Positions 1 through 40,542 of a stretch of 40,542 nucleotides of DNA are shown here, one piece after another. Numbering within the stretch: position 1 is the stretch's first letter; each line of letters starts with the position of its first letter. The notes below the pieces were generated by a model. That model did no database searches. It saw only the letters and a program-made list of their open reading frames with translations, and was not told where the DNA came from. The DNA lies in the NCBI GenBank assembly GCA_016342355.1, contig JAEINP010000043.1:1-40542 (forward strand), given 5' to 3'. The translations under genes and the position numbers were made by a program. The stretch is from Desulfatibacillum sp. Its GTDB lineage: Bacteria; Desulfobacterota; Desulfobacteria; Desulfobacterales; Desulfatibacillaceae.

Positions 1-119
1 GCCAGTCCGGAGGAAGGCGCAAGGCCGAGCACAAAAAGCGCCAGGATTACCAGACCGATGATCCTGCCCAAGGAACGGCGGCGGGGCGAATTGCATTGAT
101 GATTTCCGTTACTGTTCAT
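1..119 (-). CDS. N-terminus of a PilY1-like pilus-associated protein (cut by window edge)
   Basis: Only about 39 codons are in the window. An ATG at 119 is preceded by an AGAGGT ribosome-binding site. The translated start has a polar, Arg-rich n-region (RRRSLGRI) followed by a hydrophobic stretch (GLVILALFVLGLA), which reads as a Sec signal peptide. It follows pilX directly, and in minor-pilin operons of the fimT-pilW-pilV-pilX type the next gene is usually pilY1, a large secreted tip adhesin/assembly factor. The assignment is by position and signal peptide only; no PilY1 domain is visible here. Confidence 0.55.
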   Translation of the reverse strand, partial: MNSNGNHQCNSPRRRSLGRIIGLVILALFVLGLAPSSGL

Positions 120-173
120 GTCGTCAACCTCTGGTTTTCCTGGGTGTTGCGAATAAGGGCGTGTTATGCCCTG

Positions 174-740
174 CTAATTCGAATTGCTGTCAACCTTCTC
201 TCTGGACAATTTAATTTTGTATCCCATTTGGACGATGACTTCCCCCCCCGAGCTGGCGGAACGACCAAAAATGGTATACCGAAAGGATGAGGTTTTCTCT
301 TTTCCCGAGGCGTCAAAATTGCCGTCTGGGCCGTCATACCGGACAATGAACTGGACCTGTTCCCCGGATACAATAATGGTATTGGCTTTCAAGGTGTTCC
401 AATTTTGGGAATCCTTGATATTAAATGGATTCGGGAGTTTCGCATGGAGCCAAAAGGGGCATTCGGCGTCCTCGAAATAAGATTGATCGGCTTTATCCAA
501 ATCCTGTACGGGAATATACTCGGCCTGCCTCACAGCCAACGTGCCTATACGCACGGCTGCTTCAGCCAGTGCAAAATTGGTGTTGTATATTCTCTGGCTG
601 CGTGAAATCCTCATGTCAGAGTTGGTGGTTGTCATGGCGGTAATGCCCAAAAGGGACAGGATAACCATTACCAGCAGGGCCAGCACCAGAGTGGAACCCT
701 GTTCATTGCCTATAATTTTTTTTAGTGTCTGCTGGTCCAT
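174..740 (-). CDS. pilX: PilX-like minor pilin / pilus assembly protein
   Basis: A 188-residue protein with an N-terminal cytoplasmic stretch ending in NEQGSTLVLALLVMVILSLLG, followed by TAMTTTNSDMRISRS. This is the PilX N-terminal pattern: a long hydrophobic helix without the Glu5 of major pilins, then a conserved Thr/Asn-rich and N-x-A-x-x-x-A segment (NTNFALAEAA). PilX-type proteins are part of the type IV pilus priming complex with PilV, PilW, FimT and PilY1, acting in the inner membrane and at the pilus tip. It lies 6 bp after pilV and upstream of the presumed pilY1, so it is part of one transcript. Family membership is clear; the precise role is inferred from the operon. Confidence 0.8.
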   Translation of the reverse strand: MDQQTLKKIIGNEQGSTLVLALLVMVILSLLGITAMTTTNSDMRISRSQRIYNTNFALAEAAVRIGTLAVRQAEYIPVQDLDKADQSYFEDAECPFWLHAKLPNPFNIKDSQNWNTLKANTIIVSGEQVQFIVRYDGPDGNFDASGKEKTSSFRYTIFGRSASSGGEVIVQMGYKIKLSREKVDSNSN

Positions 741-746
741 GGCATC

Positions 747-1211
747 CTAATTCTCTTTCGAATCCGCACTGGTGCGAGTGGTTATAAAGGTCATGGTTTC
801 CGTTTTTCCCTTGTTCTGGAATGTGATATCCAAAATCATATCCCTGGCCCAGGGGTCTTTTGCAGGGTTGGCGGGAATGCCATCCAGGGTTATCTGGCGG
901 GCCCCCCCTGGGCAGGAGATTTTCACGATAAAATCCATGTGATCGGCAGTGACAGTCTCCTCCGAAATCAGACCAGCCAAGACACTATATTTGCGGCCGG
1001 AAATGATTTCCAGTTGGGACTGGGCCACGAGCATGGCCACTCCGCGTTTGGAGACTGCAGTATTGGTGCCCATGGAGTTTGTCTGCATCTGAGCGGCAGC
1101 CAGAACCCCGACGCTGAGTATAGCCATGGCTACGAGCACCTCTATGAGGTAAAACCCCTGGCTGTCGGCCAAACGTTTTTTTATCTGCTGTGCGAGACTA
1201 TTTTCTTTCAT
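747..1211 (-). CDS. pilV: Type IV pilus minor pilin PilV-like
   Basis: A 154-residue prepilin-like protein. After a charged leader it carries QGFYLIEVLVAMAILSVG, the class III/PilV prepilin motif: a Gly just before the cleavage site for prepilin peptidase PilD, Glu at position 5 of the mature protein, then a hydrophobic assembly helix. The leader is long (about 18 residues). The remainder is a short globular pilin domain. PilV belongs to the minor-pilin priming complex of type IV pili. It sits between pilW (39 bp upstream) and pilX (6 bp downstream) on the same strand. Confidence 0.82.
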   Translation of the reverse strand: MKENSLAQQIKKRLADSQGFYLIEVLVAMAILSVGVLAAAQMQTNSMGTNTAVSKRGVAMLVAQSQLEIISGRKYSVLAGLISEETVTADHMDFIVKISCPGGARQITLDGIPANPAKDPWARDMILDITFQNKGKTETMTFITTRTSADSKEN

Positions 1212-1250
1212 GACCAGAAGATGCTCCGTTAGGGGTTTAGGCTTACTGCG

Positions 1251-1913
1251 CTATATCGTCTTATTTCTCATGTGGATCAGGGAGGAGGACCGGATTGAAA
1301 TAGGATTTCCTGTGACCCTGTCCGTGTATTGCGACTCAGCCTCAATGACCACATTCACATAATTAATAGCCGAGATAGTTGCGGTTGGCATTGTAGGCGT
1401 AAGCCGGTAATTGAACTGGAGATCCGTCACATTTTCCAGCAGGGTTTCCGTATGTGTCAGGCCATCTTCATATACGGCTCGGCGCATGAGGGAACCGGCG
1501 CTCAGGAAATAGGTTACATCTTCTCCAGGGCTATTGGATTTACCATCTCCTTTGAAATTACTGGTAGTTACGGTAACCCCGGCAATGGTGGTGGTGGTAT
1601 CTCCCTTGAGTTCCCCGAAGTCGCTGACAAAATTCATGCTTTGAGGCTGGGCGGAGAGCAATCCAAAATGGGCATCATCCTCGGTGTTTGGATCGCAGCC
1701 GGCCATGCGCAGGTCCCTGACGAGCATGTTCATGGCAGCCTGGATTTCCTGCTTGAGTTCCAGGCGATTCTGGTTAGTACTGTGATTTGTCGTGACAGAG
1801 TGCACGACTCCGGCCAAAGCCACGGCCACAATGCTCGATATGCCGATGTATATGATCAACTCCAGGAGTGTTACCCCGGCCTCGGCCCTGAATTTTCCCA
1901 AAGAGTTTAGCAT
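1251..1913 (-). CDS. pilW: Type IV pilus minor pilin PilW-like
   Basis: A 220-residue prepilin-like protein. Residues 12-31 read EAGVTLLELIIYIGISSIVA, giving the type III signal (Gly before the cut, Glu5 in the mature helix). The long soluble part contains two-layer beta-rich sequence typical of PilW, with QEIQAAMNMLVRDLRMAGCDP, the (M)xxLxxDLRxAG pattern common to PilW/PulJ-type minor pilins. The start ATG at 1913 lies 2 bp after the fimT stop, indicating translational coupling. Role: inner-membrane priming complex for pilus assembly. Confidence 0.82.
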   Translation of the reverse strand: MLNSLGKFRAEAGVTLLELIIYIGISSIVAVALAGVVHSVTTNHSTNQNRLELKQEIQAAMNMLVRDLRMAGCDPNTEDDAHFGLLSAQPQSMNFVSDFGELKGDTTTTIAGVTVTTSNFKGDGKSNSPGEDVTYFLSAGSLMRRAVYEDGLTHTETLLENVTDLQFNYRLTPTMPTATISAINYVNVVIEAESQYTDRVTGNPISIRSSSLIHMRNKTI

Positions 1914-1915
1914 GA

Positions 1916-2404
1916 CTACTGTATCCTTACTCGGCCTGTCAGGGACACGGTGATGGTCCTGGAGCCAGCTTTCGGGTGTTTAAGGACGACTGTATAGGCC
2001 TGTCTGGCGGTTCCATTCGATCTGAATATGACATCAGGCATGGTATCAATTTCAACCCCGCCAAACTCGGTCATTTTACGGGTTACTCCCTGAAAGGTCT
2101 GTCCTGAGGCCAGGGGGGTGGCGTCAAACAACTGGAGGGACCATTCTGTCTTTGCCACATTAGGGCCTACTCCCACATCCCGCAAAATAGAGGCCGCCCT
2201 AACCTTGGCCTCCAGAATATCGGAACGCAGCATTTGGGTCGCAGAGTTGAGCCGGTACCCGGGCACGACCACCGACAGGCCGGTCATGGCAATGGCGGCC
2301 AGTATGCCGCAAATGCCGACAACCACCATTAGTTCCATCAGGGAGAAGCCCCTTTGGGATAAAAATTTAGTTTGGGATGGGGCGGAAATAAAGAGCATAT
2401 TCAC
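1916..2404 (-). CDS. fimT: Minor pilin of the FimT/GspH family
   Basis: A 162-residue prepilin. The cleavage region RGFSLMELMVVVGICGILAA has Gly at -1 and Glu at +5, followed by a GspH/FimT-like C-terminal domain (SLTGRVRI at the end matches the usual final beta strand). The first codon is GTG at 2404; an ATG two codons later (2398) is an alternative, and neither has a strong Shine-Dalgarno. First gene of a five-gene operon fimT-pilW-pilV-pilX-pilY1. A candidate sigma-54 promoter lies about 55-70 bp upstream. Confidence 0.8.
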   Translation of the reverse strand: MNMLFISAPSQTKFLSQRGFSLMELMVVVGICGILAAIAMTGLSVVVPGYRLNSATQMLRSDILEAKVRAASILRDVGVGPNVAKTEWSLQLFDATPLASGQTFQGVTRKMTEFGGVEIDTMPDVIFRSNGTARQAYTVVLKHPKAGSRTITVSLTGRVRIQ

Positions 2405-2458
2405 CGTGCCTGTCAGGGTTTTTTGTAGCCTTCATAGGCAAAAGGGCATCATGGCAAA

Positions 2459-2474
2459 TGCACAGCATCCGCCA
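2459..2474 (-). promoter_or_regulatory. Candidate sigma-54 (-24/-12) promoter of the minor-pilin operon
   Basis: On the minus strand TGGCGGATGCTGTGCA keeps the GG and GC dinucleotides at the required 10-bp separation (TGGC ... TGCA). The predicted start is about 45 bp before the fimT start codon. An overlapping TGGCACAACT lies a few bases upstream but lacks GC at the correct distance. Type IV pilin genes in Geobacter and other bacteria are often RpoN-dependent, which fits. Sequence match only. Confidence 0.4.
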
Positions 2475-2593
2475 GTTGTGCCAGATATAGCAAAGGTTAA
2501 TGAAGTGCGCAATGAGTCATTTCACACAATAAATATGAAATAGATCACACTTTACGGAGGAAAACATAAAAATTCCGCATAAAACACGTTAGA

Positions 2594-2620
2594 TCTTTCC
2601 AGCCCTAAGCCCTGGAAAGA
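2594..2620. repeat. 9-bp perfect inverted repeat between the TPR lipoprotein and pilin operons
   Basis: TCTTTCCAG, a 9-base loop, then CTGGAAAGA. It starts just after the stop of the TPR lipoprotein gene (minus strand) and could fold in its 3' UTR, but it is not followed by a U tract. It is also about 120 bp upstream of the candidate sigma-54 promoter of fimT, a usual distance for an enhancer-binding site. Either role is possible. Confidence 0.5.
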
Positions 2621-2642
2621 CGCCGGGGATGGATAATTTTAT

Positions 2643-3449
2643 CTACCAGGTGGTTTGGAGTGTGCGAATTTTGGCAGTGGCCTTGGCGCAAACCTCTGAA
2701 TCAGGGGTCAGGACGCACACCTTATCCCAGGCCTGCTGAGCCTTGGAGCGGTGACCGGACCTGAGATAGGCTTCTCCCAGTTCAAAATAGGCTTCGGCGA
2801 AATTTGGCGCTAAAAGCACAGCTTTTTCAAGAGCGTACAAGGCTTTTTGAGAGTTTCCATCTTCCAGGTACACTTTGCCAAGACCGCGCCATCCCTGCGC
2901 ATAGCCCGGTGACTGGTCCACGGACATGAGATAGTATTCTCTGGCTTTATCCAGATCTCCCTTGCTGAAATACGCCCAGCCCAGGTTGGCGGCGGGTTTC
3001 CAGGGCGTGGGATAGGTGAGGTCGGCCAGGAGGTCCTGGAATACGGTGATGGCATTATCCCACTGCTCCAACTCCAGATAGGCGCAGCCCAGGTTGTTTT
3101 TGGAGCTGAGATATCCCGGGTCAAGTTTTACAGCCTGATTAAAATGCTCCAGAGCTTCCTGGGGACGGCCCAAGGTCAAGAGGACCAGTCCCAAATAGTC
3201 CTGGACTTTCACGTTTTTCGGGTCCAGTTGCTCGGCCTTGAGAAATTCGCGCAAGGCCGCCCTTGATTGACCCTCGTTCATGAGGACCACACCCAGTTCC
3301 CGGGTGGCTTCCACCTGTTTTCCCACGTTAGGAGAGGATTTGGAGGCGCAACCCTGGATGGAAACTATAATCAAAAAGCCTAAAAAGGCGATAGCCAGCG
3401 GGGCTTTGGCGGCTGTCAGCAAATTAAGGCGCCCACGGTTTGACTTCAT
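2643..3449 (-). CDS. TPR-repeat lipoprotein, PilF/PilW-like pilotin candidate
   Basis: About 268 residues. The start chosen is the ATG at 3449 because GGAGGG lies directly upstream; an upstream in-frame TTG at 3464 would swallow that site. The N-terminus has a basic region, a hydrophobic segment (APLAIAFLGFLIIVSIQ) and a lipobox ending GC-A-S, so it is a predicted outer-membrane lipoprotein. The rest is about six tetratricopeptide repeats (for example NLGCAYLELEQWDNAITVF, GWAYFSKGDLDKAREYYL). The architecture and location next to minor-pilin genes match the TPR lipoproteins that assist secretin assembly in type IV pili. It may be translated with the preceding LysM gene (gap 16 bp). General TPR lipoprotein is secure; a pilotin role is inferred. 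Confidence 0.8.
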   Translation of the reverse strand: MKSNRGRLNLLTAAKAPLAIAFLGFLIIVSIQGCASKSSPNVGKQVEATRELGVVLMNEGQSRAALREFLKAEQLDPKNVKVQDYLGLVLLTLGRPQEALEHFNQAVKLDPGYLSSKNNLGCAYLELEQWDNAITVFQDLLADLTYPTPWKPAANLGWAYFSKGDLDKAREYYLMSVDQSPGYAQGWRGLGKVYLEDGNSQKALYALEKAVLLAPNFAEAYFELGEAYLRSGHRSKAQQAWDKVCVLTPDSEVCAKATAKIRTLQTTW

Positions 3450-5281
3450 AAATCTTCCCTCCAATTCATTGTTTTACCAGAATGACGCTAATCCCTTTAT
3501 CTAACAGGAAAGAGATAATCATATCATGGAGAGGCTCTTCTGTCACCAGAACAGGCTGATACAGGCCTTCCGGCAGCAGCAAGCCGGGAATTCTCAGGGA
3601 GGGGCAGGAGTCTCTGGTACGGGGGGCTGCCAGAAATTCCGGGTCCCACTGATAATCCAGGCCCAGCTTTCGGGCCAGGTTCCGGCTCCCGTTCAGTGCG
3701 TCCTCCATGGTTGAAATTCGCACCAATTCAAAGCCCATTGTTTTCAGGGTATCGTGAGCTTGTCCGCCCATGGTTCCGAAATCCAGCAGCATCTCCTTGC
3801 CATCAGGTGTACGCAAGCGGTTGACCACGGTTTCCACCTGAAAACCTGCATAGGGAAAGCTGAACGGCATGTTTTCGGAATAGTCCGCCCCCAGCGCCCT
3901 CATGAGTGCGGAAACCATCAGGCGGGGCGTGGGATGATCCAGAAGCACCCGGTTGGCCTTGGGCGTTGACGGGTTGTCTGCCTGCTCCTCCCGGACCGGC
4001 TCGGGCAAGTCTCCGGGAAAGATGTCTGAAATCCTGATGGCGTTATCGGCAAAATAGCGGACCAGGTCGGGGTGACAGGTTTCTTTGGGGTCTTCGATCC
4101 AGGTGATGGCCACATACTGGTATTGTCCTTGGCCGGGCAGCACCAGGTGGCTATGGACCGAGACTTCCACGTTACCGTCAGCAAAGGAAAGGTCAACTTT
4201 ATCCGGCCTAAGGCCAGCCTTTGCCATGATTTTACCCAGGAGCATGTCCGGGGAGGCCTGTGGGGGCAATTCAAACGCTTCCACGGATCCCCACATCTTA
4301 TTTACGGCCAATTTCTCCTCTTTAGTCAGGCTGGTTTGCTCCCCAAGGAGCATAAATCTGCCGTCTGGCATCCGCAGGACCGGATGCTTGGAGAGATCCA
4401 ATTTCAGGTCTTCCTTTCCGACCCGGGGGAAATAGTAGATCCCCTTGTTCATGACCATGCCGCCCATGGCGCTGATGGCGTCCTCAAGGGGGTTGAGGGC
4501 ATTTTCCGGCCTGACATTGACGAGAGGGGGTTGGACGGGCATCGGCGGCGGACTGAGGGCGACCTCTTCCAGGGTATTCTCTTCCGGCCCGGGAACAGGC
4601 GAGTTAAAACCTTTCTCGGAAAGGGGTTCCGCACTGGTTGTCATATCAGGTTCACGGGCGCCGCCTGTTTCGGATATGGGCAGGGTGATCTGTTGCCCTG
4701 CATAGATGCGATGAACGTTCTCGATATTGGGGTTAAGCTCCTTGAACCTTGCCATGGCTTCCATATAGGATGGGGTGCCTATGCCCCCAAAACGCGGGGA
4801 AATAATTCCGGACAGGGTGTCACCTCGAGCGACCGTATATTTTTCGTAGTGCTCCACCAGAACCTCGTCCTGGACCGGGGGCAGGTATTCCGGTTCCTGG
4901 GAGGTGACCAAAGGCAGAGTGACGGATCCTGTGCCTTGCTCGGGCAGGGTGCCCGGGGGCATTTTTTTCAGGGGGATCAGAAGGAACTGGCCGGGAAAAA
5001 TGCGGTTTACATCCTTGACCCTGGGATTGATCGCCTTGAAAATACTTAGAAATTCGGGAAAGTCATCCACGGAAATCTGCCCCCGCAGGCGCAGTAACTC
5101 TATAATGTGGTCGCCTTTTTGCACCACATAGGCGTCACAAAGGATATCCTCCCCAAAAGCCTGGTGGATTTCATAATCCTTATATAGGACTGTAGACCAT
5201 CCCGCGCCAGGGAACACCACGCATACCATCGCCAGGGCCAGCACGCACAGGCCGACCCCCTTGGCGATGATGCGTTTGTTT

Positions 5282-8070
<2,789 letters not shown>

Positions 8071-8192
8071 TTATGGAATATTGTGGCCAGCCATCTGGGC
8101 CGAGCCATGTTTTAAAGGGCAAATTGCAATACCCAAACCGAGGTTCCCGTTATTTTGAAGTACCATGAGCGCCCGAGTTTAGTCAATGATTA

Positions 8193-8223
8193 TTGCAAGT
8201 TGACTTTCTTAACCACATATGAT
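8193..8223 (+). promoter_or_regulatory. Weak candidate promoter for the 5-formyl-THF cyclo-ligase gene
   Basis: TATGAT at 8218-8223 is a good -10 match; TTGCAA at 8193-8198 is a possible -35 but the 19-bp spacer is long. A TTGACT at 8200-8205 is too close (12 bp). It lies in the serS/fau divergent region. Confidence 0.25.
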
Positions 8224-8271
8224 ATCGATTTAACCTTGTATTTTCATAAAAGGCTAAACGGAGACAGCCCT

Positions 8272-8859
8272 ATGGAAGATGTTAGGATCAAGAAGCGCGA
8301 AGTCCGTACCCAAGTCCTTAATATCCGAGAGGCAATGGATTCGGTTGAGTACGGCAAAAAAAGCGCCGCTATTGAGGAAAGACTTCTGGACTTTGCCAAT
8401 TTCCAGGAATCCAATACCCTTTTAATGTACAGCCCCTATAGAAAGGAACCGAATTCCAAGGGAGCTATCCTGGAGAGTTTCAGTATGGGGAAGGTGGTTC
8501 TTCTTCCCGTTGTCCACCCCAAGCGCCAGGAGTTTATTACATTCAAGGTGGAGAACCTGGAGGGCGATATGCGGGAAGGCTCGGGCGGAAAAATAGAGCC
8601 GGATCCTAAAATCTGCAAGCCTGTGCCCCTTCGTTTTATAGAACTGGCCATTATTCCCGGAATCGCCTTTGATGAAAGGGGGGGCCGCCTTGGATACGGA
8701 GAAGGCTATTACGATAAGCTGATCCCCCTGCTTCCCGCCACCACCCGCAAGGTGGCAGTCGCCTTTGAGTGCCAATTGCTGAACCAGGTGCCCATGGAAG
8801 CCCATGACAAATATGTGGATATCATCATTACGGAAGATAGGGTCATCTATAAGATATGA
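8272..8859 (+). CDS. 5-formyltetrahydrofolate cyclo-ligase
   Basis: 195 residues. The enzyme (MTHFS, YgfA/Fau family) converts 5-formyl-THF to 5,10-methenyl-THF using ATP, returning stored folate to the one-carbon pool. The signature RGGRLGYGEGYYDKL near residue 135 is the conserved RGxRLGxGxGYYD motif, and the N-terminal Lys/Arg-rich KKREVR fits the ATP-binding start. I chose the ATG at 8272 because GGAG sits 8 nt upstream; the open frame continues 39 codons further up but without homology or ribosome-binding site. The next gene overlaps by 4 bp. Confidence 0.9.
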   Translation: MEDVRIKKREVRTQVLNIREAMDSVEYGKKSAAIEERLLDFANFQESNTLLMYSPYRKEPNSKGAILESFSMGKVVLLPVVHPKRQEFITFKVENLEGDMREGSGGKIEPDPKICKPVPLRFIELAIIPGIAFDERGGRLGYGEGYYDKLIPLLPATTRKVAVAFECQLLNQVPMEAHDKYVDIIITEDRVIYKI

Positions 8860-9296
8860 GTGAAACAGAATTCACCCTTACGGGCTGGAAAGCCATAGTC
8901 GCTGTTATCATTGCAGTCGCTGTGGGCGGATATAGCCTTGTTATGCGAAACGCCACCCTGGACACCCAGGCCAGGGATGTGATCAGCACCTGGATCGCCG
9001 CAGAGTATGCCAGCAAGGCCCTTACCAAGTGGGAAGGGGCGGACTACGCCCAAAATCCCCAACTGGCGGAACAAAGCGCCGAAGAAATCCTGGCCGCCAC
9101 CCGGGTGACCATTCCTTCCATCAAAGCCAAGGGCAGTAAACGGGAACCCATCGTGAGGGTGAAAATCCTTGTGGACGGCCAGCCCCCTGCCGACGGCAAG
9201 GGCACCCGCTATTACAAAATGAAATTCTCCCCCATGACCGGTTGGACCATGGGCCACAAGGTCACGGCTTTTTCTTATTACACCAAGTTATTTTAG
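8856..9296 (+). CDS. Small membrane-anchored protein of unknown function
   Basis: 146 residues. One N-terminal membrane helix (about residues 11-29, WKAIVAVIIAVAVGGYSLV), then a soluble domain likely on the periplasmic side. No catalytic motif recognised. The start ATG overlaps the cyclo-ligase stop by 4 bp (ATGA), so the two are translationally coupled. Codon usage and base composition match neighbouring genes. It is not a family I can name. Confidence 0.7.
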   Translation: MSETEFTLTGWKAIVAVIIAVAVGGYSLVMRNATLDTQARDVISTWIAAEYASKALTKWEGADYAQNPQLAEQSAEEILAATRVTIPSIKAKGSKREPIVRVKILVDGQPPADGKGTRYYKMKFSPMTGWTMGHKVTAFSYYTKLF

Positions 9297-9615
9297 AATG
9301 GCACATTTTCCCCGGACATCACTTTTAGCAGCTTTTTGAGCTGAATCAATTTGTTACAATAATCGCACAACAGAACTTCCCAATAGATTTGCAGTGCTGT
9401 TCTCAGGGCTTTTCTTCGCGCTTTTACCATTATGTGTGGAAGGGGAGTTGCCATGAAGAAATATAACGAACTTTGCCTCGAAGATATTATGTCTGCCATC
9501 GATTTTTTGGAATAACCGACTTCATAAACAGAACCAATGCTGAATAACGTGCGGGTCAGGTATGTTCGGAACTCCGCGGCAATGAGTGATAAAGACCCAA
9601 CTAGTAAGATGGGCG
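9297..9615. other. 319-bp gap between convergent genes; no confident gene
   Basis: AT-richer than its surroundings. I find no tRNA, clear terminator or conserved gene. The only notable item is a 20-codon plus-strand ORF at 9453-9515 with a good ribosome-binding site (separate entry). A minus-strand open frame starting GTG at 9619 lacks any recognisable domain. Confidence 0.5.
9453..9515 (+). CDS. Possible 20-residue small ORF
   Basis: ATG at 9453 with GGGGAG six nt upstream encodes MKKYNELCLEDIMSAIDFLE and then TAA. The acidic, helix-like composition and well-placed ribosome-binding site look gene-like, but the length is too short to judge. It may be the beginning of a decayed gene. Low confidence. 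Confidence 0.2.
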   Translation: MKKYNELCLEDIMSAIDFLE

Positions 9616-11298
9616 TCACACTTCCAGGACCATGGGGACAATGACGGGCTTGCGGCGGATGACGTAGTTGAAAAAGCGGCGGAGGGTTTGCTGGATGGCG
9701 GCTTCAATCATGGGGATTCGTTCCGGGCCGGAAAGGTCCAGTTGTTCCACGGCGTCCATGATCACGCATTGGGCGTCCTGGAGCAGGTGGCCTTTTTCGT
9801 CCTCAAACACAAAGCCCCGGGAGATGAGTTCCGGGCCGTAAATGACCACGCCAGTATCCTGGTCCAGGATCATGGTAGCCACCACCATCCCGTGTTCGGA
9901 CAAGGCCCGGCGGTCCTTGAGGACCTTGCGGCCCACGTCGCCCACACCCTTGCCGTCCACGAATGTACGGCCAGTATCCACGGAGTCTCCGATCCAGCCC
10001 ACCTCGTCGACAAAATTGATCACATTACCGTTTTGGGCCAGAAGGATGCGCTTTTTCGGGATTCCCACTTTTTCGGCCAACCGGGCATGGTGCAAAAGGT
10101 GCCGGTATTCCCCGTGAATGGGGATAAAATGGCGCGGCCGGGTCAGGTGGATCATGAGCTTGAGTTCTTCGCGGAAAGCATGGCCTGAAACATGGATGGC
10201 TGAAATTTTTTCGTAGATCACCTCTGCGCCCCGGCGGTAGAGATTGTTGATAATGCCTGTTATGGCCTTTTCGTTCCCCGGGATAAACTTGGAGGACAGG
10301 ATAACCGTGTCCCCTTTTTTGATTTTGATTTGCTTGTGGGCCCCTGCTGCAATACGGGCCAGGGCGCTCATGGGTTCCCCCTGGCTTCCCGTGGTGACCA
10401 TGAGGACTTCGTTGTCATCGTAGTCCGAGACCTGGGACACGTCGATCTGCATACCCTTGGGGATTTTAATGTAGCCCAGTTCCTGGGCGATACGGATGCT
10501 CACTTCTATGCTGCGGCCGTTAAAGACGATTTTTTTGTCTGTATTGGCGGCAATATTCACAATCTGGGCGAGCCTGGGCACGTTGGAGGCAAACAAGGCC
10601 ACAATCACGCGGCCGGAACTGTCCGCCACCGCTTTTTCCAGAGTGCCCCCGATTTCGCTTTCGGAAAGGGTATAACCTTCTTTTTCCGCATTGGTGGAGT
10701 CGGAGAGAAGAACCAGGACCCCTTCCTCCCCCAACTGGGCCAGACGGCTGACGTCCGTGGCTTCGTCATCAAGCTGGCCGTGGGTGATTTTAAAGTCACC
10801 GGTATGGATGACCAGACCTGCGGGAGTTCGGATGGCCAGGCTTACGCCGTCCACCACGCTATGGGAGGCTCGGATAAACTCGATTTCAAAGGGACCTACG
10901 GTAAAGTGCTCGCGGGGTTTGATTTCATGGAGCCGCACCTTGTTGAGCAAATCGCGTTCTTCCAGCTTGTGGCTGACCAGCGCCATGGTAAAGGGCGTTG
11001 CGTAGACGGGGGCAGGAACATCCTTGATCACAAAGGGCAGCGCGCCTATATGGTCCTCGTGGCAATGGGTGAGGACAATGGCGGCAACGCGGTCCTTGTT
11101 TTCCCGCAGGTATTCGTAGTCCGGGATGACGATATCCACGCCCAGCATGTAATCCTCGGGGAACATGAGGCCGCTGTCCACCACCAGGATGGTTCCGTCA
11201 TACTCGAAGACCGTCATATTAAGCCCGATCTCGCCCAGCCCGCCCAGGGGGATTATCCGCAGGGCTTTGGATTGTTCGGGGGATTCCTGGGGCTCCAT
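9616..11298 (-). CDS. rnj: Ribonuclease J (metallo-beta-lactamase/beta-CASP RNase)
   Basis: About 560 residues, the usual RNase J length. It processes and degrades RNA in the cytoplasm with endo- and 5'-3' exonuclease activity. Visible: IIPLGGLGEIG at the start, the zinc motif HCHEDH (residues 78-83), downstream metal ligands (HTGDFKI), and beta-CASP signatures VSGHAFREELKLMI and HFIPIHGEYRHL. The start chosen is the ATG at 11298 (weak AGAG upstream); the open frame goes back to 11379, but that would overlap the upstream gene by 41 bp and exceed the family's usual N-terminus. An ATG at 11316 is the main alternative. Confidence 0.93.
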   Translation of the reverse strand: MEPQESPEQSKALRIIPLGGLGEIGLNMTVFEYDGTILVVDSGLMFPEDYMLGVDIVIPDYEYLRENKDRVAAIVLTHCHEDHIGALPFVIKDVPAPVYATPFTMALVSHKLEERDLLNKVRLHEIKPREHFTVGPFEIEFIRASHSVVDGVSLAIRTPAGLVIHTGDFKITHGQLDDEATDVSRLAQLGEEGVLVLLSDSTNAEKEGYTLSESEIGGTLEKAVADSSGRVIVALFASNVPRLAQIVNIAANTDKKIVFNGRSIEVSIRIAQELGYIKIPKGMQIDVSQVSDYDDNEVLMVTTGSQGEPMSALARIAAGAHKQIKIKKGDTVILSSKFIPGNEKAITGIINNLYRRGAEVIYEKISAIHVSGHAFREELKLMIHLTRPRHFIPIHGEYRHLLHHARLAEKVGIPKKRILLAQNGNVINFVDEVGWIGDSVDTGRTFVDGKGVGDVGRKVLKDRRALSEHGMVVATMILDQDTGVVIYGPELISRGFVFEDEKGHLLQDAQCVIMDAVEQLDLSGPERIPMIEAAIQQTLRRFFNYVIRRKPVIVPMVLEV

Positions 11299-11338
11299 GG
11301 TGTTTTTCTCTTTCATCGGTATTTGTATGATTTGTTGA

Positions 11339-11671
11339 TCAGACGGATATTCCCAGACGCTCCAGCGTGGCATCCACAAAATCCATCATCCATTCCCGTT
11401 GTTTTTTATCGGCATAGCCCATGCACTGGCACCGGACCTTTGCCAGGGTTCGCACCAGCAATTCCGCGCTGAGAGTGGTGTAATCCAGTTCCAGGGCGAA
11501 GCAGTGCGGTTGGCACTCTGTGTGCGCAGCCTGAACGGGGTTGAGCAGTTCCTCGTCCACGGGAATCCAGTATATGCCGCCCATGAGGGCCGGCCCATGT
11601 TTTTCGTCCAGAAAATTTTTCAAACTTTCAAAGTCATTGGGCCGCAACTGATCGATAACGTATTGTTTCAA
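11339..11671 (-). CDS. Conserved small protein of unknown function
   Basis: 110 residues, acidic and soluble, no signal peptide or membrane helix. Contains KNFLDEKHGPALMGGIYWIP and a Cys/His pair region (HTECQPHCFALEL, then RCQCMGY). I do not recognise a named family. It lies between the O6-alkylguanine methyltransferase gene (47 bp upstream) and rnj (40 bp downstream) on the same strand, so it is likely in that transcript. The clustered Cys and His residues could bind a metal, but that is speculation. Confidence 0.7.
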   Translation of the reverse strand: MKQYVIDQLRPNDFESLKNFLDEKHGPALMGGIYWIPVDEELLNPVQAAHTECQPHCFALELDYTTLSAELLVRTLAKVRCQCMGYADKKQREWMMDFVDATLERLGISV

Positions 11672-11718
11672 ACCAACCTCTCAAAAACTTGTAACTCATT
11701 AAAAAGATTTGTATGTTT

Positions 11719-12261
11719 CTAACATATGCACGGGCCTGGGGCAAGGGGTTTCCCTGATTCGCGGGCCAGCATCTTTTCCTTAAGGCCCAGGCCTCCGCCG
11801 AATCCACCCAAGGAGCCGTCGGACCGCACCACTCTGTGGCATGGAATAAACACGGGAAAAGGGTTTGCCGCCATGACCGAGCCCACAAAACGGGCTGCCC
11901 GGGGGCAACCGGCCCTTCTGGCTATTTCCCCGTAGGAACAAACCTGGCCGTAGGGAATGGCCGCCACGGTCCGAAGGACCTTTTCCTGAAGCGGGGTAAG
12001 CCCTTCAAAATCCAGGCATTCCAGATGAGGGTCCAGGGGCGCCCCGTCAAAATAGGCAACAATTTTTTGGACCAGGTCCAGGGCTTCGGCCGGAGGGGAT
12101 TGTTTAACCGGCATGGTATGGATTTCTTCCGGCAACATATCCTTGTTTTCCCGGGGCAAATAAGCCTGAACCAGACGAAACGGGGAACATTGGTAGGCAA
12201 ACCCTGCAACGCCCAGTGCGGTTTTGGCCTCCATAAAAAACACATCCTCATTTTTTTTCAT
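11719..12261 (-). CDS. ogt: Methylated-DNA--protein-cysteine S-methyltransferase
   Basis: 180 residues. Suicide DNA repair enzyme that moves the alkyl group from O6-alkylguanine to its own cysteine. The active site IPCHRVV is at residues 139-145 (C141). The DNA-binding helix-turn-helix and Arg finger are at about 95-125 (TPLQEKVLRTVAAIPYGQV, then RAARFVGSVM). Start chosen at the ATG at 12261 with GGGAGG just upstream; longer frames add an unrelated N-terminus. It overlaps the end of the preceding gene by 14 bp. Ogt versus Ada-C assignment rests on the stand-alone architecture. Confidence 0.9.
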   Translation of the reverse strand: MKKNEDVFFMEAKTALGVAGFAYQCSPFRLVQAYLPRENKDMLPEEIHTMPVKQSPPAEALDLVQKIVAYFDGAPLDPHLECLDFEGLTPLQEKVLRTVAAIPYGQVCSYGEIARRAGCPRAARFVGSVMAANPFPVFIPCHRVVRSDGSLGGFGGGLGLKEKMLARESGKPLAPGPCIC

Positions 12262-13528
12262 GGAACCCTCCCAAATTTCCCTGGCTATCAAAGGCCATGG
12301 GCGCAAAGTCCGAAATAATTTCAAGCGATGCCTGCGCCTTAACTTCCTGTTCCAGGGCTGAAGAGACCTGAATATGCTCCAGGGAGCCGGTGGTTTTAAT
12401 GCGCGCCAGCCGGGCTGTGCTCCAATCTTCCAGCCCTGTGGTCGCCAAACAGGCTTCCAGGGTTTCCCGGTCCGTGTCGAAATGGATGGGGATAGCTGCC
12501 TTTTCCGGTGAAATGGCTGTAATGGAATTTACAAAGGTTTTTTTCAGGTCCATGGCCCGGACCAAGCGTGTGGTGGTGAAATCCGCCAAGCCGATCCCGT
12601 TTGCGTTTCCACCTGAGCCGGGGGACAAATCCCGGACAAAAATGCGTTTGGGATTGGGCGGCAGGAAAAAATCCCCTGATAGATCCCTATGCCTTCCCGT
12701 GACATTGGAGTCCATGCCTATCCCCGAGATATCCTTTCCGATTTGGTCCACCACCAAAACGTCCAGGTTGTCAAAGGGTATGGCGGGCATCATGGATTGG
12801 GCTTTAAGCAGCAGGCTTTTTTCCCCGGCTATAAGATCCCCAGAGGCAAAGGCCCGAACCTGGGAAAGCTGTCCCAAACCGTCTTCCACCAAAGCCAGAC
12901 CGGCCAGCAGAGGAATTTTTTTCAGAATCAGAGCCGCGGCTTCTTCAATGATAGAAAACCCGTGCTGCACTCCGGCCCTGTGTAAGGCAGCCGCCCCCTG
13001 GTGTTTGCCCAGGCCCACGCAAAGCATCTTACACAGCCCACTTTGAATTGGCGCCTTGAATTTGGTATGGGGCTTGACCCGGTTGATGACCACCAAGTGG
13101 TCTGCCTGGAGCGCTTCCCTGGAAAAAAACACAGGATTCCCTGCTTGGAGGTTTCCCAGGAGTTCCGTATCCATGGAAGGCCGAATAGGAACGCCGGGGC
13201 ATGCGGAGGCGATTCCCAGGTTTTCAAGCACCTGGCGTTGCCCCTGGGCTGTGGCTCCCCCGTGGCTGCCCATGGCGGGAACCAGGAAGGGCTTCAGGCC
13301 TTGCTCCTGCAAAAAGGCGGCACAAAGGGCGACAACCCTGACTATGGAGTGAATATTTCGGCTGCCTACCGCCAAAGCCACAGACTGGCCAGGACGAAAA
13401 TCCTTATCTTTCAAGGCCTTAACAAGTTGAAAACGAATGGTGGACTCTATGCGCTCAAGGGGACGGGATACCAGATTCTGGCGAATTACCGCAACGTGGG
13501 GCAATGACCGGGACAAATCATGAGACAT
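12248..13528 (-). CDS. LarA-like (lactate racemase domain / nickel-pincer isomerase family) protein
   Basis: 426 residues, cytoplasmic. The N-terminal third has VPAMGSHGGATAQGQRQVL, the conserved loop of the DUF2088/LarA N-terminal domain, followed by VINRVKPHTKFKAPIQSG and CKMLCVGLGKHQGA, where LarA proteins place catalytic His and the Lys that carries the nickel-pincer nucleotide. LarA homologues racemise or epimerise 2-hydroxyacids, but this subfamily has no assigned substrate that I can name. No larB, larC or larE cofactor genes are in the window. The start ATG lies only 14 nt beyond an intrinsic terminator that ends the ferredoxin transcript, so expression may rely on read-through. Family fairly clear, function unknown. 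Confidence 0.7.
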   Translation of the reverse strand: MSHDLSRSLPHVAVIRQNLVSRPLERIESTIRFQLVKALKDKDFRPGQSVALAVGSRNIHSIVRVVALCAAFLQEQGLKPFLVPAMGSHGGATAQGQRQVLENLGIASACPGVPIRPSMDTELLGNLQAGNPVFFSREALQADHLVVINRVKPHTKFKAPIQSGLCKMLCVGLGKHQGAAALHRAGVQHGFSIIEEAAALILKKIPLLAGLALVEDGLGQLSQVRAFASGDLIAGEKSLLLKAQSMMPAIPFDNLDVLVVDQIGKDISGIGMDSNVTGRHRDLSGDFFLPPNPKRIFVRDLSPGSGGNANGIGLADFTTTRLVRAMDLKKTFVNSITAISPEKAAIPIHFDTDRETLEACLATTGLEDWSTARLARIKTTGSLEHIQVSSALEQEVKAQASLEIISDFAPMAFDSQGNLGGFHEKK

Positions 13529-13541
13529 GATTGTTCACACC

Positions 13542-13590
13542 AAAAAAAAGGAGCACACTTCCTCAGAACGGTAGTGCGCTCCCCTTTTTT
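13542..13590 (-). terminator. Intrinsic terminator after the ferredoxin gene
   Basis: On the minus strand GGAGCGCAC, a 15-nt loop, then GTGTGCTCC (9 bp with one G-U pair) and eight U residues. It begins 17 nt after the ferredoxin stop. Six T residues on the other side make it potentially bidirectional. It ends only 14 nt before the start codon of the LarA-like gene. Confidence 0.85.
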
Positions 13591-13599
13591 GAGAAAATC

Positions 13600-13788
13600 T
13601 TAGGTTTCCTCGATGGTGATGGCGCCAGCTTCGCAAACTTCAACGCAGCTATCGCAGCCGAGACATTCTTCGGCATTGACAGGGTTGGACTTGCCATCTT
13701 CCATTTCGTATACGTCAACCGGACATACGTCCACACACTCTTCACAACCAACGCACTTGTCAGCGTCAACAATGGGATTGAATGCCAT
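13600..13788 (-). CDS. 2x[4Fe-4S] ferredoxin
   Basis: 62 residues, a small cytoplasmic electron carrier. Two clusters: C12-x2-C15-x2-C18-x3-C22-P and C42-x2-C45-x2-C48-x3-C52, the second followed by Glu instead of Pro. Acidic overall, as is usual for clostridial-type ferredoxins. AAGGAGG sits 8 nt before the ATG. It has its own strong promoter and terminator, so it is essentially monocistronic, and its leader carries an attenuator-like hairpin with a short upstream ORF. It is a plausible partner for the NfnAB enzymes in this window. Confidence 0.93.
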   Translation of the reverse strand: MAFNPIVDADKCVGCEECVDVCPVDVYEMEDGKSNPVNAEECLGCDSCVEVCEAGAITIEET

Positions 13789-13815
13789 GAAACAGCCTCC
13801 TTATGTAAGTTATCC

Positions 13816-13843
13816 AAAAAAAGAACGGGCTCTCGACAGCCCG
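13816..13843 (-). promoter_or_regulatory. Attenuator-like intrinsic terminator in the ferredoxin leader
   Basis: Minus-strand CGGGCT-GTCGAG-AGCCCG followed by TTCTTTTTTT. It ends 27 nt before the ferredoxin ATG. Because the promoter-like boxes are about 75-120 bp upstream of this hairpin and no promoter fits between it and the gene, the hairpin must lie inside the ferredoxin mRNA leader. That arrangement suggests premature termination control. An alternative upstream pairing, GGATGC with GTATCC, exists in the leader. Confidence 0.6.
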
Positions 13844-13903
13844 CTATTCTGCAGGGACAGGATACTTTTGAAGGGCATCCTTCCCGGGGAGTTCACAAGC
13901 CAT
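13844..13903 (-). CDS. Possible 19-residue leader peptide upstream of ferredoxin
   Basis: ATG at 13903 opens a frame reading MACELPGKDALQKYPVPAE and stopping at TAG (13844-13846), which abuts the base of the terminator hairpin. Position, size and stop location are those of an attenuator leader peptide. No strong ribosome-binding site is seen (AAAGTGCGG upstream), and no run of a single regulatory codon is present, so this may be chance. Confidence 0.3.
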   Translation of the reverse strand: MACELPGKDALQKYPVPAE

Positions 13904-13913
13904 CCGCACTTTC

Positions 13914-13940
13914 GTTATACCAAACAAAAACCCGAGTCAA
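13914..13940 (-). promoter_or_regulatory. Sigma-70-type promoter of the ferredoxin gene
   Basis: TTGACT (13940-13935) and TATAAC (13919-13914) on the minus strand, each a 5-of-6 match to consensus, with a 15-bp spacer, somewhat short. Predicted start near 13907, giving a leader of about 120 nt. Confidence 0.6.
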
Positions 13941-13969
13941 GCCTTTGACTGCTTTAGCCCGAACTTTTT

Positions 13970-13993
13970 AAAAAAAGGCCTCTTCGCGGAGGC
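13970..13993 (-). terminator. Intrinsic terminator of the acyl-CoA synthetase gene
   Basis: Minus-strand GCCTC-CGCGAA-GAGGC followed by C and seven U residues, starting 8 nt after the stop codon. Confidence 0.85.
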
Positions 13994-14000
13994 GACAGGA

Positions 14001-16085
14001 TCATAGAATGACGGTGGCGTCTACGGCCAAAGGCTTGCCGTCCGTAATCACCAGAGGGTTAATATCCACCTCTCGGATGCCTTCCATTTCCATCCCCAGG
14101 CCGCCCAGGCAAACCAGGACCTCTGCCAGGGCTTCCCGGTCCACGGGAGTGGCTCCCCGGAATCCGTCCAGCATACGCTGGTTTTTCAGGCGGCTTATGA
14201 GCGCCAGGGCCTCATCCATGTTCAGGGGCGCCATGGCAAAGACCGCGTCGTTCAACACTTCGGCGTATATTCCGCCCAGACCGCACATGAGGCAAGGGCC
14301 GAATTGGGGGTCCCGCACAAGGCCCACGATGATTTCCATGTCGATCCTGGCTTGCTGCTGGACCAGGACCCTGCCCTGATCTCCCATGGCGGCTTTGAGT
14401 TCAGCAAACACCGTTTGGACTTCCTGGCCGGTGTTTACACCCAGGCGCACCAGGCCTTGTTCGGTTTTATGGACCATGCCGGGGGCCAAGCCCTTCATGA
14501 CCACGGGAAAGCCAAGATTATGGGCGGCCTCGGCCGCTTTTTCCGGAGTGTCCGCCAAAACTTCCTTCACCACCGGAATTCCGGCGCTGGCAAGGATCTG
14601 TTTGGAATCGTGCTCGTCCAAAGTTCCCTGTTTTCCTTCCATAAGAACCTGACATCGGACCTTGGCCGGTTCGGGCTGAAAATCCTTTCCGGACGAAGGC
14701 ATGGCCCTGGCCTTGTACCACTGAAGCACCACGCTCATGCTCTCCACTGCCCGGGAAAGTTCCCGGTAAGTGGGCGCTCCCATTTCCTGGGCCTTGATGT
14801 GCACTGTTCTGGCCGCATCCATGATGCCGATAATCCAACAAAAAATAGGCTTGCCCGCTATTCTTGCCATGGTTATAAGTTGCCCGATATCCATATCCAG
14901 GTGTCCGCCTGCCGCATGGAGGTGGAGAAAGACCATGTCCACGTCCGGGTCGGCGCAAACGGCTTCCATGGCGGTTTTAAAGACTTTCCGGCCGCCGTTT
15001 TTCTCCACCGCGGGCCACAGGTCCACCGGGTTTGCCACAGGCATCCAATCGGGGTAGACAGTAGCAAGTTTCTCTTTGGTCTCTTGGGAGAGGTCGGCGA
15101 CCTTCAACCCGAAGTTTTCCACAAAGTCCGAGGCAATAATGCCTGCGCCGCCGCTATAAGTGAGAATAGCCACCCGACCTTGCATGGCGGGGTCCATTTT
15201 GGGAGAAATGCCAAAGGCCCGGCAGATGTCCAGCATCTGCTTGAAATCCCGGGCCTGTACCACGCCGCACTGGGCCAGGATGCCGCTGATTATGGCGCCG
15301 TTCCCGGCCATGGACGCGGTGTGGCTGGCTGCGGCTTTCGCTCCGGCCTGGCTGGTTCCGCCCTTGAGCACCACGATGGGCTTAGGGGATTTTTTGCAAA
15401 TTTCGGCAAAACGCCTTCCCCTGGGGATGGCTTCCAGGTACATGCCAATGGCCCGGGTATCGGGATCGGAGACCAGGTATTCCAAAAGATCGCATTCATC
15501 CACGTCAGATTTGTTGCCGATGGAACAGACCTTGGACATGCCCATGGTTCCATGGCTCATGTTGTCTATTAGAAAACCGCCTGCAAGCATGCCGCTTTGA
15601 ACAATAAGGGACACGTTGCCCGGTATGTGCCCCACTGTCCACATGTTGGGAGAAGCAAAGGAAAACACGTTTTTGTTGACCGAGTCCACCATACCCAGAC
15701 AGTTGGGCCCCCATATGCGGATACCGTGCTTTTTGGCGACATGGTCTACTTCTTCCTGGAGGATTTTACCCTGGGGGCCGGTTTCCGCAAAACCCGCCGA
15801 TTGAATCATGACAGCCCGAATGCCGCGCTGGCCGCACTCATCCACGATGGCGGGGACAAATTTGGCTGGCACAAACAAAATGGCCAGGTCCACGGGATCG
15901 GGAACCTCAGAGATGGCGGGATAGCATTTGATATCACTGATTGTATCGTAGTTTGGGTTGACCGGATAAATGCCGCCGGTAAAGCCCATAACCAGATTGG
16001 TGACAATAGCCAGCCCGCCTTTGGGCTTTGGAGTGGCACCCACAACAGCTACTCCCCGGGGTTTGAAAAATGCTTCCAGACTCAT
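14001..16085 (-). CDS. ADP-forming acetyl/acyl-CoA synthetase, fused alpha-beta subunits
   Basis: About 694 residues. Interconverts acyl-CoA + ADP + Pi with acid + CoA + ATP, or activates acids, in the cytoplasm. Domains in order: CoA-binding Rossmann domain (about 5-135; RGVAVVGAT, GPNCLGMVD), succinyl-CoA-ligase-like domain (about 150-290) with the phospho-His motif AAASHTASMAG, and a C-terminal ATP-grasp domain (about 470-690; FPVVMKGLAPGMVHKTEQGL, EVDINPLVI). Start set at the ATG at 16085 because GGAGGTGTC precedes it; the open frame runs to 16217 with no homology and crosses a terminator. Own terminator downstream. Substrate cannot be read from sequence. Confidence 0.88.
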   Translation of the reverse strand: MSLEAFFKPRGVAVVGATPKPKGGLAIVTNLVMGFTGGIYPVNPNYDTISDIKCYPAISEVPDPVDLAILFVPAKFVPAIVDECGQRGIRAVMIQSAGFAETGPQGKILQEEVDHVAKKHGIRIWGPNCLGMVDSVNKNVFSFASPNMWTVGHIPGNVSLIVQSGMLAGGFLIDNMSHGTMGMSKVCSIGNKSDVDECDLLEYLVSDPDTRAIGMYLEAIPRGRRFAEICKKSPKPIVVLKGGTSQAGAKAAASHTASMAGNGAIISGILAQCGVVQARDFKQMLDICRAFGISPKMDPAMQGRVAILTYSGGAGIIASDFVENFGLKVADLSQETKEKLATVYPDWMPVANPVDLWPAVEKNGGRKVFKTAMEAVCADPDVDMVFLHLHAAGGHLDMDIGQLITMARIAGKPIFCWIIGIMDAARTVHIKAQEMGAPTYRELSRAVESMSVVLQWYKARAMPSSGKDFQPEPAKVRCQVLMEGKQGTLDEHDSKQILASAGIPVVKEVLADTPEKAAEAAHNLGFPVVMKGLAPGMVHKTEQGLVRLGVNTGQEVQTVFAELKAAMGDQGRVLVQQQARIDMEIIVGLVRDPQFGPCLMCGLGGIYAEVLNDAVFAMAPLNMDEALALISRLKNQRMLDGFRGATPVDREALAEVLVCLGGLGMEMEGIREVDINPLVITDGKPLAVDATVIL

Positions 16086-16199
16086 GACACCTCCAAAAAA
16101 ATTGCTGTCAAAACATAGTAAGGCCAAAGCGAGAAAAGGGCGGAAGTGGAGATTTCCTGCCGGAAGGAAAAGAACGTTCGCTCGATTTTTTGTACCACA

Positions 16200-16238
16200 A
16201 GAAAAGCGCCCGGGCAAGATTCGCCCGGGCGCTTTTCT
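16200..16238. terminator. Strong bidirectional intrinsic terminator
   Basis: GCGCCCGGGC, 7-nt loop, GCCCGGGCGC, flanked by A4 and T4 so the stem can extend to 14 bp, then CTTTTTT on the plus side and CTTGT on the minus side. It ends the CoA-transferase/GNAT transcript (stop at 16261) before the acyl-CoA synthetase gene. Confidence 0.85.
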
Positions 16239-16260
16239 TTTTTAGCGTGAAAACGCCTTG

Positions 16261-18168
16261 CTACTGTGGGCGCTTTTTGCATGGGTCCTGACAATTGAAA
16301 TCCATGGTCAGATGGTAGGCTCCGTCGGCCAGGGAGGCCTTGACCGGGTAATTGCTCTTTTCGTAGACCTTCATCATGGCCTTGTTTGTGGAAAGGACGT
16401 CGGATGTAAAGCCCTCTATGCCTTTTTCTTTGGCTATACGGATAAGCATGCCCAGCATATAGGAGGCAATGCCCCGGCCGCCGTATCCTTCATCCACAAT
16501 AAAGGCCGAATCGGCCCAGTTGCTATCGGCCAATTTGACGTAACGGGCTTCGGCTATGATTCTCCCCTGCCCCGGGTCTCCCACCAGGCCCACGATGGAC
16601 ATGGCCTTGGAGTAGTCCACATTAACGTATTCCTGCATTTTGGAATGGGGCATGGTTTTAACCGGGGAGAAATACCGGTAGTACACGGCTTCGCTGGAAA
16701 ACCGATAGAACAGGCGGCGCATTTCCTCTTCATCGGAAGGACGAATGGGCCGAAAACGCACCACTGTATTGTCGCGAAAGGCTTGGGTTTCGGCAATCTG
16801 GTGGGGGTACAGGTGTCCGGAAGCGCCCACGCAGATTTGGTCCTTATACAGAAGATGCTTTTCCTTTGCCATTTCCATGAGTTCCTGGCGATCATCGGGA
16901 TGGGCGATATCAATCAGGACCTGAGCTCTTTCCCGGAGGCTGCGGCCCATCATGTTCGCCACGCCATACTCGGTAACCACGATGTCCACAATTTCAGCGT
17001 TGGTGCTCACATTTGGATAGCCTTCCACGGAAAGAACGATATTGGGTTTGCCTTCGCGGTTTCGGCTGGGCAGGGCCACAATAACGCGACCGCCTTTACT
17101 CATCCTGGCGCCGATGACATACTCACCCACTTCCCCGGGTCCCATGCCCACGTTGCCCTTGCCATGATGAAAGGCGAACTGACCGCTCAGGGCTACCCTG
17201 CGTACCGGCAGAATGGCCACGGTTTTTGGGTTTTTGCCAATGAGAGCAGGGTTTGCAAGGATATCCAGGGCCTGAAATTCCACTAGAGGGTTTTTATGGA
17301 GCCACTTCATGAGTTCGGCTGTACCCAGAGCGTAGGAAGCCAGACACTTACCCCTGAAAGAGCCCTTGTGCCGGTTGGTGACAGCTCCGCTTTTTACAAG
17401 GTCCATGAGAGGATCGGAAAAAAAACCGGAATGAATGCCCAGATCCTTTTTCTTGGCCAAATGGGGCCACAGGGCTTCGAAAAGAGGTTCCATGGAAAAG
17501 CTCAGGCAACTTCCGTCGCTAATGAGCGAGGCCACATTCTGCGCCAGATGGTCAAAAACTTCGTCCACCGGAGAGCGGGGGAAAAGCAAGGGGGGTTCCT
17601 GATTTTCCACCAGATAGTCAAAATCGTTAACATGCACAAAGGTGTCGCCATAGGTGCGGGGCATTTTGTCAGAGATTTCCCCCACTACGATGTCAGCCCT
17701 TTCCATGGCCTGACGGGCCAGATCCACAGACACACCTAAGCTGGCGTAGCCCGTGTCGTCAAAAGGGGTAATTTTGACAAAAGCCACATCAATGCGGATG
17801 CGTCCGGACTCTATGAGGCCGGGAATCCGGGAATAATTGGCCGGAATAAGGTCCACCTGGCCCGAAGATATAGGCTCGCTGGCCACCCAGCCCGAAAAGA
17901 ATGTTTTCAAACGGAATTTCTGATTATGGAGGTCCCTTCCGGAAATGGCGTCCCCCAGGCTGATCATTTGAATGAGTTCCAGGTCCTGGAGGTTATGGGC
18001 CTGGGAGGCCATCAGGTGCTTCACCAGGGTGCGGGGTTCAGCCACGCCTGTGCTTAAAAAGATGCACATACCTGGTTTTATTTTGGTCAACACCTTTTCC
18101 GGGGTTGTCAGCTTCTCCAACCACGGGCCTTTGGGCTTTTTTTTCGACATCATGAGGTTTTCCAGCAT
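16261..18168 (-). CDS. CoA-transferase/acetyl-CoA hydrolase fused to a GNAT acetyltransferase
   Basis: About 635 residues. Residues about 1-430 are an acetyl-CoA hydrolase/transferase (4-hydroxybutyrate CoA-transferase-like) module with VTEYGVANMMGRSLRERA near its end; the Glu in TEYG is the residue that forms the glutamyl-CoA thioester in this family. The last ~160 residues form a GNAT domain (VVRFRPIRPSDEEEMRRLF, then DEGYGGRGIASYMLGMLI, the Q/RxxGxG/A acetyl-CoA loop). Start set at the ATG at 18168: AAGGAG is upstream and a promoter at 18203-18230 would lie inside the longer frame. This fusion could couple CoA-transfer to acetylation of a protein or small molecule; the substrate is unknown. 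Its neighbour is an acyl-CoA synthetase. Confidence 0.85.
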   Translation of the reverse strand: MLENLMMSKKKPKGPWLEKLTTPEKVLTKIKPGMCIFLSTGVAEPRTLVKHLMASQAHNLQDLELIQMISLGDAISGRDLHNQKFRLKTFFSGWVASEPISSGQVDLIPANYSRIPGLIESGRIRIDVAFVKITPFDDTGYASLGVSVDLARQAMERADIVVGEISDKMPRTYGDTFVHVNDFDYLVENQEPPLLFPRSPVDEVFDHLAQNVASLISDGSCLSFSMEPLFEALWPHLAKKKDLGIHSGFFSDPLMDLVKSGAVTNRHKGSFRGKCLASYALGTAELMKWLHKNPLVEFQALDILANPALIGKNPKTVAILPVRRVALSGQFAFHHGKGNVGMGPGEVGEYVIGARMSKGGRVIVALPSRNREGKPNIVLSVEGYPNVSTNAEIVDIVVTEYGVANMMGRSLRERAQVLIDIAHPDDRQELMEMAKEKHLLYKDQICVGASGHLYPHQIAETQAFRDNTVVRFRPIRPSDEEEMRRLFYRFSSEAVYYRYFSPVKTMPHSKMQEYVNVDYSKAMSIVGLVGDPGQGRIIAEARYVKLADSNWADSAFIVDEGYGGRGIASYMLGMLIRIAKEKGIEGFTSDVLSTNKAMMKVYEKSNYPVKASLADGAYHLTMDFNCQDPCKKRPQ

Positions 18169-18202
18169 GGTCGGGTCACTCCTTATTTTTTGTATACCCT
18201 CT

Positions 18203-18230
18203 ATGGTAGGCACGTGACACAAGGTGTCAA
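18203..18230 (-). promoter_or_regulatory. Sigma-70-type promoter of the CoA-transferase/GNAT gene
   Basis: TTGACA (18230-18225), 16-bp spacer, TACCAT (18208-18203) on the minus strand. Predicted start near 18196, giving a 28-nt leader with AAGGAG before the ATG at 18168. Confidence 0.6.
18215..18229. promoter_or_regulatory. Palindromic operator candidate on the -35 box
   Basis: TGACAC-AAG-GTGTCA is a perfect 6+3+6 inverted repeat that overlaps the -35 hexamer of the CoA-transferase/GNAT promoter. Its position suits a repressor that blocks polymerase. The regulator is not identified and no regulator gene is adjacent. Confidence 0.45.
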
Positions 18231-18302
18231 GGCGTTCCCGGACGCATTCCATATTTAAGGACAATAATTCAGCAAGGACCGTACCAGATCAACCCCTGAA
18301 GT

Positions 18303-18335
18303 AAAAAAAACCCGGCAGCACAGGCTGCCGGGTTT
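18303..18335 (-). terminator. Intrinsic terminator after the TolB-like gene
   Basis: Minus-strand AACCCGGCAGC, 4-5 nt loop, GCTGCCGGGTT with eight U residues. The stem is perfect over 9 G/C-rich pairs and can extend through the flanking A/T bases. It starts 23 nt past the stop codon at 18359. Confidence 0.88.
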
Positions 18336-18358
18336 AGATCAAACATTATTATAGTAAG

Positions 18359-20248
18359 TTATGAACAATTCTCCCGTTTGCAATAGGCTCCCGCGCACAA
18401 GGCCAGGGCCAGGAAAAACAGGCCGAATGGCAAGGCGTTAGCATGGCCGGCGTCAACGGTTTTTACAAAGCAATCAAGAAAGTTGTCATCGTCTTTCGCC
18501 CAGGCCCTAAAATCTTCGGCCGTGATGGTGCCTGCGGCAAAGACCGTTCCGGTCATATCGGACAGGCTGGGAGAGCTGTCGGCGGTCAGGGTGATGCTGA
18601 CGACGGTGGTGTAAGTGATGCCCGCCTTTTCATAAATCCCCTGGGTTACCTGGTACATGTACGCGTTGATAGCTGCCCATATGTTCCTATCTTCATTGAA
18701 CCAGTAGAAGGAGGTGTCTCCTTTGTATCCGTTGAAGTACAGGCCCACCGTGGCGGTAACCACATTGGTGGGGTCCGGGCAGTACAAGTCCCAGAAAACG
18801 CCGCTCATCTGCCTGGGAGTGGGATTATCCTCGTACAGGGCGCCGATGAAGAAGGGCTCTTCCATGCCTGCGCCCAGGTTCACGCTCAGGTCAATGCCTG
18901 CTTCATCCCAACTAGTGTATCCGCAGCTTGAAAAACTGGTCCGGCCTGATCCGGCAATGGCGTCCAAGGCCCAGGGGGCAAGATTCAGGATATAAAGTCC
19001 GCTGCCACCGCTTTTGGCATTTTTGTCAATTTCGCCTTTGAACAGGATGCGGCCTGGTTTTCCCTTGGGGTCCGGGCTCCATCTGGCTTGGCCGTCCGAG
19101 TAGTCTTTTGTCAGTTGGTAAAAGTCCCCGGTATTGATGTTGGACATACACAAGGCTGTATCCCCTTCCAGCTCCGTTTCCATGCTATACACTATCCAGT
19201 TGGAGTCTGGGGACCATGAGAAGTGCGGGCTGACGCAGTCGAAATTGTCGCCGTCATTGTCGCCGTCCTGGGCCATAACCGTTCCCATGTTGGCCCCGTT
19301 TGAGTCTTGGATGATAATCTGTTTGTAGTCGTAGTCGGCATATGTATCCAGGTACGTGGCGATCCATTTTCCGTCCGGGCTCCAACGGGGCCAGTTTTGG
19401 CAGAACCAGCCGCCCCATGCAGCGGGCATGGCGTCATCTGCGGGAGATAGTTTTGTGAGGCCGGTCCCGTCAGCTTTGACCTTGAATATGCGGGCGTCGC
19501 CCGTACCGCTGGCTTCAGCGGCCTTAAAGGCTATCCACTGGCTGTTAGGGGCCCAAACATGATGGGAGACATTGATGAGCCCGTCTGACCCGCCTGCCAC
19601 ATGGACAGGATTGGTTCCGTCAATGCCCATGACATAGAGATAAACATCGGAACCGCCGCCCTTCCTGTCGTCATCACAGCCCCGAAAGGCGACCTTGGTC
19701 CCATCCGGGCTGACCATGGGTTTGTTTTCGCAGGTGTAGGCCCCACGAATCGGGCCGCCATGGGCTTGGGTTAGGCTGGTCTGGTTATCGCCGTCGACGT
19801 CCATAATCCAGATTTCCCCGCCAGTGGTATTCAGCTCTTTTTTAGGAGGCGCGAAAGCCACGTTACGCTGAAAAACAATTTTTGAGTTGTTGGGCCAAAC
19901 AAAGCTGGCGTGACTGTCGCAGCGGTCGTTGTCTGTAAGGCGGGCGAACCCGGTTCCATCGGCGTTGATCACGCAGATTTCGCCATCGTCGTTGAACTCT
20001 TCCGACTGATAGACCACTTTGGTTCCGTCGGAATTCCAACTCCAGTTACCCCAGGGAGGGTACGCGCCAAGGGTTTCCGGGGTGAGCTCCAAAATGTTGA
20101 TCACCAACCCTGCGGTATCTGTGACAGCCCCTTCCAGGCCCCAGTCAATGGATTCCTCAAAGTCCTCTGCCCAGGCGCCTCCGATGGGTATGAAAACTAA
20201 CAACAGAACAAAAACCACGCATAGCCAATTAGCAAATAACTTCTTCAT
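18359..20248 (-). CDS. Secreted TolB-like beta-propeller protein with C-terminal membrane anchor
   Basis: 629 residues. Signal peptide at 1-28 (LCVVFVLLLVFIPIGGAWA, cut before ED). Residues about 60-420 carry repeated WD40-like PD40 blades: WNSDGTKVVYQS, SPDGTKVAFRG, APNSQWIAFKA, SPDGKWIATYL, SPDSNWIVYSM, each with an I-x-V/I-x-D/N-x-D/N-G strand. The following ~180 residues are not recognised. The last 30 residues hold a hydrophobic helix (LPFGLFFLALALCAGAY) and a short CKRENCS tail, resembling C-terminal membrane anchors or sorting tails. AAGGAGG precedes the ATG. Likely a cell-envelope protein; substrate unknown. It stands alone between a terminator and a long upstream gap. Confidence 0.82.
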   Translation of the reverse strand: MKKLFANWLCVVFVLLLVFIPIGGAWAEDFEESIDWGLEGAVTDTAGLVINILELTPETLGAYPPWGNWSWNSDGTKVVYQSEEFNDDGEICVINADGTGFARLTDNDRCDSHASFVWPNNSKIVFQRNVAFAPPKKELNTTGGEIWIMDVDGDNQTSLTQAHGGPIRGAYTCENKPMVSPDGTKVAFRGCDDDRKGGGSDVYLYVMGIDGTNPVHVAGGSDGLINVSHHVWAPNSQWIAFKAAEASGTGDARIFKVKADGTGLTKLSPADDAMPAAWGGWFCQNWPRWSPDGKWIATYLDTYADYDYKQIIIQDSNGANMGTVMAQDGDNDGDNFDCVSPHFSWSPDSNWIVYSMETELEGDTALCMSNINTGDFYQLTKDYSDGQARWSPDPKGKPGRILFKGEIDKNAKSGGSGLYILNLAPWALDAIAGSGRTSFSSCGYTSWDEAGIDLSVNLGAGMEEPFFIGALYEDNPTPRQMSGVFWDLYCPDPTNVVTATVGLYFNGYKGDTSFYWFNEDRNIWAAINAYMYQVTQGIYEKAGITYTTVVSITLTADSSPSLSDMTGTVFAAGTITAEDFRAWAKDDDNFLDCFVKTVDAGHANALPFGLFFLALALCAGAYCKRENCS

Positions 20249-20784
20249 AGTTTCAACCTCCTTGCATCCGAAATCCCGTATTAGAAACGATTACCCTACA
20301 CCCATTCCAGAACTCGCAATGGCGTTTGAGCGCAAACACAAGTTTCAAAAAAGTAATGCAAATTTTAGTATTCTTATAAGTGAGACTTAAAAAGAAACCG
20401 CATTTCAAGTCAAGAAAAATGCTGAACAAAAATGCATAATTTAAGATGCTTAACAAATTTTACAGTAAAATACATATTGCACATATAGGACTTTGCTTAT
20501 AATCTTTGTCTTGCATGCCGAGGCAGGCCCTTTTCACGTCTTCCTTGGTCAAAAGCCCCTTTGGAGTACCATGATGGTAATGCATGCGGCCTAGTCTATA
20601 AGCCTTCCCATAGGGCCGCCTGGGGCCAGGTTGGCGTTGTGTTCCCGCAGGGCGGGATGGACTGCTTTGCTGCCCATTCTTGCGGAGGATCTTGAAAAAC
20701 AACTTGCCCCCCGTTGAATCCGATAGTATATCTTTTGTGAAAAGGCTTTTTGTATCAGGATTTTTTTAGGCGCCCTTAATTTTT
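20249..20784. other. 536-bp divergent intergenic region
   Basis: Lies between the TolB-like gene (minus) and nadK (plus), and is AT-rich over 20250-20480. It must hold promoters for both, but I see no convincing -35/-10 pair; the best isolated boxes are a minus-strand TTGACT near 20412 and TATAAG near 20380, whose spacing is wrong. A minus-strand frame at 20460-20702 starts with TTG and has no recognisable domain. No RNA gene identified. Confidence 0.4.
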
Positions 20785-21639
20785 ATGAAAAAAATCGGAA
20801 TATTTGCCAAAGTTCATGAGGAACCGCTGAAGATGGCGGGCCACCTGCAGGAATGGCTGGCAAACCACAAGATTGAGTTTGTCAGACAAGATAGCTCCCC
20901 CCCGGTTTTGGACGTAACGCAAACCACTCCAGGCTTGGCTCCGTCAGACCTGTCGTGCGTCATCGTACTGGGGGGAGACGGCACCTTTTTATCCGCGGCC
21001 CGATGGATAGGAAACCAAAAGATCCCTATTCTGGGGGTTAAATTCGGGGCCGTTGGATTTTTGTCCGAGACCAAAAAAGAGGATTTATATCCGGTTTTGG
21101 AGTCGGTTCTTAACACGGATTTCAAAACCCAGGCCCGAACCCGCCTGCTGGTGACCGTTCATGAAGGGGATCGGGAAGTCACCACCCAGACAGTGTTGAA
21201 CGACGTGGTGATAAACAACGGTACTCTGGCTCGTCTGGCCCATGTGAGCACTTACGTGGATGAGGAATACCTTACCACCTTTCGGGCTGACGGACTGATA
21301 GTGGCCACGCCCACCGGCTCCACCGCCTATTCCCTGGCGGCAGGAGGGCCCATTCTGGAGCCCCAGGTTGCGGCGATTCTTCTCACGCCTATTTGCCCTT
21401 TCACCCTCACCAATCGGCCTCTCATTGTGACTGACACATCGACTATCCGCATGGCTTTGGACAAAACCGCCACGGATGTAACCCTCACTTTTGACGGACA
21501 GGCCGGTCTGAAACTCAACGAGCACCACACCATCACCATCCAAAAATCGCCCGCACCCACCCTTATGATTAAGGTTCCCGGCCAGTCTTATTTTGACGTG
21601 CTTAAAACCAAACTGCGTTGGAGCGGAGGTAAAATATAG
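20785..21639 (+). CDS. nadK: NAD kinase
   Basis: 284 residues. Phosphorylates NAD to NADP in the cytoplasm, supplying the NADP pool used by enzymes such as NfnAB. Motifs: GGDGT at 63-67 (catalytic Asp65), VLNDVVINNG (NE/D motif), and ATPTGSTAYSLAAGGPI (the conserved TGSTAY loop). Length fits bacterial NAD kinases. No strong ribosome-binding site before the ATG. First gene of a plus-strand operon; the next gene's GTG overlaps its stop by one base. Confidence 0.94.
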   Translation: MKKIGIFAKVHEEPLKMAGHLQEWLANHKIEFVRQDSSPPVLDVTQTTPGLAPSDLSCVIVLGGDGTFLSAARWIGNQKIPILGVKFGAVGFLSETKKEDLYPVLESVLNTDFKTQARTRLLVTVHEGDREVTTQTVLNDVVINNGTLARLAHVSTYVDEEYLTTFRADGLIVATPTGSTAYSLAAGGPILEPQVAAILLTPICPFTLTNRPLIVTDTSTIRMALDKTATDVTLTFDGQAGLKLNEHHTITIQKSPAPTLMIKVPGQSYFDVLKTKLRWSGGKI

Positions 21640-22259
21640 TGGAGCCCACCCAAAGAGTTAAATTCAAGTGTTTTGATATAGAATTGGAAGGCCTTCTGGA
21701 TGAACAGGACGGCGACAAAGCCGTGGTGGTCACCCACCCCCATCCTCTATACGGGGGAGACATGCACAACCTGGTGGTGGACTCCCTGGCTCGAGCTTAT
21801 GTCCAATCCGGGTATACCTGCCTGCGGTTTAATTTTCGGGGCGTGGGAAAAAGCAAGGGCCTTCACGATGACGGCAACGGGGAGCGCGATGATATATTGG
21901 CTGCCGTGGCGTATCTGCGTGATTTGGGTAAAACAGACATCCACCTTGCAGGGTATTCCTTTGGCGCATGGGTGGCGGCCCGGACCCAATGGCGCATTGA
22001 TCCCCCTCCCCTGGTGATGGTCGCCCCGCCTTTGGACATGCTCAGTTTTGACGATGTGGAATCCCTGCCCAACCTGGAGTTGGTGGTGGTGGGCACCAAA
22101 GATGAATTCGCGCCAGCCTACTTAATCCACGATAAAGTCCGCAAATGGAACCGCAAGGCGAATATCATTGAAATCAAAGGCGAGGACCATTTTTTCTTTG
22201 CCATGGCCCCCCAGTTGGAATCCTCGGTCATGCGGTATCTCAGGCAACGGGAACCATGA
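21639..22259 (+). CDS. Alpha/beta hydrolase
   Basis: 206 residues, cytoplasmic. Starts with GTG at 21639, overlapping the nadK stop (TAGTG). Hydrolase signatures: HPHPLYGGDMHNLVV (oxyanion-loop region), FNFRGVGKS, the nucleophile elbow GYSFGA (Ser107), GTKDEF (Asp) and GEDHFFF (His), completing the triad. This pattern (COG2945-type, dienelactone-hydrolase-like) is common but substrate is not known. Overlaps ispD by 4 bp (ATGA), so it is translationally coupled to it. Confidence 0.85.
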   Translation: MEPTQRVKFKCFDIELEGLLDEQDGDKAVVVTHPHPLYGGDMHNLVVDSLARAYVQSGYTCLRFNFRGVGKSKGLHDDGNGERDDILAAVAYLRDLGKTDIHLAGYSFGAWVAARTQWRIDPPPLVMVAPPLDMLSFDDVESLPNLELVVVGTKDEFAPAYLIHDKVRKWNRKANIIEIKGEDHFFFAMAPQLESSVMRYLRQREP

Positions 22260-22945
22260 ACGCGGCGATCATAGTGGCGGGCGGAAGCGGCCAACGCATG
22301 GGCGCCGCAGTACGCAAACAATACCTTGAAGTCCTTGGCAAGCCCATCCTCGCCCGCACCCTGATGGTTTTCGACCAGTGCCCGGATGTGGATCGCATCA
22401 TCCTTGTGGTTCCCCCGGATGATTACGCCCTATGCCGGAAGCAGGTTCTGGCCCCCTTGAATATCACTACGCCCCTTATCCTGGCGCCTGGCGGAAAGCG
22501 CCTGCGCCAGGAATCGGTATATAACGGGCTGGAAGCGGTGGAACCCGGCGCGGAGATTGTAGCTATCCACGACGGGGTGAGACCCTTTGTGGCGTCCGTC
22601 GACATCAGCCGATGCATAGAGGGCGCAAAAATTTACGGAGCTTGCATGCTAGGCGTTCCAGCCTATGACACACTCAAGCAAACGGATAATGAAGCAACAA
22701 TTCTACGCACCATAGACCGCACCAACATGTGGCTGGCCCAGACTCCCCAGGCTTTTTCTTATCCGCTGATCAAGGAAGCCCACCAAAAGGCTCTGGATGA
22801 AGGCTTTGAAGGCACGGACGACGCATCCCTGGTGGAACGTTTAGGCGAGTCTGTGCATGTCATAGAGGGGAGCCGGAACAACATAAAAATCACCACCCCC
22901 GAAGACCTGCACCTGGCGGAAGCTCTATTACAGCACAGGAGTTGA
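22256..22945 (+). CDS. ispD: 2-C-methyl-D-erythritol 4-phosphate cytidylyltransferase
   Basis: 229 residues. Third step of the MEP isoprenoid pathway: MEP + CTP to CDP-ME. N-terminal nucleotide-binding loop AAIIVAGGSGQRMG with downstream Lys (RKQYLEVLGKPIL), HDGVRPFV, and the C-terminal TQAFSYPLI ... GTDDASLVERLG are the classic IspD motifs. No ispF follows. Its ATG overlaps the hydrolase stop. Confidence 0.94.
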   Translation: MNAAIIVAGGSGQRMGAAVRKQYLEVLGKPILARTLMVFDQCPDVDRIILVVPPDDYALCRKQVLAPLNITTPLILAPGGKRLRQESVYNGLEAVEPGAEIVAIHDGVRPFVASVDISRCIEGAKIYGACMLGVPAYDTLKQTDNEATILRTIDRTNMWLAQTPQAFSYPLIKEAHQKALDEGFEGTDDASLVERLGESVHVIEGSRNNIKITTPEDLHLAEALLQHRS

Positions 22946-23086
22946 ATTTCCAGCATACTTGTATTTTGTCGATAAGTGTAATATCTTATCTTATCATTGG
23001 GTTCAGTCGCATCATCCTTTTGCTCAGATCTTAAGAAGCTCTCAATGGGAATTCTGTCGCATCAGCAGGGCTACATACAAATCAAA

Positions 23087-23551
23087 ATGGAATTTATTAT
23101 GTATCATATTCCCGATGAACCCAGTCCTGGCACCTTACAGCAATGGGTTGTCAATCCCATTTGGCCTTTGGTTTCATATATCATTATCGGCCCTCTAATG
23201 GCTTTTCTGTGGTTATTATTTAACGCCGGCGCCATGGGAGTTTTAAACCGCAAGCAAGCTATCAATCTGGGGGGGCTGTCGTTTTTACTATTGATTGTGG
23301 CTATTGTGTTAACGATAGCCGTGAGCTGTGTTTTTGGTTTTGCCAATTACGAAACTTTTTCCGGGTTGATAATGGATGCCGGAGGGGTGGCTGTCGCGTA
23401 TTTTTTGTATAAAATCCAAATGCCATATTTTCGGGTCTACTCATCCATGGATTACCCCGTTTGGAATGGAATGGTACTCATGGGCGCAGCATTTCTCTTA
23501 AGGCCTTTGCTTATTCTTGCTCAAATGTTTTTCCTGTATATAATCTTATAG
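23087..23551 (+). CDS. Small integral membrane protein of unknown function
   Basis: About 154 residues with four predicted membrane helices: LVSYIIIGPLMAFLWLLF, LGGLSFLLLIVAIVLTIAVS, FSGLIMDAGGVAVAYFLY and MVLMGAAFLLRPLLILAQMF. No family recognised. Start uncertain: ATG at 23087 and ATG at 23099 are best; earlier starts at 22997 and 23045 also lack a good ribosome-binding site. The region from here to 24480 is noticeably more AT-rich than the rest of the window. The next gene starts 11 bp downstream, suggesting a two-gene unit. Confidence 0.65.
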   Translation: MEFIMYHIPDEPSPGTLQQWVVNPIWPLVSYIIIGPLMAFLWLLFNAGAMGVLNRKQAINLGGLSFLLLIVAIVLTIAVSCVFGFANYETFSGLIMDAGGVAVAYFLYKIQMPYFRVYSSMDYPVWNGMVLMGAAFLLRPLLILAQMFFLYIIL

Positions 23552-23562
23552 CCATAACAACC

Positions 23563-24483
23563 ATGAAAAACCTCGATTCAATAATGAAGGATGTGGAAGA
23601 CCTTTTTGATAAAGGTCAATATTCCAAGGCCTGCTCCTTGCTAAAGGAACTTTTGGGGCAGGACCCTAACCATTTTTTCGGGCATTTTCTACTGTCCTTA
23701 TGCCTATGCAAGTTGCAGCGTTTTTGGGGCGCCCGACAAGAAGCTCAAATCACTATTGAGCTTGATCCTAAGGCATGGCAAGGGCATTTTGCGGAAGCCC
23801 AGGCGCTTTTGGGGCTCGAGCGATATCAACAAGCTCACAGGCATGCAGAATATGTTCTGGAAATGGCGCCGGATCTTGGAAGCGCCCATCACCTTAGTGC
23901 AAAACTTAGCTTGGCTACGGGAGATTTTGCCAGGGCGGAAGAATCTTTTAAGCAGGCAGTTCAATTGTCGCCTCGCGAGCTTGATTTCCTATCAGATCTG
24001 GCAAAAATTCAACTTGTCTCCGGCAAAAAGGAACCTGCACGCCAGACCATTGAAAAAATCTTGAATGCCGCCCCTGAGCATATTGATGGGCAGGTGTTGA
24101 TGGGTTGTCTCAACCTGGATGAAGGCCGCTTGCAGGAGGCTTCAGACTATGCAATCAGGGCTCTTTTACAAGATCATGAACACCTTGGCGCCCGGAGGCT
24201 CATGGCTGAAATAAAAGCGCAAACGAACCCTCTATTGGGAACATGGTGGAAATTCAACGACAAAATGTTGGAGTTTGGACAGGATAAAACAGCGCTTATA
24301 GTTTTGGTATCTTATGTGATTGCACGATTTGCCATTAACTTGGCAAACCAAGGTAGCAATACCCTATCCTTTTGCATCTGGTTTGGTTTTTATGGAATTT
24401 GTTTTCTCGCCTGGTTAGCCCCTGCCCTATTCCACGTTATTCTCAAGAGCGAGTTAGATAAATCAAGGATGAAAGACCTTTAG
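23563..24483 (+). CDS. TPR-repeat protein with C-terminal membrane helices
   Basis: About 306 residues. Residues 1-215 are about six tetratricopeptide repeats (for example LFDKGQYSKACSLLKELL, LGLERYQQAHRHAEYVLEMA, LATGDFARAEESFKQAVQLS). The C-terminal ~80 residues contain two hydrophobic segments (TALIVLVSYVIARFAINLA and FCIWFGFYGICFLAWLAPAL), so the TPR domain is cytoplasmic and held at the membrane. Start ATG at 23563 without clear Shine-Dalgarno. Follows the small membrane protein closely; the pair may form a complex. Convergent with the LOG-like gene (9-bp gap). Confidence 0.72.
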   Translation: MKNLDSIMKDVEDLFDKGQYSKACSLLKELLGQDPNHFFGHFLLSLCLCKLQRFWGARQEAQITIELDPKAWQGHFAEAQALLGLERYQQAHRHAEYVLEMAPDLGSAHHLSAKLSLATGDFARAEESFKQAVQLSPRELDFLSDLAKIQLVSGKKEPARQTIEKILNAAPEHIDGQVLMGCLNLDEGRLQEASDYAIRALLQDHEHLGARRLMAEIKAQTNPLLGTWWKFNDKMLEFGQDKTALIVLVSYVIARFAINLANQGSNTLSFCIWFGFYGICFLAWLAPALFHVILKSELDKSRMKDL

Positions 24484-24492
24484 CCTGCCCGC

Positions 24493-24969
24493 TTATTTCA
24501 ATAAATCCTTTATCATTCCTATTATTTCATCAGGCGTGGCGGCAAGAAAAAACATGCCTTGGGGGGCCATGGCGGCGACTACCGGGCCAGGGTCCCACCC
24601 CATGCAGATGACCGGGCGTTTGCTTTTCATGGCCAGGGCGATTTCGGACAAAGTGCCCGCCCCGCCCGGGCACGCCACCACCACTTGGGAAGACAGCACG
24701 TTGATGTAGTTTCTGGCTGCGTTCATGCCTGTCAGAATGGGAATGTCTATGTAATCGGAGGTCTGGGAGGTATCCATGTCCGGCAATACCCCTACTGTCA
24801 GGCCGCCCGCTTCCCTGGCGCCTTTGGCGGATGCCTCCATGATCCCTGCAGCCCTGCCTCCGTTCAGGAGGACCCAACCTTCGCTGGCGATAAGCCGCCC
24901 CAGTTCGTAAGCGCATTCTATGGATTCCTGAGAGGCGCTGCCGCCGCCCATCACTCCGATGATGATCAT
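24493..24969 (-). CDS. LOG-like / TIGR00725-type nucleotide phosphoribohydrolase family protein
   Basis: 158 residues, Rossmann fold. Motifs: GVMGGGSAS at the N-terminus, LLNGGRAAGIMEASAKGA and the diagnostic CPGGAGTLSEIALAM, which corresponds to the PGGxGTxxE nucleotide-binding motif of LOG/lysine-decarboxylase-like proteins. These hydrolyse nucleoside monophosphates to base and ribose 5-phosphate (known for LOG enzymes); the bacterial TIGR00725 group is poorly characterised. Start is ATG at 24969 with GGGAGG 8 nt upstream. It follows nfnB by 81 bp, with a weak hairpin in the gap. Confidence 0.82.
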   Translation of the reverse strand: MIIIGVMGGGSASQESIECAYELGRLIASEGWVLLNGGRAAGIMEASAKGAREAGGLTVGVLPDMDTSQTSDYIDIPILTGMNAARNYINVLSSQVVVACPGGAGTLSEIALAMKSKRPVICMGWDPGPVVAAMAPQGMFFLAATPDEIIGMIKDLLK

Positions 24970-24994
24970 ATGTCGTGCCCTCCCATAGTAGAAA

Positions 24995-25022
24995 GGCAGG
25001 ACCCCCTTACGAGAGCCCTGCC
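24995..25022 (-). terminator. Weak hairpin between nfnB and the LOG-like gene
   Basis: Minus-strand GGCAGG, 16-nt loop, CCTGCC, then TTTCT. Six perfect pairs but a poor U tract, so it may only attenuate transcription. Confidence 0.3.
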
Positions 25023-25050
25023 TTGATCGATCATGCAAAATCCATCAGAT

Positions 25051-26454
25051 TTACCATCCCAGCTTAAGGTAATCCTCCATGGAGTTGGCTGCAGCGCGTC
25101 CGGCGCCCATCGCCTGGATGACCGTGGCCATGCCGGTGACTATGTCGCCGCCAGCCCAAACACCCTTCATGGTGGTCTTGCCCGTGGCGGGGTCCGCCAC
25201 GATGTAGCCCCGTTTGTTCAACTCCAGGGCCGGGGTGGTGGAGGTGAGCAGGGGGTTTGCGCCCGCGCCCACGGAGATGACCGCCAGGTCGCAATCCAAA
25301 TCGAACTCCGAGCCTTCAATGGGTACGGGACGCCGCCTGCCGGACGCATCGGGTTCGCCCAGTTCCATTTTCTTGCAATGCATGGTGGTGAGCCTGCCTT
25401 CATCGGTGCCGGAGAATCCCAGGGGAGCGGTGAGGAGAAACAACTCAATACCCTCTTCTTCCGCATGATGGATTTCCTCGCCCCTGGCAGGCATTTCCTC
25501 TCGGGAGCGGCGGTAAACGATCCTGACAGTTTCCGCGCCCAGGCGCATGGCTGTGCGGGCTGAATCCATGGCCACGTTGCCGGCGCCAATGACCGTTACG
25601 TTCTTGCCGACCACAATGGGAGTATCGTATTCAGGGAAGAGATAGGCCTTCATGAGGTTGGAGCGGGTGAGGTATTCATTGGCGGAGTACACGCCAATGA
25701 GGTTTTCGCCCGGGATGCCTAGGAAGTAGGGCAAGCCAGCGCCCACCGCCACATAAATGGCGTCAAAGCCCTCTTCAAACAATTCTTCCAGAGAAACAAT
25801 AGCGCCCACAACCTGGTTGCACTGGAATTTCACTCCCAGGCGCTCCAGGTAATGGATTTCCGCAAACAAGATTTCCTTGGGCAGACGGAATTCGGGAATG
25901 CCGTACAGCAGCACGCCGCCGGGCTTATGGAAGGCCTCAAACACGGTGACGTCATGTCCGTTGAGGATAAGATCGCCAGCCACGGTGAGTCCGGAAGGAC
26001 CGGAGCCGACCACGGCGACTTTCTTGCCGGTGGCGGGCTTGGTTTCAGGAATCTTGACTTCCCCTTCCTTGCGCTCCCAGTCGGCCAGGAACCTTTCCAG
26101 GCGGCCAATGGCCACTGGATCGCCCTTTTTGCCCACGATGCATTTGGCTTCGCATTGGACTTCCTGGGGGCAAACCCGGCCGCATACTGCGGGCAGAGCG
26201 TTGGTTTCCTTGATTTTGGCGATACCGGCGGCGAAATTGCCTGCGGCGATTTCCTTGATAAATCCGGGAATATCAATACCAACCGGGCAGCCCTGCCGAC
26301 ATCCGGGATTTTTGCACTGGATGCACCGGGAAGCCTCCAGCATTGCGGTTTCCGGTGTGTAGCCAAAGGGTACTTCCTCGAAATTTCTCGCCCGAACTTT
26401 TGGGTCCTGCTCGGGCATTGGCTGCCTGGGGACCTTTTCTTTTTTTTCTGCCAT
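25051..26454 (-). CDS. nfnB: NfnB/SudA-type FAD oxidoreductase (GltD-like), large subunit
   Basis: 467 residues, cytoplasmic. N-terminal dicluster domain with C-x2-C-x4-C-x3-CP (CIQCKNPGCRQGCP) and CGRVCPQEVQCEAKC, two [4Fe-4S] clusters as in GltD/NfnB. FAD Rossmann motif VVGSGPSG near residue 150 and a second nucleotide motif IGAGNVAMD near 290; C-terminal GGDIVTGMATVIQAMG FAD loop. Together with the adjacent NfnA it makes the NADH-dependent reduced ferredoxin:NADP oxidoreductase / sulfide dehydrogenase type enzyme, known to do flavin-based electron bifurcation. Lies 65 bp after nfnA; GAGAGG precedes its ATG. Confidence 0.88.
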   Translation of the reverse strand: MAEKKEKVPRQPMPEQDPKVRARNFEEVPFGYTPETAMLEASRCIQCKNPGCRQGCPVGIDIPGFIKEIAAGNFAAGIAKIKETNALPAVCGRVCPQEVQCEAKCIVGKKGDPVAIGRLERFLADWERKEGEVKIPETKPATGKKVAVVGSGPSGLTVAGDLILNGHDVTVFEAFHKPGGVLLYGIPEFRLPKEILFAEIHYLERLGVKFQCNQVVGAIVSLEELFEEGFDAIYVAVGAGLPYFLGIPGENLIGVYSANEYLTRSNLMKAYLFPEYDTPIVVGKNVTVIGAGNVAMDSARTAMRLGAETVRIVYRRSREEMPARGEEIHHAEEEGIELFLLTAPLGFSGTDEGRLTTMHCKKMELGEPDASGRRRPVPIEGSEFDLDCDLAVISVGAGANPLLTSTTPALELNKRGYIVADPATGKTTMKGVWAGGDIVTGMATVIQAMGAGRAAANSMEDYLKLGW

Positions 26455-26519
26455 TATAACACCCTCTCTTATGAGCCGATGGGTTCAATGATTATGGTTA
26501 CGCATGGGTGCGTTTTATC

Positions 26520-27359
26520 TTAGCCCTTGCAGGAACAACTGTTCCGGAACCGGTCCATGGATTCTTTCTCCTCCGCCATATAACCTGCCAGGCGTTGGGA
26601 AAGTCCGTCAAAATCCACCTGATGGCCGTCGAATTCCGGGCCGTCCACGCAGGCGAACTTGGTTTCGCCGCCCACGGATACGCGGCAGCAGCCGCACATG
26701 CCGGTGCCGTCCACCATGATGGCGTTGAGGCTTACCAAAGTGGGGACATTGTATTGCTTGGTGACGGAACAGACGAACTTCATCATGGGCACAGGGCCGA
26801 TTCCCACCACCAAGTCCACTTTTTCGCTTTCCAGTCTTTTCTTCAAAAGGTCTGTGCCGAAACCATGGTATCCGCAGGAGCCGTCGTCGGTGCAGACTTC
26901 CAGGATGTCGGAGGCTTGGGTCATTTCCTTTTCCATGATCAGCAGTTCTTTGTTACGCGCTCCGATAATGCCCACGACCTTGTTTCCCGCCTGTTTGAAC
27001 CCGCGGGTGATAGGGTGCAGCACCGCCACGCCTGTTCCACCGCCGATGCAAACCACTGTGCCGATATTGTCTACATGGGTGGGTTTGCCAAGGGGGCCGG
27101 CAATGTCCAGGAGGGCGTCGCCCACCTGGAGGGTTTTCATGAGGGCTGTGGTTTTGCCCACTACCTGATAAATAAGGGTAATGGTGCCCTTGGCAGGGTC
27201 TGTATTCGCCATGGTCAGGGGAATTCTCTCCCCTGTTTCATTGACGCGCAAAATCACAAACTGGCCGGGTTTGGCCTTTTTTGCGATTTGCGGGGCTTCG
27301 ATCACATTTTCGACCACAGTTCCCTGGGCCAACTCCCGTCTTGATAAAATTTTAAACAT
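26520..27359 (-). CDS. nfnA: NfnA/SudB-type FAD-[2Fe-2S]-NAD(P) subunit
   Basis: 279 residues. N-terminal FAD beta-barrel with RIPLTMAN, NAD-binding motif CIGGGTGVAVLHP, then the PyrK/NfnA-type [2Fe-2S] cysteines: DDGSCGYHG and GTGMCGCCRVSVGG with a later ACVDGPEF. In NfnAB this subunit carries FAD, a [2Fe-2S] cluster and the NADH site. CCGGAGG precedes the ATG. First gene of a two-gene operon with a candidate sigma-54 promoter 33-48 bp upstream; placed where rnfB would be expected after rnfA. Confidence 0.9.
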   Translation of the reverse strand: MFKILSRRELAQGTVVENVIEAPQIAKKAKPGQFVILRVNETGERIPLTMANTDPAKGTITLIYQVVGKTTALMKTLQVGDALLDIAGPLGKPTHVDNIGTVVCIGGGTGVAVLHPITRGFKQAGNKVVGIIGARNKELLIMEKEMTQASDILEVCTDDGSCGYHGFGTDLLKKRLESEKVDLVVGIGPVPMMKFVCSVTKQYNVPTLVSLNAIMVDGTGMCGCCRVSVGGETKFACVDGPEFDGHQVDFDGLSQRLAGYMAEEKESMDRFRNSCSCKG

Positions 27360-27391
27360 CGAAAACCTCCGGGTAGGGGGTTCACAGGTCT

Positions 27392-27407
27392 TGCCCGAGT
27401 TGTGCCA
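27392..27407 (-). promoter_or_regulatory. Candidate sigma-54 promoter of nfnAB
   Basis: Minus-strand TGGCACAACTCGGGCA: the -24 hexamer TGGCAC is perfect and GC sits at the required distance. The -12 element is GGGCA instead of TTGCA. Predicted start about 27381, then CCGGAGG and the ATG at 27359, which is ideal spacing. Confidence 0.5.
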
Positions 27408-27507
27408 GCAACCTTAGTGAAACAAAAAGCCGCGTTTTGAAACAAAAAAACAGGGCCGGGGGCGAAAAACCGTGGAACCGAAAGTTATATTAGCGCCAGT
27501 TGAAACA

Positions 27508-27523
27508 TTCTCCTGGCGGAGAA
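27508..27523. repeat. Palindrome upstream of nfnAB, possible enhancer site
   Basis: TTCTCC-TGGC-GGAGAA is a perfect 6+4+6 inverted repeat about 100 bp upstream of the candidate sigma-54 promoter, a usual distance for an activator site. It can also fold in rnfA read-through RNA. Confidence 0.45.
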
Positions 27524-27531
27524 CTAAAACA

Positions 27532-27561
27532 GCCCACACCGCCAATTTTGGCAGAGTGGGC
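27532..27561 (-). terminator. Hairpin after rnfA, possible weak terminator
   Basis: Outer stem GCCCAC/GTGGGC and inner stem GCCAA/TTGGC separated by a 3x3 internal loop, followed on the minus strand by TGTTTTAG. U tract is poor. It could end the rnf transcript or, given the palindrome just beyond, be part of the nfnAB control region. Confidence 0.35.
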
Positions 27562-27617
27562 ATGTCAAAGAACCTTATTAAAGCAACAAGGTCAAGCAAA
27601 AAATTTAGTCTGACAAA

Positions 27618-28193
27618 CTATACCATTCCCTTGAATCCCATGAATGCCAGCGCCAGTATGCCCGCGGTAATGAGACCAATGGAAGTGTCCTGCAGGGGCT
27701 TGGGCACCCTCGCCAGGATGATGCGTTCCCGCACACCGGCGAACAGGATCAGCGCCAAGCCAAAGCCGGCTGCGTAAGAGAAGGATGAAACCAGCGCTTC
27801 GAGAAAAGAATACTCTTCCTTGATATTGATGATACAAACACCGAAGACCGCGCAGTTGGTGGTGATGAGGGGAAGGAAGATTCCCAGTCCGGCGTAAAGG
27901 CCGGGGATGCTTTTTTTCAGGAACATTTCCACGAACTGCACCAAAGAGGCGATGACCAGAATAAAGGCGATGGTTTGCAGGTACTCCAGTTTAAAGGGAA
28001 TCAGGATGTACGTGTTAACCAGCCAGGTGATTCCGCCAGCCATCACCAGCACGAAGATTACGGCCATGGCCATACCCACGGCGGTTTCTATCTTTTTGGA
28101 AGTACCCAAAAAGGGACAGTTGCCCAGGAACTGGGCCAGCAGAATATTATTTACAAAAATACAACTAATAACGAGAACTATGTAATGTTCCAT
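27618..28193 (-). CDS. rnfA: Rnf complex membrane subunit RnfA
   Basis: 191 residues, six membrane helices. Conserved Cys26 in FLGNCPFLG and Cys114 in TTNCAVFGVC, the two RnfA ligands of the intramembrane [2Fe-2S] cluster shared with RnfE. GGGAGAT precedes the ATG. It is the last rnf gene here; no rnfB follows, although rnfB usually follows rnfA in Rnf operons. Ion-translocating core subunit with inverted topology relative to RnfE. Confidence 0.93.
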   Translation of the reverse strand: MEHYIVLVISCIFVNNILLAQFLGNCPFLGTSKKIETAVGMAMAVIFVLVMAGGITWLVNTYILIPFKLEYLQTIAFILVIASLVQFVEMFLKKSIPGLYAGLGIFLPLITTNCAVFGVCIINIKEEYSFLEALVSSFSYAAGFGLALILFAGVRERIILARVPKPLQDTSIGLITAGILALAFMGFKGMV

Positions 28194-28240
28194 TATGATA
28201 TCTCCCGCGGCCCATGCCGCACCGGCTTAGGGTTCCCGCT

Positions 28241-28852
28241 TTATTTGCTGGGCACCAGGTTCATGAGGCAAAGCATCAGTCCCAGGCCGATGAAAGCGCC
28301 CGGCGCCTGAACCATAAAGGTGAACGGGGTGTACCAGTCCGCTGTGAGCAAGGTGAGCTTGGCTCCGAATGGAATTGTAAAGCACCCGGTTCCCAGGACT
28401 TCCCTCACTGCGCCGAGGGCCGCCAGGGACATGGTGAAACCAATGCCAATTCCCAAGCCATCCGCCAAGCTGGAGGTGATTCCGTTTTTGTAGGCAAAAG
28501 CCTCGGCCCGGCCCAGCACTATACAGTTAACAACGATCAGTGGTATAAACAGACCCAACTTAAGAAAGAGCGGATAGGCATAGGCCTGCATGACAAGTTC
28601 CACCAGGGTGACAAAGGTGGCGATGACCACGATAAAGCAGGCGATGCGCACCTTGGGCGGGATGACATTCCTAAGCATGGAAACAAGCAGGTTGGCGCAA
28701 ACCAGCACAAAGGTGGTTGCCAGCCCCATTCCGACGCCGTTTTCCACCGTGGTGGTCACGCCAAGCACGGGGCACAGGCCCAGCACCAGCCTAAACGGAG
28801 GAATTTCTTTCCACAGCCCTTTTGTGAATTCCTGGGCAAGTGTTTTAGCCAT
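28241..28852 (-). CDS. rnfE: Rnf complex membrane subunit RnfE
   Basis: 203 residues, six membrane helices. Cys27 in LGLCPVLGVT and Cys110 in VVNCIVLGRAEAF are the RnfE pair for the intramembrane [2Fe-2S] cluster, so with RnfA the four-Cys site is complete. Start at ATG 28852 with GGGAG upstream; the open frame extends into rnfG but that part is a shadow. 47 bp before rnfA. Confidence 0.93.
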   Translation of the reverse strand: MAKTLAQEFTKGLWKEIPPFRLVLGLCPVLGVTTTVENGVGMGLATTFVLVCANLLVSMLRNVIPPKVRIACFIVVIATFVTLVELVMQAYAYPLFLKLGLFIPLIVVNCIVLGRAEAFAYKNGITSSLADGLGIGIGFTMSLAALGAVREVLGTGCFTIPFGAKLTLLTADWYTPFTFMVQAPGAFIGLGLMLCLMNLVPSK

Positions 28853-28865
28853 GATATTAATCTCC

Positions 28866-29465
28866 CTATCCTGCAAAGGCCCCGACTTTTTCAAGTATCT
28901 GAGGCTTGAGATTTTCGTATATTTTGCCGGCGGAAGTGACCGCCGCAACAACGGCCTTGGATGTGACGGTAGCGCCTGAAATGGCGTCTATGTCGCCTCC
29001 ATCTGCGCTGACGGAAAAGGGCTGCAACAAGGGTAGCCCCGTAAACTGAGCAGCCAGTTCCGGTTCATCCTTGGCTCTGGAGCCAATACCCGGGGTTTCG
29101 GCCGAGGTTGTCACACCCACGCCGATCATCTCGTCGGTATCCAGGTTGACGGCAACCATCACCCCCAAAGGTCCGCCAAAACCCACTGCCGAGGCTTCGA
29201 AAGCCACTGCGGAAGGCTTGCCGTCATACACTCCGATAAAAAAGTTGGTTTCCGTATCGCCATCCACGATCTTAAAGCGGTCATTCAACACGGTGTCCAG
29301 GTTGTCCGCCTCTGCGAAAATAGACTGGATCGTGGGGCCTTGGACAAACTTCAATTTCTGGCTTTCAATCTGGGGGGCCGTGGCGTCCCGCACAACGGCG
29401 AGCAATCCCCCGGAAAAAGCAGCCAGCAACGTGATGACCACTATCATCTTAACCATTTCACGCAT
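28866..29465 (-). CDS. rnfG: Rnf complex flavoprotein RnfG
   Basis: 199 residues. One N-terminal membrane helix, then a periplasmic FMN-binding domain. VGFGGPLGVMVAVN and the covalent-flavin motif DAISGATVTS are intact; Thr166 of SGAT is the expected phosphoester-linked FMN site. Overlaps the end of rnfD by 8 bp. With the upstream cytochrome c3 this gives a periplasmic electron entry or exit for the complex. Confidence 0.93.
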   Translation of the reverse strand: MREMVKMIVVITLLAAFSGGLLAVVRDATAPQIESQKLKFVQGPTIQSIFAEADNLDTVLNDRFKIVDGDTETNFFIGVYDGKPSAVAFEASAVGFGGPLGVMVAVNLDTDEMIGVGVTTSAETPGIGSRAKDEPELAAQFTGLPLLQPFSVSADGGDIDAISGATVTSKAVVAAVTSAGKIYENLKPQILEKVGAFAG

Positions 29466-30447
29466 TTTCCACCACCTTTCCCAGGGCCCCGGGGCGGATC
29501 ATGTCCAGCAGGGGGTTGAGTATGTTCATCAACAGAATGGCATAAACCACACCGTCGGCGTAAGCGCCGATATTTCTCATGAGCATGGTGAGTACGCCAG
29601 CCCCTGCTCCAAAAATCAGCATGGGAATCAAGTTGACGGGGGTCGAGGAATCTTCGCCCATGAGGAAGAAAGCACCTATGAGAGTGAAGCCCGTAAGCAG
29701 GTGAAAAGAAGGATCAGCGTATGCGCCTTCAGGCCCGAATGCCTTAAAAAGATAGGCTGTGACAAAAATACCAGCCACGAAGGACAGACAGATTTCCCAC
29801 CGGATGTATCCCCTGATAATGAGGTACAGGCCGCCGATGATGAGACCCAGGCCGAATATGGCGCCAATGCCGCCAGTTTGTTGACCCATGAGAAGGGCGG
29901 ATGCGCTGAAGTTGGCGGCGGCTTCGGCGCCTGCCCCATTGGCCACGGCAGTCTTGACTGCGGTGAGGGGGTAGGCCATGTCAAAGCCGAAGGTGTAGCC
30001 GCCAGCCAGGGCCGCGTCAAAGTCGAACAGGCCCTTCCACGAAAGATTAGCCACCGCGTACCCGACCAGAACCGGGTTGAAGGGATTGCCGCCCAGGCCG
30101 CCGAAGATCATTTTACCTATGAGAATAGCCACAAAGGTGGTTGTGATCACCGCCCACCAGGGAAGCGTGGGGGGCATGAGCATGGCCAGGATCAGGCCGG
30201 TCAGGGCTGCGGTTCCATCCCCAATGGAGGAGGGCCGTTTCATGAGCAGGTCCAGGATCAGTTCCCAGGCCATGGCGCTGGCCATGGCGATGCACACCAC
30301 ACCCAAGGCCAGGGCGCCGTATTGGTGAATCCCGATAGCCACTGCGGGCAAGGCCGCCAACATCATGTTGTAGCTTTTTCGGGATACCCGGTTCCCATTG
30401 TGCCAATGGGGGGCGTGGGACACCACGAATTTTTTCTTAGTTTCCAT
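29458..30447 (-). CDS. rnfD: Rnf complex membrane subunit RnfD, lacking the flavin-binding threonine
   Basis: 329 residues with about ten membrane helices. Conserved blocks: SYNMMLAALPAV, FGGLGGNPFNPVLVGYAV and GAFFLMGEDSSTP, YADGVVYAILLMNI at the C-terminus. In other RnfD proteins a motif like (S/T)xATPL carries covalent FMN on Thr; here the aligned stretch is GFDMAYPLTAVKT, so Tyr159 (codon at 29971-29973) replaces that Thr. Starts directly after the rnfC stop. RnfD identity is secure; loss of covalent FMN is inferred from the alignment by eye. Confidence 0.9.
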   Translation of the reverse strand: METKKKFVVSHAPHWHNGNRVSRKSYNMMLAALPAVAIGIHQYGALALGVVCIAMASAMAWELILDLLMKRPSSIGDGTAALTGLILAMLMPPTLPWWAVITTTFVAILIGKMIFGGLGGNPFNPVLVGYAVANLSWKGLFDFDAALAGGYTFGFDMAYPLTAVKTAVANGAGAEAAANFSASALLMGQQTGGIGAIFGLGLIIGGLYLIIRGYIRWEICLSFVAGIFVTAYLFKAFGPEGAYADPSFHLLTGFTLIGAFFLMGEDSSTPVNLIPMLIFGAGAGVLTMLMRNIGAYADGVVYAILLMNILNPLLDMIRPGALGKVVENA

Positions 30448-31716
30448 CTATTCCGCCTCCGGGGCCATCCGGCTCAGTTCATGCTTGGCCAGCCCAATGT
30501 ACTGATAAATGGGTATGCGGGCAGGGCAGACGTAGCTGCACAGGCCGCAATCCACGCAGGAGAGCAGGTCGAACCGCTCTGCACCTTCCACGTAGAGTTT
30601 GTTTTCAAGAAAACGCACCAGCACGTTCACAGGGATTTTGGCGGGACAAACCTGGACGCATTCCCCGCAGTTGATGCAGGCGGCGTCTTCGATTTCCGAC
30701 AGGTTATCGGCGTCCTGGACCATGATGGCGTCTGTGTCGGGCTGGACAGGCAAATCAACGGAGTAGGTAGCCACGCCGGTCATGGGGCCGCCCAGGATCA
30801 GACGATCCCCGGAGTTCACCATGATGCTTTTGAGGGCCAGCACATCCTTGATGGGGGTGCCTATCCGGACCTTGACATTGACAGCCTCTTCATCCTTGTT
30901 GATGAGAGTCAGTATCTTGTCGGTGCAAGCCTTGCCCGTCGTGCAGGATTCTCCCAAAGCCGCCACAGCTTCGGCGGAGACGCAAAGCACGCCCATGTCT
31001 ATAAGGTCTTTTCCCGCGGGAACGGTGATCCCCAGGAGTTTATGCATGACGAGCTTGGGAGTGGCGTTAGGATAGACCGTGTCCACTTCCTTGACTTCAC
31101 AATCGCAGTTCTTGACGGCATCGACCAGATAGGATGGGGCCGCCAGGATGACCTTGCTTACCTTGGTGATCCTTTTGAGAGCTTTCACCCCCTTGGCCAA
31201 CTCCTTGGTGCGGGATTTCACCACATGCTGGACAGCAGTGACCAAAAGGTCCTGGTCCATGCCCAGGATCAGGATGGTGTTTATGTTCACCTCCGGATCA
31301 AGCACGGGTTTGAGGCACAGAGCCCCGGGTCCATTTTGAAAATTGGCAGCGACCGTAGCCAGGTCCGGATTTTCATCCAGGGCGTCAACCCATTCCTTTT
31401 GGGCGTCGGCTTCCACCATTATGGCCGTGAAGTTGTTGGCGTTAGCGTCCGTATAGGGCTCCATAGCCGTCACCTTTCCGGCGAGCGTGGAAACTGCGTA
31501 ATCATCGCTTGCTGCGAAAGGGGCCAGCCTCTGTCCTGCCTTGACGATATCACCCACCTTGAGGGTCAGCAGTTCTTTGCTCTCCAAAGCTCCAGGCACA
31601 AAAAACGTGGCGGTCCTGGAGGCGGGAACCTCTTCCAGCGGGAGTGATGACAGGTCAGGGGGCGCGGAATAACTCAGCCTCGGTTTGACCAGTCCAAAAA
31701 ACGATCTTCGTTTCAT
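30448..31716 (-). CDS. rnfC: RnfC-like Fe-S subunit, NADH/FMN motif absent
   Basis: 422 residues, peripheral cytoplasmic subunit. A barrel-sandwich N-domain (LKVGDIVKAGQRLAPFA), a Rossmann-like middle and SLBB region (VRIGTPIKDVL, ILGGPMTGVATYSVDLPV), then two [4Fe-4S] sites CINCGECVQVCP and CVDCGLCSYVCP. Two things typical of RnfC are missing: the N-terminal GGIHP motif and the glycine-rich GxGGAGFPTxxKL with the following NxAECEPY; the aligned stretches read NGPGALCLK and ILGMDQDLLVT. It may therefore not bind NADH. AAGGG precedes the ATG. Follows the cytochrome c3 gene by 83 bp. Confidence 0.88.
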   Translation of the reverse strand: MKRRSFFGLVKPRLSYSAPPDLSSLPLEEVPASRTATFFVPGALESKELLTLKVGDIVKAGQRLAPFAASDDYAVSTLAGKVTAMEPYTDANANNFTAIMVEADAQKEWVDALDENPDLATVAANFQNGPGALCLKPVLDPEVNINTILILGMDQDLLVTAVQHVVKSRTKELAKGVKALKRITKVSKVILAAPSYLVDAVKNCDCEVKEVDTVYPNATPKLVMHKLLGITVPAGKDLIDMGVLCVSAEAVAALGESCTTGKACTDKILTLINKDEEAVNVKVRIGTPIKDVLALKSIMVNSGDRLILGGPMTGVATYSVDLPVQPDTDAIMVQDADNLSEIEDAACINCGECVQVCPAKIPVNVLVRFLENKLYVEGAERFDLLSCVDCGLCSYVCPARIPIYQYIGLAKHELSRMAPEAE

Positions 31717-31799
31717 CGGTGTTACCCTTTTTGGTTTTTACAGAATATGCAAATGCGGGGCTCATAACAATGGAATCGGCATCATGCCGCTGCCGTCAC

Positions 31800-32171
31800 C
31801 TAATTACCGTGACAATCAGTGCATTCCAGTTCCAGGCCCATGTCTTCGTGACAGCCTATGCATTGCGCGTGAAAAGAATCCTTGCGTGACGGCACTTCGC
31901 TATCCTTGGAAGGCTTGGCCAAATGGCACGCACCGCATTTTTGCATCTCGTCGGTTTCGTCCTCGGCCGTATGATGGCAATCCAGACAGGCCAAATCGAA
32001 ATCCGCATGATGTTCCTGATGTTCGAACATGATCTTGCCTGCGCCGCCGCCAAAATCCAACAGCACCCGAATGGGCTCTCCCGGAGGAAAAGCTGCATAG
32101 CACACGGCCCCGACGAGAAATAGCGCAGCCATCAGGCCCAAGGCTAGAAGGCGTTCCTTGTTTTTGTTCAT
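31800..32171 (-). CDS. Tetrahaem cytochrome c3-like protein
   Basis: 123 residues. Signal peptide (LLALGLMAALFLVGAVCYA) and four CxxCH haem sites: CLDCH, CGACH, CIGCH, CTDCH, with extra His ligands (HQEHH), as in class III cytochromes c3. Periplasmic electron carrier typical of sulfate reducers. It is the first gene of the rnf operon; multihaem cytochrome genes next to rnf are known in Desulfovibrio relatives and Methanosarcina. AAGGA is upstream of the ATG. Likely electron partner of RnfG. Confidence 0.9.
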   Translation of the reverse strand: MNKNKERLLALGLMAALFLVGAVCYAAFPPGEPIRVLLDFGGGAGKIMFEHQEHHADFDLACLDCHHTAEDETDEMQKCGACHLAKPSKDSEVPSRKDSFHAQCIGCHEDMGLELECTDCHGN

Positions 32172-32314
32172 TTTAGCTTTTTTCCTTTTACCGGCTTCAA
32201 AAAACGAAAACGCTGTTAACGGGCTCTGGACCCGATGATTGACGTTGCCGACCTAACATAATGCACTGAACCTTTCAACCATTTTCTTCAAAAAGAGCTT
32301 GAAACCCCTGCTTG

Positions 32315-32338
32315 ATAATGCTTTGCAATTAGCATAAT
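32315..32338. repeat. Inverted repeat upstream of the cytochrome c3-rnf operon
   Basis: ATAATGCT, 8 bp, AGCATAAT: half-sites match at 7 of 8 positions. It lies about 145-165 bp upstream of the cytochrome start codon and just after the NifU-like gene. Possible activator or repressor site; no promoter could be pinned down between it and the gene. Confidence 0.3.
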
Positions 32339-32359
32339 GAACCCGCCAGCAAGCACTTT

Positions 32360-32785
32360 TCAAGCCCGAAAATAGGCGTCCACAGCCGCTGACAGGGCTG
32401 AAGCCGCCAAGCCAGCACAATGGATGGAATCTTCGGGCAGCCCCCCCAGAGCTTGCAGTATCACCTCACCGGTAATGTCAGCCAGGGCTTCCATATCCTT
32501 ATCCATTGCCAGGTCTGCCGCCATGGAGCCAGCGCTTACACTGGGTCCGCAACCATCCGTAAAAAATGAAGAATCAACAACCCGGCCCTTTTCCACCTTC
32601 AGGTAAATTTCCATGGAATCCCCGCAGGAGCCCCGGACCTTTCCGGTGGCCGATGCGTTTTCCATGGGACCGAACCGCTTGGGATCGCGCCAACGCTGGT
32701 AGACTTCCCGGGAGTAATCGGCCTCGGCTTCTTTGTATATGGTTTCCTGCAATTCGTCTGCCCAGGCGTCCAGTTCATCTTTCAT
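32360..32785 (-). CDS. NifU N-terminal/IscU-like Fe-S scaffold protein
   Basis: 141 residues. The conserved scaffold cysteines are present: C54 in GSCGDSM (with Asp56), C79 in DGCGPS and C123 in IHCAGLA. This places it in the IscU/NifU-N fold, which builds [2Fe-2S] clusters in the cytoplasm. It lacks the LPPVK HscA site of housekeeping IscU, so it belongs to the divergent scaffold group. ATG at 32785 with GAGGA upstream, overlapping the Cys-rich gene's stop by 4 bp. No cysteine desulfurase gene is adjacent. Confidence 0.82.
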   Translation of the reverse strand: MKDELDAWADELQETIYKEAEADYSREVYQRWRDPKRFGPMENASATGKVRGSCGDSMEIYLKVEKGRVVDSSFFTDGCGPSVSAGSMAADLAMDKDMEALADITGEVILQALGGLPEDSIHCAGLAASALSAAVDAYFRA

Positions 32786-32985
32786 GCGAATTCCTCTTGA
32801 TCCATACGCCGCTGCTTTATGGTTTTGCGGCACATTTCCCAGGTCATGCAGGAGGGCCGGAACTTGCAATATCCCGAGGGATCGGTGCAGGACTCGCAGT
32901 TATCCATGCATTCCTGGCAATAGCCCACATTCATTTTCTGGCAAACAACCCGGGCCTCCCGGTCCGGATGATTCCTGCATTGCAC
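32782..32985 (-). CDS. Small Cys-rich (zinc-finger/B-box-like) protein
   Basis: 67 residues with nine cysteines: CRNH, C15, CQEC, CESC, C40, C46, C52. The CxxH-x8-C-x7-CxxC start resembles a B-box zinc finger. Its stop overlaps the start of the NifU-like scaffold gene (ATGA), suggesting they are made together and perhaps act together, for example in metal or Fe-S handling. Function unknown. Confidence 0.72.
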   Translation of the reverse strand: MQCRNHPDREARVVCQKMNVGYCQECMDNCESCTDPSGYCKFRPSCMTWEMCRKTIKQRRMDQEEFA

Positions 32986-32988
32986 AAT

Positions 32989-33963
32989 CTACTCCTTACC
33001 ATCTTTGGAACTAAAATTTCCGAGCCCTTCCAGAATGCCCGCCGCCAGGAGGGGAACCATGATTTCGTGGTGACCCGTAAGATGAATGCCCTGCCCACCC
33101 TCTGCCGTAGGCCGGTTGACCACATTGACCGTAGGCCTGTAATGGCGCATGAAATCCATGTTCACGGTGGTAAAGGCTCTCACGTCGTTGCCCAGGTTCC
33201 GGGCCAGGGACAGGGCCTTTAAAAAGACTTCGGGCAAAATCACGGCCGAACCCACATTCAGGAAAACCCCGCGGGACAGGCCGGACACCAGCTTGGCGAA
33301 AATCAAAAAATCCCGGTGGGTGGCTGCGCCCGCCGCCCTGGGATCAAAATCCGGGTGCATATGAATGATATCCGTGCCCATGGCAACGTGCACGGTCATG
33401 GGAATATCCAGCCTGGCGCCTGCGGCAAAAATGCTGTCCTCTGCGTGGGGCAAACCCTCTTCCAGAATGGCCTGACCTACGGCCTGGCCCAGGCCCATAT
33501 CCTTTTTATCGGCGTCCTTGATGGCTTTGCTTAAAAAACAGGCTGTTTCCCCTGCCATGCCAAAGCCGCCGCTGCCCAGGCTTTGATCCACAAATTCGGA
33601 GGTTTTTCCCGCCAGGGCGATTTCCGAGTCATGGATAATGGCGGCTCCGTTGGTGGACAGGGAACTTATAATGCCCCGTTCCATGAGATCGATAAGAACG
33701 GGATTGAGCCCCACCTTGATGACGTGGGCGCCCATGGCCCACATGACGGGCTTTTTATTTTGAACCGCCCGGACCACGGCGTCTATAACAGCCAGAATGT
33801 CCGTGGCGGCCAGGAATTTGGGCAGACAATTCAGAAACTGGGAAAAGGAGCCCCCCGGTTGCCAGGGTTTGCCAAAATCCTGGCGACTGACCTTGCTTTC
33901 CCGGTCTGACAGGGAGGATGTTTGAATCCCGGAGTTGTCTATGGGGTCATAGGGTTTGGACAC
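32989..33963 (-). CDS. Conserved protein, possibly deoxyhypusine-synthase-like
   Basis: About 324 residues, cytoplasmic. Start set at GTG 33963, 5 nt after the gmhA stop and with GGAGG upstream; the longer frame would overlap gmhA. Blocks that look conserved: MGAHVIKVGLNPVLIDLME, STNGAAIIHDSEIAL, HVAMGTDIIHMHP, NVGSAVILPEVFLKALSLAR and HLTGHHEIMVPLLAAGIL. These suggest a Rossmann-type fold and vaguely resemble the DHS family, but the catalytic GGGVxKH lysine motif is not evident. I cannot assign a function. Association with gmhA suggests a role near lipopolysaccharide/heptose metabolism. Confidence 0.65.
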   Translation of the reverse strand: MSKPYDPIDNSGIQTSSLSDRESKVSRQDFGKPWQPGGSFSQFLNCLPKFLAATDILAVIDAVVRAVQNKKPVMWAMGAHVIKVGLNPVLIDLMERGIISSLSTNGAAIIHDSEIALAGKTSEFVDQSLGSGGFGMAGETACFLSKAIKDADKKDMGLGQAVGQAILEEGLPHAEDSIFAAGARLDIPMTVHVAMGTDIIHMHPDFDPRAAGAATHRDFLIFAKLVSGLSRGVFLNVGSAVILPEVFLKALSLARNLGNDVRAFTTVNMDFMRHYRPTVNVVNRPTAEGGQGIHLTGHHEIMVPLLAAGILEGLGNFSSKDGKE

Positions 33964-33968
33964 TGTGA

Positions 33969-34553
33969 CTATGCCTCCTGCGTTCCGGGGTAGAGAATTT
34001 GTTCCGTAAGCCCGCACAGGATATGGGACAGGATGCAATGGGTTTCCTGGACCCTGGCCGTGGTGCAGGAGTTGACGCAGTAGACCAAGTCGTATTTATC
34101 CACCATGGCCTGGCCGCCCTGCCCGGCTTCCAGGAGGGTTATCATGCCCAGTTCCTTCGCAGCATCCAGTGCCGCTAGCACATTGGAAGATGTGCCGCTT
34201 GTGCTGATGCCCCAGGCAATGTCGCCCCGCTTTCCCAAGGCTTGGACCTGTTTGGTAAAAATTTGTTCATAGCTGTAATCATTGCCGATACTGGTTAAAA
34301 TCGAGGTATCGGTGGTGAGGGCGATGGCAGCTAGAGGGGGGCGTTCCAGGGCGAAACGGTTGACGAATTCGGCGGCGATATGCTGGGCGTCGGCTGCTGA
34401 GCCTCCGTTGCCGAAAATCATGATTTTGCCCCCTGAAGTCAGGCATTGCGCCAGGATGGTTGCGCCATGAGCCACGAGCTCCGCGTTTTCTTCAAAAAAG
34501 CCTGACGAAAGGGCCGCGCTTTCCCGGGCGATGTCCAGAATTATGTTTTTCAT
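33969..34553 (-). CDS. gmhA: Phosphoheptose isomerase (SIS domain)
   Basis: 194 residues. Converts sedoheptulose 7-phosphate to D-glycero-D-manno-heptose 7-phosphate, first step of ADP-heptose synthesis for the LPS inner core. SIS motifs: MIFGNGGSAADAQHIAAEFVNRF, TDTSILTSIGNDY, GISTSGTSSNVLAAL and the C-terminal QETHCILSHILC. ATG overlaps the preceding stop by 4 bp. Confidence 0.92.
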   Translation of the reverse strand: MKNIILDIARESAALSSGFFEENAELVAHGATILAQCLTSGGKIMIFGNGGSAADAQHIAAEFVNRFALERPPLAAIALTTDTSILTSIGNDYSYEQIFTKQVQALGKRGDIAWGISTSGTSSNVLAALDAAKELGMITLLEAGQGGQAMVDKYDLVYCVNSCTTARVQETHCILSHILCGLTEQILYPGTQEA

Positions 34554-35881
34554 GCCTGCACCTGCTTTAACTTTTCCTTGGCTTTAATGACGAATTCCCT
34601 GCACGGATATCCCAGTTCCAGGGCTTTTTCGTATTGCCGGGCCGCTTTGGGCAGCTCGCCCCTTTGCTCCAGGATGGAGGCCATGCGAAACTGATACAGG
34701 CCATTGTTGGGGGCGCGTTCCACGCTTTGCGCTGCAAAACTGAGGGCGATATCCAGGTTTTCGCCCATTTTGGAATAGGCAATGGCCAGGGCGGACAGGG
34801 ATTCGGCCTCCTCGGGATTGCATTTGACCGCTTTGGCATAAGCCTTGGCAGCCTCGGCTGTCCGGCCCATGACCATGTGGCAGTCTCCCAGGTATTTGTG
34901 GCTGCTCCAGGATTCCGGGCTGGCTTTGGTTGCCTTTTCCAGGTAGCTGAAGGCTTCTTCGGTTCTGTCCATGACAAGGAGGAGTTTGCCGGTTTCCAGC
35001 AACAGTTCATATAGGTCCGGCTCCACCTTTCCTGCGCGAAAAAAGAATTCCAGGGCTTTTTCCCGGTCACCGAGCATGAGGTAGGATACCCCGGCGTTGT
35101 AAACAGGCATGATTTCAGCCGGGTCCAACTGGGCGGCCATATCAAAACGATCCAGGGCTTTATGGAAGTCTCCGAATACAGCGAAGCATACGCCCAGGCT
35201 GTTGTGGACATTGACGTCGCCCGAGTCCACAAGCAGGGCGCGCTCGAACTCCCGAATCGCCCCTTTCACATCCTTTTCATGATAGAGTTTGTCTCCGCTG
35301 ATATTAAGGCTGACCGCATCAAAGGCTACCAGGACATCCGGTCCAAAAAACTCGGCGTGGTCCAGGGCCTTGAGGATATTGTCGAAAATTTCCGCCCGCT
35401 GAAAGTCGGCCGTGGGGAAGACTGCCGTGCCTACTGTGGCGGTGACATGGCCCTGATCCTTGACAGCGGCCTGGATGGCCCGCCCGGTATCGCGGCATTC
35501 CATTTCTCCGGCCTCGGGCAGGCAGACGGCAAAGATGCCGTGTTCCAAAAGCCCCCATGTGAGGTCATGGCCGGTGCATGTTTGTTCCAGCACCCGGGCC
35601 ACGCTTTTGAGCTTGCGGATCAGGTCGTCCTGATTGTTTTCCCCGGGAGGGGCGTCCAGGCCGTCCACTTTGACAGCCAATGCGCCAAAGGCGTGTTGGG
35701 ATTCCACCTCTTGCAGGCAGTTCTCAATATAATCCCGGCCCGTGACCATGTTTGGAAAGAGTTCCGCCAAGTCTTGGGGCAGGGATTCCGGGGCGGCCTT
35801 GGCCTCCGTGTGGTCTACCTGGGGTGCGGCCTCGGAAATGAGAAAGGCCTTGGTGCATTGTCGGTTTTTACGGGTCCCCAA
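34550..35881 (-). CDS. Degenerate GGDEF-like domain fused to TPR repeats
   Basis: About 443 residues, no membrane helix. Residues ~45-190 look like a GGDEF fold: RDYIENCLQEVES at the start, HGIFAVCLPEAG at the place of GGDEF, and ATVGTAVFPTADFQRAEIFDNILKALDHAE as in the C-terminal half; the catalytic GG(D/E)EF is lost, so it is not an active diguanylate cyclase. Residues ~205-440 are about seven TPRs. Start: TTG at 35881 is well spaced from AAAGGAG; TTG at 35887 is possible. Likely a scaffold or sensor. Lies between selA and gmhA in a run of close genes. Confidence 0.75.
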   Translation of the reverse strand: MGTRKNRQCTKAFLISEAAPQVDHTEAKAAPESLPQDLAELFPNMVTGRDYIENCLQEVESQHAFGALAVKVDGLDAPPGENNQDDLIRKLKSVARVLEQTCTGHDLTWGLLEHGIFAVCLPEAGEMECRDTGRAIQAAVKDQGHVTATVGTAVFPTADFQRAEIFDNILKALDHAEFFGPDVLVAFDAVSLNISGDKLYHEKDVKGAIREFERALLVDSGDVNVHNSLGVCFAVFGDFHKALDRFDMAAQLDPAEIMPVYNAGVSYLMLGDREKALEFFFRAGKVEPDLYELLLETGKLLLVMDRTEEAFSYLEKATKASPESWSSHKYLGDCHMVMGRTAEAAKAYAKAVKCNPEEAESLSALAIAYSKMGENLDIALSFAAQSVERAPNNGLYQFRMASILEQRGELPKAARQYEKALELGYPCREFVIKAKEKLKQVQA

Positions 35882-35929
35882 AAACAAGCACTCCTTTAAA
35901 AAATGGGTATAAGGCCCTTTGCAGGCCGG

Positions 35930-37381
35930 TTATTGCTGCCGGGCCACCTGTTCAATCGCATGGGCGGCCAGGGGAATTTCGTCCTCGGCTATGGTGCGCA
36001 TATCCAGCATGAACACGTCGTCCTCAATCCTCCCGATAACCGGAAGGTCGAGGCCCCGCATGGCCTTTTCCACACTGTTGGCTGTGCGGCCTGCGATAGA
36101 TACGGCCACGCCGAAGCTGGGCAGATCCTGAAGAGGAAGGGCGCCGCCTCCCACTTTGGAAGCTGTGGATTTTACCTTTGAACTGAGGCTGTCCAGCCCC
36201 AGTTTATTAATCCGCGCCTGGAGCCGACGGGCTTTCTTCTTGATGGATTCCAGGTCCAGGGTGAGCATGCGCAGGGTGGGTATGGTTTCCATGCGTTTGA
36301 TCGGGTCCCGATACAGGCGCAGGGTGGTTTCCAAGGCCGCCAGGGTGAGTTTGTCGATACGCAGGGCCCGGGCCACGGGATGCTTTTTAATCCTGTCGAG
36401 CGCATGAGCTTTGCCCACAATGATGCCTGCCTGGGGGCCGCCCAGCATTTTGTCGCCGGAAAAGGTGACCACGTCCGCGCCGGCGCCCACGGATTCGTCC
36501 ACGGTGGGCTCCTTGGTCAGGCCGTATTGGGAGAGATCCACCAAACTTCCGCTGCCCAGGTCTTCCATGACAATCAGGTTGTGCTCTGTGCCCAGTTCCA
36601 CGATTTCCTCGAGGCTCACCGAGGCGGTAAAGCCAACCACGGCGAAATTACTGGTATGGGCCTTGAGGAGCATGGCGGTTTCTTCGCCGATGGCTTGCTG
36701 GTAGTCGCGCATGTGGGTCCGGTTGGTGGCGCCCACTTCCCGGAGGATTGCTCCGCTGGCTGACATGACATCCGGTATGCGGAAGGAGCCGCCTATCTCC
36801 ACCAATTCTCCCCGGGAGACAATGACCTCACGCCCTTTGGCAAGGGCCATAAGACTGAGGAAAACAGCGCCCGCATTGTTGTTCACCACCAGGGCTGCTT
36901 CAGCGCCGGTAAGTTCGCACAGGAGGTCTTCCACCACGGAGAATCGGGAGCCCCGTTTGCCTGCTTCCAGGTCAAACTCCAGGTTGGAGTAATGCCCGGC
37001 GATATCCGTCATGTGTTCGCACACCACGGGGGGCAAAAGGCTTCGGCCCAGGTTGGTGTGGACCACCACTCCGGTGCCGTTAATCACCCGGCGCAGGTTA
37101 TCCCGCATGTCTTCCAGGGCAAGGCTTCGCGCCCGCGCCAGGACCGCATCTTCCAGGGGGGGCTGGAGCCAGGGGGCGTCCTCTCCCGCCACCATTAGGC
37201 GGCGGGCTTCCTCAATGGCGGATCGGGCCGCGCGAAGTACCACGGAACGGGGTAGGTTGTCCCTGTTTTGCATGATGGAATCCAGGATGCGGTCCACCTT
37301 GGGCAGGGAGCGCAAGTCCTTGATTCTTCCAGCATTTTCCGGGCCGGATTGCCGTTTTTGTTTTGTATTTTTTTCTGGCAT
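35930..37381 (-). CDS. selA: L-seryl-tRNA(Sec) selenium transferase
   Basis: 483 residues, PLP enzyme that converts Ser-tRNA(Sec) to Sec-tRNA(Sec) using selenophosphate. N-terminal LRSLPKVDRILD and GTGVVVHTNLGRSLL, and the PLP lysine region FSGDKMLGGPQAGIIVG are diagnostic. It implies the genome encodes selenoproteins (common for formate dehydrogenases and hydrogenases in this group). selB, selD and tRNA-Sec are not in the window. Divergent from the acyl-CoA dehydrogenase gene. Confidence 0.95.
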   Translation of the reverse strand: MPEKNTKQKRQSGPENAGRIKDLRSLPKVDRILDSIMQNRDNLPRSVVLRAARSAIEEARRLMVAGEDAPWLQPPLEDAVLARARSLALEDMRDNLRRVINGTGVVVHTNLGRSLLPPVVCEHMTDIAGHYSNLEFDLEAGKRGSRFSVVEDLLCELTGAEAALVVNNNAGAVFLSLMALAKGREVIVSRGELVEIGGSFRIPDVMSASGAILREVGATNRTHMRDYQQAIGEETAMLLKAHTSNFAVVGFTASVSLEEIVELGTEHNLIVMEDLGSGSLVDLSQYGLTKEPTVDESVGAGADVVTFSGDKMLGGPQAGIIVGKAHALDRIKKHPVARALRIDKLTLAALETTLRLYRDPIKRMETIPTLRMLTLDLESIKKKARRLQARINKLGLDSLSSKVKSTASKVGGGALPLQDLPSFGVAVSIAGRTANSVEKAMRGLDLPVIGRIEDDVFMLDMRTIAEDEIPLAAHAIEQVARQQ

Positions 37382-37466
37382 GATTCTGTTTTATTTGTAT
37401 TGTCACAATCAAACGTGTTATTGTGTCGTGACGTCGGTACATTGTCAACCCGAAAAGGAGGGTCTG

Positions 37467-38615
37467 GTGGACTTTGATCTTAATAAAGAACAAGAAATGA
37501 TCCGGGAGGCGGTAAGGGGCTTTTCAGAAAAAGAAATAGCTCCGGTTGCCCTTGAATTGGACGAGAAGGAAGAATTCTCCCCCGAACTCACCAAGGCCAT
37601 GGGCGAAATCGGCCTGTTTGGCATGTTTGTTTCCGAAGAGTACGGCGGACAGGAGATGGACTATATTTCCTACGCCATTGCCGTGGAGGAGGTCGCCAGG
37701 GTTGATGGGTCCCAGGCCGCCACCGTGGCTGCGGGCAACTCTTTGGGTATCGGCCCCATATATTATTTCGGAAGCGAAGATCAAAAAAAGAAATACCTGC
37801 CCAAATTATGCACCGGCGAGGCTTTGTGGGGCTTTGGCCTGACCGAGCCCGAAGCCGGGTCAGACGCGGGCGGCTCCCAGACCACGGCAGTGCGCGACGG
37901 CAACGAATGGATTTTGAACGGGTCGAAAATTTTCATCACCAACGCGGCCTGCGAGCTTTCCCTGGGTGTGACGGTCCAGGCTGTCACGGGAAATAGGGCG
38001 GACGGACGCCCCGAAACCACCTGTTTTTTGCTGGAGCACGGAACCAAAGGCTTTACGGCCAAGGCCATGCATAAAAAACTCATGTGGCGCTCTTCCAGCA
38101 CGGCGGAACTGTACTTTGACAATGTGCGCCTGACCAACGACGCCATCCTGGGCAAACCCGGCGATGGGTTCAAGCAAATGCTTAAAACCCTGGACGGCGG
38201 CAGGCTTTCCATTGGCGCCATGGGCCTGGGCGGCGCCCAGGGCGCCTATGAAATGGCCCTCAAATACGCCAAAAAACGCAAACAGTTTGGACAGCCTATT
38301 TCCAAGTTTCAGGCCAACGCCTTCAAACTGGCGGACTGCGCCATGGAAATCGAATGCGCCCGGAACCTCTTGTACAAGGCCTGCTGGCTCCGCAGCCAGC
38401 ACAGGCCCTTTGAAAAGCTGGCCTCCATGGCCAAGCTCTATTGCTCCGAGGTCATGGGCCGGGTAGCCAACCACGCGGTGCAGATCCACGGGGGTTACGG
38501 CCTCATGAAGGAATACAACGTGGAGCGTTTTTACCGGGATCAGAAACTCCTGGACATCGGCGAAGGCACCTCCGAAATCCAGAGAATCGTCATCTCCCGG
38601 TTTATCGGCTGCTGA
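37467..38615 (+). CDS. Acyl-CoA dehydrogenase (short-chain type)
   Basis: 382 residues, FAD-dependent, oxidising acyl-CoA to enoyl-CoA and passing electrons to ETF. Start GTG at 37467 with GGAGGG upstream; the frame extends to 37011 across selA and is not coding. Motifs: GFGLTEPEAGSDAGG, WILNGSKIFITNA, GAQGAYEMALKYAKKRKQFG, and IHGGYGLMKEYNVERFYRD followed by IGEGTSEIQR, whose first Glu is the catalytic base. Followed by two terminators. Likely in fatty-acid or butyrate-type beta-oxidation, consistent with the neighbouring energy genes. Confidence 0.92.
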   Translation: MDFDLNKEQEMIREAVRGFSEKEIAPVALELDEKEEFSPELTKAMGEIGLFGMFVSEEYGGQEMDYISYAIAVEEVARVDGSQAATVAAGNSLGIGPIYYFGSEDQKKKYLPKLCTGEALWGFGLTEPEAGSDAGGSQTTAVRDGNEWILNGSKIFITNAACELSLGVTVQAVTGNRADGRPETTCFLLEHGTKGFTAKAMHKKLMWRSSSTAELYFDNVRLTNDAILGKPGDGFKQMLKTLDGGRLSIGAMGLGGAQGAYEMALKYAKKRKQFGQPISKFQANAFKLADCAMEIECARNLLYKACWLRSQHRPFEKLASMAKLYCSEVMGRVANHAVQIHGGYGLMKEYNVERFYRDQKLLDIGEGTSEIQRIVISRFIGC

Positions 38616-38623
38616 TTGTTTTT

Positions 38624-38650
38624 ACCGGATGTATCCGGTTGCTGTTTTTT
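38624..38650 (+). terminator. First terminator after the acyl-CoA dehydrogenase gene
   Basis: ACCGGA-TGTA-TCCGGT followed by TGCTG and six T residues. Starts 9 nt after the stop codon. Confidence 0.6.
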
Positions 38651-38694
38651 GGGTGAGCAACCTGCAAAATACTTTTTCACCATCAAAAAAATCG

Positions 38695-38734
38695 AACGGG
38701 AAAGGCTTCTGAATAAGGGCTTTTCCCGTTTTTT
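38695..38734 (+). terminator. Second terminator after the acyl-CoA dehydrogenase gene
   Basis: AACGGGAAA, 18-nt loop, TTTCCCGTT (nine perfect pairs) running into six T residues. Its A-rich left flank also permits use from the other strand. Confidence 0.8.
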
Positions 38735-38861
38735 CTGGCGATCAACACAAAGATACATGGGACATTCCTTTTTTTTGGGGGAGGACCCTCTTTGCAACGC
38801 GATCTATCTCGAATGGCCTGCATGCCATTCCTTTTCATCCGCAGCCCCTGAGTCAAAAACC

Positions 38862-38891
38862 TTGCACGGATCTATAAAAGCCTGATATATG
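38862..38891 (+). promoter_or_regulatory. Candidate promoter of the antitoxin gene
   Basis: TTGCAC (38862-38867), 18-bp spacer, TATATG (38886-38891). Followed by GAGGAT before the ATG at 38934. Match is moderate. Confidence 0.35.
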
Positions 38892-38933
38892 GTACTAATG
38901 TAACAATATCCAGCAACATGAGGATCTGCAAAC

Positions 38934-39122
38934 ATGCAAACCGAAAGTTTCAAGCGGAAAGCCCAAAAAATCCTGGACAGCTTGCCGGAATCCGCGACCT
39001 GGGACGATCTGATGTACCGGATCTATGTGCGTCAATCCATAGAAGCCGGAATGGAAGACAGCGATAAAGGTCGAACCGTGGATGTTGGAGAAGTGCGGAA
39101 AAAATTCGGATTGCCGAAATGA
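38934..39122 (+). CDS. Antitoxin of a ParE/RelE-type module
   Basis: 62 residues, intact. The C-terminal VRQSIEAGMEDSDKGRTVDVGEVRKKFG is the pattern of short antitoxins paired with ParE/RelE toxins, and the downstream frame encodes a ParE-like toxin starting within its stop codon (ATGA). GAGGAT precedes the ATG. The toxin gene is broken, so the antitoxin is now an orphan, possibly protecting against a related module elsewhere. Confidence 0.78.
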   Translation: MQTESFKRKAQKILDSLPESATWDDLMYRIYVRQSIEAGMEDSDKGRTVDVGEVRKKFGLPK

Positions 39123-39402
39123 AGGTCCACTGGACGAACAACGCCATTGATCACTTGTCCAATATCTATGAGTACATAGCCATCAACTCTCCCACCTATG
39201 CAAAAAATATGGCGGATAGAATAACCCGCCACTCATAGCAAATCGCCGATCACCCTTTCTCCGGTCGAAAAGTGCCTGAGTATGAAACTGATGACATTCG
39301 TGAATTGATTGAAAAGCCCTACCGGATTATTTATCGAATCAAGCCGAAATTGACGTTTTGGCGGTAATCCACGGCGCACGCATGTTTCAGGAGGATTTGT
39401 AG
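39119..39402 (+). pseudogene. Broken ParE/RelE-type toxin gene
   Basis: Starts at ATG 39119 overlapping the antitoxin stop. After 39 codons (MKVHWTNNAIDHLSNIYEY ... ADRITRHS) a TAG at 39236-39238 interrupts it. In the same frame the homology resumes with QIADHPFSGRKVPEYETDD and IRELIEKPYRIIYRIKP; then a frameshift near 39345-39350 puts the last block, IDVLAVIHGARMFQEDL, into another frame ending at TAG 39400-39402. One nonsense mutation and one indel, so it is inactive unless recoded. Confidence 0.85.
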
Positions 39403-39504
39403 CCGCCTTAGTCCACGCTGGCAAAAGAGCCCGGGAACAGGCGCGTCAGGCCGGAATCGGGGTCATTGTGATGAGGTTGCTGTTGAGATGATCCAGAATT
39501 CTTA

Positions 39505-40236
39505 CTATTTCATGGAGTAATCCACAGTAACCACGGCGGTTACCTTTTTTCCAATGGAGTACTCGTCATCGCTGTAACTATCGTCGGAGATATTCGTCGC
39601 AGTGGCTGAAAGGATGCTGAATTTACCCTGCCTTGCTGCCCGCAGGTAGCCCAGCTTGACCCCGCTGCCCTCTGCAAGCACGGCTGCTCTGCTCCTGGCG
39701 TCCATGGTGGCGGCGGTGAGCAAATCGCTTTTTAGATCATTGACTTTGGAAAAAGAAAATTTTGGGGTGTGTGACTGGAGTTCCACGCCCTTTTTTATAA
39801 GCGTATCAATCTGAGTAGAAATCCTTGCAATTTTGTAGACATCGTTGGAACGCACCTTGATGAATTGGGTAAGCTCATAGTCCTCAATTTCATTCGTTTC
39901 GTTATAACCTACTTTCTTAAGGCGTTCTTCAATAGAAACAGAGGTCTTTGAAATTTCACCATCATTGATCTCATTTGAGTGCAAAAACCCCAACACTTCA
40001 AAGGTATGTTTTTCAAGGATATTATAGCCCTCGACAACATTTTTCGTCCTGGTTTTTAACTCTATGGTCCAGGTTGCCAAGTCCGACTCCACAACCTTCT
40101 CCGCATAGCCTCGAACCTTGATAATTTGATGGGACATACGGACGTCACGGATAACATCGGTCACCAAATAGGTGGAAATAATGAGCCCAATGGAGACTAC
40201 GATACCAAACAGCGTGAGCGAGTATTTTCCGTTCAA
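39505..40236 (-). CDS. SIMPL-domain (DUF541) membrane-anchored protein
   Basis: About 243 residues. One N-terminal membrane helix (LTLFGIVVSIGLIISTYLV), then a periplasmic SIMPL domain starting IKVRGYAEKVVESDLATWTIELKTR and ending KKVTAVVTVDYSMK. Start set at TTG 40236, 6 nt after AAAGGGAA; the frame continues upstream without a site. SIMPL proteins (YggE-like) form oligomeric envelope rings of unclear function. Confidence 0.82.
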   Translation of the reverse strand: MNGKYSLTLFGIVVSIGLIISTYLVTDVIRDVRMSHQIIKVRGYAEKVVESDLATWTIELKTRTKNVVEGYNILEKHTFEVLGFLHSNEINDGEISKTSVSIEERLKKVGYNETNEIEDYELTQFIKVRSNDVYKIARISTQIDTLIKKGVELQSHTPKFSFSKVNDLKSDLLTAATMDARSRAAVLAEGSGVKLGYLRAARQGKFSILSATATNISDDSYSDDEYSIGKKVTAVVTVDYSMK

Positions 40237-40542
40237 AGCAAGTTCCCTTTCAAATGAAAACGTCCATAAAATGACAACAGGCATTTGGTTTGAAACGAGA
40301 ATCTTTTGCCCCCAAAGTATCAACTAATGGGGATAAATTATCATTTATAGCCTCAACTATCAAGTATTTTTCAATATTTATTGCTTTTTGATATCAAGTA
40401 AACAGCGGAGAAAATACAGGCCGAGGTCTCGGGGCGCGGTGGCTGCAAGAATCTGTGCGCAAGTGTGATGGTCCGGCAAAAAGTAATCAGAAGCTATAAT
40501 ATCATTTAAATAACTAAATATTTTATGTTAGTTAGTATTTTT
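40237..40542. other. 306-bp AT-rich terminal stretch without a gene
   Basis: No convincing coding region. At the edge a 7-bp A/T-rich inverted repeat (TAACTAA ... TTAGTTA, about 40514-40535) precedes TATTTTT and may be a weak terminator for something outside the window. Confidence 0.4.

Follow-up and report, generated by a model that had tools for sequence, protein, structure and literature searches.

A rearranged Tol2-type rnf cluster in Desulfatibacillum sp. and an off-operon RnfB-flavoprotein fusion as its probable RnfB

We propose, with a probability of about 0.6, that the rnf cluster in a 40,542-nucleotide stretch of Desulfatibacillum sp. DNA (the window) is a rearranged Tol2-type Rnf whose RnfB is a fusion protein, F1, encoded outside the operon, and that the complex acts as a redox-driven ion pump between NADPH and cytochrome c3. 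We make this assignment because F1 fills the RnfB slot in relatives, while in the family of the window it lies off-site and nfnAB occupies that place. The first-pass annotation had described RnfB as absent or replaced. Our analysis does not support this, as RnfB is joined to an NADPH-type flavoprotein and encoded elsewhere in the genomes of this family.

All genes of the cluster lie on the minus strand. The first encodes a c3-like tetraheme class III cytochrome c (31800..32171; PF02085 4.2e-9, four CxxCH motifs), followed by variant rnfC (30448..31716), variant rnfD (29458..30447; TIGR01946), rnfG (28866..29465; NF045876 RnfG_DVU2794), rnfE (28241..28864; TIGR01948) and rnfA (27618..28193; TIGR01943), the last four each scoring over the cut-off of the model named. 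After a gap of 258 bp (27360..27617) come nfnA, encoding an FAD/NAD-binding [2Fe-2S] protein (26520..27359; NF004862, 409 bits), and nfnB, encoding a GltD-like NADP(H)-binding protein (25051..26454; TIGR01316, 577 bits). Each gene is backed by Pfam and NCBIfam, and together with the ORF evidence these matches confirm the gene order first annotated; ORF, Pfam and NCBIfam scans found no rnfB in the cluster. Pfam, NCBIfam and structure matches identify the adjoining DHODB Fe-S protein NfnA and GltD-like NfnB as the NfnAB transhydrogenase arrangement. The single minus-strand ORF of at least 60 aa lying wholly inside the gap has 61 aa and one Cys, and consensus scans of the gap gave neither a promoter-like site nor a terminator-like site on the minus strand. 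NqrF was not found among the ten window genes scanned with Pfam and NCBIfam, and the window genes score below the cut-offs of the NqrA, B, D and E models.

The residues of the membrane core are intact, as the first-pass annotation had stated. Cys31 and Cys114 of RnfE are present in 55/55 rows, Cys26 and Cys114 of RnfA in 52/52, and the flavin-binding Thr of the RnfG SGAT motif in 58/58, the window proteins included. For these and the following motif counts, rows with truncated RnfC, RnfD, RnfG, RnfE, RnfA or F1 ORFs were dropped; locus L102, which belongs to a different Rnf class, is included in the RnfA/E/G, RnfC-cysteine and F1 row sets and excluded from the variant-versus-canonical counts.

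RnfC and RnfD are altered. RnfC reaches 194 bits against TIGR01945, missing the cut-off of 246, and also misses the RnfC_N cut-off; it scores over the NQRA_2nd cut-off, and Complex1_51K stays below its Pfam cut-off. The AlphaFold model (pLDDT 89.3) has A. woodii RnfC as its best match. The motifs GxGGAxFP and ECEPYLT, which we take to be the FMN/NADH-binding motifs, are kept in 17 canonical loci; the window and 58 variant rows have other residues there, with F changed to G and the second E to D in 58/58 variant rows. All eight cluster cysteines are retained in 59/59 rows, unlike NqrA of Na+-NQR, which has no Fe-S clusters. In RnfD, the FMN-anchoring Thr (T156 of A. woodii) is found in 17/17 canonical rows and 0/59 variant rows; the window has Tyr159 in its place by alignment to A. 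woodii RnfD. The loss of this Thr in the variant class is apparently new, and the part of PMC5109826 consulted makes no mention of it for Tol2-type Rnf. With the FMN/NADH motifs of RnfC and the FMN-anchoring Thr of RnfD gone and c3 heading the cluster, the earlier suggestion of a complex outside standard ferredoxin-NADH chemistry is supported, and in sequence the complex does not resemble a ferredoxin:NAD+ enzyme.

The change in the riboflavin site of RnfD is partial (N123 retained in 43/59 and D249 changed to E in 52/59 variant rows), so some electron flow to RnfC might be possible. RnfD riboflavin and the RnfC clusters, whose cysteines are complete, might then return electrons to another cytoplasmic acceptor, with c3 as a side branch. 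We regard this as unlikely, since in the A. woodii structure as described in PMC11889175 it is the FMN of RnfD that joins RnfG to riboflavin, and the Thr that anchors it is missing from every variant row.

A genome-wide search returned only two RnfB-model matches over the cut-off, both of them fusions on other contigs, F1 and F2. F1 is a protein of 695 aa (contig C23, 3628-5715 of the window genome, G000). Its N-terminal ~190 residues are RnfB, residues 4-191 matching the solved RnfB chains 7zc6_B (8e-43) and 9eri_B (1e-37), and its C-terminal part is a GltD/NfnABC-type flavoprotein. Residues ~180-683 score 454, 430 and 410 bits against the GltD modules of NfnABC and Stn, versus at most 331 bits against NfnB. 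The RnfB cysteines, the FAD glycines and the NADP-type YRR motif are present in 35/35 F1 rows, as are the GltD cluster cysteines apart from C243 (34/35). Measured between G000 and two relatives, pN/pS of F1 is low, 0.17 against G001 and 0.31 against G006; the values for RnfE are 0.16 and 0.19. The F1 structure model had a middling pLDDT of 65.3 and served as a rough fold check only. No obvious common motif was seen by eye in the sequences upstream of rnf and of F1.

The idea that a second, canonical Rnf provides RnfB in trans was rejected for the window genome, where the search for another rnf operon gave two PF02508 matches, both inside the window, leaving this Rnf as the sole one. Further PF04060 matches on contigs C24, C79, C20 and C34 were rejected as RnfB from their translations, judged by eye. 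They are a protein of 446 aa resembling a corrinoid Fe-S protein subunit, one of 271 aa with a regulator-like C-terminus, and two, of 269 and 179 aa, that lack the double-cluster part of RnfB.

Among solved structures, the C-terminal part of F1 is closest to the GltD-type FAD/NADP(H) modules of the NfnABC and Stn transhydrogenases (9bov, 9n5u, 8oh5); F1 joins its module to RnfB, whereas NfnABC and Stn join theirs to larger subunits. As those transhydrogenases are electron-bifurcating and F1 retains its RnfB Fe-S ligands, F1 might instead be a three-way junction, with ferredoxin at the RnfB part and NADP(H) at the GltD part exchanging electrons with c3 and the FAD of F1 as a possible site of bifurcation. 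The solved GltD modules sit in larger complexes (NfnABC, StnABC) whose other subunits are not in F1, and we consider such a junction rather unlikely.

F2 is a second candidate for RnfB, a point that counts against our preferred reading. It carries a complete RnfB part, and of its 30 best-matching loci, 23 have rseC after it; at L102 and L179, two further Rnf loci, rseC likewise follows a GltD-less RnfB. One genome of the window's family, G005, carries F2 only. Against F2 as the RnfB of the window operon, the NADP signature of F2 is lost and the rnf operon of relatives holds F1, not F2; we judge this assignment improbable.

The variant class comprises 92 of the 116 relatives sampled and is common in the order of the window. 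F1 was detected in 67 of the 92 variant-RnfC genomes; the 25 without it, which include the well-assembled G005 and G069, also weigh against our reading. The candidate input subunit varies: beside F1, a free-standing RnfB occurs in variant genomes G031, G034 and G093, and F2 or NfnAB may serve in G005. Where both genes are present, F1 lies within 6 kb of rnfC in 53/67 genomes, 49 of them with F1 downstream in the RnfB slot, which corresponds to the 258-bp gap of the window, and four upstream. Relatives with rnfB at this site had been named beforehand as an outcome that would speak for relocation rather than loss, and these are such relatives. RnfC and F1 co-occur with a Fisher p of 8e-9, a value that ignores relatedness and carries little weight. 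A c3-like gene precedes rnfC in 57/59 other variant loci, contigs ending inside rnfC in the remaining two. The 17 canonical loci have no c3 in the stretch examined, and free-standing RnfB is present in 15 of them while the other two reach a contig end.

In the family of the window, nfnAB follows rnfA in five of the six genomes with an assembled stretch (G000, G001, G005, G006 and G007), G002 being the exception; gene orders were compared with ORFs below 70 aa left out. The cluster with nfnAB was seen within the family alone; outside it, 0/52 variant loci have nfnAB at rnf, though many of these stretches are short. The gap length was obtained for two of the five genomes, and in G001 it is likewise 258 bp, with nfnAB after it. 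The window genome is a draft of 142 contigs, from which rnfB could have been lost during assembly, but independent genomes refute an artefact of this kind, G001 having this arrangement and G005, G006 and G007 sharing its gene order, and we give it next to no probability.

It was also suggested at first that NfnAB possibly stands in for RnfB; NfnAB would then dock on the membrane part of Rnf and supply electrons. The adjacency in the five family genomes would fit this, as would the finding that this is the sole NfnAB of usual size in the window genome: a search with nfnB (E <= 1e-60) gave four other matches, in frames of 731-1416 aa, and one of NfnB size. G005 (97% complete, 40 contigs) has nfnAB at rnf and no F1, so NfnAB may have some role. 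However, F1 is present in 7/8 family genomes with rnfC (the G002 and G007 copies being cut by a contig end), NfnB aligns over its full length with two-subunit NfnB structures, and PF04060, the RnfB-type FeS domain, is absent from NfnA and NfnB in Pfam. We judge replacement by NfnAB very improbable in the window genome.

By parsimony, F1 would have moved out of the operon. Its neighbours in G006 differ from those in G000, G001, G004 and G007, so its history may exceed one move.

In the proposed F1-based pump, NADPH would exchange electrons with the FAD and Fe-S clusters of F1, the flavoprotein part with the RnfB clusters, and these with the iron-sulfur centre of RnfA/E, the putative ion pumping point. 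From there electrons would pass to and from the FMN on RnfG and the tetraheme c3 in the periplasm. In canonical Rnf they return through RnfD FMN and the Fe-S clusters and FMN of RnfC to NAD; here this route would be interrupted, as neither RnfD nor RnfC retains its FMN site, leaving a redox-driven ion pump between NADPH and cytochrome c3 that is probably reversible. We infer that F1 assembles with the window Rnf, and likewise its NADPH specificity, the c3 partner, the direction and the ion.

Several known systems are similar. Tol2-type Rnf (Rnf2) of Desulfobacula toluolica and Desulfococcus multivorans, as described in the part of PMC5109826 consulted, shares with the window an RnfB of ~700 aa with NAD-binding sites (here the 695-aa F1), an RnfC without the NADH and ligand-binding domains, and a cytochrome gene within the cluster (here c3). 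Unlike Tol2-type Rnf, the window cluster has its large rnfB outside, on contig C23, with nfnAB in the slot, and in D. multivorans nfnAB is far from rnf (PMC5109826). This match suggests that the organism is a sulfate reducer of the Desulfobacteraceae kind. Compared by description only, Desulfotignum phosphitoxidans has rnfCDGEA and a putative cytochrome c with no rnfB named, like the window, and the portion of PMC4046663 at hand gives no explanation for the missing gene. The excerpt of PMC11434368 used reports loss of rnfB from Desulfovibrionaceae rnf operons, with an FAD-dependent oxidoreductase as their last gene; here, in a comparison likewise by description only, the oxidoreductase bears an N-terminal RnfB. 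The canonical Rnf of Acetobacterium woodii (9eri; PMC11889175) shares RnfA/E, RnfG and the Fe-S parts of RnfB and RnfC, but the window lacks its RnfC FMN/NADH site and RnfD FMN-Thr and has RnfB fused. In Methanosarcina acetivorans, whose Rnf has a multiheme cytochrome c, RnfG is the proposed donor to the rnf-encoded cytochrome c, as here, whereas the donor is ferredoxin and the sections of PMC4023990 consulted describe no GltD fusion. That Methanosarcina Rnf has already been modelled as ending at RnfG and cytochrome c (PMC4023990) counts in favour of a c3-ended pump. Desulfovibrio alaskensis cotranscribes the cytochrome gene dhcA with rnf, and dhcA mutants showed next to no phenotype in the accounts available (PMC4215793; also PMC4841214), which would count against a c3-linked pump if that Rnf belongs to the variant class.

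More tentatively, and at somewhat less than even odds, the variant class might as a whole be a one-way pump between NADPH and periplasmic c3, in which RnfD and RnfC gave up their flavins of the return leg, gene fusion carried NAD(P)H chemistry from RnfC over to RnfB, and the electron-input subunit became exchangeable between lineages.

Rnf ranks among the major energy-conserving complexes. In its standard model, electrons cross the membrane and then come back to NAD. The variant class has lost flavins of the return path, kept the ion-pumping core, and carries an NADPH-type module along with a cytochrome. The class is a natural test of where pumping takes place and of an NADPH link to the periplasmic cytochrome pool, and an annotation of rnfB as lost can hide an rnfB that is fused and renamed.

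The whole cluster lies on the minus strand and reads cytochrome c3, rnfC, rnfD, rnfG, rnfE, rnfA, a 258-bp gap (27360-27617) and nfnA-nfnB, exactly the order described in the first-pass annotation. That description is right, and the interpretation built on it is half right. The assembly (5.26 Mb, 142 contigs, listed completeness 100%) holds no second Rnf, canonical or other, in a genome-wide search, both matches to Rnf-Nqr membrane subunits falling in the window. The ApbE flavin transferase, which RnfG would need to receive its FMN, is encoded by a single copy on contig C43.

Judged by sequence models, the RnfB of this genome is not missing, and the supposed loss of rnfB does not hold. Two proteins exceed the cut-off of a curated RnfB model, and both are fusions with an RnfB part first (N-terminal hydrophobic stretch, FeS domain and two Fe-S cluster motifs) and a GltD-like flavoprotein after it. 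F1 is a 695-aa protein on contig C23, and F2 is a 675-aa protein on contig C142 (108755-110779; 8756-10780 of locus L149). The N-terminus of F1 aligns with solved RnfB chains. Its C-terminal part is closest to the NfnABC and Stn transhydrogenases, matching their GltD modules at 454, 430 and 410 bits, against 331 bits or less for two-subunit NfnB; a Foldseek search with an F1 model of middling confidence agrees with these module matches. Against the family genome G001, pN/pS remains low for F1 (0.17), next to 0.16 for RnfE and 0.34 for RnfC, with synonymous sites near saturation. One in-frame TGA is reported in the matched F1 stretch of several loci, e.g. G033:C17, G039:C198, G040:C66 and G047:C324; it may mark the gene's end, an error or selenocysteine. 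F2 keeps its cysteines in 33 or 34 of 34 rows and does not keep the NADP signature. It is widespread among relatives (L110-L139). Of the 30 loci that match it best, 23 have rseC next, and this and some other genomes carry a molybdopterin (formate-dehydrogenase-like) gene nearby.

The RnfC of the window is matched at E <= 1e-10 in 102 of 116 related genomes. With presence assigned by hand, the variant RnfC is found in 92 of the 116 genomes and F1 (54% identity or more) in 69: 67 carry both, 25 RnfC only, two F1 only and 22 neither. In 53 of these 67 genomes F1 and rnfC share a strand and are no more than 6 kb apart, F1 being four times upstream and 49 times downstream in the RnfB slot after rnfA. 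The first-pass annotation had named rnfB restored at this site in relatives as a sign of gene relocation, and in 49 genomes RnfB, as part of F1, is indeed there. In the other 14, including all seven members of the window's family with both genes, F1 is on a different contig from rnfC, several of the seven non-family cases sitting at contig ends. A wider phylum sample gave F1 matches at E <= 1e-150 in 38 of 297 genomes, counted as matches irrespective of gene order; in 23 of these the match spans most of the protein, with an identity of 51% or more.

Conservation of the cluster with nfnAB was borne out only within the family. The pair follows rnfA in G000 (the window genome), G001, G005, G006 and G007, and not in G002; in G003 and G004 the contig stops short of that position. 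Outside the family it was found at none of 52 variant loci, many of the stretches being short. F1 adjoins orn and traB in four of seven family genomes (G000, G001, G004 and G007); in G002 and G003 a contig ends close to F1. A quick RnfC+RnfD tree joins the six family rows of sufficient length in one clade (SH-aLRT 100) beside G077 (89), which carries F1 in the operon. In the F1 tree all seven family rows fall to the same side of a branch, the grouping itself being without support. Most simply, F1 would have left the operon in the ancestor of the window's family. In G006 the neighbours of F1 differ from the orn/traB setting over the 18 kb compared, which leaves room for a second move.

An RnfB-model search covered 15 of the 25 genomes with variant RnfC and without F1. 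G005 has F2 only; in G031, G034 and G093 the cluster is preceded, on the opposite strand, by an RnfB frame of 271-313 aa; and G069 (listed 99% complete) has a variant cluster and no RnfB match above the cut-off. G053 has F2 and, in the slot (L096, 11138-11637), an F1 remnant missing its middle (about residues 88-602), through either decay or misassembly. The remaining nine all have F2, five of them with other RnfB-type frames. RnfB supply thus varies, and F1 is not universal in the variant class. In G034, the cluster with a divergent free-standing RnfB has a 1189-residue frame after rnfA (L103, 2617-6183), by eye a putative pyruvate:ferredoxin oxidoreductase, which suggests another electron-input partner. 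A further Rnf type, L175 (G024:C64), has c3-rnfCDGEA and then a fusion that lies in a 733-aa frame and shares 49% identity with F1; its RnfC and RnfD diverge even further than those of the variant class.

For the variant rows, 17 canonical Rnf loci found in relatives within the same order served as the reference. Two RnfC motifs, GxGGAxFP and ECEPYLT, which we take to be the FMN- and NADH-binding motifs, are lost in the variant class (58 rows). The RnfD Thr at the covalent-FMN position, assigned in A. woodii in the available text of PMC11889175, is present in 17/17 canonical rows and 0/59 variant rows (Tyr 46, Phe 5, others 8). The RnfD riboflavin site is only partly changed, with N123 as N 43, H 11 and S 5, and D249 as E 52, D 6 and Y 1. 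Among four loci of other Rnf types (L102, L175, L178 and L179), all have lost the RnfC motifs and only L178 has the RnfD Thr. The RnfA and RnfE cysteines and RnfG flavin site, noted as intact at first pass, are indeed kept: in sets that include L102, we found the Cys pairs of RnfA (52/52 rows) and RnfE (55/55), the RnfG Thr (58/58), the RnfC cluster cysteines (59/59) and, in F1, the RnfB cysteines, FAD glycines, YRR motif and GltD cluster cysteines (35/35, except C243 at 34/35). The RnfC model retains the RnfC fold, with a TM of 0.78 against A. woodii RnfC and of at most 0.69 against NqrA. The c3 gene is first in 57 of 59 other variant loci, the contig ending inside rnfC in the other two, whereas none of the 17 canonical loci has it within the stretches covered. 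A free-standing RnfB is found in 15 canonical loci; the other two stretches reach a contig end.

In A. woodii, electrons pass from RnfB through the RnfA/E cluster, FMN on RnfG, two RnfD flavins and RnfC to NAD (PMC11889175, as far as its available text goes). Compared with this path, the variant class has the first half intact, lacks the sites of two flavins in the second half, adds a periplasmic cytochrome and places the NAD(P)H chemistry on RnfB. The economical reading of this pattern, each step of which we infer, would be an NADPH/cytochrome c3 redox pump with RnfA/E serving as the pumping core. The accessible part of PMC4023990 models a Methanosarcina Rnf with RnfG and a cytochrome c as the end point; against the redox-pump reading, D. 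alaskensis dhcA mutants are almost without phenotype in the part of PMC4215793 available.

The window cluster belongs, in rearranged form, to an Rnf variant that has already been described. The available text of PMC5109826 describes a Tol2-type Rnf with an RnfB of ~700 aa, an RnfC without the NADH site and five or six subunits detected by proteomics, and that of PMC4046663 gives rnfCDGEA plus a cytochrome, without mention of an rnfB. The accessible portions of the open-access literature searched contained no report of the relocated form, of nfnAB at its site or of the RnfD Thr loss. By the counts given above, the RnfD flavin anchor is lost across the class, which makes a one-way model testable.
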